From contig CALVOX010000002.1 in assembly GCA_944350425.1 (NCBI GenBank), forward strand, positions 62,001 to 126,000: 64,000 nucleotides of DNA. Direction: 5' to 3'. The notes under the pieces were generated by a model that saw only the letters and a list, made by a program, of their open reading frames with translations, was not told the origin of the DNA and ran no database searches. This DNA is from an uncultured Bacilli bacterium (GTDB lineage: Bacteria; Bacillota_I; Bacilli_A; RFN20; CAG-826). The translations under genes were made by a program, and so were the position numbers. Shown one piece after another: positions 1 to 64,000 of this stretch. Position 1 is the stretch's first letter, and every line of letters begins with the position of its first letter.

Positions 1-877
1 CAAATCCTTGATCTAAACCAGAAATAACTATGCCTAAAATAAATACTACTAAACCAATCATTGTTGCAATTAAAGCAATTGTTTTAGTAACTTTTTCAAT
101 TTCTAGTTCTAATGGTGATTTCTTTTCTTCAATGTTTTCCATTAAAGAGGCGATCTTGCCAAATTCAGTATTCATTCCTGTTCCAAAAACTACCGCTCTA
201 GCACTTCCTGTTGCAACACTAGTTCCAGCAAAAGCAATATTTTTAGCTCTAATTGATGTTTCAGGCATTTCTTTAAGCGCCTCATATGTTTTTCTTACTG
301 GAGTAGGTTCGCCATCTAAAGAAGATTGGTTAGTTGTAAAATCAGATGCACTAATAATTCTTGCATCAGCACTAATATTATCGCCTTCATTTAAAATGAT
401 AATATCACCTGGCACTAAATCACTAGCTTCAATTTGCTTTTCTTTTCCTTCCCTAATTACTCTAGCATATGAAGGAAGCATTTTAGATAAAGCTTCAGTT
501 GATTTATTCGCCTTAAATTGTTGAATAAAAGAGAATACACCATTAATAATATTAATTAAAAATATTGCTATACCTAAATATAACATTCCTGGATCATGAA
601 GTACTCCAATTGAAGAAGGTGTTTCTTCAGCAATAAAACAAGAAATAATTGAAATTGTTCCACTTATCCAAAGAAGTATTGCCATTAAAGAAACAAAGTT
701 TTTAAAGAATAAGACTAAAGGATTAACTTTCTTCTTCTCTTTTAAAACATTTTTACCATATTTTTCTAATCTAATTTTAGCTTCTTCATCATTTAAACCA
801 TGTGAGGAAGTATTTTCTAATTCATACATCTTTCTTGAATTAGCTTTATATATTGATTCCAAATCTATTTTTTCCAT
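1..877 (-). CDS. P-type cation-transporting ATPase, N-terminal part (runs off left edge)
   Basis: The reverse strand reads open from an ATG at 877 to the window edge, about 292 codons. The product is the N-terminal part of a P2-type (calcium/sodium-like) cation ATPase. A cytoplasmic cation-ATPase N-domain comes first, then a pair of membrane segments around residues 50-115, then the actuator domain. In that domain VPGDIIILNEGD and the loop SLDGEPTPVRKT are visible; the usual loop is SLTGES, so the catalytic glutamate is kept while its neighbours vary. A further hydrophobic segment follows just before the edge. The DKTGT phosphorylation site and nucleotide domain lie outside the window, so the ion cannot be assigned. 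It differs from the MgtA-type pump at 38284-41151, which has another N-terminus. Confidence 0.88.
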   Translation of the reverse strand, partial: MEKIDLESIYKANSRKMYELENTSSHGLNDEEAKIRLEKYGKNVLKEKKKVNPLVLFFKNFVSLMAILLWISGTISIISCFIAEETPSSIGVLHDPGMLYLGIAIFLINIINGVFSFIQQFKANKSTEALSKMLPSYARVIREGKEKQIEASDLVPGDIIILNEGDNISADARIISASDFTTNQSSLDGEPTPVRKTYEALKEMPETSIRAKNIAFAGTSVATGSARAVVFGTGMNTEFGKIASLMENIEEKKSPLELEIEKVTKTIALIATMIGLVVFILGIVISGLDQGF

Positions 878-1020
878 AAAATAATTTTTAAAAAATAACT
901 ATTAAATTCTAACACTAAGCAAAACGTAATGGTATAAAAATCGTAGCTAAAATAGATTAACCTAGAAGCAAAGTAATGATTAAGTTAGATAAAAAATAAT
1001 TTTAGAAAAATTAAATAAGC

Positions 1021-1503
1021 TTAATCACTAATATAATGTTTAGATAAATCTTCTGGATAATTATAAGATTCCCCATGAATAAAAAGATATCTTATAACTT
1101 CTACAAAATTTATATCACCGATATAAGTATAATAGGCGTTAGACATTCCTCCATCTGTGTAAGTTGTAAAACGATCAATATGTCCGTTAGGCCAGATAAA
1201 TCTAATGTCATAATATAAACGAGAATCATTATCAATATATTCGTTAGTAAAATCTTCTTCTTTTAATTCTTCAAACTTAGATGTAAATTCCTCATAAGGT
1301 ACAAGATGATAGAAATATAATGAATCATAAGGGGAAGAACAATCAACAAACCATGGTTTTCCTTCATCAGCAAAATTAAAGTCTTCAAATGGATCATTAT
1401 GTTCTAAAACTGTAAGACATTCATTACATCTGCTATCTTGATTACAAGAAGTTAAAATTAATATTGATGAGAACAAAATAGTTAATACCTTTAATAATTT
1501 CAT
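1021..1503 (-). CDS. Small surface lipoprotein, PWF family
   Basis: A 160-residue protein with a typical lipoprotein signal: MKLLK start, hydrophobic core and lipobox ILTSC at about residues 16-20, so it should be anchored to the outer face of the membrane. The mature part is acidic and aromatic-rich and carries HNDPFEDFNF followed by KPWFVD. The same block recurs in the broken gene next door at 1532-2034, and the PWF core recurs in the lipoproteins at 30239-30835 and 30840-31367, so I call this a PWF lipoprotein family. No enzyme motif is visible and I do not recognise a named family. Function unknown; surface exposure is inferred from the lipobox. Confidence 0.8.
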   Translation of the reverse strand: MKLLKVLTILFSSILILTSCNQDSRCNECLTVLEHNDPFEDFNFADEGKPWFVDCSSPYDSLYFYHLVPYEEFTSKFEELKEEDFTNEYIDNDSRLYYDIRFIWPNGHIDRFTTYTDGGMSNAYYTYIGDINFVEVIRYLFIHGESYNYPEDLSKHYISD

Positions 1504-1531
1504 AATAAATACTCCATTACTTATCGTTTAT

Positions 1532-2034
1532 CTAATTAAAGTATTTTTTAAAATCTTCATAGTAATGATAATGCTCACCATAATTATAAATATAATCAGA
1601 TACTTCGTTAAAATCTATTTCTCCATTATATTCATAATGTTGCTTATTACCAGAAAGTAATAATAATTTATTATCACACAAAGTAAAAAGTAAACTATTA
1701 TCGATATTTGGATAAAGGAATGCTATAAAACCATTAGTTAAATAGCCAAAAGAAGGTAGTTCATTACTAATAATAAAATCTTCTTCTTTTAGTTCACCAA
1801 ATTCCTTAACAAAAGTCTCGTAAGTAATATTTGTTCCGCAAATAAATTATCATTACTTGATAATAAAGAAACAAACCAAGGTTCTCCTTCGTCAACAAAA
1901 TTAAAATCTTCAAATGGATCATTGTGTTCAAAATATTCATCGTAAGGCTCACAGCATGTCACATCATTACTTGAACAACTAATGGCTCCAAATAAGATAA
2001 AAACTAAACTAAATATTTTCCATCTTTTTTTCAT
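1532..2034 (-). pseudogene. Frameshifted PWF-family lipoprotein gene
   Basis: The ATG at 2034 opens a lipoprotein (lipobox AISC, then EHNDPFEDFNFVDEG and EPWFVSL) closely related to its neighbour at 1021-1503. The reading frame is lost near 1839 and stops after 81 codons. Shifting one base there restores a continuous frame (TYETFVKEFGELKEEDF onward) that runs to a TAG at 1532-1534 and aligns along the whole length of the neighbour. The full span is 503 bases, one short of a multiple of three, consistent with a single-base deletion. It may be a recent pseudogene, a phase-off allele or an assembly error. The downstream frame has not accumulated stops, so the loss is recent. Confidence 0.75.
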
Positions 2035-2480
2035 CTTGCATAAATTCCTTTATTAACTTCATCTCCCTAAATTAGACATGTAGCATATTCATTATCTTCG
2101 AAGGAACCTGCTTTCACCATTTAGAAACTTTTTTAAATTGTCATATTTATTATATATAAAATTAGCCTTAATAACCTCATTTTTATTAATTTTGGGGATA
2201 ATTTAAAAATTTTAAAAGTTAAAAGGTTCATTTCCAAATAATTTCAAAGTTCTTACTTCCATTTTTTTTAAAGAATTTCATATTCCTATATTTCCTACTT
2301 CCTTAATGCTCTTACTATTATTTTCTAACCTAATTCCTTAACCATCTATAGTGCTAATTGTTGTTTTTCACTCGTAGTTAATTTATTTAATTTTTATAAA
2401 GTATAAATCTTAATCTTAAGTCTTTATATTCTTTTTAAATCATTATTTTAATCATTTGATTATCGAAAAAATAAAATAAT
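2035..2480. other. Intergenic stretch, possible transposase relic
   Basis: No intact gene is visible in these roughly 445 bases. On the reverse strand around 2240-2400, short pieces in shifting frames (KLTTSEKQQLAL, then MVKELG, with several stops) look vaguely like the N-terminal helix-turn-helix part of an IS3-type transposase. The match is weak and from memory only. The rest is AT-rich sequence without clear promoters or hairpins. Confidence 0.2.
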
Positions 2481-2947
2481 CTAGTCAAATAATGTAATGA
2501 TATATTCTTTTGTTTCACTAAAACTAAAAGAATTATCGTTATCTAAATAATATTCTTTAACATCATTATTTATCATAATAGTAAAATAAGCTTTATCATC
2601 TTCATAAATAAAGAAATCATATAATGTATAATCTTTATTTTCTTCTTCCTTAGAATGAAATGATAAATAAATAGAAGAAGAAAATGGATCATAATTATCA
2701 CCTTCTTTATGAAGGTGATAATTATATGAAAATAAATATGAAGTTAATTGATTAATATTTTCATTATTAGTAATAAATCCATCAATAGATTCATCTAAAT
2801 ATCCATCAAAAAAAGATATTACTCCTCCCATAGGAGCTAGATTATTTTTAACTTCATTATATTCTAAACTTACTTCTTTAATATTATTGTTACAACTAGA
2901 TAATAAAGTTAATAAATTTCTAATTTTATTAATAAAAATTTTTTCAT
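2481..2947 (-). pseudogene. Lipoprotein gene, frame broken at an A6 tract just after the ATG
   Basis: The long frame (to TAA at 2481) encodes a lipoprotein-like product with LLTLLSSC followed by an acidic, tyrosine-rich domain of about 135 residues of unknown function. The only start in that frame is a TTG at 2960 that overlaps the apparent ribosome site. A much better start exists: GAGGG followed seven bases later by ATG at 2947. That ATG is followed by six A and reads out of frame to a stop after 12 codons. Adding one A (A7) would join this ATG to the lipoprotein frame and give MKKIFINKIRNLLTLLSSC, a normal lipoprotein signal. The gene is therefore either off by slippage, dead, or translated weakly from TTG. 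Confidence 0.55.
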
Positions 2948-2978
2948 ATTTAACCCTCAATGTATTCTAAATAAGATA

Positions 2979-6089
<3,111 letters not shown>

Positions 6090-6155
6090 TTAAGATAGAT
6101 ATATTGTATATAAAGGTTAATTAATATTAAATGATTATATATATTAATGTTAGAT

Positions 6156-6356
6156 TTAGTTATTGTATACTCTTTCTGTTACGATATCTTGTATTTCTTT
6201 TAATAGTTTATTTGAATCAACATCCCCTAGTGAAGCATACATTTTCCCATTATAATCAAAAGCAATAATTAAGTTATATGGAAGAGGATCAAAACGAACA
6301 TATTTGTCTTGATAAGTATAAGAAAAATAAATAAATGTGATATAGGTAAAATAGTT
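6156..6356 (-). pseudogene. C-terminal remnant of an unidentified gene
   Basis: The reverse strand is open for 66 codons with sensible protein-like composition (FDPLPYNLIIAFDYNG, then SNKLLKEIQDIVTERVYNN) to a TAA at 6156, but there is no start codon in a suitable place and a stop lies immediately upstream. It looks like the C-terminus of a gene whose 5' part has been deleted. I do not recognise the family. Confidence 0.4.
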
Positions 6357-6393
6357 TTAGTATATAAATAGAATAATAGATAAAAATTCATAA

Positions 6394-6448
6394 TAAAAAG
6401 CACTATGTAAATTTGAACTAAATCAAATTTTTACAATAGTGCTTTTTA
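6394..6448 (-). terminator. Rho-independent terminator of the nuclease-lipoprotein operon
   Basis: AAAAAGCACTATGTAAA is matched by TTACAATAGTGCTTTTT across a spacer of roughly 20 bases. Read on the reverse strand the hairpin ends in a T-run just downstream of the stop at 6468. Confidence 0.8.
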
Positions 6449-6467
6449 TTTGTTTAAAAATTTTAAA

Positions 6468-7964
6468 TTATGCGAATAAGATATCAGCTAATTCTGGATA
6501 ATCAATAAATGGGTTTCTATTACCTTGAACATTATAAACAAAATTATTTCTACCTAGTTCAAATTCAGAAACTGGGTCTTCTTTGTTCCAAGCTAATAAA
6601 GTTGATAATACACCAAATTCAGCTGGCTTATCTTTAGTTTCAGCCGTTGTACAATTAACTTCTTTTGGATTTTCAACTAACTTTAACCATGGTGAATTTT
6701 CTTCGTATTTAGAATATCTAACTGCCATATAGAATATAGCTCTAGCTAAATCTCCTCGATCACTCTTTGATGGTGGATACCATGTTGTAGAAGTAATCTT
6801 ATTATCAAAGAATTTATTTCTTCTAGCCGAGTTAGTAGAAGGATCAGCAAGTCTTAAATGATGTAAATCAGTTCCAGCATAAGATTCTTCATAATCACTA
6901 AATCCTCTAGATTTTGCCCAAATATGTTCTCTATTAAATTCACTAAAATTACCATTCCATGAAGGATGATCTTCTACATATAAAGGATCAACAATTACAT
7001 CTTTATCTTTCCATTTATTAGCTTCTACTTCTTCTTGAGTTAAAGGGTTTAAAGAATAATCTCTATCTGTTAAAAAGTATGCACTACTTGAAGAATAAAC
7101 AGTATTGGATGCCCAATAATCAAGATGTTTAGCCCCAGTTTTTAATAGTTCAAATAAAGAAGAAGTTAATTCTTCACTATCAGCGCTAAAATCAATTGAA
7201 GAATAATAAGATTCAATATCATCTTCATTAAATTGATAGAAAGGTGATGAACCAAGTTTTAAATCAAATTCCTCATTATAAGTAACATAAGTTGATACTA
7301 ATGGTTCTAAATAGTTTTGATTTCCTCCACTACTTGGTAAGATTTCGTTTCCTTCACTATCTAAGAAAATAGCACTTACTACAAATCCGTTTTTAACCAT
7401 TGTAGTTTCATAAGAATAAACATTATCTTCACTTAGTTTTATTCTTTCATCATTACCATTAATGACTTCATCATTAATGGTAATTTCTTTTAATGAATTA
7501 CCTTCATCTGGAATAAAGTAGAATGTAATATCTTCATTTTCAAATCTAGAACCATAACTTGGAACTATCTTTCCACCATAAGAAGGTAAGATTGATGATG
7601 AATATGCGGTTTTTCCTTCGCTTACTCCACCTATAGCATCACTACCATCGCTTCCATCTTCACCATAGATATTACTTATTTTTATCCAAGAAGCTTCTTC
7701 TTTTTTATAGATATCACCGTTTATTACGTTTAAGTAAAGATCTCCTAGTTTTCCTAAATCTAAACTTGGGATACCATTACCATTAAGTAATGTAGTTCCA
7801 TCAACACCATCTTTTCCGTTTAAACCATCTTCACCATCATTACCACTACTTCCTTTATCTCCAACTTCACCTTTATCACCTTCAACATAAGTTGGTGAAC
7901 AAGACGAAATTAAACTTAATGATATTGCAAGTAAAGTTAGAGGAATTATTTTTCTAATTTTCAT
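6468..7964 (-). CDS. Collagen-stalk lipoprotein carrying an EndA/NucM-type endonuclease I domain
   Basis: A 498-residue lipoprotein (lipobox LISSC at about 18-22). Next comes a collagen-like Gly-X-Y stretch (about 29-57), a short module with GKLGDLYLNVINGDIYKK (about 71-95), a second GEDGSDG stretch, and an InlB-like beta-repeat module that starts at AYSSSILPSYGG. From about residue 270 it is an endonuclease I domain, with NREHIWAKSRG, then GTDLHHLRLADPSTNSARRN and RGDLARAIFYMAVRY, which carry the catalytic histidine, metal-binding asparagines and Arg of that family. It should degrade DNA or RNA outside the cell while tethered to the membrane, feeding nucleotide salvage or breaking down extracellular DNA. 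It lies 16 bases after the 7981-10092 gene with its own AGGAGG site, so the two form an operon. Confidence 0.88.
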   Translation of the reverse strand: MKIRKIIPLTLLAISLSLISSCSPTYVEGDKGEVGDKGSSGNDGEDGLNGKDGVDGTTLLNGNGIPSLDLGKLGDLYLNVINGDIYKKEEASWIKISNIYGEDGSDGSDAIGGVSEGKTAYSSSILPSYGGKIVPSYGSRFENEDITFYFIPDEGNSLKEITINDEVINGNDERIKLSEDNVYSYETTMVKNGFVVSAIFLDSEGNEILPSSGGNQNYLEPLVSTYVTYNEEFDLKLGSSPFYQFNEDDIESYYSSIDFSADSEELTSSLFELLKTGAKHLDYWASNTVYSSSSAYFLTDRDYSLNPLTQEEVEANKWKDKDVIVDPLYVEDHPSWNGNFSEFNREHIWAKSRGFSDYEESYAGTDLHHLRLADPSTNSARRNKFFDNKITSTTWYPPSKSDRGDLARAIFYMAVRYSKYEENSPWLKLVENPKEVNCTTAETKDKPAEFGVLSTLLAWNKEDPVSEFELGRNNFVYNVQGNRNPFIDYPELADILFA

Positions 7965-7980
7965 AAAATAAACCTCCTAT

Positions 7981-10092
7981 TTATTTAAGTTCTAAAGATG
8001 TCATATTGATTCTAGTTCTTCCATTAGTTGTTTCTAGAACTACAGCAAATCTAGCATTAACTACATCATTTAAACTTACACTAAGATTAGTATTATCTTT
8101 AGTAAAATCAACCTTATTATATGTATTTCCATCATCTAAAGAATATAAGAAATATAAGCTGTAGTTATTTTCATCAAATTCACCATCTTCACTAAAGATT
8201 AAAGTTATATCTTTAAAGCTTAGGTTATATTCACTATAAAGAGCTGAATAATATTTATTATCTACTTTAACACTGTCTTCAGTTACGTTTAGGTCTAGAC
8301 CATTTAGGATATTTTTAGGAACTAATTGTTTGAATTTATTAGCGCCGTTGGAACCAATAGTTACACCAAGATTACCACTACTACTAGAGAAAGCATTAGG
8401 TAATCCGTTGGTTACAATCATAGTTCCTTTATCTGTGGTAGTTGTATATTTATTATAACTAGCCCCCTCAGTATACCAAGTCATCGAAGTAAAATCATAA
8501 AGGGTAGATTCTACTTGTCCACCTTCACTCTTCTTAATTGTAATTGTTAACTCATTTGAAGTTATTCCACCAACTTTAGCAACAACTTTAACGCTTCCTT
8601 CTTTTAGACCAGTTAAAGCATTACCATTAAGGCTAGCTTCACCATCATTATCACTAAGTTCATAAGTTACACCACTAACATCAGCATTTGCTGGGTTAGG
8701 AGTAATAGTTAAAGTAAGTGTTTCATTTTCGTTAATTTCAGTTTTTGAAGCACTTAATGTTAAAGATTCTAATTCTGGTTTAGGTGCTTCTACTTTTGAA
8801 ATTAAAGATGCGTTAAGTTGATTAATACCATTAAATTTGTCTAAATAAGCTTTAATTGTGATAGTATCTCCAATATTAGCAATTGGTTCACCGTTTTGAA
8901 TAAAAGATTTATTATTTTCGTAGCTCCATAAACCTGTATCTTCATGGAATGTGAATGGTTCATCATTATTTGCTAATCCATAAACTAAAATAACTTTACT
9001 AGGGTCATTAACATCTTCTAAATAGAAATTACCATATTCAGTATAAGTATCAACTTCTCCCCAACTTCCGTCAGTTTTTTTACCATACCAAGCCTTAACT
9101 TTACCAGTTACTTCAAATAATTGTTGAGGTATATCTTTAGAAGCATTATTATTATAAGCTTCTGGATCCATCTTATTTAATTCATCAATAGTTGTTTTAA
9201 TTAATTCATTAGGATCGATTACAGTATCTTCAATTATCTTAATTGTTACTTCATTAGAAACAATATCATTGGATTTTGCAACAACTTTAACTTCGCCAAC
9301 ACCTAAAGCAGTTAAGGTATTTCCTTCAATTGATGCTAAATCACTACCGCTAGTAATTTCATAAACGATATTTAAATCAGAGGCATTACTTGGTGTAGGA
9401 ACAACATCAAAAGTAACTGTTCCTCTAACTTTTACCTGAGTAGATGAAGAAGATAATTTTAGTGATTTTAATGGATTATAATCACTAAAATTAGCACTGA
9501 CTACATATCCATTTTTAACCATTGTTGTTTGATAAGTATAACTTCTATTACTAGATAGAGTTAACTTATCTAAAGTAATAACTTGCTCATTTAATACTAA
9601 TGATTCTACTTGAGTATCTTCTAAAGGTGTAATAGTAAAGGTAATTGTTTCTCCTTCTAATGCGCTACCTTTATCAGCTCTAACATAACCACCAGTTAAA
9701 GGTAAGAAGGTATTAGAATAAGCGTTTTTTCCATCTTCGCCTACTAAAGTTCCATCACTTCCGTCTTCTCCATCTTCACCATTGATTGAAGATAAGAATT
9801 TCCATTCTCCATTTTCCTTAAAATAAAGATCATTAGTTGAGGTGTTAAGATAATAATCACCATCTTTTCCTAAAGAATTTGTAGGTTTAGAACTTCCACT
9901 TAGCCAAGATGAACCATCTTTTCCATCTTCACCATCAATTCCGTCTTTTCCATCTTCTCCTTTATCGCCTACTGGTCCTTTGTCTCCTGTTGGACCCTTA
10001 ATAGGTTCTCCACCCGAACAACTAGTAAATGTTGCTCCAAGCGAAAGAATCCCTATTATCGATAATAGAGGTAAAAGTTTTTTTCTTTTCAT
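7981..10092 (-). CDS. Collagen-stalk lipoprotein with two Ig-like (Big2) repeats and an OB-fold-like domain
   Basis: About 703 residues from the ATG at 10092. A TTG at 10107 is in frame but overlaps the GGAGG ribosome site at 10101-10105, so the ATG is preferred. The order is lipobox FTSC, collagen-like triplets, the GKDGDYYLNTSTNDLYFK module, and an InlB-like repeat. A Big2-type Ig domain follows at about 215-290. Then a region with VTGKVKAWYG and GNFYLEDVND looks like the OB-fold found beside secreted nucleases (about 305-440). A second Big2 domain sits at about 445-525, and a beta-rich C-terminal domain follows. No catalytic motif is evident. Its partner downstream is the EndA-type lipoprotein, so a role in binding nucleic acid or assembling the nuclease at the surface is a reasonable inference. 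Confidence 0.82.
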   Translation of the reverse strand: MKRKKLLPLLSIIGILSLGATFTSCSGGEPIKGPTGDKGPVGDKGEDGKDGIDGEDGKDGSSWLSGSSKPTNSLGKDGDYYLNTSTNDLYFKENGEWKFLSSINGEDGEDGSDGTLVGEDGKNAYSNTFLPLTGGYVRADKGSALEGETITFTITPLEDTQVESLVLNEQVITLDKLTLSSNRSYTYQTTMVKNGYVVSANFSDYNPLKSLKLSSSSTQVKVRGTVTFDVVPTPSNASDLNIVYEITSGSDLASIEGNTLTALGVGEVKVVAKSNDIVSNEVTIKIIEDTVIDPNELIKTTIDELNKMDPEAYNNNASKDIPQQLFEVTGKVKAWYGKKTDGSWGEVDTYTEYGNFYLEDVNDPSKVILVYGLANNDEPFTFHEDTGLWSYENNKSFIQNGEPIANIGDTITIKAYLDKFNGINQLNASLISKVEAPKPELESLTLSASKTEINENETLTLTITPNPANADVSGVTYELSDNDGEASLNGNALTGLKEGSVKVVAKVGGITSNELTITIKKSEGGQVESTLYDFTSMTWYTEGASYNKYTTTTDKGTMIVTNGLPNAFSSSSGNLGVTIGSNGANKFKQLVPKNILNGLDLNVTEDSVKVDNKYYSALYSEYNLSFKDITLIFSEDGEFDENNYSLYFLYSLDDGNTYNKVDFTKDNTNLSVSLNDVVNARFAVVLETTNGRTRINMTSLELK

Positions 10093-10199
10093 TATTAGTT
10101 CCTCCAAAAAAACTCACTATTTAATTATAGAAAAAGTAAAGATATAAAACTACTTATATTTTATCGTTTAACAATGTTTAATAAATTATTAATATTTAA

Positions 10200-12452
10200 T
10201 TAAAGTAACTTATCTCTTTTACCACCATCAACTTGTTTAGTTTTTCGATATAAAGTAGCTCTTACTTCATCTACTTCTTTAATAACAAAAAGCATTGATG
10301 TAAAAGATTCTAAAGGTGCAGAAAGATTAAGTCCGACATTCATATAAAAATCACCTTTATAAATATCATTAGTTAATGAATTAAAGTAATATTTATCTTT
10401 TTTTAATCCTTTTAATTTTAAAAATCTTGCTTTTGTTTGTTCTTTACGGTAGATCATAAAATAAACTAAACAAGTTTTTTTATCTTTACTAACAACATTC
10501 CATGAAACATAGTTAGATTCATAAGGATTATATAAAGCGTAATAATCTCCATCATTAACAACATTATGGAAAGATTTAAAATAAGAATTAAATTCTTTAA
10601 TCTTATTTTTATCTTCTTCACTTATTTTAGTTATATCTAGTTCATAACCATATGTTCCAAAGAAAGCTAGACAAGCTTTATCTTGTAAACTACCTAATTT
10701 ACGGTTAGAAACATGTGCTCCGATACTTCTAAGTGGATAAAAGATATTTTTTGAAAATTGGATAGAACTTCTTAGAGCAATATCAGTTTCATCACTTCCC
10801 CAAATTTGAGGAGAATAAAATAGCATTCCTAGATCAAATCTTCCTCCTCCAGCCGAACAAGTTTCAAGTAAAATATTAGGATATCTACTAACAAACTTGT
10901 TAAGTAAAGAGTAAGTTCCTAGCATCATTCTATAAGGTGTTTCTTTAACTCTATCTTTAGGTAAATAAGAAGAATAACCTTCACTTAAGAAACGATTAAA
11001 ATCCCATTTAACATACTTGATATCGTATTTATCAAATATTTTTGATAACTTATCAAAAATATAATCAACTACTTCTTTTCTCGTTAAATCTAATAATAAT
11101 TGATGTCTAAATAAAGTAACGTTATGGTAAGAAGGAGGAATTAAAGCAAAGTCGCTATGTTCTTTAAATAAGTTAGAATTATAAGAGATCATTTCTGGTT
11201 CTACCCATAGACCAATATCGATATTTAAACTTTTAGCATAATTAATAACCTTGTCTAAATCTATTTTTGATGTATCTACTTCCCAATCTCCTAAAGAAGA
11301 AGTATCGTTATTCCTATTTTTAAACCATCCATCATCAATTACTACTAAATTAATATCTTCTTTTTTAGCTTCATCGATTAATTCTAATAATCTTTTAGTA
11401 TCAAAATCAAAATAGAATGCTTCCCAAGAATTAATTAAGATATAGTTATTTTGTAATTCTTTAGTTTTAGGTAATAATCTTTCTCGAATTAAATTATGAA
11501 ACTTATGAGACATATCATTTATTCCTTTAAAGGAATAAATGATTACAGTTTCAAAAGAATATAATGTTTCATTTTCTTTTAATAAATAAAAGAATGTTTC
11601 ATCATTATATCCTCCAATAATTCTAGTTTGATCTATTTCATCAACCTTTATTTCATAAGAGAAATCTCCACTATAAAGATTAGAAAGCCCATATATTTCT
11701 CCATTATCAAATGTTGTATCTTTATCTAATAAAGCAATAGAAGGATTATATGTAAAGTTTCTACCATTATGATTTTCACTTATTTTAGTTAATGAATGAT
11801 TTAAAGATATATACTCTAAATCTGTTTCATTAGACCAAGTACCTTTTAAGGTTAATAACTTATAATTAGATGAAGGTAAATCTAATTCAAAAGAAGACAT
11901 TTTAAATACTTTAATGTCTTCTTTTGATTTATTAATAATAGAAGCATATCTAACTAAAGTATGATATTTACTAGATAATTCATAATATAGATTAAGATAT
12001 ATATCTCTTGTTTCATCTTTTAAGGTAATAACTAATGTTTCAATATCACTATTTTTAAATTTAATATATGGTAGAGGATAATCTTTTTTATCTATTTTAC
12101 CTTTAATTATTTTATATGAATCAAATAAGAAATTAGTTAAAGGAATATTATTATCTCCTTCTAAAATATATGGTGCATTTCTTTTATCACCTTTACCAAA
12201 TGGAGCTACTTCAAACATCGAACCCATCATTGAAAAGTAATAATCTTCATCTTGAGTTTCTAAGTTATCATCATTTAAAAAAGCATAACGATCAATATAT
12301 CTTTCACTTACTCTTTCTTTAGATATATCACTTAAGTACTTACCGCTATAAAGATGTATTAAATAATTATATTTATTTACATGAATATAATATGAAAAAT
12401 CTTTAGTAAATAAATGAAATATCTTTCTTTTCTTTTCAAATGTAATTCCCAT
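10200..12452 (-). CDS. aga: Alpha-galactosidase, glycoside hydrolase family 36
   Basis: A 750-residue cytoplasmic enzyme releasing galactose from melibiose, raffinose and related oligosaccharides. It has the full GH36 layout: N-terminal beta-supersandwich to about 330, TIM barrel from about 335 with LVVIDDGWF, then a C-terminal beta domain. The nucleophile is D484 in YVKWDFNRFL and the acid/base D554 in PQIWGSDETD, almost exactly where characterised bacterial AgaA enzymes have them (478/548). The CSAGGGRFD loop is present. It follows the GH13 enzyme by 28 bases and that gene follows the symporter by 5, so all three are one transcript. About 107 bases separate it from the next lipoprotein gene. 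Confidence 0.94.
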   Translation of the reverse strand: MGITFEKKRKIFHLFTKDFSYYIHVNKYNYLIHLYSGKYLSDISKERVSERYIDRYAFLNDDNLETQDEDYYFSMMGSMFEVAPFGKGDKRNAPYILEGDNNIPLTNFLFDSYKIIKGKIDKKDYPLPYIKFKNSDIETLVITLKDETRDIYLNLYYELSSKYHTLVRYASIINKSKEDIKVFKMSSFELDLPSSNYKLLTLKGTWSNETDLEYISLNHSLTKISENHNGRNFTYNPSIALLDKDTTFDNGEIYGLSNLYSGDFSYEIKVDEIDQTRIIGGYNDETFFYLLKENETLYSFETVIIYSFKGINDMSHKFHNLIRERLLPKTKELQNNYILINSWEAFYFDFDTKRLLELIDEAKKEDINLVVIDDGWFKNRNNDTSSLGDWEVDTSKIDLDKVINYAKSLNIDIGLWVEPEMISYNSNLFKEHSDFALIPPSYHNVTLFRHQLLLDLTRKEVVDYIFDKLSKIFDKYDIKYVKWDFNRFLSEGYSSYLPKDRVKETPYRMMLGTYSLLNKFVSRYPNILLETCSAGGGRFDLGMLFYSPQIWGSDETDIALRSSIQFSKNIFYPLRSIGAHVSNRKLGSLQDKACLAFFGTYGYELDITKISEEDKNKIKEFNSYFKSFHNVVNDGDYYALYNPYESNYVSWNVVSKDKKTCLVYFMIYRKEQTKARFLKLKGLKKDKYYFNSLTNDIYKGDFYMNVGLNLSAPLESFTSMLFVIKEVDEVRATLYRKTKQVDGGKRDKLL

Positions 12453-12480
12453 ATATTAATATCTTCCTTTAAATATTACT

Positions 12481-14118
12481 TTACTTAATCTTATATATAA
12501 TTCCCTCATATGGTCTTAATTTATCTTTTAAAGAATCTTTATAAGTAGATAATAACACTTTGTAGTTATTATCTACTTTATTCTTAATTACTTTGCTAGA
12601 TAGATTAATAACTATTTCTAATGTTTCTTTACCAGTTTTACGAATAAACTTACCTAGATTAGAATTAGATTTAACTTTAATAAATTCTCCATGTTTTAAT
12701 GTATCGTTATTATTTCTAAGTTTGATCATCTCTTTATAGAAATTTAAAATAGAATCTTTATCTAGTAAGTTATCTTGAGCATTAATACCTTCTTTATATA
12801 ATGAATTTACTTTTATCCATGGTTTATGACCTAAATTAAATCCACCATTAATAGTATTATCCCAAGCAATAGGAGCTCTAGCGTGATCTCTATTTACTGT
12901 TTCATTAACTAGTTTAAATGCTTTTTCTTTTGATAAATGAAGTATCTTCATAACAGTATTTACTACTTCTTTAGTCATGCAATCATTAGTATCTTCATAA
13001 GTTAAATCTGGGTAATTTAATGTTCCAAATTCTTCACCTTGATAAATAAAGATTGTTCCTTTAAGTGATAGAAGTAACATTCCTAAAGCTTTAGCGCTTT
13101 CTTTATAATATTTTGAAGTATTACCAAACCTAGAAACACTTCTAAGTTGATCATGATTTTCTAAATAAGCTCCAATAATAGGTACTACTTCTTGCCATTT
13201 AAATAAAGGTTTAAGTAAGTATTTAGCTTTAAACTTCTTTTTCTTAAATATTGGTACAAACTTATTTGACATACAAAAAGCATGGTCAAATTCAAAGAAT
13301 AAATCTAAAGCTCCGGTTGATAAAAACTTATTACCCATTTTAGGAGTAATTGCACTAGTTTCACCAACTAAAAAAGTATCGTAATTATTTAATACTTCTT
13401 TTCTAAAACGAAGAAGAGTATTAAAACATCCTTCTTGGTTTTCATAATGTTCTTTACCTCGAGAAAAGAAACGGAATTTACCATTATCTAGACTAGTTTT
13501 ATAAATATCATTAATAACATCACATCTAAAACCGTATACTCCTTTATCTAGATAAAACTTTAATATATTTTCTATTTCTTTAACTACTTCTTCATTATGA
13601 AAATTTAAATCAGGTTGTTCTTTAGTAAATAAATGAAGATAATACATATTTTCTTCACCATTTACTTTTTCCCAACAACTTCCAGAAAAAGCTCCATTCC
13701 AGTTATTTGGAGGTTTTTTTCCGTTTCCTTTTCTAAAATAATAATAATCTCTATATTTAGAATTTTTATCTTTTAATGCTTCTTTAAACCACTTATGTTG
13801 ATCGGAAGTATGATTAATTACTAAATCCATTACTATTTTAATATCTCTTTTGTTAGCTTCTTTAATTAAATTATCAAAATCTTCCATTGTTCCTAGTAAT
13901 GGATTTATAGAATAATAATCACTAATATCATATCCATTATCTTTTAAAGGTGATTCATAAATAGGAGAAAGCCAAATAATACCAATCCCTAAATCTTTTA
14001 GATAATCTAATTTAGATATAATACCATTAATATCACCATATCCATCATTATTTGAATCACAAAAAGATAATGGATATATTTGATAAATTATTCTTTCTTT
14101 AAATGCTTTTTCTTTCAT
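12481..14118 (-). CDS. Alpha-glucosidase, GH13 subfamily 31 (oligo-1,6-glucosidase type)
   Basis: A 545-residue cytoplasmic alpha-glucosidase. The four GH13 regions are visible: DLVINH (about 98-103), GFRCDVIND with nucleophile D200, LVGET with acid/base E253, and ENHDQ with D323. The residue after the nucleophile is valine; in this subfamily that position separates alpha-1,6-acting enzymes (Val) from alpha-1,4-acting ones (usually Ala or Thr), so isomaltose, panose or dextran fragments are the predicted substrates. There is no signal peptide. It sits between the GPH symporter (5-base gap upstream) and the alpha-galactosidase, suggesting uptake of intact oligosaccharides followed by intracellular cleavage. 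Confidence 0.92.
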   Translation of the reverse strand: MKEKAFKERIIYQIYPLSFCDSNNDGYGDINGIISKLDYLKDLGIGIIWLSPIYESPLKDNGYDISDYYSINPLLGTMEDFDNLIKEANKRDIKIVMDLVINHTSDQHKWFKEALKDKNSKYRDYYYFRKGNGKKPPNNWNGAFSGSCWEKVNGEENMYYLHLFTKEQPDLNFHNEEVVKEIENILKFYLDKGVYGFRCDVINDIYKTSLDNGKFRFFSRGKEHYENQEGCFNTLLRFRKEVLNNYDTFLVGETSAITPKMGNKFLSTGALDLFFEFDHAFCMSNKFVPIFKKKKFKAKYLLKPLFKWQEVVPIIGAYLENHDQLRSVSRFGNTSKYYKESAKALGMLLLSLKGTIFIYQGEEFGTLNYPDLTYEDTNDCMTKEVVNTVMKILHLSKEKAFKLVNETVNRDHARAPIAWDNTINGGFNLGHKPWIKVNSLYKEGINAQDNLLDKDSILNFYKEMIKLRNNNDTLKHGEFIKVKSNSNLGKFIRKTGKETLEIVINLSSKVIKNKVDNNYKVLLSTYKDSLKDKLRPYEGIIYKIK

Positions 14119-14123
14119 ATTTC

Positions 14124-15650
14124 TTAATTATTAGTATTGTTGTTACTATTCTCTTTCTTTCTTCTTTCAATTTCTTGAACCATCTTAATATGTTCTTCTT
14201 CACTAATTTTATATTTAAAACGAATAATTAAAAAAGAGATTAGGAATAAGGCAAAAGGTAAAATAGTAAAACCTAAATGGAATATAATAAGTTGATTTTG
14301 GCTTACTCCTTCCATCAAAGAATTTACTTCATTAATAATTGCTTCTTGATTACCCATAAATTCTCTTTCGGCAGTTGCAATACCATTAGAGATAGAGAAT
14401 AATCCAGCCATAAATAAGAAAGCATATAGAGCAAGTTGTTGTAAAGAACTACCAATTTTAGCGGTAAATGCTCTTAAAGAGAATGAAGAAGATTCTCTTC
14501 TTTCATTAAATTTATATTCGTTATAATCAATTGAATCTTGAATCATGATATAAAGGATTAAACTCATTATTGTTTGACCAAAGAAAGCTAAGAATCCATA
14601 AACACAAAGTAAAGGAAATGTTGATGGGGAAGTATAAAATACATATGAAAATAATAATAAATATGCCGCTAATGTAGTTAAAGAAAAGATAGTAAATAAT
14701 TTCATTTTCGATAGTTTTAACTTATTAGCGAGTAAAGGATATATCATTTGCCCAGCTAATGTTGCTACTGCATAAATAACGGTAAAGTAGAATTGATAAT
14801 TTCCACCTTCAGCATAACCAAAATTAAAATAGAAGTAATTTAAACCAGCACCAACTAAAATCGATGAACCAGTATAATAAAATAAAATTGCAATAATAGT
14901 GTATCTAAGTTGATCGTTTTTAACAATAACAGTAAAAACGTCCTTAAATTTCATCTTTTCATCATTTTTCTCATTATTTTCATCAATTTTTCTTTCTTTC
15001 ATAAATATTACTAAAACAAGTTGAGAAGCAAAGAAAAGAATTGAAGTAACAAGAGATACCCATCTATATGTAGGTCCTTGATTACCACTAGCAAGCATTG
15101 GAACAATTCCACCTACTGCAAAACTTCCTATAGAAACAAATATTGATAATAGAGTAGTTAAATTAGCTCTAACTTCTTCTTTTTGTGATAAAGAAGGAAG
15201 AACCGACCAAAATGCTATATCATTCATTGTATAAGTAAAATCCCATAAGAAATAGAAAACAGCAAAAAAAGCAACAAATCCCCATCCAGATGGTGTAATC
15301 CAAAACATTAATATAGTAACAATACTATTTAATAATGCTCCAATTATTATCCATGGACGATATTTACCACTTTTAAAATGACATCTTTCAATAATAAATC
15401 CCATAATAGGATCATTTAATCCGTCCCATATTCTTAAAATAATAATTATTACTGTTATAGCACTATACATTGCTACATAATCACTAATCGATATATCTTC
15501 TCCGCCTAATGCAAAAAATTGGACGAAAGATAATAAAAATAATGATACGAATTGATATGCTGCATCTCTAAACATTCCTGAAGTAGTATATAACCACTTT
15601 GTTAATTTAGGGACATCACCATCAAAAGTTCTATTTCTTAATTTAAGCAT
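14124..15650 (-). CDS. GPH-family (MelB-like) sugar:cation symporter
   Basis: A 508-residue membrane protein with about twelve hydrophobic segments, of the glycoside-pentoside-hexuronide:cation symporter family within the major facilitator superfamily. The N-terminus (KLTKWLYTTSGMFRDAAYQF) and the conserved ILRIWDGLNDPIMGF block are typical; the aspartates there belong to the cation site in MelB. The C-terminus is a charged cytoplasmic tail. As first gene of the operon with the isomaltase-type and alpha-galactosidase genes, it most likely imports alpha-glucosides or alpha-galactosides; which one cannot be read from sequence. An AAGGAGC site precedes the ATG. Confidence 0.93.
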   Translation of the reverse strand: MLKLRNRTFDGDVPKLTKWLYTTSGMFRDAAYQFVSLFLLSFVQFFALGGEDISISDYVAMYSAITVIIIILRIWDGLNDPIMGFIIERCHFKSGKYRPWIIIGALLNSIVTILMFWITPSGWGFVAFFAVFYFLWDFTYTMNDIAFWSVLPSLSQKEEVRANLTTLLSIFVSIGSFAVGGIVPMLASGNQGPTYRWVSLVTSILFFASQLVLVIFMKERKIDENNEKNDEKMKFKDVFTVIVKNDQLRYTIIAILFYYTGSSILVGAGLNYFYFNFGYAEGGNYQFYFTVIYAVATLAGQMIYPLLANKLKLSKMKLFTIFSLTTLAAYLLLFSYVFYTSPSTFPLLCVYGFLAFFGQTIMSLILYIMIQDSIDYNEYKFNERRESSSFSLRAFTAKIGSSLQQLALYAFLFMAGLFSISNGIATAEREFMGNQEAIINEVNSLMEGVSQNQLIIFHLGFTILPFALFLISFLIIRFKYKISEEEHIKMVQEIERRKKENSNNNTNN

Positions 15651-15678
15651 ATTATCAGCTCCTTAAAATTATGACTTA

Positions 15679-15707
15679 ATTATAAATCAAATAATTTTAA
15701 AACATAA
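15679..15707 (-). promoter_or_regulatory. Candidate promoter of the sugar-utilisation operon
   Basis: On the reverse strand a perfect TATAAT (15679-15684) lies 17 bases from TTATGT (15702-15707). The -10 is strong, the -35 weak. It is placed about 30 bases before the symporter start. No CRE-like operator was obvious by eye. Confidence 0.4.
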
Positions 15708-15764
15708 CTACATTCGACATTATCTTTGTATTTGCCATCTTTAATTAAAAAGATTTTCTAACAG

Positions 15765-15923
15765 TTACAATCCTAGAATTTCTCTAATTACTGACGAAAG
15801 ACTTTTCTCAATTATTTTAGCAATATCATTTAAACCAATCAATCGCTCATTCCAACTTGTATATCCATTCTGTCTTTGATGGAGTTTTTTTATCTTGTAA
15901 TAGAACACACCTCTTTTAAACAT
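15765..15923 (-). CDS. Small helix-turn-helix-like ORF, possible IS30-type transposase remnant
   Basis: A 52-codon frame from ATG 15923 to TAA 15765 whose second half (LNDIAKIIEKSLSSVIREIL) reads like the helix-turn-helix found at the N-terminus of IS30-type transposases, where the family pattern is REIAKxLxRSxSTISREI. Nothing downstream continues the transposase, and the ribosome site is poor. It is either a relic or chance. The remaining bases between 15650 and 16014 hold a promoter (15679-15707) and a terminator (15965-15995). Confidence 0.3.
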   Translation of the reverse strand: MFKRGVFYYKIKKLHQRQNGYTSWNERLIGLNDIAKIIEKSLSSVIREILGL

Positions 15924-15964
15924 TTTAGTCTAGAACTATAAATAAAGAACAAGTTTAGAATAGC

Positions 15965-15995
15965 AAAAAAGATAGCACACTTTACTACCTTTTCA
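15965..15995 (-). terminator. Terminator of the AAA_14 ATPase gene
   Basis: The hairpin AAAAGATAG / CTACCTTTT with loop CACACTTTA (one G-U pair on the reverse strand) ends in a T-run just after the stop at 16014. It is nearly the same as the terminator at 17588-17617. Confidence 0.7.
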
Positions 15996-16016
15996 TTTCG
16001 ATGACATTGCTAGTTA
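15965..16016. repeat. Copy 1 of a ~50-bp direct repeat flanking the AAA_14 gene
   Basis: The block from AAAAAAGATAGCACAC through ATGACATTGCTAGTTAA recurs at 17588-17636 with a few substitutions, in the same orientation. Besides the terminator hairpin it shares a non-palindromic tail (GACATTGCTA), so it is more than two similar terminators. Confidence 0.75.
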
Positions 16017-17264
16017 AGTTTTTATCGATTCTGGATCAAGTAAAAACTCTTTTAATCCTAGAAATAAAACACCATAATCATCTTTCCGTTTCTTAATATT
16101 ATTTTTCACAATAATGATTTTTCTAAAACTATCAGAAATATTGATTAATGGTCTTTCTTCTTGTTCTCTTTTATCGCTATCATCAATATTTAAAGCAGAT
16201 TGTATATAGTATCTTTCATAGCCTAGATTACAAACAAAATCAACTTCCGTTTGTTTTCTTATATAATTATTATTTTCATTTTTCTCACTAAGCGCGACAA
16301 CTCCTACATCAACATTATATCCACGAATAATTAATTCATTATAAATAATGTTTTCCATTATATGGCTTTCTTCTTGCTGTCTAAATCCAAGTCTTGCATT
16401 TCTAAGACCAATATCGCTAAAGTAATATTTTAGTGGAGTGTCTATATATTTTCTTCCTTTGACATCATATCTATATGCTTTTCTAATTAAAAATGAATCA
16501 ATACAATATTCTAAATATTGGTTGATTGTATTAGGTGCAACAACCTGATTTTTAATAGATTTAAATGTTTTTGATAACTTATTAGGGTTAGTAAATGAAC
16601 CAATGCTTGAAGAAATAATATTTAAAATATCCTCTAAAACATCTTCATTTTTCAAGTTGTGTCTATTAACAATATCCTTGATGTATGTTTCTTTAAATAG
16701 ATTATTTAAATATGATATTTTTTGCTCTTCTCTTTTACACGATAATAAATATGGCATTCCACCAAACATAGAATATTCGTTCCATGCATCTTCATATTCT
16801 TTTTGAAATCCGTCATAAAATTCTTTAAATGCTAAAGGTGAAATATGAATTTGGTCACCTCTTCCTCTAAATTCAGTAATAATATCAGAAGAAAGAAATT
16901 TTGCATTGCTTCCAGTAACATATATATCTACATTTTTGATATGTAAAAAAGAAATTAATACTTCTTCAAAGCTTTCTACTAATTGAACTTCATCTAATAG
17001 AATAAAGTATTTTTCTGAATCAGTAATTTTATTATAAACAAAATTACATAATTCGTCTGGATCTCTATATTTTAAATTTAGTCTATCATCAAGTTGTAAA
17101 GTGATAATATGTGATCTTGGAACATTATGTTCTAACAAATAATTATAAAAAATTTCAAATAATAGGTATGATTTCCCACATCTTCTTATACCGGTTATAA
17201 CTTTAATCATTCCATTGTCCATTCTATCTATTATTTTTCTTAAATATAAATCTCTTTTAATCAC
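16014..17264 (-). CDS. AAA_14 ATPase with DUF4143 C-terminal domain
   Basis: A 416-residue protein: AAA_14 P-loop domain with Walker A GIRRCGKS (25-32), Walker B YFILLDEVQ (about 93-101) and the sensor-like VTGSNAKFL. A winged-helix-like linker follows, then a DUF4143 domain from about 210. That domain contains EVDFV and YYIQSA, the positions that correspond to the PD-(D/E)XK nuclease core, although the usual lysine is Gln. Start is GTG at 17264 with GGAGC seven bases before it. The cellular role of this widespread family is not established; defence, DNA handling and regulation have all been suggested. Two identical palindromic repeats sit immediately upstream, and a related gene with its own repeats lies at 35543-36727. 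Confidence 0.88.
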   Translation of the reverse strand: MIKRDLYLRKIIDRMDNGMIKVITGIRRCGKSYLLFEIFYNYLLEHNVPRSHIITLQLDDRLNLKYRDPDELCNFVYNKITDSEKYFILLDEVQLVESFEEVLISFLHIKNVDIYVTGSNAKFLSSDIITEFRGRGDQIHISPLAFKEFYDGFQKEYEDAWNEYSMFGGMPYLLSCKREEQKISYLNNLFKETYIKDIVNRHNLKNEDVLEDILNIISSSIGSFTNPNKLSKTFKSIKNQVVAPNTINQYLEYCIDSFLIRKAYRYDVKGRKYIDTPLKYYFSDIGLRNARLGFRQQEESHIMENIIYNELIIRGYNVDVGVVALSEKNENNNYIRKQTEVDFVCNLGYERYYIQSALNIDDSDKREQEERPLINISDSFRKIIIVKNNIKKRKDDYGVLFLGLKEFLLDPESIKT

Positions 17265-17276
17265 TTGGTTAGCTCC

Positions 17277-17370
17277 TAACTAAAATTTTTGCAAGTTCTT
17301 GCACTTTTATTATATAAGAAACAAATAAAATCATCAACACTAACTAAAATTTTTGCAAGTTCTTGCACTT
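17277..17370. repeat. Two 30-bp direct repeats with inner palindrome TGCAAGTTCTTGCA upstream of the AAA_14 gene
   Basis: Identical units start at 17277 and 17341 (64 bases apart). Each has AACTAAAAT, then TTTTGC running into a perfect 14-bp palindrome TGCAAG-TT-CTTGCA at 17290-17303 and 17354-17367. They lie 13 to 106 bases before the GTG start, where a dimeric regulator would bind. On the gene strand each unit ends in ATTTTAGTT, the motif also found before the other two AAA_14 loci. The rest of 17375-17585 shows nothing else. Confidence 0.85.
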
Positions 17371-17587
17371 ATTTTACTTAGGCTAAAGATATTTGGGTGT
17401 GAAGAATATTTCATAATTTAAACTGAAAATAATCATTGTGTTTTATAGAATAGTTTTAAAAGACAACGCTTATAAATGTTTGCATCTTCTTTCTTACAAC
17501 ATAATTCTATTAAATACATTTATTGGGGCTTTAATTCTTCTTACTAAAATGTTTGCTATGAAAAACATCATAAATTTTTAGATAACA

Positions 17588-17617
17588 AAAAAGGTAGCAC
17601 ACTTTACTACCTTTTTA
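17588..17617 (-). terminator. Terminator of the ABC exporter gene
   Basis: A ten-base stem AAAAAGGTAG / CTACCTTTTT with a nine-base loop, followed on the reverse strand by a T-run; lies about 45 bases after the stop at 17664. Confidence 0.8.
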
Positions 17618-17636
17618 TTGCAATGACATTGCTAAT
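17588..17636. repeat. Copy 2 of the ~50-bp direct repeat flanking the AAA_14 gene
   Basis: Same orientation and about 85-90% identical by eye to 15965-16016. The two copies bracket exactly the AAA_14 gene plus its upstream palindromes (about 1.6 kb). Confidence 0.75.
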
Positions 17637-17663
17637 TAACGAATAATTGTTAATTAGTTTTAG

Positions 17664-19271
17664 TTAAGAATTCTTTTTAATTAAATCGAGTTCTTTACTT
17701 ACTAAATCTAAAAAACCATCAGGAACAATATGAGTCGAAATAATTATCGTTTTATTTCCTTTTAAGTCTTTCAAAGTCTTCATAATTATTTCGATATTAT
17801 CTTTATCTAAAGATTCAAATGGTTCATCTAAAATTAATAACTCAAAATTAGAGTATAAAACTCTAGCTAAAGCAACTCTTCTTTTTTCGCCTAATGATAA
17901 GTTGTCACTAGTTGATTCAATAAATGAATCCTCATTAAATCTAGAATCTAATTTTAATAATTTTAATAATGTGTTTATTTTCTCTTTATTATATTCACTA
18001 CCTAAAACAATATTTTCTTTCAAACTAGATTCAATTAGTATAGGTGATTGATCCAACATCTTTATTTTCTTAAATAAAGTTTCATCACTTATATTTTTAT
18101 AGTCTATAGAATTAAATAAAACTTCACCCTTATAATCATTTATTTGTTTAGTTAAGATATTAAATAATGTCGTTTTTCCACATCCAGATTCACCTTTAAC
18201 CCATAAGAAATCACCATTATCAATTTCGTAATTTAATTTCTTTAAAATGACTTTATCTTCATATCCAAATTCAAGATTATTTAACTTAATATTATTCATA
18301 TTTTCTACTAATAAAGAGTCTATACTCTTTTTCTTATTGATAATATTAAGTAAGTCTTTTCTTACTTCCTTAGTTGAATTAATTGAATTTAAAAACCAAG
18401 ATAAATTAAAGAACGGCGTAACAATAGTTATCGAAATTTGAACAATAGAAACAATTTCGCCTGCATTTAATTCTTTAACGATAGTTAAATAAACTGCAAG
18501 AATATAAATTCCTACATAAAGAAGCAAACCTAAAACAGTTGTTATTGTTTTAACGTTTTGGGCAAACGTATTTGCTTTAGTAGAATTAGAAGCATAAGCT
18601 TCATAATATTTGTTATATTCTTTTACCATCTTTGATTGGTAGCCAAACATTTTTGATGTAATTAAAAAAGATGAAAATACATTTATTTTATTAGTTATTT
18701 TTTCAATACTATCATAGAGCAATGATTGTTTCTTAATCATTGGTTTTTTAAAGATAAAGATAGATAAAATAATTAATAAAATAACTATTACTATCAAGAT
18801 AATAAAAGAGTAATGTAAGGTTGAAATATAAATAAATCCAAGTACAAAAGATACAACTAATCCAAATATAGACAAAATAATATAAAAATAATAATCACCT
18901 AATTTTTCGACTTTATTATATAAAATATTAAGAAAATAAGCTTGATTCTTATTTTTTAATGAACTTGCATCTGTAACAACAATACCATTAGTTAAATCTT
19001 CTTCTAAACCTTCTTTGATTTTCTTTAATAAATTAAAAATTAAATAGTTTGATAAAATATTGAATAATAATGTTAATGCTAAATAACCTATACCTATTAA
19101 AACTAATCCATAAATTGGAATATTATTTAATTCAAGTGCTCTATTCATAAATATCATAAAGACAATACCTTCTAAGACCTCAAGAATCGAGCAACATAAA
19201 ATAATTAGTAAAGTTAAACAAGTAAGAAAGTAATATTTTCTATTTTTTGATTTATATAAATATTTAAACAT
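17664..19271 (-). CDS. ABC exporter, fused membrane and ATPase domains
   Basis: A 535-residue half-transporter: about six membrane segments in residues 15-295, then an ATPase domain with Walker A GESGCGKTT (360-368), Q-loop LDQSP (Gln 408), signature LSLGEKRR (458-465), Walker B LLILDEP (478-484) and switch His 514. It should work as a homodimer pumping a substrate outward; the substrate is unknown. It is preceded by a 49-codon ORF whose TGA lies six bases before this ATG, which could be a peptide substrate or a leader. There is no peptidase C39 domain, so any exported peptide would need another protease. A terminator follows at 17588-17617. Confidence 0.9.
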   Translation of the reverse strand: MFKYLYKSKNRKYYFLTCLTLLIILCCSILEVLEGIVFMIFMNRALELNNIPIYGLVLIGIGYLALTLLFNILSNYLIFNLLKKIKEGLEEDLTNGIVVTDASSLKNKNQAYFLNILYNKVEKLGDYYFYIILSIFGLVVSFVLGFIYISTLHYSFIILIVIVILLIILSIFIFKKPMIKKQSLLYDSIEKITNKINVFSSFLITSKMFGYQSKMVKEYNKYYEAYASNSTKANTFAQNVKTITTVLGLLLYVGIYILAVYLTIVKELNAGEIVSIVQISITIVTPFFNLSWFLNSINSTKEVRKDLLNIINKKKSIDSLLVENMNNIKLNNLEFGYEDKVILKKLNYEIDNGDFLWVKGESGCGKTTLFNILTKQINDYKGEVLFNSIDYKNISDETLFKKIKMLDQSPILIESSLKENIVLGSEYNKEKINTLLKLLKLDSRFNEDSFIESTSDNLSLGEKRRVALARVLYSNFELLILDEPFESLDKDNIEIIMKTLKDLKGNKTIIISTHIVPDGFLDLVSKELDLIKKNS

Positions 19272-19277
19272 AAATAA

Positions 19278-19427
19278 TCAAGAATTAACAAACGAGCCTT
19301 CTCCGCTATTAAAATTTCTAGTTTTATCATGTGAAGTCTTATTTCTATCAAATGTAATTTGAATATCGTCAACTTTATGATCTAGCAATGATATAAAAAC
19401 ATTTTTCAATAAAAGTACACCATTCAT
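19278..19427 (-). CDS. 49-codon ORF upstream of the ABC exporter, apparently leaderless
   Basis: ATG 19427 to TGA 19278 encodes 49 residues: a hydrophobic start (VLLLKNVFISLL), a charged middle (DRNKTSHDKTRN) and a small-residue end (NSGEGSFVNS). The stop is six bases before the exporter ATG, so the two would be co-transcribed. A good promoter (19435-19462) puts its -10 only seven bases before the ATG, so the mRNA should start almost on the initiation codon, and no Shine-Dalgarno is present. It could be a peptide cargo of the exporter, a leader peptide, or a remnant. No known bacteriocin leader motif (GG or similar) is visible. Confidence 0.45.
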   Translation of the reverse strand: MNGVLLLKNVFISLLDHKVDDIQITFDRNKTSHDKTRNFNSGEGSFVNS

Positions 19428-19434
19428 ATAAAAT

Positions 19435-19462
19435 ATTATAGAACGATTTAAAAGTTTGTTAA
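19435..19462 (-). promoter_or_regulatory. Promoter of the small ORF and ABC exporter
   Basis: On the reverse strand TTAACA (19457-19462) and a perfect TATAAT (19435-19440) are separated by 16 bases. Confidence 0.65.
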
Positions 19463-19493
19463 TACATCGTTACTTATCAAACTCAATATTATG

Positions 19494-19527
19494 TTTTAGT
19501 AGAAAAAAGTCATTTTTTCTACTAAAA
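19494..19527. terminator. 15-bp perfect hairpin, probable terminator of the GNAT gene
   Basis: TTTTAGTAGAAAAAA and its exact complement are separated by the four-base loop GTCA. It sits between the GNAT stop (19668) and the exporter promoter. The stem is AT-rich and lacks a GC core, so it is not a classic terminator; a regulatory hairpin is the alternative. The remaining sequence to 19668 shows nothing else. Confidence 0.45.
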
Positions 19528-19667
19528 CAGAAAATTCGTAAATAAAAACACTTAAAATTTCAGAAAAACCTGCAGCAATAACTTTATTTTTGTACATTTT
19601 TATTTTGAAATTAATAAACATAATGTATATCTAATAGAACTTTAAGTTTTAAATGTTCTTATAATAA

Positions 19668-20318
19668 TTAATTTAAACTATAGACATATATTTCATAAGG
19701 CCCATAAATAAAATTAATAGTTTCTAAATATTTATATCCTAACTTGAGATACATCTTTTTAGCGATATAGTTAGAAGGGTGACAAAGTAATCCTAAATAA
19801 GAATAATTATTATTGTTATTTGTTATAGTCATATTTAGATTAATAACTTCTTCTTTTACTTTATTCATTAACATCTTTCCTAATCCTTTAGAGTTATATT
19901 TAGGATCGACCATTAATCTAAATATGACTATAACATTAGTGTCTTTAAAGTTATCTAGTTTTTTAAAAGGATAAGGATCTATATCCTTATTTCTTTTAGA
20001 TATATCATTAATTAATTCATTATTATATTCTTCATTATAATGACTTTTAGCATCATAATAAGTTACATAACCTACTAGTTTATTATCACTAGAAGTAAAT
20101 ATTCCTATTGTATTTAAAGAAGTTTCTAAATCTTCTTTAAATACATCCTTATTAGGATATTCGCTTGACCAAATAGGAATATTTACTTCTTTAGATTCTA
20201 ACCATATATTAGTATTATCTTTAACTTCCACTATAGATTCTAAGTAGCTATCTAGTAATTCTTTATCGTTAGTATTAAGAGATTTAAATATATATTCTAA
20301 ATTTGTATTATTTTCCAT
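19668..20318 (-). CDS. GNAT-family N-acetyltransferase
   Basis: A 216-residue cytoplasmic protein with the GNAT fold. Strand beta4 is IFRLMVDPKY, followed by the acetyl-CoA loop NSKGLGKMLM (the Q/RxxGxG/A position) and the C-terminal PSNYIAKKMYLKLGYK block typical of the family. The substrate cannot be read from the sequence. It is transcribed alone or with nothing recognisable nearby. Confidence 0.8.
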   Translation of the reverse strand: MENNTNLEYIFKSLNTNDKELLDSYLESIVEVKDNTNIWLESKEVNIPIWSSEYPNKDVFKEDLETSLNTIGIFTSSDNKLVGYVTYYDAKSHYNEEYNNELINDISKRNKDIDPYPFKKLDNFKDTNVIVIFRLMVDPKYNSKGLGKMLMNKVKEEVINLNMTITNNNNNYSYLGLLCHPSNYIAKKMYLKLGYKYLETINFIYGPYEIYVYSLN

Positions 20319-20383
20319 ACGTAAAATTATACATTACTAAGTTAAATATAATAAATGCATTTATTAAACAAGGAGTTTAAGGA

Positions 20384-21103
20384 TTAGAACGATATTTTTA
20401 CATCATCATTATATTTAAATGAGATAGAAATTTTAGATGAACTTATTAAAGAAGCATTATCATCTATCGTTTTATTAATAAAAGAATATGAAAGCAAGAA
20501 ACCATCTAAGGTATAAGAATATTCATAAATATAAATAGTAGATAAAGTAAGAACATTACCATAAATACCAATATAATTATCATCTACATAAGATTCTAAA
20601 TTATATAATGTTCTTACTACTTTATTACCATATTCCTTATAGGAATATGGTAATAAATCAAAATTAAAATAACCTAGAACATCAATATCACTTTCATTTA
20701 TTTCTTTTATACTACTTCCATTATCTTCGTAATACTTATTATCTTTAAAATATTGTTTAACTATTGTTTCACCATTATTTTTAACTTCATGATAGGGTTT
20801 AGAAGAATCATCATAACCAATAATATAAGAAGTTTCTTTATTCATATCATTATTTAATAAGTCATATTCACTAATAGTCTTTTCATAACGATTAATTGCT
20901 GAAGTATTATAAGTAAAACTTGATATTACTTCTAAAGCTTCTTTTTCAGTAACTAAATCTTCTTCATCAAAACTAGCTAAATCAACATATTTAGCATAAA
21001 TATAATTACTCTCAATCTCATAGTTAGTCTTATCACTACAAGAAGAAACTAAAATTATTGGTAAAAAAAGGAATAAATTTATTATTTTTTGTCTTTTCTT
21101 CAT
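20384..21103 (-). CDS. Lipoprotein of unknown function
   Basis: A 239-residue lipoprotein: MKKRQK start, hydrophobic core and lipobox LVSSC at about 18-22. The mature part is beta-strand-rich, with many Tyr and Ser in alternating patterns and no enzyme motif, like the LolA/LppX-style lipid-binding lipoproteins of low-GC bacteria; that comparison is only by texture. It is divergent from the lipoprotein at 21276. Confidence 0.72.
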   Translation of the reverse strand: MKKRQKIINLFLFLPIILVSSCSDKTNYEIESNYIYAKYVDLASFDEEDLVTEKEALEVISSFTYNTSAINRYEKTISEYDLLNNDMNKETSYIIGYDDSSKPYHEVKNNGETIVKQYFKDNKYYEDNGSSIKEINESDIDVLGYFNFDLLPYSYKEYGNKVVRTLYNLESYVDDNYIGIYGNVLTLSTIYIYEYSYTLDGFLLSYSFINKTIDDNASLISSSKISISFKYNDDVKISF

Positions 21104-21150
21104 GAAATTATTATAATATTGGTAATTATTAAATACAACGAGATATAAAT

Positions 21151-21216
21151 ATGTTATTAACTCTACCTATACTAGTATCTCTATTATCATCTTTTGTTAT
21201 ACTTACTACTAATTAA
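21151..21216 (+). CDS. Possible 21-residue hydrophobic peptide
   Basis: ATG 21151 to TAA 21216 encodes a leucine-rich peptide that could span the membrane once (TLPILVSLLSSFVIL). It lies between two divergent lipoprotein genes with only a weak GAG upstream. It may be chance; short hydrophobic ORFs are expected in such AT-rich DNA. Confidence 0.2.
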   Translation: MLLTLPILVSLLSSFVILTTN

Positions 21217-21275
21217 AAAAAATAACCATATTGTTAAACCTTAAAAGATAATATTAACTATAAAGGAAATTAAAT

Positions 21276-21803
21276 ATGAATAAATCTATATTAAAAATAA
21301 TAACTCTATTAACACTAATTACATTACCTACTACTTTATTAACATCTTGTAATAATAAACCTCAAGTTATTACTAAAACTTATGAATATTTTGATGGAAA
21401 AGGTAATGTTGATCCTAAGTATTTACCGCCAGATAAATTAGAAGTACCAACATATGCTCTTCTTTTTGATACATTTACATCTTATTCTTATATCGTAAAA
21501 GGTAAAGATTTATTTGATGAAGTAAATCTAAATAATAAAAATATTACATTTAATAAATTAAATGAGGATGAAACATCCTCATTAGATTTACTTCAATCAA
21601 ATCTAGTACTTTATTTTCTATATAATGAAAATACAAGAATATCTTTAGATGTTTCAACATCTAAAGATAAACTATATTATATTAATTATGATACAAATGA
21701 AGTTTATTTATCTAACTTAGAATCAAAAGAAGTAAATTCATTATATTCTTATATTGAAACTTATGGTGCTACACTCTATTCTTCTTTGATTAAATTATTT
21801 TAA
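21276..21803 (+). CDS. Small lipoprotein of unknown function
   Basis: A 175-residue lipoprotein with lipobox LLTSC at about 20-24 after a long hydrophobic core. The mature part is acidic and Ser/Thr/Tyr-rich, with no recognisable domain. An AAAGGAAAT site precedes the ATG. Its stop is almost back-to-back with the stop of the convergent mcrC gene, with no separate terminator visible. Confidence 0.7.
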   Translation: MNKSILKIITLLTLITLPTTLLTSCNNKPQVITKTYEYFDGKGNVDPKYLPPDKLEVPTYALLFDTFTSYSYIVKGKDLFDEVNLNNKNITFNKLNEDETSSLDLLQSNLVLYFLYNENTRISLDVSTSKDKLYYINYDTNEVYLSNLESKEVNSLYSYIETYGATLYSSLIKLF

Positions 21804-21804
21804 T

Positions 21805-23151
21805 TTACAAAGGCGATATTCCTAAAATTTCATCAAAACATTTAAATAAACGAGAAAAATCTCTTTTATTAATTTCATCTTTAGTTAATACAAACGGAAT
21901 TTTTGCTACTATAATCTTAGGTTTTTGAAAGTTATTCTCAATATTTAAAGTTTTAGTAACTATTTCAAAATTAGTATTATTTTTTAAAGGATAAAGCAAA
22001 ATACCGATATTTGATTTATAGAATAAGACATAGTTAACAATTTGGTAAATATCATTTCTTTTAACATCGTCAAAACCATTTATATCTTTATACTTTGTAT
22101 CTAAAATACATATAACATTATCGTTACTATCTTTAATCAGATTATCTGTTTTTAGTGGAAATTTATTAGAATCTAAAAATAGTTTTCCATCATTATATTG
22201 CGGATAATTACAATATATTGATTTTTCTTTATTTAAAATAGTTAAATAATCATTTATCCTATTTGTAATAAATTTTTCGAATAATATATCCATTTTAAAG
22301 ATAAAGCAAAAATTAATACCATTTTGCGAATTACTTTTTATATCAATATCAATCATTCCTTTTAAAATTATCTTAGCTAACAAAATTACATTTTTATAAT
22401 CTTTATTTAATGCATTAAAATGAATTGATTCTATTAATCTTTTGAATAATTTTAAGTTTATATCACTTACTTCTTCAAATATAATCGATAATCTTTTCAA
22501 TTTAGATTTATTTCGAAAACTTTTAGTTTTATTTAAAAATAGTTTTATACAAAATTTTAAAATTTGATTAATATTATTATCAAAGCTAAAAACAACATAT
22601 TCACAATTCAATAGATGTTTCTTTCCGTTAATATAGTTTTTAACATAATTGTTAAAAACTATTCTACCACATACTTTATTTAAATCAGCATTACGCTCAA
22701 TGTATGAATAATTTGGTTTTATAGCTAATAAACGGTCGATTTCATTAATAAATTGAGTAATCAAAAACTCAAAACATGTTTCTTTATCATAATTAATCAT
22801 ATTTTCAGTTTTTTTGAATTTAACATTAAAGTAATCTTCTAGGTATAGATTAAAATTATCAATGAATAAATTAAAACTTTCCTTCGAGTTAATTTCATCA
22901 AAAGGAAAAGGAAAAATATGAAAAATAGTATCTTTAAATATTATCTCTCCTAAATAGTGATTAATACGAAATGTTCTAGATGATAAATTAATTGAGATAA
23001 TGGAATTGTCATCTTCTTCTTTGTTTACAAATAAATTATTTTCTAGGACAATGTACTTTTTTATAAAGTTACAAAAATCTTCTATATCCTCTAGACTCCG
23101 ATTTTTAGGAAATTCGATATTTTCTTTATCGAAACGATTTAATAAATGCAT
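21805..23151 (-). CDS. mcrC: McrC-type nuclease subunit of a type IV restriction system
   Basis: A 448-residue protein that pairs with the McrB-like ATPase/GTPase upstream. The C-terminal half has the family motif FKMDILFEKFI (about 285-295) and a PD-(D/E)XK core with D336 and the ILDTKYK strand (D351, K353). It should supply the DNA-cutting activity once McrB oligomers have translocated on modified DNA. Its ATG lies three bases after the mcrB stop, so the two are translationally coupled. Length is in the normal range for McrC. Confidence 0.88.
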   Translation of the reverse strand: MHLLNRFDKENIEFPKNRSLEDIEDFCNFIKKYIVLENNLFVNKEEDDNSIISINLSSRTFRINHYLGEIIFKDTIFHIFPFPFDEINSKESFNLFIDNFNLYLEDYFNVKFKKTENMINYDKETCFEFLITQFINEIDRLLAIKPNYSYIERNADLNKVCGRIVFNNYVKNYINGKKHLLNCEYVVFSFDNNINQILKFCIKLFLNKTKSFRNKSKLKRLSIIFEEVSDINLKLFKRLIESIHFNALNKDYKNVILLAKIILKGMIDIDIKSNSQNGINFCFIFKMDILFEKFITNRINDYLTILNKEKSIYCNYPQYNDGKLFLDSNKFPLKTDNLIKDSNDNVICILDTKYKDINGFDDVKRNDIYQIVNYVLFYKSNIGILLYPLKNNTNFEIVTKTLNIENNFQKPKIIVAKIPFVLTKDEINKRDFSRLFKCFDEILGISPL

Positions 23152-23154
23152 ATT

Positions 23155-24921
23155 TTAATTTCTTTTAACTGTAATTCGCCCAAATGAAAAAGAATCATTA
23201 CTGATATCATCGCCAGTTGCAACAGTTACACATTGGCTATACTTAATATTATTATCGTTATCATTGATTACGCTATCTAACGAATATTCTAAAATTTCCT
23301 TTACTTCATTTTTATTATCTGAGCAAATTTCATAAAGCAGAGGAATAATTTTAAAATTTAAAACAAATATTAAATGATCAATTGAATCATCAAAAGTTTT
23401 ATCATCATCAGAATCATACATAAAATACGAATGACCAATAACTAAGTCATCGTTTTGATATTTTTCTTTAATTTTCTTATTTAAACGAACATAAAAGTTT
23501 TTATAATTATCATCAACAATCTCAGGATTAATTTTAATCTCAAAGAAATTAAACCTTCTTCTTAAGGCTACATCAATTAAGGAAATAGATTTATCGCTCG
23601 AATTCATTGTGCCTATAATAAAAAGGTTATTTGGAACACTGAAATCTTCGTTATTTGGTAATTTTATAGTTTCACCTCTTTTAGAAGACTCAATTAATGT
23701 TATTAGTTCACCAAAAATACGAGAGATATTTCCTCTATTAATCTCGTCAATAATTAAACAGTAATTATTATTTGGGTTTTCTGATGCTTTTTCGCAAATG
23801 TTTTTGAAAATACCATTTTTCCAAACAAATAATAAATTATTTTCAACAACTTTTGGTCTTATACCACCAATAAAATCTTCATAAGAATAACTTTGATGAA
23901 AGGTTATAAAAGAAATTCTACCTTCTTCCACTAATGCATTGTATTGCTCAATAGGATATTCGTAATCTTCGCCAATGTCAAAATCATCATTCTCTAATTT
24001 CGGATCTTCATTCATTGCAAGTTTCACAGCAAGATATACTGATGTATATGTTTTTCCAGTACCTGGTACACCATATAGAATTATATTATGATATTTTGAC
24101 TTATCAACAAGTTGCACTCTACTTACATCTACTTCTTGTTTGCTGTCAATATCAGAGCTTTCTTTACGGGTTAAATCGTTAACAATCTTTTGAATAACAT
24201 TATTTTCAGGAATACATAAATTAAATGAATTCAATTTCAAACTTATAAGACCATTAACAATTAATCGATCATAATCTTTTTTATCAATATTTAAAAAATT
24301 CGAAACTTTACTAATCCAGTTCCAATTATACCAACAAGAAAAAATATTTGGATAAAGTATGGAAAGATACTTAAAAATCCACATATTATATAGCTTAAAG
24401 TTAAATTTATTATTTGCCTTGTCATTCAATTCTTTTGCTTTATCGTATATTAATTGATTTAACTCAAAATAATCGGTTTCAGTTACTTTTTCCTTAACCG
24501 AAATAGATTTGGCTTTAGTTAAAATATCAAATAAAATTTGAAGAAATATTGGTGCTAATGATTTAATTTCGTCTTCACTAATTTCTCTCGTTTTTCCAGT
24601 TCTCCAAGACCCGCTGGAGCCAAACCATAAAGGAAATTTAGCAGAGCTACCTCCTTTAATTGAACCATTATTAATAAATCTTTTGTCTCTTTCTATTACA
24701 TAAATCAAAGAAAATGAATCTTTATTACCGAAAAAATGCTTCATAAAATCCAATCGGTCAAAGTCATTATTTTCCTTAACTTTGTTTAAATAAGTTAAAC
24801 CATATTCTTTTTCAAACCAATCTCTATTTGGTTCAAACGAATTTTTTAAACCTATAATAAATTGATCATTCATATCATTATATTTATTAAGTATCGCTTG
24901 TTTTAATTCATTTTCATTCAT
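23155..24921 (-). CDS. mcrB: McrB-type AAA+ GTPase of a type IV restriction system
   Basis: A 588-residue protein. Residues 1-255 form a variable N-terminal part expected to recognise modified DNA; I do not recognise its fold. The AAA+ motor has Walker A GVPGTGKT (284-291), ITFHQSYSYEDFIGG (about 339-353), Walker B CLIIDEINRG (about 388-397) and the McrB-type MNSSDKS (439-445) followed by LRRRF. In E. coli McrB the equivalent MNTADRS motif confers GTP specificity, and this variant keeps Asn and Asp. With McrC it should cut methylated or otherwise modified foreign DNA. No specificity or methylase gene lies nearby, as expected for type IV. Confidence 0.9.
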   Translation of the reverse strand: MNENELKQAILNKYNDMNDQFIIGLKNSFEPNRDWFEKEYGLTYLNKVKENNDFDRLDFMKHFFGNKDSFSLIYVIERDKRFINNGSIKGGSSAKFPLWFGSSGSWRTGKTREISEDEIKSLAPIFLQILFDILTKAKSISVKEKVTETDYFELNQLIYDKAKELNDKANNKFNFKLYNMWIFKYLSILYPNIFSCWYNWNWISKVSNFLNIDKKDYDRLIVNGLISLKLNSFNLCIPENNVIQKIVNDLTRKESSDIDSKQEVDVSRVQLVDKSKYHNIILYGVPGTGKTYTSVYLAVKLAMNEDPKLENDDFDIGEDYEYPIEQYNALVEEGRISFITFHQSYSYEDFIGGIRPKVVENNLLFVWKNGIFKNICEKASENPNNNYCLIIDEINRGNISRIFGELITLIESSKRGETIKLPNNEDFSVPNNLFIIGTMNSSDKSISLIDVALRRRFNFFEIKINPEIVDDNYKNFYVRLNKKIKEKYQNDDLVIGHSYFMYDSDDDKTFDDSIDHLIFVLNFKIIPLLYEICSDNKNEVKEILEYSLDSVINDNDNNIKYSQCVTVATGDDISNDSFSFGRITVKRN

Positions 24922-25053
24922 ATTATTTCCACCAAGTTTGTCACAACTTCAAAAAGTTTATCATAATTTAAGTTAATTTTAAATATGCCCAAAATCCCAA
25001 AATAATGTTTTCAACTTTGCGTTTATCTATTGATAGAAGTTAATTGGTAATTT

Positions 25054-25100
25054 AAAAAAAGGAGGGGAAGTTTGTTGTTTGTCGTCCCTCCTTTTATTTT
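25054..25100 (-). terminator. Strong terminator after the collagen-stalk lipoprotein at 25201
   Basis: AAAAAAAGGAGGG and CCCTCCTTTTATTTT enclose a loop of about 19 bases; U-rich on both strands, so it can also insulate mcrBC. A second imperfect inverted repeat (CCTTAAACCT / AGGTTTAAAGG) lies at about 25121-25154. Confidence 0.8.
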
Positions 25101-25200
25101 AAAAATTTTACTAATTTTGCCTTAAACCTCTAGAAACCTGTAAGGTTTAAAGGCTTTTTTTACACTTATCTTATATTTGAAATTTTTAAATTGTTTTTAA

Positions 25201-27789
25201 TCATTCATCAATTACTACATCATAATAAGTGACTGTCGTCCCATCTTCTTCTACAACTCTACTGATGGTTTTATATCCTTCAACAAGAAAGTTTTCGGTA
25301 GGATTTTCACTTAATGAATTACTTGGATCATAGCTTTCAAATGTTCCTCCACGAACATAGAATTTACCATCACAGCCATCAATTAAATTTAAAGTATAAT
25401 AGCGGTTACTATATTCGACTGGGTCTAAATATGTACCTCCATTAACATAAGCTTTAGATGAGTCATCTAATTGTATAACGGTCATATGGAAATTATATGT
25501 TCCATCTTCAACTGTAATCATTGAATTATTAGCTAATCTGAAATAGAAACCTAATGAGTTTTCATTTTCTCCCTCTAAAACTAATGAGAAATTAGGATTT
25601 CCATAAACTCTTAAAGAAGAATTATCAAATAAATCAAATACTGCTTCTTTTCCTAAAACTACATTTTTTTCATTAAAATCAATTTCAATAGCTAAATCAT
25701 TTCTTAAATAAATTGATTCATTAACTTCTAAAGATGTAACACTATCATCAACTTTAAAATTTAAAGTTGATGTAAATTTATACCCACTTAATTTATTAAC
25801 TAATAAAAGTTGTTCTGCACTACTAATAATTAATGGATTTTCAACACTTCCACTACCGCCATTAAACTTAACACCGTCAACTTTTACTGATTTCTCTTTA
25901 ACAAAGGTATCTCCATCATAATATGCCGATGAATATAATTGTCCATCAACGAAAACATTATTTTTAAGTGTGTTAAGAGAATCATCAATTGTTAAAAGAA
26001 CTTTATCACCTAAAGAATTAATATAAACTCTTCCTTCACTATCTTTAAATTGTTCATAAGAAGAAGAATCACTAATAATAGTTACATTATTTTCTTCGCT
26101 TTCACCATTTGCGTAAAGTAAATATGGTTTTTCTGGATCGGTTACAGGTGTTTCATCAGTTAATAATGATATTTCACTATTACTATCATTTATACTAGTA
26201 AGTTCATTAACTGTAACCCCACTCATTGTTAATTTGGTAGTTGTACTATATGCATTTGCTTCATTATTACCTAAAGTAACAGCAGCAACAGGAACACCAT
26301 TTCCTGTAAACCATTCTCCATCATAGCAATGTGGTAAGGTTGAATAATAGTCATTACCGGTATAATTTAAAGTAGTATTTTCTAAAGTAACTTCGCCACC
26401 ACGAACGACAACCGCTTGTCTGTCACCTTCAATTGTTGAATCTCTAACGACAACTTCAGCGCTAACATTAATAAATAATCCAGTATTTGTATATAAATTT
26501 TCATTAGCAGTTAAATCGCCTTCGTGCAATGTTGAAATCGTACTGTTCTCGATAGTAATGCTAATTTGATCTGTTTCAGCCGATCCCTTAGAAGCATTAG
26601 TGCCTACTCCATAATCACCTGCATGAATAACACTATCTCTAATTACAATATCACTACCAACAGATTGAGTATAAATGGCCGTACCATTAGTTTCGACTTC
26701 CATATTATCTAAAACAATATTGTTATTAGTACAATCTCCTCGAAGGGCAAATAAAGATAATCCGCCATCACGCATTTGATTAGCTTCAATTTTACCATTC
26801 TTATAAGTTAATGTTGTATCGCTTGCAACCTTAATAGGAGATACAGTTGTAGTTGGATCTTGAGCAACAAATTCAATTGTATTTCCATTTAAATCTAAGC
26901 TTAATTCTTCTAAGGTTTCGCTAGTTGATGGTAAAGCATCAACTTTATTTTCGCCAGTAAAATCAGCATTTTCACTTAATTTGAAATAGCTTTCGCCTGT
27001 ATTAGTAATTTCAGTAAATTGCTCTTTACTTTCAACCAATAAAGGATCTTCACTAGTTCCACTACCGCCCTCAAAAACAACGGCATCTTTAACAACAGTT
27101 CCTTCAGTAATAATATTACCTAATCCATCAACTAAGCCACCTTCATACTTTTGACCATCTTTATAATAAGAAGTCTCTCCAGTAGCAGACACTTCTCCAA
27201 AAGTTGCTGAAACTACAAAGCCACCTTCTTGCATTGCTAAAGTATAAGAAACTTCACTATTTTCTACAGTTGCCTCAGGCAAGGTGACTTCTTCTCCATT
27301 ATTAAAGATTAATAATGATGATAAAAGATAGCCGCTATCAGGAACAACAGTGAAAGTAACATCTTCTCCAACTAAAGCACTACCAGCACTTGGAATTACA
27401 TATCCACCTTCACTAGGTAGAATTGTATTAGACCATGCAGTTTTTCCATCTTGACCATTACTTCCTGAAGAACCACTACTTCCATCTTCGCCTTTAATAT
27501 TCATAACAAGTGACCATGTTCCATTATCTTTTTGATATAAATCACCTGTTTTAGAATCGATGTAAATATCGCTGTCTTTTCCTAGACTATCTTCTGGTTT
27601 TCCTTCGCCAGTTAAAATTAAAGAACCGTCTTGCCCGTCTTCACCATTTTCTCCGGCAGGACCTTCTGGACCTTGTGGACCTTCTGGGCCGATTGGACCT
27701 TGTTCGCCTTGATTATTACATGAAGTTATACCCATACCGACGATTGAGCATAAAGCAAATAAACTTAAAAATAATTTTCTTTTTTGCAT
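25201..27789 (-). CDS. Collagen-stalk lipoprotein with parallel beta-helix region (T14 promoter)
   Basis: An 862-residue lipoprotein: lipobox GITSC at about 20-24, nine or so Gly-X-Y triplets (GPIGPEGPQG onward, about 29-56), the module DIYIDSKTGDLYQK, a second Gly-rich stretch GEDGSSGSSGSNGQDG, and an InlB-like repeat module starting TAWSNTILPSEGGYV. The rest (about 220-840) is made of strands typical of a right-handed beta-helix (IVIRDSVIHAGDYG, EVVVRDSTIEGDRQAVVV). These are organised in units that open with GGSGTSEDPLLV-like caps. The first 150 residues are nearly identical to those of 27951-29933; the remainder is not. It probably projects from the membrane and may bind carbohydrate or other cells. 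The T14 tract in its promoter suggests on/off switching. Confidence 0.85.
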   Translation of the reverse strand: MQKRKLFLSLFALCSIVGMGITSCNNQGEQGPIGPEGPQGPEGPAGENGEDGQDGSLILTGEGKPEDSLGKDSDIYIDSKTGDLYQKDNGTWSLVMNIKGEDGSSGSSGSNGQDGKTAWSNTILPSEGGYVIPSAGSALVGEDVTFTVVPDSGYLLSSLLIFNNGEEVTLPEATVENSEVSYTLAMQEGGFVVSATFGEVSATGETSYYKDGQKYEGGLVDGLGNIITEGTVVKDAVVFEGGSGTSEDPLLVESKEQFTEITNTGESYFKLSENADFTGENKVDALPSTSETLEELSLDLNGNTIEFVAQDPTTTVSPIKVASDTTLTYKNGKIEANQMRDGGLSLFALRGDCTNNNIVLDNMEVETNGTAIYTQSVGSDIVIRDSVIHAGDYGVGTNASKGSAETDQISITIENSTISTLHEGDLTANENLYTNTGLFINVSAEVVVRDSTIEGDRQAVVVRGGEVTLENTTLNYTGNDYYSTLPHCYDGEWFTGNGVPVAAVTLGNNEANAYSTTTKLTMSGVTVNELTSINDSNSEISLLTDETPVTDPEKPYLLYANGESEENNVTIISDSSSYEQFKDSEGRVYINSLGDKVLLTIDDSLNTLKNNVFVDGQLYSSAYYDGDTFVKEKSVKVDGVKFNGGSGSVENPLIISSAEQLLLVNKLSGYKFTSTLNFKVDDSVTSLEVNESIYLRNDLAIEIDFNEKNVVLGKEAVFDLFDNSSLRVYGNPNFSLVLEGENENSLGFYFRLANNSMITVEDGTYNFHMTVIQLDDSSKAYVNGGTYLDPVEYSNRYYTLNLIDGCDGKFYVRGGTFESYDPSNSLSENPTENFLVEGYKTISRVVEEDGTTVTYYDVVIDE

Positions 27790-27812
27790 TTTAAAAACCT
27801 CTAATTACTAAA

Positions 27813-27841
27813 ACTCTATCTTAAAAAAAAAAAAAACGCAA
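27813..27841 (-). promoter_or_regulatory. Poly-T promoter, spacer 17 (T14)
   Basis: On the reverse strand TTGCGT (27836-27841) and TAGAGT (27813-27818) are separated by 17 bases made almost entirely of a T14 tract (27823-27836). The same flanks occur at 29957-29979 with T8. Optimal spacing here suggests the on state. Confidence 0.6.
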
Positions 27842-27899
27842 GGCTTCGATATACATTTCTTGTGTGAAATAAATTTTTGTCTTTTTATAAACATCAAAA

Positions 27900-27933
27900 A
27901 AATGGGAAGCGATACTTTTTTTGCTTCCCATTT
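27900..27933 (-). terminator. Terminator after the collagen-stalk lipoprotein at 27951
   Basis: AAATGGGAAGC / GCTTCCCATTT with a 12-base T-rich loop, just after the stop at 27951. It separates the two tandem lipoprotein genes, so each needs its own promoter. Confidence 0.85.
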
Positions 27934-27950
27934 ATTAAATAGATTAGAAA

Positions 27951-29933
27951 TTACTTAATTGAATTAAGATTAACTGTTGAAGACATTCCAACAATTTCGC
28001 CTTCTGCGTTATATAATTCAATCATAAGTGTAATATTATTTACTGCTTTTAGAGTTAAGTTATCGCTATATCCTTCACCATTATTAAATTTGCCACTATC
28101 ATGATAAACGACGTAAGCGCCATCTTCATAAGCCCATCTTGTTTCGTTAACTCCTAATGTTTCATCAACTTTAACTACTTCATTTAAAGTTGTTACATAA
28201 AGGCTAGTTGCAGTACTGCTTGTTAAATCAGAAATTGTATATTCATCAGAATATAAATCACTTAATAAAGTTCCGCTTACTTTTTCATCATTTTCATAAG
28301 CTTGTAAATATGTACTCAATCTAATTTTAAGAGTTACTGCATCTTCTGGTAAACTAGAACCGTTAACTTGTAACATCAAGGAATTATTTTCACCTTTAGT
28401 TAATGTGAAATTATTATTTAATTCGATAACTGGAAGAACTTTTACAAGACTTTCGTCGATTGTATTATTTTCTAAAGTTAATTCTGAATAATATAATTCA
28501 TATTTTTCTTCACTTTGACCTGGGCAAGCAATAAATGTATTTGCACCGTTATATCCGATTATACTTCCTTCGTTAACGCAGTTTTTAAATACAAACTTAG
28601 CATCAGCGTTTTGACCAGCACTATAATTTCCAACAAATGCTGCAACATCTCTACCTCTTATATTTCCATAATTTTTGCAGCCATCAAAAATTACTTCACA
28701 AGGTGTATTTGGTGTTGATGCTACGTAACCTCCTAAAATTCCAGAACCATATCCTGCCCCAAAGTCTAGATTATAATAGTTAACAATATTCTTGAAAGTA
28801 AATTGTTCGCCACTATATCCAGATCTAGCAAAAGCAACAATTGGTCCGTTATTATTAGAAGCTGTGTAATATTGACCATTTACATCTGCAGGAACTCCTG
28901 AAGTAAGATTTTCAAAATTTGAGCCTGTTTCAGCAACATAGATAAAGCTTCCAATTGATCCGTCAGCATCAGGTGTACAAATAATTGTACCGTTTTTTAA
29001 AGTTCCATAATATCCATTAATATAGGAATTATCTTCTCTAGTTAAAACTTTTGCATTTAAATCAATGCTTCCCTTAAAAGAAACACCTTCTTCTACTGTA
29101 TCTAAAGAAACATCATTATTTAATTTAATACTATAATTAGAGCCGCTAACGTCAGTATTGTTAAAAACATTATGTATTTGTTCATCAGTTGAAACTTGTA
29201 AAGGATCGCTTTCACTTCCGCTACCGCCTTCAAATAATTTTTCTCCAGCAACACCTTCACTTATAACGTTTCCGGCTGCATCAAGTTCAGCACCAGTATA
29301 TATAACCCCATCTTTAAAGTATGTAGTTCTTGTAGTAGTTTCATCTTTACTCACAAAGTTAGCTTGTACGACCATGCCGTTTTTAACCATTGTAGTTACA
29401 AATTCACCAACGCCATCAACATAATCGATTTCATTATAAGTTGTTCCATTAATTACTAACGAATCAAATGTATAGCCATCTTCAACATGAATATAGAAAG
29501 TAACTTCCGTTCCTTCTATTGCACTACCAACACTTGGAATAACATATCCTCCTTCGCTTGGCAAAATTGTATTAGACCATGCTGTTTTTCCATCTTGACC
29601 ATTACTCCCTGAAGAACCGTTACTTCCATCTTCACCTTTAATATTCATAACAAGTGACCATGTTCCATTTTCTTTTTGATATAAATCACCTGTCTTAGAA
29701 TCGATGTAAATATCGCTATCTTTCCCTAGACTATCTTCTGGTTTTCCTTCTCCAGTTAAAATTAATGAACCGTCTTGTCCGTCTTCACCATTTTCTCCGG
29801 CAGGACCTTCAGGGCCTTGTGGTCCTTCTGGACCGATTGGACCTTGTTCGCCTTGATTATTACATGAAGTAATGCCCATACCGACGATTGAGCATAAAGC
29901 AAGCAAACTTAAAAATAATTTTCTTTTTTGCAT
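27951..29933 (-). CDS. Collagen-stalk lipoprotein with distinct C-terminal domain (T8 promoter)
   Basis: A 660-residue paralogue of its neighbour. Lipobox, Gly-X-Y stalk, DIYIDSKTGDLYQK module and TAWSNTILPSEGGYV module are almost identical over about 150 residues. It then diverges: an InlB-like unit with TTMVKNGMVVQANF (shared in pattern with the 6468 and 7981 products), a FEGGSGSESDPLQV cap, beta-helix strands to about 480, and a beta-sandwich-like C-terminus (about 490-660). No catalytic motif is visible. The sharp change from identity to divergence points to recombination between paralogues. Its promoter has only T8, giving an 11-base spacer, so it is predicted to be off in this assembly. 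Confidence 0.84.
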   Translation of the reverse strand: MQKRKLFLSLLALCSIVGMGITSCNNQGEQGPIGPEGPQGPEGPAGENGEDGQDGSLILTGEGKPEDSLGKDSDIYIDSKTGDLYQKENGTWSLVMNIKGEDGSNGSSGSNGQDGKTAWSNTILPSEGGYVIPSVGSAIEGTEVTFYIHVEDGYTFDSLVINGTTYNEIDYVDGVGEFVTTMVKNGMVVQANFVSKDETTTRTTYFKDGVIYTGAELDAAGNVISEGVAGEKLFEGGSGSESDPLQVSTDEQIHNVFNNTDVSGSNYSIKLNNDVSLDTVEEGVSFKGSIDLNAKVLTREDNSYINGYYGTLKNGTIICTPDADGSIGSFIYVAETGSNFENLTSGVPADVNGQYYTASNNNGPIVAFARSGYSGEQFTFKNIVNYYNLDFGAGYGSGILGGYVASTPNTPCEVIFDGCKNYGNIRGRDVAAFVGNYSAGQNADAKFVFKNCVNEGSIIGYNGANTFIACPGQSEEKYELYYSELTLENNTIDESLVKVLPVIELNNNFTLTKGENNSLMLQVNGSSLPEDAVTLKIRLSTYLQAYENDEKVSGTLLSDLYSDEYTISDLTSSTATSLYVTTLNEVVKVDETLGVNETRWAYEDGAYVVYHDSGKFNNGEGYSDNLTLKAVNNITLMIELYNAEGEIVGMSSTVNLNSIK

Positions 29934-29956
29934 TTTTAAATACCTCGAGTGTCGAA

Positions 29957-29979
29957 ACTCTACCTTAAAAAAAACGCAA
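29957..29979 (-). promoter_or_regulatory. Poly-T promoter, spacer 11 (T8)
   Basis: TTGCGT (29974-29979) and TAGAGT (29957-29962) on the reverse strand with an 11-base spacer containing T8 (29967-29974). Flanks match 27813-27841: CTTGCG before the tract and AAGGTAGAGTTT after it. This spacing should be inactive for the main sigma factor. Confidence 0.55.
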
Positions 29980-30084
29980 GACTTCGGGAAAGTATTTAAC
30001 CTTAAGCTAGTTTTTTTGTCTTTTTTTGATTTCGTTGAAATTATTTTTAATATGTCTATATATGATTAAGTCTTTAAATTATAT

Positions 30085-30216
30085 TTAGAGTGCAGAGTTA
30101 AAATAATGTCCTCTAGTGTGTTTAGAAGGATTAAATGTTTTAATGTTAGAATTAGATTCTAAAATAGATTTAAAATTAGCAGGAATAGATTCTACTTCTT
30201 ATTTAGATTCGTGCTA
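30085..30216 (-). pseudogene. Duplicated 3' fragment of a U32 peptidase gene
   Basis: About 125 bases are roughly 90% identical to the end of the U32 gene at 31668-31800. Read on the reverse strand it gives ESK-stop-EVESIPANFK, then SKHTRGHYFNSAL and TAA, with one in-frame stop and different synonymous codons in the last four residues. It is a broken duplicate, probably from a related allele, and with 31668 it brackets the lipoprotein pair 30239-31542. Confidence 0.85.
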
Positions 30217-30238
30217 AAATAATAATTAGTGGGTAAAA

Positions 30239-30835
30239 TTATAAACCAAGAACATATTCCTTGCTAAATTCATCTTTTGTTATTGTAAAACGCACAATAT
30301 AAGGCTCGTCACTATCGTAATATAGTTTCATTATTTCTAAATCAAGCCCATCAAAATATTTAGCATTTTCATCCATATAATCGCTTATATTGAAACCATC
30401 ATATAAATCTTTTGGTATATAGTAGTAATTATTATTCCTTATGTAAAATATTGTTCCATTGCTCGATATTGAATATAGTCTTCTCATTTCACCATATCTA
30501 TAACAATAATATATATCACGGAAATTACCATCTAGAACAATTTCATCCTTATTCCCTAATTGATAATTATTAATATCTAAAGTAATAGGGAATAACTCTA
30601 TGAATTCTGTATAAAGAATAACTCTATGAAAATATTGATCGTTTTCCCAAACTAGCGAAACAAACCAAGGTGCAGAATCATCACTTGGTACAACTACTTT
30701 TTCACCATTAAAATAACTCACCGTATAAAATGGTGGTTCTACTTTATTGACTATTTCTTCTTTTTTACAAGAGGAAATAGTTAATAATGAAATTGTTAAT
30801 AATAATGTAGTTATATATTTATTCATCTTTTTCAT
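30239..30835 (-). CDS. Surface lipoprotein, PWF family
   Basis: A 198-residue lipoprotein (lipobox TISSC at about 19-23) with SAPWFVSLVWEN near residue 55, the block shared with the lipoproteins at 1021, 1532 and 30840. The mature part is rich in Tyr and Asp with LYYDSDEPYIVRF near the end. Function unknown. Its ATG follows the stop of the upstream lipoprotein gene by four bases, so both are on one transcript. Confidence 0.78.
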   Translation of the reverse strand: MKKMNKYITTLLLTISLLTISSCKKEEIVNKVEPPFYTVSYFNGEKVVVPSDDSAPWFVSLVWENDQYFHRVILYTEFIELFPITLDINNYQLGNKDEIVLDGNFRDIYYCYRYGEMRRLYSISSNGTIFYIRNNNYYYIPKDLYDGFNISDYMDENAKYFDGLDLEIMKLYYDSDEPYIVRFTITKDEFSKEYVLGL

Positions 30836-30839
30836 ATAG

Positions 30840-31367
30840 CTAGTAATACCAAAGATTTAAAATTCTTAAAATCTCTTCTGGCAAATTATGAGTATCCCAG
30901 GAATACTTATCAAAGTAATCAAATATTTCAAAACTAGTACATATCTCCTGAGGTAAATAATAGTAACTCTTCGTTTCTCCATTATAACGATACAAAAATC
31001 CATTCTTAGATAACTGACAACAATCTTTTGTAAGCCTCGTTCGACATGCTTCTGAAAGTCTTAAATCATTAACAATATCAATAGTGGAAAGATCTGTTAA
31101 AGGTAAATAGTTGTCCTCATCTAAAAATGCTTCACCAAAGTTATCTAAAAAGTAATGATATGGAACAACATCTCCTGCAGTAGAAGCAATCGGATTGTTA
31201 AGAGAGAAAAACCATGGTTCTCGATTATCGGTATAAACCTTGTATCCATCAAAAGGATAAGGGAGAATGTAGTAAAGTGGTTCTTCCTCAACTATTTCTT
31301 CTGTTTCACAAGAAGTTAGTAAGAAAAAAGAACAAGCAAATAATAATAAAAGCTTCTTACCTAACAT
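30840..31367 (-). CDS. Surface lipoprotein, PWF family
   Basis: A 175-residue lipoprotein from the ATG at 31367, which has GAGGA six bases before it; an in-frame start at 31412 would add 15 residues ahead of the signal peptide and is unlikely. Lipobox LLTSC at about 16-20, then NREPWFFSLNNP at about 53-64. The cysteines in the second half (CRTRLTKDCC) are unusual among its relatives. First or second gene of a small lipoprotein operon with 30239-30835. Function unknown. Confidence 0.76.
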   Translation of the reverse strand: MLGKKLLLLFACSFFLLTSCETEEIVEEEPLYYILPYPFDGYKVYTDNREPWFFSLNNPIASTAGDVVPYHYFLDNFGEAFLDEDNYLPLTDLSTIDIVNDLRLSEACRTRLTKDCCQLSKNGFLYRYNGETKSYYYLPQEICTSFEIFDYFDKYSWDTHNLPEEILRILNLWYY

Positions 31368-31542
31368 AAATTCCTCTACTAACATAGCCATTACAATAAA
31401 GGTATGGTGCATATTCTACAGTTATTATATCAGGCCATAAAGAAAGTCTTCTATCAACATCATCATGATAATTAGATGAAGATAAAAGCAATATAGAAAT
31501 CAGTAAAAAAATTAACTTTTCAAGTGCTTTTTTTACTCTCAT
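31357..31542 (-). CDS. Short secreted or degenerate lipoprotein ORF
   Basis: A 61-codon ORF with a good signal-peptide core (LIFLLISILLLSSS) but SSSN where the lipobox cysteine of its neighbours would be. The stop overlaps the start of the next lipoprotein gene by eleven bases, as in an operon. It may be a truncated member of the lipoprotein family or a small secreted protein. The ribosome site is weak. Confidence 0.4.
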   Translation of the reverse strand: MRVKKALEKLIFLLISILLLSSSNYHDDVDRRLSLWPDIITVEYAPYLYCNGYVSRGIYVR

Positions 31543-31667
31543 AACCTAAAATTTTGATTGAAACTTATATTCTACTATTAGTATAACAAACTATTAGTCA
31601 ATATCAATAAGTAGTTAATTTCCATATTGTGCTCTTTACGCTTTATTATGAACAACCTCTAAATTAT

Positions 31668-34100
31668 TTATAAAGCACTTTTAAAATAATGTCCTCTAGT
31701 GTGTTTAGATGGATTAAATGTTTTAATGTTAGAATTAGATTCTAAAATAGATTTAAAATTAGTAAGAATAGATTCTACTTCTTCTTTAGATTCATCGCTA
31801 AAACATAATCTAAAATAATTGATATGGGAAGAAAAATTAGATATATCATCAATTAAGTTTAAGGCTTTAGAATTAAGGATATTCATCGTACAATCATCGT
31901 TAAACATTAAACTAAATTTCTCATATTTATCTTTAATAGAATACTTATATTTCTTACAGTTAGGACATAATCCTAAATTATTAAGAATACAATATTTAGT
32001 ATGCATTAATTTGGTTTTACCATAGATTATTAATTCTACTTTAGGATATGTTTTAAATGTATTGTAGTAATTGTTAATAATATTATTTATTCGATCTTTA
32101 TCTAGTTCTAAAGATAAAGTTACCCTATCTACATTCTTATATGAAAGTAAATAGGCTAAAGATAAGTAATTAGATACATTAAAAGAAGAATCTAAGATTA
32201 ACTTAATATCTTTGTTTAAACGATATTTATAAATAGAAGAATAACCACCTACTAATATTTCGTTATTATATTCTTCTTTTAATGTATCATAATCTTCATA
32301 ATATATTTCATTATTTCTTCTTACTATATTCTTAAAATAGATATGTTTAATATTTAGTTTCTTACATATTTTATATTGTTCGAAGTTAGATACTTCTACT
32401 ACTATTTCTTTAATGTTATTAGTATTAGTATCATACTTTCTAACTCTAATGTTAGAAAGTAAGTTAAGATAATTATTATTATTAAATTTAATAGAACTAG
32501 ATGTTTTAATTTCTTTATATTCTTCATTTAAAATATATTCTTCTAGTTTATTTATTACATCTCTTCTAAGTTCATTTAAGTATTTTAAAGGTATAAAGAT
32601 ATTAGAATCTATATCTAGATTAATATTATCTAAAATAAATGGTGTATCATTTAATTTTGATAATTGTTTAATAATGTTATCTTTACTAGTTATATTACTT
32701 ATTGCTTCTTCTACTAAATAATCTTGATGAATAGAAGAACATATTTCTTTATCTTTATAATTTAAAGATAAAGAAATAGGATGATTAATCCTTGCTTTAA
32801 AAGTAAAAGTAATATGTCTTTTATAATACTCTTTTACTTTTAAAGCATGTTCTTCTATTTCTTTAATATAACTTACATCTTTAGTTACATATACTTTAGA
32901 ATTAAGTTTAATATATGATTTATTTTTAGAATTATTCTTAACTAGAATTATATTATTCTTAGTTTCTTTAGAACTTAGTATTTCTTTTTTATTAATATCA
33001 AATAGTTTTTCGATAAAGATAGATAAATCACTTGTTAGATTAATATTAGATTCATCTTCAATACGGATTTGATCACCTTTAGCAATATCGTTATCTTTAC
33101 TATATAGTTTTATTTTGATGAAGTTATTAAAGACGTTAATAACTTCACCTACTAGATATCCTTTATTATTTGGTCTAAAGATATTAGCGATATCTTTAGA
33201 ACTTTCATTAAACATAAAACCTTTAGTAAAGCCACGATTAAATAATTTATTTAAGTTGTTTATTAGTAGTTTATTAGTACTAATGTTATTTTTATTATTT
33301 AAATTATCTAATAATTTACGATAAATTGATGATATTCCCCCAACATAGGTAGGTTCTTTCATTCTTCCTTCTATTTTTAAAGATGAGACAAAAGATATAT
33401 CTTTTAAATATGAAGATATATTTAAATCTTTTAAAGATAATAAATAACCACTATTAAGTAGTTTAGAGTTAGTTTCATCGATTAATGTATATATTTGTCT
33501 ACAACAAGCTGCACATCTTCCTCTATTTCCACTTCTTTCTCCTATAAAAGAAGAAAATAAACAGTTACCGGAATAAGAAACGCAAAGCGCTCCATGAGCA
33601 AATACTTCTAATTCAATATCTACCTTATTATATATATCCTTAATAGTATCTAAAGGAGTTTCTCTTGCTAAAACTACTTGACTTACTCCTTCTTCTTTCA
33701 TTAATTTTGCTCCATAAATATCATCTATTCCCATTTGAGTAGAGGCATGAGCTTTAAGAGAAACATAATTAGTAGTGACATATTTAAGTAATATTAAATC
33801 ATTAACGATAATCGCATCTACTTTCATTTTTGCTAATTCATCTACTACTTTAAATGCTTCAATTAATTCTTCATCATAAAGCATAATATTTAACGTAACG
33901 TTAATCTTAACGTTACGTAAATGAGCATAATCAACATATTCTTTAAGTTCTTCTAATTTAAAATTAGAAGCATATGCTCTAGCATTAAACTTATTTATTC
34001 CTAAATAAACTGCATTAGCTCCATTACTAATGGCATAAAAGAAAGATTCTTTAGATCCAGCAGGAAGAAGTAATTCCATCATATAAATTGATTTTATCAT
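31668..34100 (-). CDS. U32 family peptidase / RlhA-like RNA-modification protein
   Basis: An 810-residue cytoplasmic protein. The conserved start MELLLPAGSKESF lies at residue 8, so translation may begin at 34082 or 34079 rather than 34100; no ribosome site decides. The U32 signature LEVFAHGALCVSYSGNC (about 164-180) is followed by a cysteine cluster GRCAACC (about 194-200). Those cysteines belong to the conserved set that in E. coli RlhA is needed for 23S rRNA hydroxylation. The C-terminal half holds DUF3656-like and a second barrel region with LCPNCKKY. The length matches the long clostridial U32 type. Protease activity of this family is doubtful; an RNA hydroxylation role is the better-supported inference. 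Confidence 0.85.
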   Translation of the reverse strand: MIKSIYMMELLLPAGSKESFFYAISNGANAVYLGINKFNARAYASNFKLEELKEYVDYAHLRNVKINVTLNIMLYDEELIEAFKVVDELAKMKVDAIIVNDLILLKYVTTNYVSLKAHASTQMGIDDIYGAKLMKEEGVSQVVLARETPLDTIKDIYNKVDIELEVFAHGALCVSYSGNCLFSSFIGERSGNRGRCAACCRQIYTLIDETNSKLLNSGYLLSLKDLNISSYLKDISFVSSLKIEGRMKEPTYVGGISSIYRKLLDNLNNKNNISTNKLLINNLNKLFNRGFTKGFMFNESSKDIANIFRPNNKGYLVGEVINVFNNFIKIKLYSKDNDIAKGDQIRIEDESNINLTSDLSIFIEKLFDINKKEILSSKETKNNIILVKNNSKNKSYIKLNSKVYVTKDVSYIKEIEEHALKVKEYYKRHITFTFKARINHPISLSLNYKDKEICSSIHQDYLVEEAISNITSKDNIIKQLSKLNDTPFILDNINLDIDSNIFIPLKYLNELRRDVINKLEEYILNEEYKEIKTSSSIKFNNNNYLNLLSNIRVRKYDTNTNNIKEIVVEVSNFEQYKICKKLNIKHIYFKNIVRRNNEIYYEDYDTLKEEYNNEILVGGYSSIYKYRLNKDIKLILDSSFNVSNYLSLAYLLSYKNVDRVTLSLELDKDRINNIINNYYNTFKTYPKVELIIYGKTKLMHTKYCILNNLGLCPNCKKYKYSIKDKYEKFSLMFNDDCTMNILNSKALNLIDDISNFSSHINYFRLCFSDESKEEVESILTNFKSILESNSNIKTFNPSKHTRGHYFKSAL

Positions 34101-34115
34101 AGTTAGATTTAAGAA

Positions 34116-34300
34116 TTAACATTTAAAATATTCATCTAATATTGTTCTTCCAAAGTTTCTACTTTTAATATCAACTTCTTTATAGTTTCTAGAATAAGAA
34201 GGATAATTTTCACTAATAAATTCTGAAATATAGATTATATCTGATGTATCATTTCCTTTTGATTCATGAAAATTGCAATATAAATTTCGACTTTTTTAGA
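34116..34300 (-). pseudogene. C-terminal remnant of an unidentified gene
   Basis: Open reverse-strand reading of about 60 codons (SDIIYISEFISENYPSYSR, then SRNFGRTILDEYFKC, TAA at 34116) without a start codon. It directly precedes U32 on the same strand and probably was part of the same operon. Family not recognised. Confidence 0.4.
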
Positions 34301-34305
34301 TATGG

Positions 34306-34645
34306 ACTCGAAAAATAAAGCTGTTTTGATAATTTGTGGTTTGCCAAATTAAAAGCAAATACTTGAGCTAAACATTCATGAACCATTAAATCAAAGAATA
34401 ACTGCTAAAGTGAATTTGAAGAGTTGACTAAAGAGGAGAAAAAATTACATTGAATCAAAAATTATAAGTGCAGGATTAAATTTAAACTTTTTTGACCTAA
34501 TGCTATCCAGGCAGTTATAAATGGTTCAGAAAGTATTCCTCGAATAATCGATAAAATTCTTGATATGCCAATTATATTAGGAGATAAACTAAATTTAACG
34601 ATTTTCTTTCAAGATTTAGTTAAAAAGGTAACTAAGAGTATTTAA
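34306..34645 (+). pseudogene. Relic of an ExeA/TniB-type AAA ATPase (transposition helper)
   Basis: Pieces in shifting frames give AVLIICGLPN, ILELNIHEPLNQRI, NYIESKIISAGLNLNFFD, then AVINGSESIPRIIDKILDM, ending at TAA 34645. The order and spacing match the C-terminal half of ExeA-like AAA ATPases that accompany transposases (pattern: HExLxQRI, LTxEE, YIxxxLxxAG, GIPRxI). At least two stops and two frameshifts are present and the Walker motifs are gone. It indicates an old mobile element here. Confidence 0.65.
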
Positions 34646-34693
34646 ATAAATTGAATAAAAAAGCATCAAATAAAAGAAAAATTTCTCATCATT

Positions 34694-35236
34694 TTAAATG
34701 ACGAGCATTTCCTCATTTTCTTTGAATATTATTTCTTTATTTAATTTGGAAAGTAACAAAATATCTTCATTTCGAATAATTAAAAATTCTTCAAAATCTA
34801 ATGGATGCCTTTTAATATGTTCTTCTTCACTAGGGATAAGAATATCTTTTACATTTCTATTTATACTAATTAAACTTCCAATTTCAATATAGTCGTATCT
34901 TCCATCTTCAACTAATTCTTTAATTGCTTATCTAGCTCTAGGAAAAAGTTGAATTTCATCGAAAATAATTAACAAATTCTTTTATATAATCTTTTACCTG
35001 AAATTGTCATTAATGTTTGAAAAAAACAATCTAAATTAGGAAGTTCATTAAAAGCACTACTTGCATTAAAAAAATCTTTCTCAAAATTTAAAATAATATA
35101 GGATTTTATTCTTTCCTTCCAAATTCTTCAACAATTGTTGATATGCCAATTCTTCAAGCACCTTCAATTAATAAAGCACTACCTCCATTTCTTGGCTTGA
35201 ATTCTAATAGTTTTTTATAGATTTTTCTTTAAAAAA
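34694..35236 (-). pseudogene. Decayed AAA_14 ATPase gene
   Basis: The reverse strand shows an AAA_14 ATPase in three frames: YKKLLEFKPRNGGSALLIEGA, a stop in the Walker A (RIGIS for RVGKS), STIVEEFG, then LIIFDEIQLFPRAR (Walker B), GRYDYIEIGSLISI, DILIPSEEEH and HPLDFEEFLI. It has at least three stops and two frameshifts, and it ends before the DUF4143 part. It belongs to a different AAA_14 subtype from the two intact genes (KPRNGGSALLIEGARR-type start). Confidence 0.8.
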
Positions 35237-35310
35237 TAGTCTGTATAGTTAAATTATATCGATATTTATCGTTATTTTCAATTTATGAATATAGGAAAAA
35301 AATAAATTCC

Positions 35311-35520
35311 GACAACTAAAATATTGCAAAAACTTTAAATCCCGATAACTAAAATCGAGTTAAAACTATAAGTTCCGACAGTTTCAAAACAGCTATTTAA
35401 CTAAATTTTGACAAGTATTTGAGTTATATTAAACCTAGTACTAGTGAAAGATTTTTCATATTTAAGTAAAATCTTTCAGTATAGTGAATAATTTTAGTTG
35501 ATTTTGTAAAATCTTTCACT
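35311..35520. repeat. AACTAAAAT motifs and TAAAATCTTTCA repeats between two AAA_14 loci
   Basis: On the + strand AACTAAAAT occurs at 35314-35322 and 35347-35355 (a near copy at 35399-35406), upstream of the decayed reverse-strand AAA_14 gene. The reverse complement ATTTTAGTT is at 35491-35499, upstream of the intact forward gene. That gene also has two identical TAAAATCTTTCA units 40 bases apart (35467-35478, 35507-35518) and one inverted copy at 35445-35456. The arrangement mirrors 17277-17370. Confidence 0.7.
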
Positions 35521-35542
35521 AAAATAATAATAGAGGTTATTT

Positions 35543-36727
35543 ATGATACTTAGAGAACATTATTTATCTAAAATAAGGGGATTCTATGATTCTGATTTAA
35601 TTAAGATTATTGTGGGAATTAGAAGATGTGGGAAATCTATAATTTTAGAGCAAATTAGAGATGAACTTAAAAAGAAAACCGACAAAATATTATATTTAAA
35701 TCTAGAAGATTATGATTTAGAAGAAAAGATTAAAGATGCTCGTTCATTATTAGATTATATCAACGAACATAAAAAAGAAGGAAGAAACTACATCTTTTTA
35801 GATGAAGTTCAAAACATTAATGATTGGGCTAAAGCATGTAGATCTTTAAGACTTGAACATTCTTTATTTATTACTGGATCTAATTCTAAACTTCTATCTA
35901 GAGAATTTACTAAAGAATTAAGTGGAAGATATGTTTCTTTTCGTATTAAACCTTTTGTATATAAAGAAATTAAAGAATACGCTAAAGAATTAAATAAAGA
36001 AGTAAGTATCGAAGATTATTTAACATATGGTGGTTTCCCAGCAATGTTTAACTATAACACTAAAGAAGAACAAAAAGAATATTTAATTAATTTAAATGAA
36101 ACCATCATTTTTAATGACCTTATTAATCGATACCGTATTAGAAAAGTAGATATCTTTAAAAGAATAGCTAATTTTATTTTTAGGTCTAATGCTAGAATCT
36201 ATTCTGTTTCTTCCATTCATAAATTTTTAAACAATCAAGATATAACTTGTTCGGTTAATACCATAATGAAATATCTATCCTATTTAGAAGAAGCTTATGC
36301 TATTAATTCAATTAGTCCATATGATACAAAAATAAAAAGAGAATTACTTTATTATAAGAAAATATATGATGAAGATGTTTCTTTTAATACCATTAGAGCT
36401 AGTGTAGATTCAATAGATGTAACTCATAATCTAGAAAATATTGTCTATAACGAACTAATTTATATGAGCTATGAACTTTATGTTTATACTAATAAAAACG
36501 GTAATGAAGTAGACTTTTTTGCATATAAAGATAATAAAAAGTATTACATTCAAGTTTGTTATACTTTAGTTGATGAAAAAACTAGAGAAAGAGAGTTTAA
36601 ACCGTTTAAAGAATTAGATAATGATTGTGGAAAAATAATTATCACTTATAATGATCCAATAAATTGGTCGAACGTTAATGTTAGACACCTTAATTTAAAA
36701 GAATTCTTACTTTTAGAAGATTTATAA
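35543..36727 (+). CDS. AAA_14 ATPase with DUF4143 C-terminal domain (second intact copy)
   Basis: A 394-residue protein of the same family as 16014-17264 but only distantly similar outside the motifs. Walker A is GIRRCGKS (25-32), Walker B YIFLDEVQ (about 84-91), then FITGSNSKLLS and GRYVSF. The DUF4143 part contains NEVDFFAY and YYIQVCY, the PD-(D/E)XK-like core. GAGG lies eight bases before the ATG. Repeats TAAAATCTTTCA precede it. Molecular role unknown; no partner gene lies adjacent. Confidence 0.87.
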   Translation: MILREHYLSKIRGFYDSDLIKIIVGIRRCGKSIILEQIRDELKKKTDKILYLNLEDYDLEEKIKDARSLLDYINEHKKEGRNYIFLDEVQNINDWAKACRSLRLEHSLFITGSNSKLLSREFTKELSGRYVSFRIKPFVYKEIKEYAKELNKEVSIEDYLTYGGFPAMFNYNTKEEQKEYLINLNETIIFNDLINRYRIRKVDIFKRIANFIFRSNARIYSVSSIHKFLNNQDITCSVNTIMKYLSYLEEAYAINSISPYDTKIKRELLYYKKIYDEDVSFNTIRASVDSIDVTHNLENIVYNELIYMSYELYVYTNKNGNEVDFFAYKDNKKYYIQVCYTLVDEKTREREFKPFKELDNDCGKIIITYNDPINWSNVNVRHLNLKEFLLLEDL

Positions 36728-36840
36728 GATATATTTAATAAGGACATTAGCCCTATAAAATGTAAAAATAACAATTTATTCGGTATAAAAATTGTAATTA
36801 TATTGATAAATGTTATTAATTTATTAGATTTTATTAAGTT

Positions 36841-38013
36841 TTAAAGTTTATTAACTTCTACTTTTCCATTTAATATTACAAGTAAAACATGCGAATCATA
36901 ACTTAATGGATCTTTAGAATAAATAACAATATCGGCATCTTTACCTTCTTTAATAGAACCTACAATATGATCTAAGCCAACAATTTTAGCAGCATTAATT
37001 GTATTTGCTTTTAAAGCTTCTAAATAGTCTAATCCAGCTTTAACAAATAAACCTGTTTGAGCTAAAGTTGTATCTAAAGTAATAACTGGATGATCTGACA
37101 TAAAGGCAAAAGGAATATTAAATTCATGTAATACTTTTGCAGAAAGAAAAGATTTTGCTTTTAATTCATATTTAGATTTTTCGCCTAATGTCGGTCCTAA
37201 AATACATTTAACTTTATGTTCTTTTAAAAATTCTGGTATTAAATAACCTTCTGTAGCATGTTCAATTGTATAATCTAGATTAAATTCTTCGCTAATTTTA
37301 ACAGCAGTAACTATATCATCAGCTTGATGAGCATGAATTTTAACTTTAAGCCCTTCAAATACTCTTTTAAGTGATTCCCATTTTTGATTATAAGTAGGTT
37401 TACTTACATCTTTTCCTTCAGCAATATCTTTATAATATTTATCCTATGTTTCTTTATATATTTTTGCTTCTTTTAAAGCATTTCTTAAAATAGCAGCATT
37501 AGCCATTCTAGTTGAAGGACCTTTATCTTTATAACATCTTTTAGGATTTTCTCCTAAAGCCATTTTCATGGCTAGTTCTTCTTTTATTAACAAATCAAAA
37601 ACAGTTTTACCTTTAGTTTTTAAGGCACAAAAAGTTCCTCCAATAATATTAGCACTTCCTGGACCAGTACAAACTGTAGTAACACCATTTTCTAAAGCTT
37701 CTTTAAAACTTTCATCATGAGGTTTAATTGATTCAATACCTTTTAGTTCTGGAGTTATAGGGTTAGTAATTTCATTAGTATCTTCTCCTGCCCAGCCATA
37801 AACTTGTTCCATCATACCAATATGGCAGTGTGGATCAACAATTCCTGGCATTACAAATAAGTTTTTAGCATATATAACACTAGCTTCACTATATTTTAAA
37901 CTTAAATCTTCTTTACTTACTTCTACTATCTTTTTTCCTTCAATTGCAATAGAACCAAGTTCATTATTTATTTCTTCCATTGTCCATAAATTAGCATTTT
38001 TAATTACAATCAT
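36841..38013 (-). pseudogene. Amidohydrolase (imidazolonepropionase-like) gene with one in-frame TAG
   Basis: A 391-codon frame from ATG 38013 to TAA 36841, interrupted only by TAG at 37444-37446 (codon 190). Metal-site motifs of the COG1228 amidohydrolase family are all present: VDPHCHIGM (HxH), KIHAHQADDI, TIEHATEGY and MSDHPVI (late Asp/His). Members include imidazolonepropionase and proline or isoaspartyl dipeptidases; the exact substrate is unknown. The frame after the stop is clean, so the nonsense mutation is recent or the stop is read through. Without readthrough only the first 189 residues are made, lacking most of the active site. Confidence 0.85.
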
Positions 38014-38165
38014 ATTTATTTATCCTCTTTTTTTAAATTAACTTAAATTATACTAGGCATATTTATTCTTTGTTCTATAAATAATATGAAATACTAATTT
38101 CATATTAATAAAAAAGAAATAAATAATATTATAAAACTATAGCAATAAATATATCTTATTCATGA

Positions 38166-38211
38166 GTTAATGATACTTTTTTAATGTTTTACTTAAAAAA
38201 GTATCATTAAC
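38166..38211 (-). terminator. 19-bp perfect hairpin after mgtA
   Basis: GTTAATGATACTTTTTTAA and its exact complement with an eight-base loop. It lies about 75 bases after the mgtA stop; AT-rich, so termination is likely but not certain. Confidence 0.6.
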
Positions 38212-38283
38212 TAATATATTTCCTTTAATATAAATTAATTATTTTTATTCTTTAGTTAAGTTAAAAGAATAACTTAATAGCTA

Positions 38284-41151
38284 CTATAAAAGTCTACCAT
38301 ATTTCTTTTTATATACGTATTTAGCAACAAAAGTAAGTAAAGAATAAATTAAGATAAATAGAACTAAGAAAGCAATAAATAAAGGATCAATAGAGATTAA
38401 ATCAAAGAATGTATTAACTTTAGGAATAAAGATTACAAGTATTCCAATTAAACAAGAAATTATAATACCTAAAGTTAATGTTAATGATGGAAATGATTTA
38501 ATAAATGGTAATTTTTCAGTTCTAAGGAATCCATATACAACGTTTTGAGTAATTAATGATTCTAAGAAGAATCCTGTTTGAAAAATCATCATAAATTTAA
38601 GATAACTTGGATCAGTTAGACTCCAATTAAAGTTAAATTGACTTCCAACCATCATTGGACAAATTAAATACATAAGTAAAGCAAAAGTCATCATATCAAC
38701 TAAAGATGATATTGGACCAAAAGTAAACATAAAGTCTCTAATTTGCTTAGTATCAAAGTTTAATGGTTTTTTAAGTTGTTCTTCATCTACTTTATCAAAA
38801 GGAATTAATGAACAAGATACATCAGTAATTAAATCAAGCATAATAATATGTAATGCTTTCATTGGAATAAAAGGAATCCAAATAGCTCCAATACATTGAG
38901 AGATCATATTACCAAAATTAGAAGAAGTTTGCCCTTTTAAATATTTCATCATATTAATATATGATTTTCTTCCTTCAATAATTCCATCTTTAAGTACTTC
39001 TAAATTTTCTTCAGTTAAAATAACATCTGAGGCTTCTTTTGCAATATCTGTTCCTTCTTTAAAAGAAATACCTACATCTGCTAACTTAAGAGAAGGGGCA
39101 TCATTAATACCATCTCCCATAAATCCAACAGTATGATTATATTTATTTTCTTTTAAAGCTTTAATAATTCGATATTTATCATCTGGAGTTAATTTGTAGA
39201 ATAAGTTATATTTTTCAACTTCTTCTTTTAATAATTCATCATCTATTTTAGAAAGTTCTTCACTACTTAAAGTTTTAACGTTTTTTAATAATTTAGAAGC
39301 TACATTATATGAAGCTTCTAAATTATCACCAGTTAAAACTTTAATGTTTACTCCATATTCTAGTAAAGATGATATTGCTTCTTTAGCATTCTTTTTAATT
39401 TTATCTTCAAAAGATAGATATCCAATAAATGTAAGATTAGATTCATCGTTTAGACTAATAGTAGTCATATCTTTATTATCGTATTCTTTTATTCCTAATA
39501 AGATTACTCTTTTACCTTTAGATTCTTCTTCTTTTACTTTAGTTAAGATCTTCTCTTTTAAATCATCATTAATATCAATAATCTTATTATCATCTATTTT
39601 AACTTTAGTAATTACTTCCGTCATCTTAGATGATTGACCTTTAGTAATTAAAATAACTTTATTAGTATTATTTTCTTTTACTAATATTGATAACCTTTTT
39701 CTTATAAAATCAAATGGTATTTCATCTAACTTAAAGTAGTTAGATGAAATATCTAAGATGTTATCTAAATGAATATTATTTTCATTTACATAACTAATTA
39801 AGGCTTTATCAATTGATGATTTAATTCCACTTTGAAAGTAAGAATTTAAATAACACATTTTAAGTATATCTAAATTATCAAAGTTATTATTAATATCAAA
39901 ATATTCATCTAGTTTAGATTCTAGTTCAGTTAATGTACCAGTTTTATCAGTACATAATATATCCATTGCTCCAAAGTTTTGAATAGTATTAATATCTTTT
40001 ACAATTACTTTCTTTTTCGACATATTATATGCCCCTTTAGCAAGATTAGAAGCTACTTGCATTGGAAGAAGAGAAGGTACTAAACCAATTGCAACACTTA
40101 AAGCAAAGACTAAACCTTCAATCCATCTTGATAAATCTAAAGGATTAGAAGTAGTTAACCCACTACTTGTAAAACGTATTCCAAATCCATCAAGTAAAAA
40201 TACTAAAGGAAACATAATAAGTAAGAAAGATAAAAGCATCTTTGATACACTACTAATTCCTTTTTCAAATGCAGTTTTTTCTTTTTTAGTAACTACTTTT
40301 TTAGCTAAACTACCAAAGACTGTATTTTCTCCAACGCTAATAACTATTCCTAAAGCATATCCACTAATAACGCTACTTCCACGATAAACAATATTTTTTA
40401 AATCAAAGATTGATTTCTTACTTAAATCACCTTCTTCTTTACTTGCATGTTTTTCTTTAGCTTCATTTTCTCCGGTTAAAGCTACTTGGTTAACAAATAA
40501 ATCTTTTGATTCAATTATTTTAATATCACTTGGAAGCATATCACCAGCACTAAGATAAACTAGATCATTTTTAACAATATCTTTGTTTGATACTTCTACT
40601 TTCTTAGAGTCTCTAAGCAAAGTAGAAGTATTCTCACTTAATTTATTTAAAGCTTTAGCACTTCTTTTTGATTTAATACTTTGATAAAAAGATACTCCTC
40701 CACTAAGTAAGATGATAATAAGTAAGATTAATGGAGTAAAATACCAAGTATTTTTTTCTTCAATTGATGAAGGAAAAAAGTAAGAAACTACTCCTGATAT
40801 ACTTCCTACTACTAATAAAATTAAAGTAAATGGGGTAAAGAAAGATTTAAGTAAAGTTAACATTAAAGAATCTTCTTTAACTTTACTTAATTCATTACTA
40901 CCATATTTAATTCTTAAATCTAAGAGATTTGATTCATCTAATCCTTTAGATGAATCAATGTTAACTTTTCTTAAATACTCTTTGGGAGTTAACTTAGCGC
41001 AATCAAGAATATAAGTATTTCGTTCATTATTTATTTTTGACTCCAATAAGTTAACTTCTTTATTTCTTTCATTTCTTTTAATCTTTTTATCATTATTCAT
41101 ATGATTAGTTAATGATAAATCATCATATCTTTTATTTCTTTTGATTTTCAT
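38284..41151 (-). CDS. mgtA: Magnesium-transporting P-type ATPase (MgtA/MgtB type)
   Basis: A 955-residue membrane pump predicted to bring Mg2+ into the cell. It has a basic N-terminal extension (about 1-55) and membrane segments at about 100-155. The actuator loop ALTGENE is at about 224-230, with membrane segments at about 305-370 holding GLVPSLLPMQV. Phosphorylation site DKTGTLT has D402, and GDGINDAPSLKLADVGIS is the hinge motif. About four C-terminal membrane segments follow. The P3B-type features LLPM and DIT in helix regions separate it from calcium pumps. An AGGAGG site precedes the ATG. The short 5' region (about 130 bases to the previous terminator) leaves no room for a classic M-box. 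Confidence 0.92.
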   Translation of the reverse strand: MKIKRNKRYDDLSLTNHMNNDKKIKRNERNKEVNLLESKINNERNTYILDCAKLTPKEYLRKVNIDSSKGLDESNLLDLRIKYGSNELSKVKEDSLMLTLLKSFFTPFTLILLVVGSISGVVSYFFPSSIEEKNTWYFTPLILLIIILLSGGVSFYQSIKSKRSAKALNKLSENTSTLLRDSKKVEVSNKDIVKNDLVYLSAGDMLPSDIKIIESKDLFVNQVALTGENEAKEKHASKEEGDLSKKSIFDLKNIVYRGSSVISGYALGIVISVGENTVFGSLAKKVVTKKEKTAFEKGISSVSKMLLSFLLIMFPLVFLLDGFGIRFTSSGLTTSNPLDLSRWIEGLVFALSVAIGLVPSLLPMQVASNLAKGAYNMSKKKVIVKDINTIQNFGAMDILCTDKTGTLTELESKLDEYFDINNNFDNLDILKMCYLNSYFQSGIKSSIDKALISYVNENNIHLDNILDISSNYFKLDEIPFDFIRKRLSILVKENNTNKVILITKGQSSKMTEVITKVKIDDNKIIDINDDLKEKILTKVKEEESKGKRVILLGIKEYDNKDMTTISLNDESNLTFIGYLSFEDKIKKNAKEAISSLLEYGVNIKVLTGDNLEASYNVASKLLKNVKTLSSEELSKIDDELLKEEVEKYNLFYKLTPDDKYRIIKALKENKYNHTVGFMGDGINDAPSLKLADVGISFKEGTDIAKEASDVILTEENLEVLKDGIIEGRKSYINMMKYLKGQTSSNFGNMISQCIGAIWIPFIPMKALHIIMLDLITDVSCSLIPFDKVDEEQLKKPLNFDTKQIRDFMFTFGPISSLVDMMTFALLMYLICPMMVGSQFNFNWSLTDPSYLKFMMIFQTGFFLESLITQNVVYGFLRTEKLPFIKSFPSLTLTLGIIISCLIGILVIFIPKVNTFFDLISIDPLFIAFLVLFILIYSLLTFVAKYVYKKKYGRLL

Positions 41152-41296
41152 TTAATATGACCTCCTATAAATTAAACATATAAAAGTAACAATATAAATA
41201 TATTTAATAATACTTATCTAAACTATGTTAATTTTTATCTCGTTAATAATACTAGATTAATATTAAAATGCAAAGAAAAAGATAATAATATATTCT

Positions 41297-41330
41297 AAAA
41301 AGAGATTACTACTGATTAGTAATCTCTTTT
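41297..41330 (-). terminator. Terminator after the lipoprotein at 41363
   Basis: AAAAGAGATTACTA / TAGTAATCTCTTTT with loop CTGAT; T-rich end on the reverse strand. Confidence 0.85.
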
Positions 41331-41362
41331 GTAGATAAATAATTAATATAATAGTATTAATA

Positions 41363-42274
41363 TTAATAATTATAGAATGTCTTATGAATAGAATTAATTA
41401 GTAGTAAATCAAAACTATTAATGATATAAGCATCATATAGTTCTTTTAATGATAATATATCGTTATTTTCTATGTTATAACCATATATCTCACGATATTC
41501 ATCATTAAAAGTAAAGGTAAAGGTAGAAACTTTATATTTACTAGCTACTTCATTATTTAACCTTAAATCATTATAACTAGTAATATATTCATTATTTACT
41601 AGTTCTACTAATAAATAAGAATTATATGTACCATAATAATTAATAAATAATGTATCTTCTTTCTTAACATTAAATTCATTATCATAGATTGAAATAATAT
41701 CATCTAAATTAGGTCTAGATATGAAACCATAATTTAAAATGTTATCTTTAGAAGTAGGTGTTTTAATATTATCAAGTAAATATTCATCAATATAATCTTG
41801 GTAATAGATATTAAACAAATTATTTATTTGTTTAATATCTTCTTTAGTTAATATCCCTTCTCCAAATGCTTCTTTTAAACTTAAAGTTAATCCATCAGCA
41901 TTAACTTTAGGTAAGGGATTAACATTAGCTGAAGTGATAAAACTAATCTCATTATCAAAAAAACTAACTACTTCATAATCTTCATATGATGGTCTAGGGA
42001 ATTCATCATTACTATTATAAGTTACATCATAAACAGTAACATTATTATATAGATAAGAATTAAAATAACCATAGATATGATTAATTCCATAAGTTATTTT
42101 ATAACTTGTTCCTTTATCATTATTTGAACTAACTTCTTTATCTTTAATACCGATTAATGTATCGAATTTATTAGAATCTAATCCAAAATAAATCTTATTA
42201 TTAGTATCGTTTGAACATGATACTAATAATAAACCTAAAGATAGAAATGATAGTAGTTTAGTATTAAAATTCAT
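41363..42274 (-). CDS. Lipoprotein of unknown function
   Basis: About 303 residues from the ATG at 42274 (GGAGAG five to ten bases before it); an in-frame ATG at 42286 overlaps that site and is less likely. Lipobox LLVSC at about 17-21. The mature part is Asn/Asp/Tyr-rich with no known domain. The start overlaps the last codons of the subtilase gene by eleven bases, so the two are coupled and the lipoprotein may be a partner or substrate of the protease. Confidence 0.78.
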   Translation of the reverse strand: MNFNTKLLSFLSLGLLLVSCSNDTNNKIYFGLDSNKFDTLIGIKDKEVSSNNDKGTSYKITYGINHIYGYFNSYLYNNVTVYDVTYNSNDEFPRPSYEDYEVVSFFDNEISFITSANVNPLPKVNADGLTLSLKEAFGEGILTKEDIKQINNLFNIYYQDYIDEYLLDNIKTPTSKDNILNYGFISRPNLDDIISIYDNEFNVKKEDTLFINYYGTYNSYLLVELVNNEYITSYNDLRLNNEVASKYKVSTFTFTFNDEYREIYGYNIENNDILSLKELYDAYIINSFDLLLINSIHKTFYNY

Positions 42275-43637
42275 ATAACTCTCCATTATTTAAATATGCT
42301 TTATAATCATTATAAGATAGATTAATAATTCCATTAATTACTTGCGTTTCTTTTACGTAATATAAACCATCAATTAGTTCATAACCTTCATAAATTGGAA
42401 CATTTCTTGATAAAGTGTTAGGTCCAACAACAAATCCCATCTCTGCTCTTCCTTCACAAAGTAAGCATGTGGCATATCTATTTCCATCATCAAAAGCTCC
42501 ACCAGCAACAACATGTCCTGACTTCATTTTTGCACCACATTCGCAAATCGAATAATGGTATTTCGTATCAATATATTCATAAGAATCGCTATAATCGTGT
42601 TTATAATGAATGATTTTAGAAGCATCTAAAATTCCTCCGGTTGAACAATAATTTGTAAGTGAAGAAACTTTAGAAGCAGAAGAAAGGATAATGTTTTTTA
42701 CTTCTTTAGTCGTTAAATCTGGATATTCAGAAAGTAATGAAGCAGCTACACCAACAACATGAGGTACTGCAAATGAAGTTCCTTCGTAAACATAATAAGA
42801 AGAATAATCATACGAACAAATAGATGGGACGTCACATCCTGGAGCAAAAATATCTACAACATTTTTTCCATAATTTGAATCAACCCATTTTGATTTACTA
42901 CTTGTTGTTGCTCCAACAACAATCATATTATCAGTATTATATTCAGCAGGATAATAATTAATACTTGAACTATCTAAATCGAGTCCATAATTACCTGCAG
43001 AGGTTACAAATAGGCCTGGAAAATTCTCGATTGCTTCTTTTTCTGCTTCGTTATAAGTATTAAGCCCGCCAATACTATAATTTATAATGTCCACTTTATT
43101 TGAGGAACAATAATTAATCGCATCAACCAACTCATCACTATTAAAAGCTATATCCCCTTCACTATTATAGTGCCCACAAGCGACTGAAATAATCTCAACA
43201 TTAGGGGATATTCCTGAGATTAATTTCGAGTTATTTGTTTTTGCTGCAATTATTCCACTAATTGCTGTCCCATGATAAGTATCAATTCCTGAATTGAATG
43301 GTTTAAAAAAATCTGAAAAACTTATTGAAGTAGTTAAATTAATTCCGACTGGAGAATCAGGATTTTTATTATCTATTCCTGCATCAATAATTGCTACTTT
43401 AATGTCCACATCACTTTTATTTAAATCAAAAACTTCTTTATAATTAATTTGATCTAAATTCCATTGCAATGAATAGTAGGGATCATTCGGTTTAGCCTCG
43501 CTCAAGACATTTAAATTATTTACTGCTCTACCTATTTCATTTTTATCTTGAACGCGAAAAGCATCTTTTTCATTTACCGTTTTTACAGTTAATGATGTCA
43601 ATAATGGTAAAATTGATAATCCACTTAATAAATTCAT
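42264..43637 (-). CDS. Subtilisin-like serine protease (S8) with Cys/His-rich C-terminal part
   Basis: A 457-residue protease. The catalytic triad is intact: D85 in VAIIDAGID, H122 in YHGTAISG, S288 in GTSFAVPH, with oxyanion N216 in SAGNYG. A weak signal segment (residues 2-20) suggests export. After the S8 domain (ends about 340) comes an unusual tail with HDYSDSYEY, YHYSICECGAKMKSGH and CLLCEG. The spacing of His and Cys looks like a small zinc-binding module repeated in Firmicute surface proteins. GGAGG precedes the ATG. It is between two lipoprotein genes on the same strand, suggesting a surface-processing operon. Confidence 0.88.
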   Translation of the reverse strand: MNLLSGLSILPLLTSLTVKTVNEKDAFRVQDKNEIGRAVNNLNVLSEAKPNDPYYSLQWNLDQINYKEVFDLNKSDVDIKVAIIDAGIDNKNPDSPVGINLTTSISFSDFFKPFNSGIDTYHGTAISGIIAAKTNNSKLISGISPNVEIISVACGHYNSEGDIAFNSDELVDAINYCSSNKVDIINYSIGGLNTYNEAEKEAIENFPGLFVTSAGNYGLDLDSSSINYYPAEYNTDNMIVVGATTSSKSKWVDSNYGKNVVDIFAPGCDVPSICSYDYSSYYVYEGTSFAVPHVVGVAASLLSEYPDLTTKEVKNIILSSASKVSSLTNYCSTGGILDASKIIHYKHDYSDSYEYIDTKYHYSICECGAKMKSGHVVAGGAFDDGNRYATCLLCEGRAEMGFVVGPNTLSRNVPIYEGYELIDGLYYVKETQVINGIINLSYNDYKAYLNNGELYEF

Positions 43638-43661
43638 TTTTTGCCTCCTATATTTTTCTTT

Positions 43662-43691
43662 ATTCTAGAAAAAAAGAAAAAATATCGGCAA
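43662..43691 (-). promoter_or_regulatory. Promoter of the subtilase gene with interrupted T-tract
   Basis: On the reverse strand TTGCCG (43686-43691) and TAGAAT (43662-43667) with an 18-base spacer that is almost all T but broken by two C. It resembles the poly-T lipoprotein promoters but the interruptions would make it stable. Confidence 0.5.
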
Positions 43692-43730
43692 GAAACGAAT
43701 CATGTCATATGTCTCTATTTCGTAGCAATC

Positions 43731-44774
43731 TTAAAAATTTGAAACAAAAGATGAAAAATTAAATTTTTCATAGTTAAGTTTTGGTAAATCGTGTTCGAAT
43801 TTATTAATCGATAAAGTTGTTTCGCATTTAAAAATCGTTGGAATTTCTTCTCCTAAAAGATAACCGAATCTTGAAAAAGAAGCTTGAAAACTCATTCCGC
43901 TTGCATAATCGGCATAAATTCCAGACTCATCATTTGACCTAAAATAATCAAATTTAAAGGATGGACAAAAATTAGGATTTAATTTGGTTTTTATGCTTGG
44001 TGAGTTAATTAATGCCTTGTATGATAAGCTGAATTGATTACATTCAATACTTTCGTTCATTGAATTTCCTTCAATATAAATTTTATTATCTTTTCTAGTA
44101 ACTACTTCAGTTGGTAAATAACCAACTAGCGGGATAAATTCATTATTTTTATCAATCGTAAAAGATAGATAATCTATTCTAGAATTTTCGTTTGCTGCAA
44201 TTGTTGCAAAGTTAGCAAATAAATATTCCCCGCCAATATTTGAAACATTGGATTTAAATAGGTAATTTTGAAGAAAAAGATAACCATAGTTGTTGTTATA
44301 CCCATCGAGTGAAATGCAATTAGCTCTTGTTTGAGCTAAGTCCCGATTTGAACCAATGTTAAATTGATGTTCAAGATCTCTTAAACCATATGGAGGATTT
44401 TCAGCTGTAATGATTAAATTAATCAACAATTCATGAACTTTGCGAGGTGTGGAAAAATTAGTTGCAAAAATATCGCCCAATATTTCTTCATCTTCATTAA
44501 CCCATCTAAAATCACCGAATTTAATTAGAGTTACCTCATCACTCTTTGAAGCGTTATTATTTTGATTTTCTTCAAGAAAATCAAAATAATATATATTTAT
44601 ATTTAAGTCTACATGTCTACTATTATAGCCATATGTTCCATCTTCTCGTAAAAGCATTTCTTTTAAATCAGAAACGTCAAACTTTAAACCGTTTTTCCTA
44701 GAATCTTCATTTTGACAACTACAAAGAGAAAATAGCGTAATAGCAAACAAACAAAGAACTCTATTTCTTTTCAT
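43731..44774 (-). CDS. Lipoprotein of unknown function
   Basis: A 347-residue lipoprotein (lipobox LCSC at about 17-20). The mature part is rich in Asn, Phe and Tyr; no catalytic motif. AGAGG lies in the end of the upstream membrane-protein frame, with which it overlaps by fourteen bases, so translation is coupled to the XRE/membrane regulator. It may report or respond to the same envelope signal, which is inference from position only. Confidence 0.75.
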   Translation of the reverse strand: MKRNRVLCLFAITLFSLCSCQNEDSRKNGLKFDVSDLKEMLLREDGTYGYNSRHVDLNINIYYFDFLEENQNNNASKSDEVTLIKFGDFRWVNEDEEILGDIFATNFSTPRKVHELLINLIITAENPPYGLRDLEHQFNIGSNRDLAQTRANCISLDGYNNNYGYLFLQNYLFKSNVSNIGGEYLFANFATIAANENSRIDYLSFTIDKNNEFIPLVGYLPTEVVTRKDNKIYIEGNSMNESIECNQFSLSYKALINSPSIKTKLNPNFCPSFKFDYFRSNDESGIYADYASGMSFQASFSRFGYLLGEEIPTIFKCETTLSINKFEHDLPKLNYEKFNFSSFVSNF

Positions 44775-45239
44775 AGAAGACCTCTTTGATAACTAAATAA
44801 ACTAAAAAGATAATTAACAATATATCAAAATAAAATAAGCAATTAAATAAAATTTGACCAAAGGTTGAAAAATCAATAAACCGCCATGCCCATGAGCTTC
44901 TTTTATAAAAAATTAATGGATTTAAATTAGCGTAAAGAAAAACATACCAAAAGAAATTTCTGCTAATATCAAAAAAATACATATGAGTAATATTTTAAAA
45001 GATCTCTTATCTAATTTAATATAATAGCATTCCATTCCATATATTAAATAATCAAGACTAACATTATATTTAGAAACAATTGCATCTAAAAGGTCAAGGC
45101 TAACTCCGCCATTACCATTTTCTACTTTTGAAATAACTTGCCTAGATATATTTAAACTTTCCGCAAATGTTACTTGGGTTAAATTATTTTTTACTCTAAT
45201 ATCTTTAATTCTTTTTCCGATTTCTTCTTCATTAATCAT
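44761..45239 (-). pseudogene. XRE regulator with membrane segments, split by a frameshift
   Basis: ATG 45239 opens an XRE helix-turn-helix (KIRDIRVKNNLTQ-like start, QVTFAESLNISRQVISKVENG) followed by SLDYLIYG and one membrane segment, then stops at 44922. A second frame starting inside (ATG 44982) continues with NPLIFYKRSSWAWRFID and a second membrane segment ending in EVFYEKK at 44761. Family members of this kind (HTH plus two membrane segments, with an NPxIxY-SWxWRF loop) are normally one protein of about 160 residues, so this looks like one gene broken by an indel near 44920. Two separate proteins, or a frameshifted fusion, are the alternatives. Confidence 0.6.
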
Positions 45240-45366
45240 AAAGTTAAAACTCTATAATAATTATAAAACAGAAGATATTTTTAATATACTATAATTAAAA
45301 ATTATATAATGATTACTCAAATATTTATTGAAAATCTTTAAAACATAATAATATTAGTGTAATAAA

Positions 45367-45402
45367 AGGGGCTGTTAGAAAAATAAATTTCTAACAGCCT
45401 CT
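45367..45402 (-). terminator. Terminator after the collagen-stalk lipoprotein at 45434
   Basis: GGGGCTGTTAGAAA / TTTCTAACAGCCTC with a short AT loop; T-rich on the reverse strand. Confidence 0.85.
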
Positions 45403-45433
45403 AATAATAGTAATAATAATTTAAATAATATAA

Positions 45434-48316
45434 CTAATGTACATTAATAGTAGAAAGTTCAGAACCTTCTTTTACATAGATCTTAGTAGTATGATCAAAC
45501 ATAGCATAACTTGCTTCATCAATATTTAATGTAGCTTTATATGTTCCATCATCATAAACATAAATTTGATAATAAAATCTACCTTCAACTTGTTCTCCGT
45601 TATCAACAAATTTAACGTTAGTTAATGTTAATGTTGCATCATAGTTATATGAAGTTGTACTTGTATCACCTACAACAATTGCACTATAAGGAACAGCATT
45701 ACCTGAACCCCAGTCTCCATCTAAATAAAGTTCATCTCCACTATAAGTATGACTATGAGCAATAGTTGAATCGCTAATAGTAACATTACCACCTCTTACA
45801 ATAAGACTTTGTTTTGTTCCTTCAATATAAGAGTTATTTTTAATATTAACATTAGCATTAACGGTTACTAACATTGCCATTGAATCTTTTGTACCTGCTG
45901 TATCTGAACTTCCATCGGTAATAATCTTACTATTATCGATGTTGATATTAACATTAGTAACTTTTTCGCCTAAAGTTGCATTTGTACCAATAGCAGTTGA
46001 ACCAGCTTTTATAGTTGAATCAATAATGTTTAAAATTGAATCTTTGCTGCTAATACCAATTGCTGTGGTTTTTGCTTCAAGAGTTATATTCTCGAGTGTT
46101 AATTCTCCACCTGTAAAACTTTCATCTGTATTCTTACCCATATAAGCAAAGCCAAGATCACTTTTCGAGATAATTGTTCCGTTTTTAAAAGTAACTTTGC
46201 TTCCTTGACTTACAAATAATCCAAAACTATTGGCGTTACTAATTGTCAAAGTATTACCATCTAAATCGATAACTTTTTCGCAAGCTAACAATTTGTTATC
46301 AGGGGTTAAAGTGGTGAGTGAAAAATTTCCGTTTAACTTAAAATACTTACCTGTACTGCTAGTAAACATATTTTGAGGTTGTGAAGTCCATCCTTTTGTA
46401 TTAACAATTAACGGATCTTCAGCAGTATTAGAACCTCCGGCAAATGTGATATTTGAACCTTTTACAGATGATAAATTATTAACTTCTCCATTATCATTTA
46501 AATATAATTTTGAATAATATACCCCATTATGATATACGTTTTCTTGTGGCTCTTTATCTAAAATATTAATAATTGAATGATCATTTTTACAAATATTTGT
46601 TTCGTCAAATTGACTTAATGTTGTTGAATCAATATTTAATGTAGCGTTATATTCATCACTTTCGCCAAACATATAAATATCATATGGTTCAGTTCTAGCG
46701 GCTCTAGTAGTTGTTTCTCCTTCACCTTCACTAGGTTTAATATCTGTTCTTACATAACTGACATTTTTCATTGTTAAAGATGCAGGACCTGGGTAAGCGC
46801 TTGTTGATTTATCGCCAATAACAATGCCAGCTGTTGCGACTCTATTTCCGTCACCATATTTATTACCATAATGATGAGGATCATCATTAAATGTTGGATC
46901 GGTATCATCTGTTGGATTATAGAAATAACCAGCTTCATATTCTAATTTAACATTATCTAATGTAACATCACCTGCTCTAACTATTAAAGCTTGTCTTTGA
47001 CCTTTAATAGTTGAATTAGAAATATTAACTGTCGCAGGAATATTAACCATAAATCCTGCGTTATCATGAAGAGCTGCCTCAGCAATAAAAGATGAATTAG
47101 TAATATCTATATTGACGTTTTCGATTTGATCATCTTTAAATAATGATGCATTAGTTGAAAATGGCATGACGCTATCTTTAATATTAACACCATCCATCTT
47201 AATGTTAATATTTTTAACTTCATCAACACCTTGATTTGCTCCTGGACCAACAACTATTCCAAAAGAATTAATATCGATGTTTTCAAGTGTTAAATCTGCA
47301 TCATTATAAACAAATAATCCACCATTAGAACCAATTGTTCCATTCTTTATAGAAACAGAAGAACCATCTAAAGCGGTTAATGCTTCGCTAGAATTTAAAG
47401 TTTTTTCACTTAAATCAAGAACAATATTTTTATCTTTATTGTTAGTTCCAACTAATAGAGTAGAAACTGTTAAACTATCTCCTTCAACACCACTCAATGA
47501 GAAATACATTGTTTCTTCATCTTGCTGAGCAGAAGCAATTTGTGATAATTGATCAGCAGTTTTAATAATTAAAGGATCATTTTCTTCACCAGTACCATCT
47601 TCAAATTTAGGAGCATCTTCTACTTTGCTATTTAAATCAGGAACAAATTCACCTACTGCGTTAAAAGTACCTAAATATCTAGTACCATCGACATAAGCAC
47701 TATCGCCTAATTCACTTAAATTTTTGAAAGAAGCTGCAATTACATATCCTCCTTCTTTCATGGTAATAGATTCTGAAACAACAACGTTTGTTGTTTCATC
47801 TAAAGTAAATGTTAAAGATGAAGTATTACCATCTTTATCAACTACTTCTAATTTATCTAAATAATATCCGCTATTTGGATATGCATTAACTGTAAATGTA
47901 GTACCAACTACTCCACTACCAATAGATGTCGTTAAATATCCGCCTTCAGTTGGTAGAACTGTATTTGACCAGGCAGTGTGTCCGTTTGAACCAGAACTAC
48001 CAGATGAACCATCTTCTCCATCTTCGCCTTTAATATTCATTACTAAAGTCCAAGTACCATTTTCTTTTTGATAAAGATCACCTGTTTTAGAATCGATATA
48101 AATATCAGAATCTTTTCCTAAAGTATCTTCTGGTTTACCTTCTCCAGTTAAAATTAATGAGCCATCTTGTCCATCTTCACCATTTTCTCCAGCAGGACCT
48201 TGAGGACCTTCTGGACCAATTGGACCTTGTTCACCTTGATTATTACAAGAAGTTATGCCCATACCGACGATTGAGCATAAAGCAAATAAACTTAAAAATA
48301 ATTTCTTTTTTTGCAT
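45434..48316 (-). CDS. Collagen-stalk lipoprotein with double beta-helix region (T17 promoter)
   Basis: A 960-residue paralogue of the pair at 25201 and 27951. Lipobox GITSC; the stalk has one Gly-X-Y triplet fewer (GPIGPEGPQGPAGENG). The DIYIDSKTGDLYQK module and the TAWSNTVLPTEGGYL module are kept. Two long beta-helix blocks follow (about 235-560 and 625-940), each opened by a cap such as FEDGTGEENDPLIIK or FAGGSNTAEDPLIV. Each block contains the same repeated theme (VNISNSTIKGQRQALIVRAGDV and VNIKNNSYIEGTKQSLIVRGGN), so the outer part arose by internal duplication. The same theme occurs in 25201-27789. Surface adhesin or carbohydrate-binding protein is the likely role. Confidence 0.85.
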   Translation of the reverse strand: MQKKKLFLSLFALCSIVGMGITSCNNQGEQGPIGPEGPQGPAGENGEDGQDGSLILTGEGKPEDTLGKDSDIYIDSKTGDLYQKENGTWTLVMNIKGEDGEDGSSGSSGSNGHTAWSNTVLPTEGGYLTTSIGSGVVGTTFTVNAYPNSGYYLDKLEVVDKDGNTSSLTFTLDETTNVVVSESITMKEGGYVIAASFKNLSELGDSAYVDGTRYLGTFNAVGEFVPDLNSKVEDAPKFEDGTGEENDPLIIKTADQLSQIASAQQDEETMYFSLSGVEGDSLTVSTLLVGTNNKDKNIVLDLSEKTLNSSEALTALDGSSVSIKNGTIGSNGGLFVYNDADLTLENIDINSFGIVVGPGANQGVDEVKNINIKMDGVNIKDSVMPFSTNASLFKDDQIENVNIDITNSSFIAEAALHDNAGFMVNIPATVNISNSTIKGQRQALIVRAGDVTLDNVKLEYEAGYFYNPTDDTDPTFNDDPHHYGNKYGDGNRVATAGIVIGDKSTSAYPGPASLTMKNVSYVRTDIKPSEGEGETTTRAARTEPYDIYMFGESDEYNATLNIDSTTLSQFDETNICKNDHSIINILDKEPQENVYHNGVYYSKLYLNDNGEVNNLSSVKGSNITFAGGSNTAEDPLIVNTKGWTSQPQNMFTSSTGKYFKLNGNFSLTTLTPDNKLLACEKVIDLDGNTLTISNANSFGLFVSQGSKVTFKNGTIISKSDLGFAYMGKNTDESFTGGELTLENITLEAKTTAIGISSKDSILNIIDSTIKAGSTAIGTNATLGEKVTNVNINIDNSKIITDGSSDTAGTKDSMAMLVTVNANVNIKNNSYIEGTKQSLIVRGGNVTISDSTIAHSHTYSGDELYLDGDWGSGNAVPYSAIVVGDTSTTSYNYDATLTLTNVKFVDNGEQVEGRFYYQIYVYDDGTYKATLNIDEASYAMFDHTTKIYVKEGSELSTINVH

Positions 48317-48342
48317 AAGTAAAACCCCTTTTCGATGCTTTA

Positions 48343-48373
48343 ATTCTAATCATAAAAAAAAAAAAAAAAACAA
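48343..48373 (-). promoter_or_regulatory. Poly-T promoter, spacer 19 (T17)
   Basis: On the reverse strand TTGTTT (48368-48373), a T17 tract (48354-48370) and TAGAAT (48343-48348) with a 19-base spacer. An alternative -10, TATGAT, directly follows the tract. Confidence 0.55.
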
Positions 48374-48439
48374 GGGTGGTAGCTAGTTTGGAAGATAAAT
48401 GATACTTTTTTGAGACAATATAATGAGATATTTATTTAC

Positions 48440-48916
48440 TTATTTAATTAATGAATCAAGTACCTTAATCATATTTAAAGCATCTTCTTTAGCTCTAACT
48501 TTGTCATTAGCATAAATAATAATACCTTCTTCATTAATTAAATAAGTAGTTCTTACTATTCCCATATATTTTTTACCATACATTGATTTTTCTTTATAGA
48601 CATCGTAATCTTTTAACATATTAGTTGATTCATCACTTAAAAGAGTAAATGGAAGATTATATTTAGATTTAAAATTAATATGAGATTTAACTCCATCTTT
48701 ACTTACTCCAATAACTATAACGTTATAGTTATTAACTAATGTATCATAATTATCTTTATAATTAAGTGCTTCTAAGGTGCATCCACTAGTATTATCTTTT
48801 GGATAAAAATAAAGAATTATCTTTTTATTTAATTTTAATAATGAAGAAAGTGAAACTTCTTCATTATTATCATTTAATAACTTAAATTCTTTAGCTTTAC
48901 TACCTACTTCTAACAT
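48440..48916 (-). CDS. bcp: Thiol peroxidase, peroxiredoxin of the Bcp/PrxQ type
   Basis: A 158-residue cytoplasmic peroxidase that reduces hydrogen peroxide and organic peroxides. The peroxidatic cysteine is C46 in FYPKDNTSGCTLE; the usual TPGC has Ser for Pro here. The second cysteine five residues later in E. coli Bcp is absent (TLEALNYKD), so it should work as a one-Cys enzyme with an external thiol. The C-terminal GIVRTTYLINEEG strand is typical. It is followed on the same strand by no partner; upstream is the HAD gene, 41 bases away. Confidence 0.9.
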   Translation of the reverse strand: MLEVGSKAKEFKLLNDNNEEVSLSSLLKLNKKIILYFYPKDNTSGCTLEALNYKDNYDTLVNNYNVIVIGVSKDGVKSHINFKSKYNLPFTLLSDESTNMLKDYDVYKEKSMYGKKYMGIVRTTYLINEEGIIIYANDKVRAKEDALNMIKVLDSLIK

Positions 48917-48957
48917 ATCTAATTATTATTACCTTTCTTATTATTTAATATTATTAA

Positions 48958-49677
48958 TTATAAATTATTCTCCTTTATTATCTTATTAACTACATTAATT
49001 AATTCACTAAGTGAATTAATTCTATATCTAGTATTATCTATATTACCAAACCCATAAGAAGCATATATAAAGTAAGATGAATCTACTTTTAATGTTTCTA
49101 TTTCATCTTTTTTAGTATCACCAATATAAATAATATGTTTAATATTATATTTATCTTTTAATATTTTTAAATTTTCATGCTTATCTTTTAAAGTATCTCC
49201 TGCACATAAATGATCTAAAAATATATTATTTAGATTAAATAAATATAAATAATTTTCAATATAACCTTTTTCAGCATTTGATACTAAAAATAGATTAAAG
49301 TATTTATTTAACTCTTTTAATACATCTATTTCATTATCATATAGTTTAGGTATAAGATGTTCGTTATTATTTTTAATATAATCTATTTCATCTTTTACCA
49401 TCTCTTTAAAGATATTTAATCCTTCTATTTCATTAAATTTATCATTAAATAATAGTTTTACTGTCTCTAGTGGTGTTAACCCCATAAATGATTTAACTTC
49501 ATTTAAATCTACATATTTTGCTATATTTAATCTTTTAAAAGTAAGATTATATGATTTAGTAAGTAAAGTCGTAGCATCCCATAAAGTACCATCTAAATCA
49601 AAAAATAATGCTACTTCATTACTTTCTTTATAATTTTTAGTTATATTATTCTTATTATTAATATTATCTAATTCCAT
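48958..49677 (-). CDS. HAD-superfamily hydrolase, phosphoglycolate-phosphatase type
   Basis: A 239-residue cytoplasmic phosphatase. Motif I is FFDLDGTLWD with nucleophile D27 and acid/base D29. Motif II is FLVSNAE, and motif III/IV is the lysine region with YIGDTKKDEIE. A helical cap lies between motif I and II, as in the PGP/Gph branch. The substrate is not determined by sequence. It runs in the same direction as bcp and may share its transcript. Confidence 0.85.
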   Translation of the reverse strand: MELDNINNKNNITKNYKESNEVALFFDLDGTLWDATTLLTKSYNLTFKRLNIAKYVDLNEVKSFMGLTPLETVKLLFNDKFNEIEGLNIFKEMVKDEIDYIKNNNEHLIPKLYDNEIDVLKELNKYFNLFLVSNAEKGYIENYLYLFNLNNIFLDHLCAGDTLKDKHENLKILKDKYNIKHIIYIGDTKKDEIETLKVDSSYFIYASYGFGNIDNTRYRINSLSELINVVNKIIKENNL

Positions 49678-49827
49678 CTTTATTATTCTTCCTTACAACT
49701 ACCTTAGTTTTATAAGTATATCAATTTTTTTATATTTAATGCACCAAAACAATTTATAAGTAATCTTATTAAACATATATACTTTATAAACTCCTAAAAA
49801 TATAAAGTGTATTCTCTATATATAAAT

Positions 49828-49857
49828 AAATAGGACTAGATAATTCTAGTCCTATTT
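49828..49857 (-). terminator. Terminator after the DUF3737 gene
   Basis: AAATAGGACTAG / CTAGTCCTATTT with loop ATAATT, followed on the reverse strand by a T-rich tail. Confidence 0.85.
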
Positions 49858-49886
49858 ATATTTGTTACTTAATTGTTTTATTAATA

Positions 49887-50783
49887 CTATTTAGATAAAT
49901 ATGTTATTTCACAATCAAATGGATATTTAGAATCATCGGTTTTAATTATTTCTTTAATCTTTCCATTATTCATAATTATCTTACCACTTCTTACATTTTT
50001 AATTGATTCAATATCTCCATTAATACTTGCATCTACATCGCTATATTCAAAAGATAAATCAGTATCAATCATCTCTGAATTAATAAGTTTTAAGTTATTA
50101 GCATAACATAATGGTTGAGTACCAATAATCTTACAATTAATAAATGTAAGATTATTTGAATACCATCCTAAATATTCTCCTTTAATAACACTATTTCTTA
50201 CAATAACATTATTTGTATGCCAAAAAGCATCTTTCGTGTCTAAAATAGAATTATTTATTTCTAAATTATTGATATATTGAAAAGAATATTTACCTTTAAA
50301 GTTAATATTGTCTAACTTTATATTATTTCCTTCAAAGAAGAGATATTCTCCTTCAATCGTTAAATTAGTTCCTTTTATATTGGAAGATTTCCATCCAAAT
50401 TCATTTGAAGATATTTCTAGATTTTCTAAAACAATATCTTCACATTCTCTAATTCCTTTAATTCCAAGTAATTTAGAATCTTTAATTACTATATTTTTAG
50501 AGTACCATAAAGAAGCTCTAGTATTTACACTCAAAGTAGTATCTTTTATTAATAAATCTTCATCATGCCATAAAGGATAACGAAGATCTAAAAAAGAAGA
50601 TAAAAGAATAATCTTTTTACATTCTTTTAAAGCACTTTCTCCATCTTCATCTCCTTCAATACGAATATTATTTAAAATGGTTTTATTTAAACCATAAAGA
50701 GCTCTTTCTTCGCCATATCTTTTATTTTCGATCAAATTAAATTCTTTTTTATATTTTTCTAAATCTTTTATATCTAGCATCAT
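49887..50783 (-). CDS. DUF3737 family protein (right-handed beta-helix)
   Basis: A 298-residue cytoplasmic protein of the DUF3737 family common in Firmicutes and Mollicutes. The whole body is a series of short repeats (ASLWYSKNIVIKDS, FGWKSSNIKGTNL, FWHTNNVIVRNSVI, LGWYSNNLTFINC) that form beta-helix coils, each with an aromatic-W/Y-x-x-N pattern. The start ENKRYGEERALYG is characteristic. No catalytic residues are established for the family, although it is sometimes annotated as a hydrolase. Confidence 0.85.
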   Translation of the reverse strand: MMLDIKDLEKYKKEFNLIENKRYGEERALYGLNKTILNNIRIEGDEDGESALKECKKIILLSSFLDLRYPLWHDEDLLIKDTTLSVNTRASLWYSKNIVIKDSKLLGIKGIRECEDIVLENLEISSNEFGWKSSNIKGTNLTIEGEYLFFEGNNIKLDNINFKGKYSFQYINNLEINNSILDTKDAFWHTNNVIVRNSVIKGEYLGWYSNNLTFINCKIIGTQPLCYANNLKLINSEMIDTDLSFEYSDVDASINGDIESIKNVRSGKIIMNNGKIKEIIKTDDSKYPFDCEITYLSK

Positions 50784-50930
50784 AATTTACTTTTCGAAAA
50801 CATATTAATACCTAAACTTAAGTTTAGGTCAAGATGTTATTTTAATTTATTTTTATCTTACTCTTAATCCTTAACAAAATAAATTAATATACATAAGACT
50901 TTTCCTTTACTTTATGCTAATATTTTTAAC

Positions 50931-51986
50931 ATGAATAAGACAAAATTAAAAATAAATATGTACGCTAAAGGCTTAAACATTAAAGGCCAAGGTGTAGGTT
51001 CAAATTTCTTTGAACAAGTTGATTTAGTTAAAAAAATTGATAGTTTAGAAGTAAGTATTAATGGGAATAATCCTTCTAAATATGATATTAATCATTTTCA
51101 TACGGTTAATCCTTCTTTATATTTAAAATATCGTAAAAAGAATATCAATATATGTTATGTTCATTTTATTCCTGATCCTAATGATGGTAGTTTAAAAATG
51201 CCTAAATGGATGTTTAATATCTATTCTAAATATGTAAGAAAGTTTTATTCTAAAGCTGATGAAGTAATTGTAGTTAATCCTTATTATATTAATGATTTAG
51301 TAAATAAACTTAATTTAAATAGAGATAATATCACTTACATACCTAACTATGTAAGTGATAAGAAATTCTTTAAAATAGAAGATAAAGAATTACTTAATAA
51401 GATAAAAGATGAATTTAATATACCTAAAGATAAATTTATTGTTTTAGGAGTAGGACAAACTCAAACTAGAAAAGGGGTATTAGATTTTGTTGAAGTAGCA
51501 AAAAGGAATAAAGATAAATTCTTTATCTGGGCTGGTGGATTTTCTTTTGGAAAAATAACTAGTGGATATGAAGAAATTAAAAAGGTAATGGATAATCCTC
51601 CTAGTAATGTTAAGTTTTTAGGAATTATCTCTCGAGAAAGAATGAATGAAATATTTAATATTTCAGACATATTATTTCTACCATCATATCAAGAATTATT
51701 CCCAGTTACTTTATTAGAATGTATTAATGTTACTAAACCATTCTTAGTAAGAGATTTAACTTTATATAAAGATATCTTCTTCTCTCCTTACTTAGTAGGA
51801 CATAATAATGATGAATTTAGTGATATCATCACTAAATTAAGTATTGATAAAGATTATTACTTAAAAGGAGAATCTTACTCTAAAGAAATAAAAGAATTTT
51901 ATAGTGAAAAGAATGTTAAGAAGTTATGGGAAGATTATTACTTTAGAATCTATAATAAATATCCTAATAAACATCATTCTAAATAG
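50931..51986 (+). CDS. GT4 glycosyltransferase, LafB/CpoA-like
   Basis: A 351-residue glycosyltransferase with the GT-B fold. The N-terminus INMYAKGLNIKGQGVGS is like the alpha-galactosyltransferases LafB/CpoA that extend glucosyl-diacylglycerol to make glycolipid anchors. VLGVGQTQTRKGVLDF opens the nucleotide-sugar domain and PSYQELFPVTLLEC is the E(x7)E motif. No signal or membrane helix is present; these enzymes bind the inner face of the membrane. The related first-step enzyme is not in the window, so the lipid-glycosylation role is inference from similarity. No clear ribosome site precedes the ATG. Confidence 0.78.
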   Translation: MNKTKLKINMYAKGLNIKGQGVGSNFFEQVDLVKKIDSLEVSINGNNPSKYDINHFHTVNPSLYLKYRKKNINICYVHFIPDPNDGSLKMPKWMFNIYSKYVRKFYSKADEVIVVNPYYINDLVNKLNLNRDNITYIPNYVSDKKFFKIEDKELLNKIKDEFNIPKDKFIVLGVGQTQTRKGVLDFVEVAKRNKDKFFIWAGGFSFGKITSGYEEIKKVMDNPPSNVKFLGIISRERMNEIFNISDILFLPSYQELFPVTLLECINVTKPFLVRDLTLYKDIFFSPYLVGHNNDEFSDIITKLSIDKDYYLKGESYSKEIKEFYSEKNVKKLWEDYYFRIYNKYPNKHHSK

Positions 51987-52011
51987 AATTAAATATATAA
52001 GTTAAATAATT

Positions 52012-52049
52012 AAAATAGGTCAACCTTATAAAAGTGGTTGACCTATTTT
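52012..52049. terminator. Bidirectional terminator between the GT4 gene and groL
   Basis: AAAATAGGTCAACC / GGTTGACCTATTTT with loop TTATAAAAGT; the flanks are A/T-rich on both sides and the genes converge on it. Confidence 0.88.
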
Positions 52050-52086
52050 ATTAAATATAAAGTGAATAAGATGATTGATAATCTAA

Positions 52087-53730
<1,644 letters not shown>

Positions 53731-53997
53731 TTATTTAATAACCGCGATAATATCTTCATCTTTAATTAAAAGATATTCATCATCGTTATCTTTATATTTA
53801 GTAGTTGAATACTCTTTAAAAATAACTTTTACTCCTTTAACGAGTTCTTTATTTTTAACTTCACTTCCTACTTCAACAATATTTGCAACATTTCCTTCAT
53901 CTTTTTTAGTAGTTGAAATGATAATGGAACCGACCTTTTTTTCTTCTTTAATTTCGTCTTTTTTTAGTAAACAATAGTTATTTAATGGTTGAATCAT
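53731..53997 (-). CDS. groS: Co-chaperonin GroES (Cpn10)
   Basis: 88 residues from ATG 53997 (AGGAGG eight bases before it). A longer reading from 54054 would add 19 residues that do not belong to the family. MIQPLNNYCLLKKDE, KKVGSIIIS and FKEYSTTKY are the conserved parts. The mobile loop (EEKKVGSIIISTTKKDEG) is short. It forms the lid of the GroEL chamber. Confidence 0.95.
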   Translation of the reverse strand: MIQPLNNYCLLKKDEIKEEKKVGSIIISTTKKDEGNVANIVEVGSEVKNKELVKGVKVIFKEYSTTKYKDNDDEYLLIKDEDIIAVIK

Positions 53998-54026
53998 ATT
54001 GAATCCTCCTTTTAAAACCATAAATA

Positions 54027-54054
54027 ATTGTAAACCACTTTTTAGCAAATGCAA
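54027..54054 (-). promoter_or_regulatory. groSL promoter
   Basis: On the reverse strand TTGCAT (54049-54054) and TACAAT (54027-54032), 16-base spacer; the -35 lies inside the CIRCE-like element. Confidence 0.7.
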
Positions 54055-54068
54055 GCAAAGAGTGCTAA
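54042..54068 (-). promoter_or_regulatory. Degenerate CIRCE operator (HrcA site)
   Basis: The left half TTAGCACTC is perfect on the reverse strand; after a nine-base spacer the right half reads ATTTGCTAA instead of GAGTGCTAA, six of nine matching. HrcA probably binds with reduced affinity, and heat-shock control of groSL may be partial. Confidence 0.75.
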
Positions 54069-54227
54069 ATAATTTTATATCGATATATTCTTATATTTAA
54101 TTTATACGATAAAATCGATAGTAATTTCTTTTTGGTTAACAATAAAAAATTTTTAGAAATTAATTAAAATAAACTAGACCTAAAGTAAAGTTTATGTTTT
54201 ATAATTTAACAAAAATGAGGCAAAAAA

Positions 54228-54668
54228 ATGAAATATTCAATTGGACAAATTTCTGAAAAATTTAATTTAACTATTTCACAAATAAGATATTACGATAAAG
54301 AAGGCTTACTTCCTAATCTCAAACGAGTTAATGGAGTAAGAAAATTTGATGATAACGATGTAGAAACAATCTTTTTAATCGAATGTCTTAAAAAGTGTGG
54401 ACTTCAAATTAAAGAGATAAAACAATTTATTGAATGGACTAAACAAGGCGATAATACGATTGATCTAAGATTAGAATTTTTTAATAAACAAAAACAAAAA
54501 GTAGAAAAAGAAATGCAAGAACTTAATAAAGTTTTAGATATGGTTAAATATAAATGTTGGTATTATCAAAAAGCTAAAGAGTTAAATTCCATAAATAAGT
54601 TGGAAGAAAATAAGAAAGACCTTACTCCTTCATCTATTCAAAAATTATATGATAAAGCTCATTCTTAA
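54228..54668 (+). CDS. MerR-family transcription regulator
   Basis: A 146-residue regulator: N-terminal winged helix with YSIGQISEKFNLTISQIRYYDKEGLLP (about 3-29; the typical RYYDKEGLL block), then a dimerisation coiled coil (about 85-115, KQKQKVEKEMQEL). The C-terminal effector part is short with only one cysteine (KCWYY), so metal sensing is unlikely; it resembles the AdhR/stress-type MerR branch. Target genes are not evident; it diverges from groSL. Confidence 0.87.
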   Translation: MKYSIGQISEKFNLTISQIRYYDKEGLLPNLKRVNGVRKFDDNDVETIFLIECLKKCGLQIKEIKQFIEWTKQGDNTIDLRLEFFNKQKQKVEKEMQELNKVLDMVKYKCWYYQKAKELNSINKLEENKKDLTPSSIQKLYDKAHS

Positions 54669-54687
54669 TTATTAAACTAAATAAAAA

Positions 54688-54717
54688 TACCTTTAAATGA
54701 AAATTCATTTAAAGGTA
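54688..54717. terminator. Terminator between the MerR gene and tRNA-Leu
   Basis: TACCTTTAAATGAA / TTCATTTAAAGGTA, almost perfect palindrome with T/A runs on both sides; serves both strands. Confidence 0.7.
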
Positions 54718-54735
54718 ATAAAGTTTATCTAAATG

Positions 54736-54819
54736 TGGCCCAAGTCGGACTCGAACCGACACAGTATCGCTACCATTGGATTTTGAGTCCAACGCGTCTA
54801 CCAATTTCGCCATTAGGCC
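54736..54819 (-). tRNA. tRNA-Leu (anticodon CAA)
   Basis: 84 bases, class II cloverleaf. Acceptor GGCCTAA / TTGGGCC, D arm with TGGTAGACG, anticodon stem TTGGA / TCCAA with loop CTCAAAA (anticodon CAA, reads TTG), long variable arm, T arm GTTCGAGTC. CCA is not encoded. Confidence 0.96.
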
Positions 54820-54836
54820 AAGTGCTATATATAATA

Positions 54837-55160
54837 TTATTTTTTATTTAACTTTTCATTAAGTTTTTCTACAAATTCTGCATTTTGTTTACTAAGATAA
54901 ATATTCTTATACTTATTAGATCTTTTTAAAAATATAACTCCAAATATTAAAAGAATTATTGCTACTCCAATTAAAACAAATAAATACCAAGAAGATGCTA
55001 TATCTTGAATTGGATTAAGATAAGAAACAACAAGTAAACTTAAAATAATAATTAAAGCAATACCAACAAAAATAAATCCAATAGTCATCGTAACATTAGA
55101 TTTTTTTAATATAACTTCTTTATCTAACTTTGATATTTCTTCTTCATTAAATCTAATCAT
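54837..55160 (-). CDS. Small membrane protein with two transmembrane segments
   Basis: A 107-residue protein with hydrophobic helices at about 25-47 (TIGFIFVGIALIIILSLL) and 58-78 (YLFVLIGVAIILLIFGVIF), and charged ends. Both ends probably face the cytoplasm. Family not recognised. It is 17 bases from the tRNA-Leu end, on the same strand. Confidence 0.65.
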   Translation of the reverse strand: MIRFNEEEISKLDKEVILKKSNVTMTIGFIFVGIALIIILSLLVVSYLNPIQDIASSWYLFVLIGVAIILLIFGVIFLKRSNKYKNIYLSKQNAEFVEKLNEKLNKK

Positions 55161-55236
55161 AATTACCTCAATCCTTTAAAAGTAAAATAATTATACTTAA
55201 AAAGTATATTTAATCATAGTTTAATTAATTTTAAGT

Positions 55237-55632
55237 TTAATATTTAGCATGATAAGCATAAGGAATTAATTCTATTGCTTTTACTTTCTTTAAACCATTA
55301 TTAGTATTAATAATTACATAGCAATCAGGAATATAATCAGAAAATATTTGACGGCAATTACCACATGGACTCATTATTTCATCATTTTCTCCATTAACTG
55401 CTACTATTGTATCAAATTCTCTTTTCCCATCTGTTAAAGCTTTACCTAAAGCAATTTGTTCAGCGCATGCTCCATGAACTGAATAGACATTAATTCCTAA
55501 ATAAATGCTTCCATCTTTACATCTTAAAGCTGAACCAACAGTATGATTAAAATTTATTCCATCATAATTCTTTTTAATTACTTCTTTAGCTTTTTCAATT
55601 AATTCATAATCTAAACTATTTAATTCTTCCAT
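55237..55632 (-). CDS. cdd: Cytidine deaminase family enzyme
   Basis: A 131-residue zinc hydrolase that deaminates cytidine/deoxycytidine to uridine in pyrimidine salvage. The zinc site is C56-AE58 in HGACAEQIAL and C90/C93 in SPCGNCRQ, with E58 the proton shuttle. The HGACAEQ form (His-Gly before the motif, Gln instead of Arg) is that of a Firmicute branch that also includes blasticidin-deaminase-like proteins, so a close nucleoside analogue substrate is possible. A GGTAATC-type ribosome site precedes the ATG; gene 28 bases upstream is a GNAT protein. Confidence 0.88.
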   Translation of the reverse strand: MEELNSLDYELIEKAKEVIKKNYDGINFNHTVGSALRCKDGSIYLGINVYSVHGACAEQIALGKALTDGKREFDTIVAVNGENDEIMSPCGNCRQIFSDYIPDCYVIINTNNGLKKVKAIELIPYAYHAKY

Positions 55633-55660
55633 ATTGATTACCTTTCAATATTTTTAAATA

Positions 55661-56119
55661 TTATTCTAAATGCTTATGATACATTCTTGTTTCATGAATT
55701 CCATCTTCTTCTTTTACCATAGTTAAGAATTTATAGCCATATCTTCCATATAAACTAGTATGGTCGGTTACTAAATATAAATCTAAAATTCCTTTAGATT
55801 CCATATCTACTTCTACTAGATTAAGCAAAGTTTTTGCTATACCATGGTGGCGATATTCTCCTTCAACATATAAAGCGCAGATATTTGGAGTTAAATCTTT
55901 CCTTAAATGAAAATCATTATCGATCACTCCTACTCCAGCTACTATACTTTCATGATCTAAACAAAGAAACCAACAATAGTTAGTTTTCTTGTTAATATAG
56001 TCTTCAAAACACTTGATATATTCTTCAACAGGTACATTAAATTTAGAGTTAAACCATTTAGCGGCATCAATTTTTAAATCAGGTCTGTCTCTTAAAGTAA
56101 CATAGACTAGTTTATTCAT
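55661..56119 (-). CDS. GNAT-family N-acetyltransferase
   Basis: A 152-residue acetyltransferase. Visible are ICALYVEGEYRHHGIAKTLL (strand 4 plus acetyl-CoA loop RHHGIA) and YGRYGYKFL at the end, both standard for GNAT enzymes of unknown substrate. GAAAAGAAA weak ribosome site precedes the ATG. It probably shares a transcript with the cytidine deaminase gene. Confidence 0.85.
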   Translation of the reverse strand: MNKLVYVTLRDRPDLKIDAAKWFNSKFNVPVEEYIKCFEDYINKKTNYCWFLCLDHESIVAGVGVIDNDFHLRKDLTPNICALYVEGEYRHHGIAKTLLNLVEVDMESKGILDLYLVTDHTSLYGRYGYKFLTMVKEEDGIHETRMYHKHLE

Positions 56120-56217
56120 TTCTTTTCCTTTCTTTTATTAAATAATTCTTAAATTAATATAACATATTAATCTTATATTTAAAGAATATACAACCTAAAT
56201 TCATAAGCCTTAAAAAT

Positions 56218-56247
56218 AAAAAAGCATAGTGACGATACTATGTTTTT
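56218..56247 (-). terminator. Terminator after tRNA-Arg
   Basis: CATAGT / ACTATG hairpin flanked by A-run and T-run immediately after the tRNA-Arg 3' end. Confidence 0.65.
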
Positions 56248-56251
56248 CTTT

Positions 56252-56325
56252 TGGCATGCCTAAGAGGAATCGAACCTCTAAATCTGACTTCGGAGATCAG
56301 CGGTTTACCATTAACCTATAGGCAT
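56252..56325 (-). tRNA. tRNA-Arg (anticodon CCG)
   Basis: 74 bases including an encoded CCA. Acceptor ATGCCTA / TAGGCAT, D stem GGTT / AACC with a short loop, anticodon stem CTGAT / GTCAG with loop CTCCGAA (anticodon CCG, reads CGG), T arm AGAGG / CCTCT with TTCGATT. The codon CGG is rare in such AT-rich genomes. Confidence 0.93.
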
Positions 56326-56420
56326 ATAAATATATATTATTCTTTTAAAATAACTTTAATATTTTAAATTAAGTATGTAATAAATTTAAGTAAAAGTTGA
56401 TTAGAATAATATATAAATAT

Positions 56421-56446
56421 AAAAACGTGGAACTAACCACGTTTTT
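56421..56446 (-). terminator. Terminator after the EF-G-like gene
   Basis: AAAAACGTGG / CCACGTTTTT with loop AACTAA, just after the stop at 56467. Confidence 0.88.
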
Positions 56447-56466
56447 ATATTCAAAAGGAGTAATGC

Positions 56467-58521
56467 CTATTTAAGTTTATTTTCTTCAATTACTTTATCT
56501 TTTAAGTTAGCAGGCACTTCTTGATATTCTTCAAACTCTCTAACGAAATATCCTCCACCTTGAGTAATTGATTTAAGTTTAGCTGAATATTCACTAATTT
56601 CAGCTTCTGGAATAGATGCAATAATCTTTTGAGATTCACTACCATCTTCTTCCATCATAATATTTTTAGCTCTTCTAGTATTTAAATCAGAGATAACATC
56701 ACCAATATATTGGTTTTCAACATAGATAGTAACTTTCATGATAGGCTCTAAAATAATAGGTTTACAGTTCATATATGCTTCTTTAAAAGCTAGAATTGCA
56801 GCCATTTTAAAGGCCATTTCATTTGAATCAACTGGGTGATATTTACCATCTTTAAGTGTACCTTTTACTCCAATTACTGGGAATCCTGCTAAGAGACCAC
56901 TTTGTAAAGCTTCATAGAAACCTTTTTCAACAGCAGGGAAATATTGTTTAGGAACACTTCCTCCAAAGACTGTTTCTTCAAATTTATTTTCTTCACATGG
57001 TTCAAAATCCATGACTACAACACCATAGAATCCACTACCACCTGATTGTTTAATATATCTACCTGTTGCTTCAGCTTTACCTTTAATCGATTCACGATAA
57101 ACTACCTTAGGTTTAGATACTTTAGTATTAATCTTATATGTATTTTTTAATTTATCTAAGATATAGGAAACATGGAAGTTGCCAAGCCCACCAACTAAAA
57201 GTTGTTTAGTCTCTTGATTTCTTTTAACTTCAACTGTTGGATCTTCTAAGACAATCTTTTGTAAAACATTTGAGAGTTTATCTTCATCTTTCTTATTTTC
57301 AACTTCAATTCCTCTAAAATATACCGCCGTTGGATATTTAGGCTTTTTAAAAGCAATTATACGTTTAGGGTCTGATAATGTATCACCAGTTTTTATACCT
57401 TCAACTTTAGAAATAGCACAAATATCTCCAGCACCAACTTTTTCTACTGGTATTTGTTTTTTACCTAATAAATAGAATAGATTAGATACTTTAAAATCAC
57501 TATTTAATTCATAAGAATGAATAGTATCACCTAAAGATAATGAACCACTATTAATCTTTAATATATTTATAGTTCCAGCATAAACATCGACCATAGTTTT
57601 AAAAACATAAGCACTAAATGGTTCTTCATTTTTACTTAATACTTCAACTTCATTTCCATTTTCATCATGAGCTTCAAAGGAATTTAAATCACTAGGTGAA
57701 GGTAAATATTCACTTGTCATATGAAGCAAAGTATGACAACCGATAGTTTTAGTAGCACAACCTACAATTAAAGGAGTAATATCACCATCTAAAACACCTT
57801 TTCTTAAACCTTGAGAAATTTCTTCTTTAGTTAAAGTTTCACCTGCAAAGAATTTATCAAGAAGTTCATCGTTACTAGTAGCAACAGCCTCTAGAACCAT
57901 GTTGTTATATTCTAAGACGATACCTTTTTTATCTTCATAAATTGGTGCATCGACACATTTTTCACCATCAAATATTCTTGCATTTAAAGTAACGCAGTTA
58001 GCAAAACCATCAAATTGATCTGCATGACCTAAAGGATATGAAAATGGTGCAACTTTTTTACCTAATTTATCTCTTATTTCTTCTAATAATGCATCAAAGT
58101 CAATTCCTTCTTTATCCATTTTATTAACATAAATAATAGTTGGAATATTTTTCTTTCTTAGCATTTTAAAATGCTTGATAGTACCTTGTTGAACGCCTGA
58201 AGTTGCGTCAATAACTAAAATTGCTCCTTTTACACAAGAAGTAACACCGATAATTTCACCTACGAAATCATCGTTTCCTGGAAGGTCTATAAAATTATAA
58301 CGATAGCCTTCATATTCAACTGGAACAATAGAACCTTGGATAGAAGAAAGTCTATCTTGTTCTTCTTTAAGATAATCACTGATAGTTGTTCCTTTTTCTA
58401 CACTTCCTTTTGTAGGACTATCAGTAGCTACTTGATATAAGGATTCTACTAAAGTCGTCTTACCTGAGCCTTGGTGTCCAAGTATGACGACATTCCTTAT
58501 TTTGTCGGGACTAAAACTCAT
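56467..58521 (-). CDS. EF-G-like translational GTPase (EF-G paralogue)
   Basis: A 684-residue five-domain GTPase of the EF-G superfamily. G1 GHQGSGKT (15-22), G3 DLPGNDDF (78-85), G4 NKMD (132-135). Canonical EF-G has DTPGHVDF at G3; here the His that activates water is Asn. It also has GTTISDYLKEEQDR for the switch region instead of RGITITSAA. These differences mark the EF-G-like branch that replaces or supplements EF-G for recycling or unknown tasks. Domains II-V are intact (VEKVGAGDICAISKVEG, GFYGVVVMDFEP, YMNCKPIILEPIM). GGAGG precedes the ATG. Confidence 0.88.
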   Translation of the reverse strand: MSFSPDKIRNVVILGHQGSGKTTLVESLYQVATDSPTKGSVEKGTTISDYLKEEQDRLSSIQGSIVPVEYEGYRYNFIDLPGNDDFVGEIIGVTSCVKGAILVIDATSGVQQGTIKHFKMLRKKNIPTIIYVNKMDKEGIDFDALLEEIRDKLGKKVAPFSYPLGHADQFDGFANCVTLNARIFDGEKCVDAPIYEDKKGIVLEYNNMVLEAVATSNDELLDKFFAGETLTKEEISQGLRKGVLDGDITPLIVGCATKTIGCHTLLHMTSEYLPSPSDLNSFEAHDENGNEVEVLSKNEEPFSAYVFKTMVDVYAGTINILKINSGSLSLGDTIHSYELNSDFKVSNLFYLLGKKQIPVEKVGAGDICAISKVEGIKTGDTLSDPKRIIAFKKPKYPTAVYFRGIEVENKKDEDKLSNVLQKIVLEDPTVEVKRNQETKQLLVGGLGNFHVSYILDKLKNTYKINTKVSKPKVVYRESIKGKAEATGRYIKQSGGSGFYGVVVMDFEPCEENKFEETVFGGSVPKQYFPAVEKGFYEALQSGLLAGFPVIGVKGTLKDGKYHPVDSNEMAFKMAAILAFKEAYMNCKPIILEPIMKVTIYVENQYIGDVISDLNTRRAKNIMMEEDGSESQKIIASIPEAEISEYSAKLKSITQGGGYFVREFEEYQEVPANLKDKVIEENKLK

Positions 58522-58819
58522 TATTTTTCCTCCTAATTATGTGAAGAGTTTTTTGAATAACTGAATTAATGATAACACGAACTTAAGAAAATACACATAT
58601 ATTTTTATTATTAATTAAGATTTTTATTTTTATTAAGAAAGAAGGATAAAAATAATAAAAATAAGAATGAAAATTGCAAAAATATAATTTTAGTTTTAAA
58701 TACTAGATATAATAGTTTTTGGAATCTTAAAATTTAAATATCAATGATATTTATGTTGCAATCTTCATTTTTTAGTGTAATATAATGTTAAGCGAAGTTA
58801 TCGCTATTTGGTTTTGTTT

Positions 58820-60478
58820 ATGAAAAAAAATTTACATATATTTGGTCTAAGTTTGATTCTTTCAAATTTAGTTACGTCTTGCGGCTTTAATCAAACTGCT
58901 TCAATCGATCAAAAACTTCTTCTTGATCCTTTTAAAGCATATACGATGATTAATAACTACTACCAAGATGAAGCAAGATTATATTATGTTGAAACTAGTG
59001 GTGAACTTGTTTCTTCAAGAGGAAATAAAGAGTTAATTAAAGAATACAAAGTTAAAGATGGAAAAAAATTCTATTCTTTGAAATCTACTAAGTCTGATTT
59101 ATTTGATCCAATATCTTTTAAAAGATATTTTAATGAAGTAGAAAATGAATATGCAGTTTCTTTTAAGGATGAATCAGATGATATGATTTTTGTTGATACC
59201 AATAGCGAAACTCAATATTCAACTTTTTCTTTTTTAGACCATAAAAATTATTCAGATACTTATGGTTATGATTTAAAAAGTATTACTAATTTTACAGTTT
59301 TTGATGGATATGAAAATTTGTCATTTAAAGAAGCTAAAATTAGTCGTAATTCAAATAGTGAAATAGAATATTCCTATACTTTGAATTTATCATCAAAGCT
59401 AAATAATGGGGTTCAAATTAGCGAAGAAGATATTTCCTCATATTCTTCAATTAATGCTACTGTTTTAGAAGCTAGAGAAATTGATGCAATTAATGAGTTA
59501 AATGATGTAAATATTAAAGAAGCTTCTTTCAAACTTCTTTTTGATAAAATTCGTAATGAAATTAATCAAATTATCGTAAACGAAACTTTAACTATTGGAA
59601 GCGTTCCTTTTACCTATACTTATACTTCAAATTTCCATACCTATATGAAAGAAAATCCGCTTCCTGGAACGACTCTACCAAATAAATATCAAGAATTAGT
59701 TAACGATATTTCTTCATCAATAGAATCTTCAAAAGATGTTCTTGTTGAAAATCTTTATATCGCATATCTAGATTTAAACAAAAAATATAAAGAAAAGAAT
59801 TACTATACTACGACTGAATCTAGTGTCGAAGCTTTAGGTGGAATATATTCTCAAACCGTTAAAGGATTTAAACTTAAAAATGATGATGATTATTTCTTCC
59901 AAACTGTAACTACTTCAGCTTTTGTTAATAAAGCCGAACAAAGATTTGAAAATCAAGTTGGAAATAAATATATGCTTGCTTCAGGAAATAATCCAAGTTC
60001 AAATTCAACTATCGGAAGTTGTGATTCACGGAACAATTTCGATGATTTGACAAAAGAGGAATATTTATTAAATATTGGGCATACAATGGATAACATTACA
60101 AATTACATTGTTGATGAAAATGATCCATCTAAATCATTTATAAATGCTACTTCTTCAACTATTGATGGTAAGAAAGTTTATAGTTTTGAAATGTCGGTTA
60201 ATGAAGATGATAACCACATAGATTCAACAAAAGATTACAAAGTTGAAATGAATCATATGTCAAATATGGGACTTCCTTCATTCTCTTATTCAAATATTGA
60301 AATTCATCTTAAGGAAAATGAAGAAATTGATAAGATTGTTCAAAAGGAAAAATATAAGACTGGTGGTTTTGAATGTACTTCGACAATGACTACTTATTTC
60401 CATACCTATTCAGATATTAACGAGATTCCAAATGATATATTAAGTTTGTATAACGAAAGAATTAAAGGAGAGAATTAA
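58820..60478 (+). CDS. Large lipoprotein of unknown function
   Basis: About 552 residues from the ATG at 58820 (a TTG at 58808 is in frame but adds only four residues). The ATG is followed by eight A. Lipobox LVTSC at about 18-22. Mature part is acidic and Ser/Asn/Lys-rich with repeated motifs such as EYKVKDGKKFYSL and KMKVEMNHMSN-like strands, consistent with a large beta-rich domain; no known domain recognised. Its TAA overlaps the ATG of the next lipoprotein gene by one base, so the pair is tightly coupled. Confidence 0.78.
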   Translation: MKKNLHIFGLSLILSNLVTSCGFNQTASIDQKLLLDPFKAYTMINNYYQDEARLYYVETSGELVSSRGNKELIKEYKVKDGKKFYSLKSTKSDLFDPISFKRYFNEVENEYAVSFKDESDDMIFVDTNSETQYSTFSFLDHKNYSDTYGYDLKSITNFTVFDGYENLSFKEAKISRNSNSEIEYSYTLNLSSKLNNGVQISEEDISSYSSINATVLEAREIDAINELNDVNIKEASFKLLFDKIRNEINQIIVNETLTIGSVPFTYTYTSNFHTYMKENPLPGTTLPNKYQELVNDISSSIESSKDVLVENLYIAYLDLNKKYKEKNYYTTTESSVEALGGIYSQTVKGFKLKNDDDYFFQTVTTSAFVNKAEQRFENQVGNKYMLASGNNPSSNSTIGSCDSRNNFDDLTKEEYLLNIGHTMDNITNYIVDENDPSKSFINATSSTIDGKKVYSFEMSVNEDDNHIDSTKDYKVEMNHMSNMGLPSFSYSNIEIHLKENEEIDKIVQKEKYKTGGFECTSTMTTYFHTYSDINEIPNDILSLYNERIKGEN

Positions 60479-62646
60479 TGAAAAAGAATAAGATATTAAC
60501 ACTATTACTAAGTTTTTCTTGCGTAACTTCTCTTCTTTCTTCATGTAATCAAGAAGAGAATACTATTCCTGATATTCCAAGTGAAGAACCAGAAAAAATA
60601 TATAAATATAAAGATCCTAAATGTTATGAAGGTACATTAATTTCAAATCTTGATTTACCTTTATTTAATGAAACTACTCTTCATGTTCCACTTTTAGATA
60701 CAAAAATTAATTTTACCTATCAAGAAATTGATCAAGAATTAAGTGAAGATGAAAGTATGAGAAAAATTAAATTCCATCTAAATATGGATTTATATTCTTC
60801 TCAAGAAATGTATGAATCATCTATTTTAAGTGAATATGTTCTTACAAGTGTTTTCGGTGATTTCAAATATCAAAACATTTTAAATAATGTAAGTGATTTA
60901 GATTTTTATTATTATGGAGATGGTGTTTTATATACTACCATTTCACGTTTTGAAAATAATGCAAAGCCATCTAGAGTAGATGAAGAATATTTAAAAGCAT
61001 ATCCTCGTGAAATAATTGGTACTTCTAAAATTGATATTTCTTCTTTAATGGATATGGTCGGAACAGTTTCTAGCGATAACTCGACTGATTTTATTATTCA
61101 GCAAATATATTCAATTCTTTCAGGATTTAGTGTAAAAATAGGCGATATTACTTCATTTATTGAAGGAGTAACAATCGATGTTTTAGACGAAGGCTTTAAA
61201 GCTAGTGTCGATCAAGAAGGCTTAGATGGTCTTTCATCAATTTTAACCAACATTGTTAATTTCACTATTAACAAACTTGGAATTGATGTTAATTTAAAAG
61301 ATGGGAATTTACTTGATTTAAATAAGTTTGAAATTTCTTATACACCTCTTGCAATTTCAGCTACTATTTTAAGCGAAAACTCAACTTCTTCTTTATTAAA
61401 TTTATCATTAACTCGTAATGATAATAACGCTTTAAGCGTTGAAAGCAGCGTTAATCTCGAAGAAGATTATTTAATACAAGAAAAAGCTGTTAAAGCTGTT
61501 AATTCTTTCTATTCCTTATATGATAGCTACTCTTTGGATGGTTCATCACAAACCGATATTTATAACGCTATTTCGACAATTAATGGTTTAAATAGCGATG
61601 AAAAATCAAGAATTGCTAACTTTAATTCTTATCTTGGTTACGATGTTTTAACAATAGATGAAAACGGTAATTATACCGGCTTAAGCGAGGAAGAAGCTAT
61701 TCAAAATTACTATCAAAATATTTTAGATGTAATTAATGGAGAAAATTCAACTGATTATGAAATAATAAACGGATTAGAAAAGGTATTCTCCTTGTTTAAC
61801 GAAAATAAATATTCTGATTCATTAAAATTTAACCTTTTAACATACTTAGAAAGAAATAATGAAGAAGAATATAATGGCTATTTAGACAAAATTTCATCTT
61901 TCTTAAACCGTTTCCTTGATCAAATCCTAGAAGATGTTAACACTCTTCTTAATGAATATAACAAAGATGAAGAACATACTTTAGAAAAAACTCATGATTT
62001 AATTGAAAATATTTATAATCTCACTTTTTTTGATAATATTATCTTAAGTGATGATAAAGAAATTAAATTAGAAGATTTAAAAGAAAACGATATTATTAAA
62101 GCTCTTCCTTCCGAAATTCTTTCAAAAATAGCTTATATTTTCTCAATGAACCATCAAATATTTGACCAAACTTATGCTCAAAATATTTCTTCAATTATTA
62201 TCAACTACTTAGATGAAATTTACAAAATGGTCATCGATATGGGCGAAAAGAGCGACATCAAAGAGTTTAGAGATGTTCCTTCATACTTGATTCTAAATGA
62301 AGATAACGATGAAATGTATAAAATCTTTGATTTAATTTCAAACGGCAATCTTCAATTTATCAATACAATCAAAAATAAACTTGATGATATTATCTCTGAT
62401 TTACTTTACAAAGCTGATTTAATGGCTAATAAAAAGCTAGATAATACAATAACTATTGAAGAAATTAGATTAATTTTCAATAAAGAAGACTTAGCTTCAA
62501 AAAAAGAGCTTCTTGATGGAATGTATAACATGATTCATGTTTATTTATCATCGCCACTTTATGAAAAATATGAAGCAAATCTTTCCTATATTGATAAATA
62601 TTACGAACTTTGTAATGAGTTTGAACTCCAAGAAGACCGCCTTTAA
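60478..62646 (+). CDS. Large lipoprotein of unknown function
   Basis: A 722-residue lipoprotein, lipobox LLSSC at about 19-23. The mature part has a beta-rich first half (to about 330) and a long helical second half (about 345-720) with acidic leucine-rich helices (EEYNGYLDKISSFLNRFLDQ). It starts on the stop codon of the preceding lipoprotein gene (TAATG). I know no family for it. The two products could form a complex at the surface; that is inference from coupling. Confidence 0.76.
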   Translation: MKKNKILTLLLSFSCVTSLLSSCNQEENTIPDIPSEEPEKIYKYKDPKCYEGTLISNLDLPLFNETTLHVPLLDTKINFTYQEIDQELSEDESMRKIKFHLNMDLYSSQEMYESSILSEYVLTSVFGDFKYQNILNNVSDLDFYYYGDGVLYTTISRFENNAKPSRVDEEYLKAYPREIIGTSKIDISSLMDMVGTVSSDNSTDFIIQQIYSILSGFSVKIGDITSFIEGVTIDVLDEGFKASVDQEGLDGLSSILTNIVNFTINKLGIDVNLKDGNLLDLNKFEISYTPLAISATILSENSTSSLLNLSLTRNDNNALSVESSVNLEEDYLIQEKAVKAVNSFYSLYDSYSLDGSSQTDIYNAISTINGLNSDEKSRIANFNSYLGYDVLTIDENGNYTGLSEEEAIQNYYQNILDVINGENSTDYEIINGLEKVFSLFNENKYSDSLKFNLLTYLERNNEEEYNGYLDKISSFLNRFLDQILEDVNTLLNEYNKDEEHTLEKTHDLIENIYNLTFFDNIILSDDKEIKLEDLKENDIIKALPSEILSKIAYIFSMNHQIFDQTYAQNISSIIINYLDEIYKMVIDMGEKSDIKEFRDVPSYLILNEDNDEMYKIFDLISNGNLQFINTIKNKLDDIISDLLYKADLMANKKLDNTITIEEIRLIFNKEDLASKKELLDGMYNMIHVYLSSPLYEKYEANLSYIDKYYELCNEFELQEDRL

Positions 62647-62752
62647 ATTAGGCGCCAAAATTATTGACTTTTAAAGTCGCAAGTTTTATAAATAGAGAGT
62701 AAGTTTTATCGCCTTCAAGATAAGATTTGCTAAATGAAAGATTTAGGTTAAG

Positions 62753-63145
62753 ATGATTGAAAAGTTTAATCGTAAAAAGAAAATTATTATTGCTACAATT
62801 TGCTTTTTAATTGTTGCAATAATTGGCTATATTTTAGGTACTGTAATCTACTTTTTAACGAATTCCTCAACCTTTTTAGTTTTATTTTCTATCTCTTTTC
62901 CATTTATGATTTTAACTTATATTACTTTCATACTTGGATTCTTAAAATTTAATGTTGATAGAAAAGGCAAATTAACTTTTATTCTTTTTTATTTTGCACG
63001 ATTCGCATGTATTATTATTTCTTTGCTTTTATGCATTCTTTATCTTTATTTAATGGGAACACTTAAAACAAGCGAAGCATATTACATCATCGTCTCTCCA
63101 GTTTTATATACAATCGGTTATCTAGTAGGTATAGTTATTAAGTAA
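62753..63145 (+). CDS. AtpI-like small membrane protein at the head of the ATP synthase operon
   Basis: A 130-residue protein with four hydrophobic segments (about 10-32, 38-62, 72-98, 105-129). Sequence identity to AtpI is not obvious, but position (one base before atpB, same strand) and topology fit the AtpI/UncI role of helping assemble the c-ring. The ATG has AGGTTA upstream. Confidence 0.6.
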   Translation: MIEKFNRKKKIIIATICFLIVAIIGYILGTVIYFLTNSSTFLVLFSISFPFMILTYITFILGFLKFNVDRKGKLTFILFYFARFACIIISLLLCILYLYLMGTLKTSEAYYIIVSPVLYTIGYLVGIVIK

Positions 63146-63146
63146 T

Positions 63147-63992
63147 ATGGATTTTGAAAAAGTTATTAAATGGTTAAGTTGGGATGAAATTCCACCAGAA
63201 TTTATCTCCTCGATACTTGCATTATTAATAATGCTTATTTTAACTATAGTTATTAGAATAAAACTTAGAAAATATGACGCATTAGAAAAACCAAAAGGAT
63301 TTTTTAACGCTTTTGAAGCTATTAACGATTGGGTTGAAAAACAAGTAATTGACTTAATGGGCCCTGCTTTTAAAGATTTTGCTGGTTACATTTTATTTAC
63401 TGGTGGCTATATTCTACTCGGTTTTATCATCGGTTGGGTCGGTATTCCGAATATATTCCAACCTAGTGGAGATACTTTCGGGGAACCTCTTCCTAATCCA
63501 TTCACTAATATTGCAATTCCTTTATCTATTGCTTTAATTACTTTCGTTTTAACTCACTATACTGCAATTAAATATAAACATTGGTCATATTTTGAAAGAT
63601 ATCTGGAGCCAATTCCAATTTTCTTACCTGTTAACTTAGTTACAATGTGGTCTTCGCTTTTATCATTAACTTTACGTTTATTTGGTAATGCTTTAGCAGG
63701 ATATTGCGTTATCACGCTTATATATGTAGGTCTAGGAACTTCTCTTCCACCTGAAGGAAGTTTGGTAGGAATGGTATTTGATCCTATTCTTGCTCCAATT
63801 GGACACCTTTACTTTGATTTATTCGATGGCTTGATTCAAATGGCTGTCTTTACTATATTAACAATGATTAATATATCTAACGAATATATTAGTCCAGAAG
63901 AATATAAGCTTTCTCTTATTAATAAAAAACAAGAAAAAGAAATGAAAAAACAAAGAAAACTTGAGAAGAAAGCTAAAAAAGTTGGTATTTAA
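63147..63992 (+). CDS. atpB: ATP synthase F0 subunit a
   Basis: A 281-residue membrane protein forming the proton (or sodium) half-channels next to the c-ring. About six hydrophobic segments are visible. The essential arginine is R177 in LLSLTLRLFGNALAG; a conserved helix near the C-terminus has DGLIQMAVFTILTMI. The C-terminal tail is long and basic (KEMKKQRKLEKKAKK), unusual for subunit a. There is an insert PSGDTFGEPLPNPF between helices. The rest of the operon (c, b, delta, alpha) should follow beyond the window. Confidence 0.94.
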   Translation: MDFEKVIKWLSWDEIPPEFISSILALLIMLILTIVIRIKLRKYDALEKPKGFFNAFEAINDWVEKQVIDLMGPAFKDFAGYILFTGGYILLGFIIGWVGIPNIFQPSGDTFGEPLPNPFTNIAIPLSIALITFVLTHYTAIKYKHWSYFERYLEPIPIFLPVNLVTMWSSLLSLTLRLFGNALAGYCVITLIYVGLGTSLPPEGSLVGMVFDPILAPIGHLYFDLFDGLIQMAVFTILTMINISNEYISPEEYKLSLINKKQEKEMKKQRKLEKKAKKVGI

Positions 63993-64000
63993 TTCATATT

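Follow-up and report, generated by a model that had tools for sequence, protein, structure and literature searches.

Homopolymer tracts in the promoter spacers of collagen-like lipoprotein genes: candidate phase-variable loci in an uncultured Bacilli lineage

Introduction

The classic examples of phase variation through the promoter spacer come from mycoplasmas and Neisseria. In Mycoplasma hyorhinis, length changes of a poly-A tract in the promoter region switch transcription of the vlp lipoprotein family (PMC10502178, citing Citti and Wise 1995). The promoter spacer of vmm, a surface-protein gene of Mycoplasma mycoides, contains a repeat (PMC10502178), and in porA of Neisseria meningitidis a poly-G tract lies between -35 and -10, where its length sets the expression level (PMC3639595). 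In the gut commensal Bifidobacterium breve, homopolymer slippage in G tracts of sortase-pilus genes controls a surface structure (PMC9187656).

Here, we describe T tracts upstream of lipoprotein genes in a 64,000-nucleotide stretch of DNA from an uncultured Bacilli bacterium (the window). The arrangement resembles vlp in that lipoprotein-family members carry a homopolymer in the promoter region; unlike vlp, it belongs to another lineage in which TGA is a stop codon, the proteins are collagen-like, the T stands on the coding strand, and switching is a prediction. With porA it shares a homopolymer between -35 and -10, but porA is a single porin gene of a Gram-negative bacterium, whereas here a multigene lipoprotein family is involved, mostly with T tracts and with G in congeners. 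Like vmm, it has a repeat in the spacer of a surface-protein promoter, although vmm is a single gene with a dinucleotide repeat. The B. breve pilus tract is the nearest gut Gram-positive example that we found; unlike the tracts described here, its G tracts are intragenic and act on translation, not on promoter spacing. By analogy, the proposed mode of action matches that of the promoter-spacer contingency loci porA, vmm and vlp, and family searches gave no link of these proteins to the three systems. No prior report of such switching in this lineage was found in the open-licence literature.

Results

Three lipoprotein genes of the window are each preceded by a T tract between promoter-like hexamers. 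The features are:

25201..27789, reverse strand: gene 1, collagen-like lipoprotein of 862 aa, lipobox SC at residue 24
27813..27818, reverse strand: -10-like hexamer TAGAGT of gene 1, spacer 17
27823..27836, reverse strand: T14 homopolymer tract upstream of gene 1
27836..27841, reverse strand: -35-like hexamer TTGCGT of gene 1, TTGCG kept in sister-species copies
27951..29933, reverse strand: gene 2, collagen-like lipoprotein of 660 aa, tandem paralogue of gene 1
29967..29974, reverse strand: T8 tract of gene 2, box-to-box unit 29957-29979, spacer 11
45434..48316, reverse strand: gene 3, collagen-like lipoprotein of 960 aa, third paralogue
48354..48370, reverse strand: T17 tract of gene 3, box-to-box unit 48343-48373, spacer 19

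When the reverse strand was re-read, the coordinates, tract lengths and spacers given in the initial annotation proved correct; all tract lengths are taken from MAG consensus sequences, in which homopolymer lengths can be wrong. The spacer of gene 1 consists of 13 T and AAGA, from TTGCGT (27841-27836) to TAGAGT (27818-27813). The promoter of gene 2 (TTGCGT-N11-TAGAGT at 29979-29957, reverse strand) has the same hexamers as that of gene 1; those of gene 3 (TTGTTT-N19-TAGAAT at 48373-48343, reverse strand) are similar but not identical. T14 and T17 are both on the coding strand, 33-37 bp 5' of the ATG of a lipoprotein-family gene. The hexamers at the T tracts are poor matches to the sigma-70 consensus (at T14, 7 of 12 positions), and the T14 site was therefore missed by a consensus promoter scan.

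All three genes translate properly with TGA as stop, which rules out a mycoplasma code with TGA as Trp. A search with the shared N-terminal part identified five clear family members in the source genome; the paralogues at 6468-7964 and 7981-10092 have no tract. Of 25 congeners, 14 gave family matches at E<=1e-6, including weak ones and ones restricted to the repeats. The only Pfam and NCBIfam matches were collagen-like and InlB-repeat-like, all below cut-off, and no homology to the Vlp family was found. Since TGA is a stop codon and the organism is an uncultured gut member of the Bacilli, vlp counts as an analogue rather than a relative. Compared with Scl-type proteins, the collagen-like stretch is short and does not reach the Pfam cut-off, NCBIfam SclA/SclB scores are far below cut-off, and the anchor is by sequence a lipobox, not LPXTG. 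The structure model of the 862-aa protein is moderate (pLDDT 64). Because its fold matches in the PDB are weak (mostly beta-helix proteins), the body of the modelled protein is described as beta-rich, with no finer assignment.

Long runs are rare in this genome. We read 827 kb directly and covered the remainder of the 1.15-Mb genome by pattern searches. T runs of at least 12 occur at only two places in the whole genome, namely the T14 and T17 tracts. The 827 kb contain 694 T/A runs of length 7, 37 of length 8 and none of 9-13, followed by T14 and T17. Two runs of at least 9 were thus observed versus approximately 291 expected from dinucleotides, which rules out chance AT-richness as the origin of the tracts. 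The sole G run of at least 8 in the source genome is a G9 tract outside the window (G000:C6:23555; L135:2055-2063, reverse strand), 33 bp 5' of a gene for an exported 'MLKRKLLMTILPVLSAAVIAGAGFSAW' protein. Members of the 'MLKRKLLMTILPVLSAAVIAGAGFSAW' gene family have upstream G or T tracts in several congeners, too.

A T tract can also be the tail of the intrinsic terminator of the upstream gene. One terminator-like hairpin lies between genes 2 and 1; it was missed by the consensus scan, whose loop limit is 8:

27896..27931, reverse strand: terminator-like hairpin (GGGAAGC...GCTTCCC) with its own T7 tail, folding energy -14.8

Gene 2 thus has its own hairpin terminator 5' of T14, and T14 is therefore unneeded as a terminator. 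No stable hairpin was found before the window tracts themselves (0.0 and -2.5 kcal/mol; shuffled sequences do as well), and for want of one we rejected the terminator-tail reading for them. A hairpin does precede the tract in a few relatives (L083, L078, L133), but overall this explanation is extremely improbable. For T14 and T17, the consensus scan detected no other promoter farther upstream; for T8 it gave a single 9/12 match, approximately 220 bp upstream of the tract and not above shuffles.

The comparison set consisted of 26 genomes of the genus, including the source genome (G000). These contain 38 T tracts of at least 11, and 13 of them, at 11 genes, precede the collagen-like lipoprotein family (in G000, G014, G015, G017 and G020). 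This enrichment has a binomial p of ~1e-24, calculated with approximately 30 family genes, a number estimated from the family search. The tract flanks are conserved, with CTTG or CTTGCG on the 5' side in most copies and TAG(A/G)nT 4-5 bases 3' of the tract. The distance from -10 to ATG varies by group (23-28 bp or 66-81 bp). As the flanks are kept and this distance is variable, the conserved unit is box-tract-box, not the distance to the gene. At the same promoter position, G023 has G10 between TTGCAA and TATTAT, with spacers of 17 and 18. Among the 16 scored tract promoters, 12 have spacers of 16-19 bp and four of 8-11 bp; the scoring left out G015c (T7, lacking TTG) and a copy in G014:C7 with three tracts. 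In that copy, three successive T tracts (22, 22 and 19; L077:11489-11643) stand before one lipoprotein gene near the contig end. In the G015, G017 and G020 copies (L080, L082, L083, L086), the 5' leader contains a hairpin-like inverted repeat between -10 and the start codon, and its sequence differs among the copies. Relatives outside the genus mostly have no tracts, with one exception, G069, which has G10. The initial annotation had treated the three paralogues as a self-contained set; this view had to be given up, as the arrangement recurs genus-wide and in other exported protein families.

In intergenic DNA of the source genome, pairs of TTGACA-like and TATAAT-like hexamers show a spacing peak at 17 bp (28 versus approximately 10). 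Intergenic G tracts of at least 8 in the genus have promoter-like flanking boxes above those of shuffled flanks (mean 8.89 versus 7.83, sd 0.16). Examples before prepilin-type proteins, one of which was checked against NCBIfam, are TTGACA-N16-TATTAT and TTGACA-N16-TAGAAT. As in a contingency locus, a simple repeat lies between -35 and -10; the boxes are weak for the T tracts and strong for many of the G tracts. In G010:C23 and in G025:C4 and C26 (L146, L147, L170, L171, L173), G8-G12 tracts sit within near-perfect -35/-10 boxes, and the downstream genes are prepilin-type (GFTLxELVVVIAVIA). Other lipoproteins have in-frame G8-G10 tracts directly after the lipobox (L143, L144, L149, L160, L078:15994-16001), and these could mediate frameshift switching of translation.

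The tracts might be variable and regulatory by a route other than -35/-10 spacing, either through the spacing to an operator or UP-like element farther upstream, or as poly-U in the 5' leader acting on translation or transcript slippage. The weak hexamers around the T tracts, where no consensus promoter was called, would fit such a mechanism. However, conserved boxes flank the tract 5' and 3', spacers cluster at 16-19, near-consensus boxes flank the tract in G023 and many G tracts, and there is no better promoter upstream of T14 or T17. We consider this alternative unlikely.

Tract lengths were compared with those of a sister species. Its genome (G014) is 85-97% identical to the source genome in most aligned blocks, typically approximately 93%. 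Over approximately 200 bp, the region upstream of the T8 gene aligns with its G014 counterpart and shows few differences, namely substitutions and one-base indels, but the tract is 8 versus 15. The remaining pairs of source and G014 tracts are T17 versus T14 and T14 versus T15. In these alignments, 63 control runs of 6-7 lengthened by +1 at most; runs interrupted by substitutions are among the losses. Repeat length is hypervariable, as at a contingency locus, between species and between paralogues only; no same-species alleles of the tracts were found in the GTDB set or in viral contigs. When the window region 25201-31420 was compared with L075, the sister species was found to have one gene where the source genome has two. 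In this single G014 gene, the upstream region corresponds to one window gene and the body to the other; the C-terminal part diverges after approximately residue 670. The make-up of the gene suggests recombination, or mosaic exchange, between paralogues via the shared N-terminal segment.

In N. meningitidis, porA switches at a higher rate in a mutS mutant (PMC3639595). None of the 26 genomes of the genus gave a MutS1 or MutL match above the model cut-off, and the same models were positive in 11 of 14 control genomes. A partial MutS match in the source genome is MutS2. Loss of mismatch repair could also leave tracts as neutral by-products, or the tracts could be assembly errors, in both cases with no role in switching. 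The missing MutS/MutL matches agree with this, as do error-like T runs inside ORFs of some fragmented relatives. Against it, runs of at least 8 are purged elsewhere in the genome, and five species share a tract at this promoter position of this gene family, as does a sixth, in which the tract consists of G. We regard such an origin as very improbable.

Discussion

The T14, T8 and T17 tracts are, with good probability, transcriptional contingency loci that act by slippage through -35/-10 spacing. Such a role had been proposed in the initial annotation, and the comparative support is strong: the tracts are limited to these genes, flanks are conserved, orthologous tracts differ in length, T is exchanged for G in the same spacer, spacers are mostly 16-19 bp, and MutS/MutL were not found. 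Switching itself and the on or off state of each gene are what we infer from these comparisons.

According to the proposed mechanism, each tract would form most of the spacer between -35 and -10 of its own lipoprotein gene, and slipped-strand mispairing would alter it by one or a few T. These slips would go uncorrected because, as we propose, the lineage lacks MutS/MutL mismatch repair. A change in length would bring the promoter nearer to or farther from the 17-bp spacing preferred by the organism. Expression of each paralogue could then rise or fall reversibly and irrespective of the others, and the surface coats would be mixed within the population. A spacer of 17 would correspond to an on state (gene 1), 11 to off (gene 2) and 19 to reduced expression (gene 3). 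Because T8 runs are tolerated at other sites of the genome, gene 2 with its T8 tract is probably switched off and close to locked. Slippage within a population and an effect of tract length on transcription are predicted by this mechanism, and the variation may play a role in interaction with the host or with phages.

On a broader scale, we lean towards a set of phase-variable promoters across this genus without MutS/MutL, with T or G at the same spacer position, that would control collagen-like lipoproteins, prepilin-like proteins and exported GFSAW proteins. The T-to-G change at one promoter position would be a natural test of spacing alone versus base identity. If the reading is true, surface variation of an uncultured commensal lineage would be readable directly from existing metagenomes.
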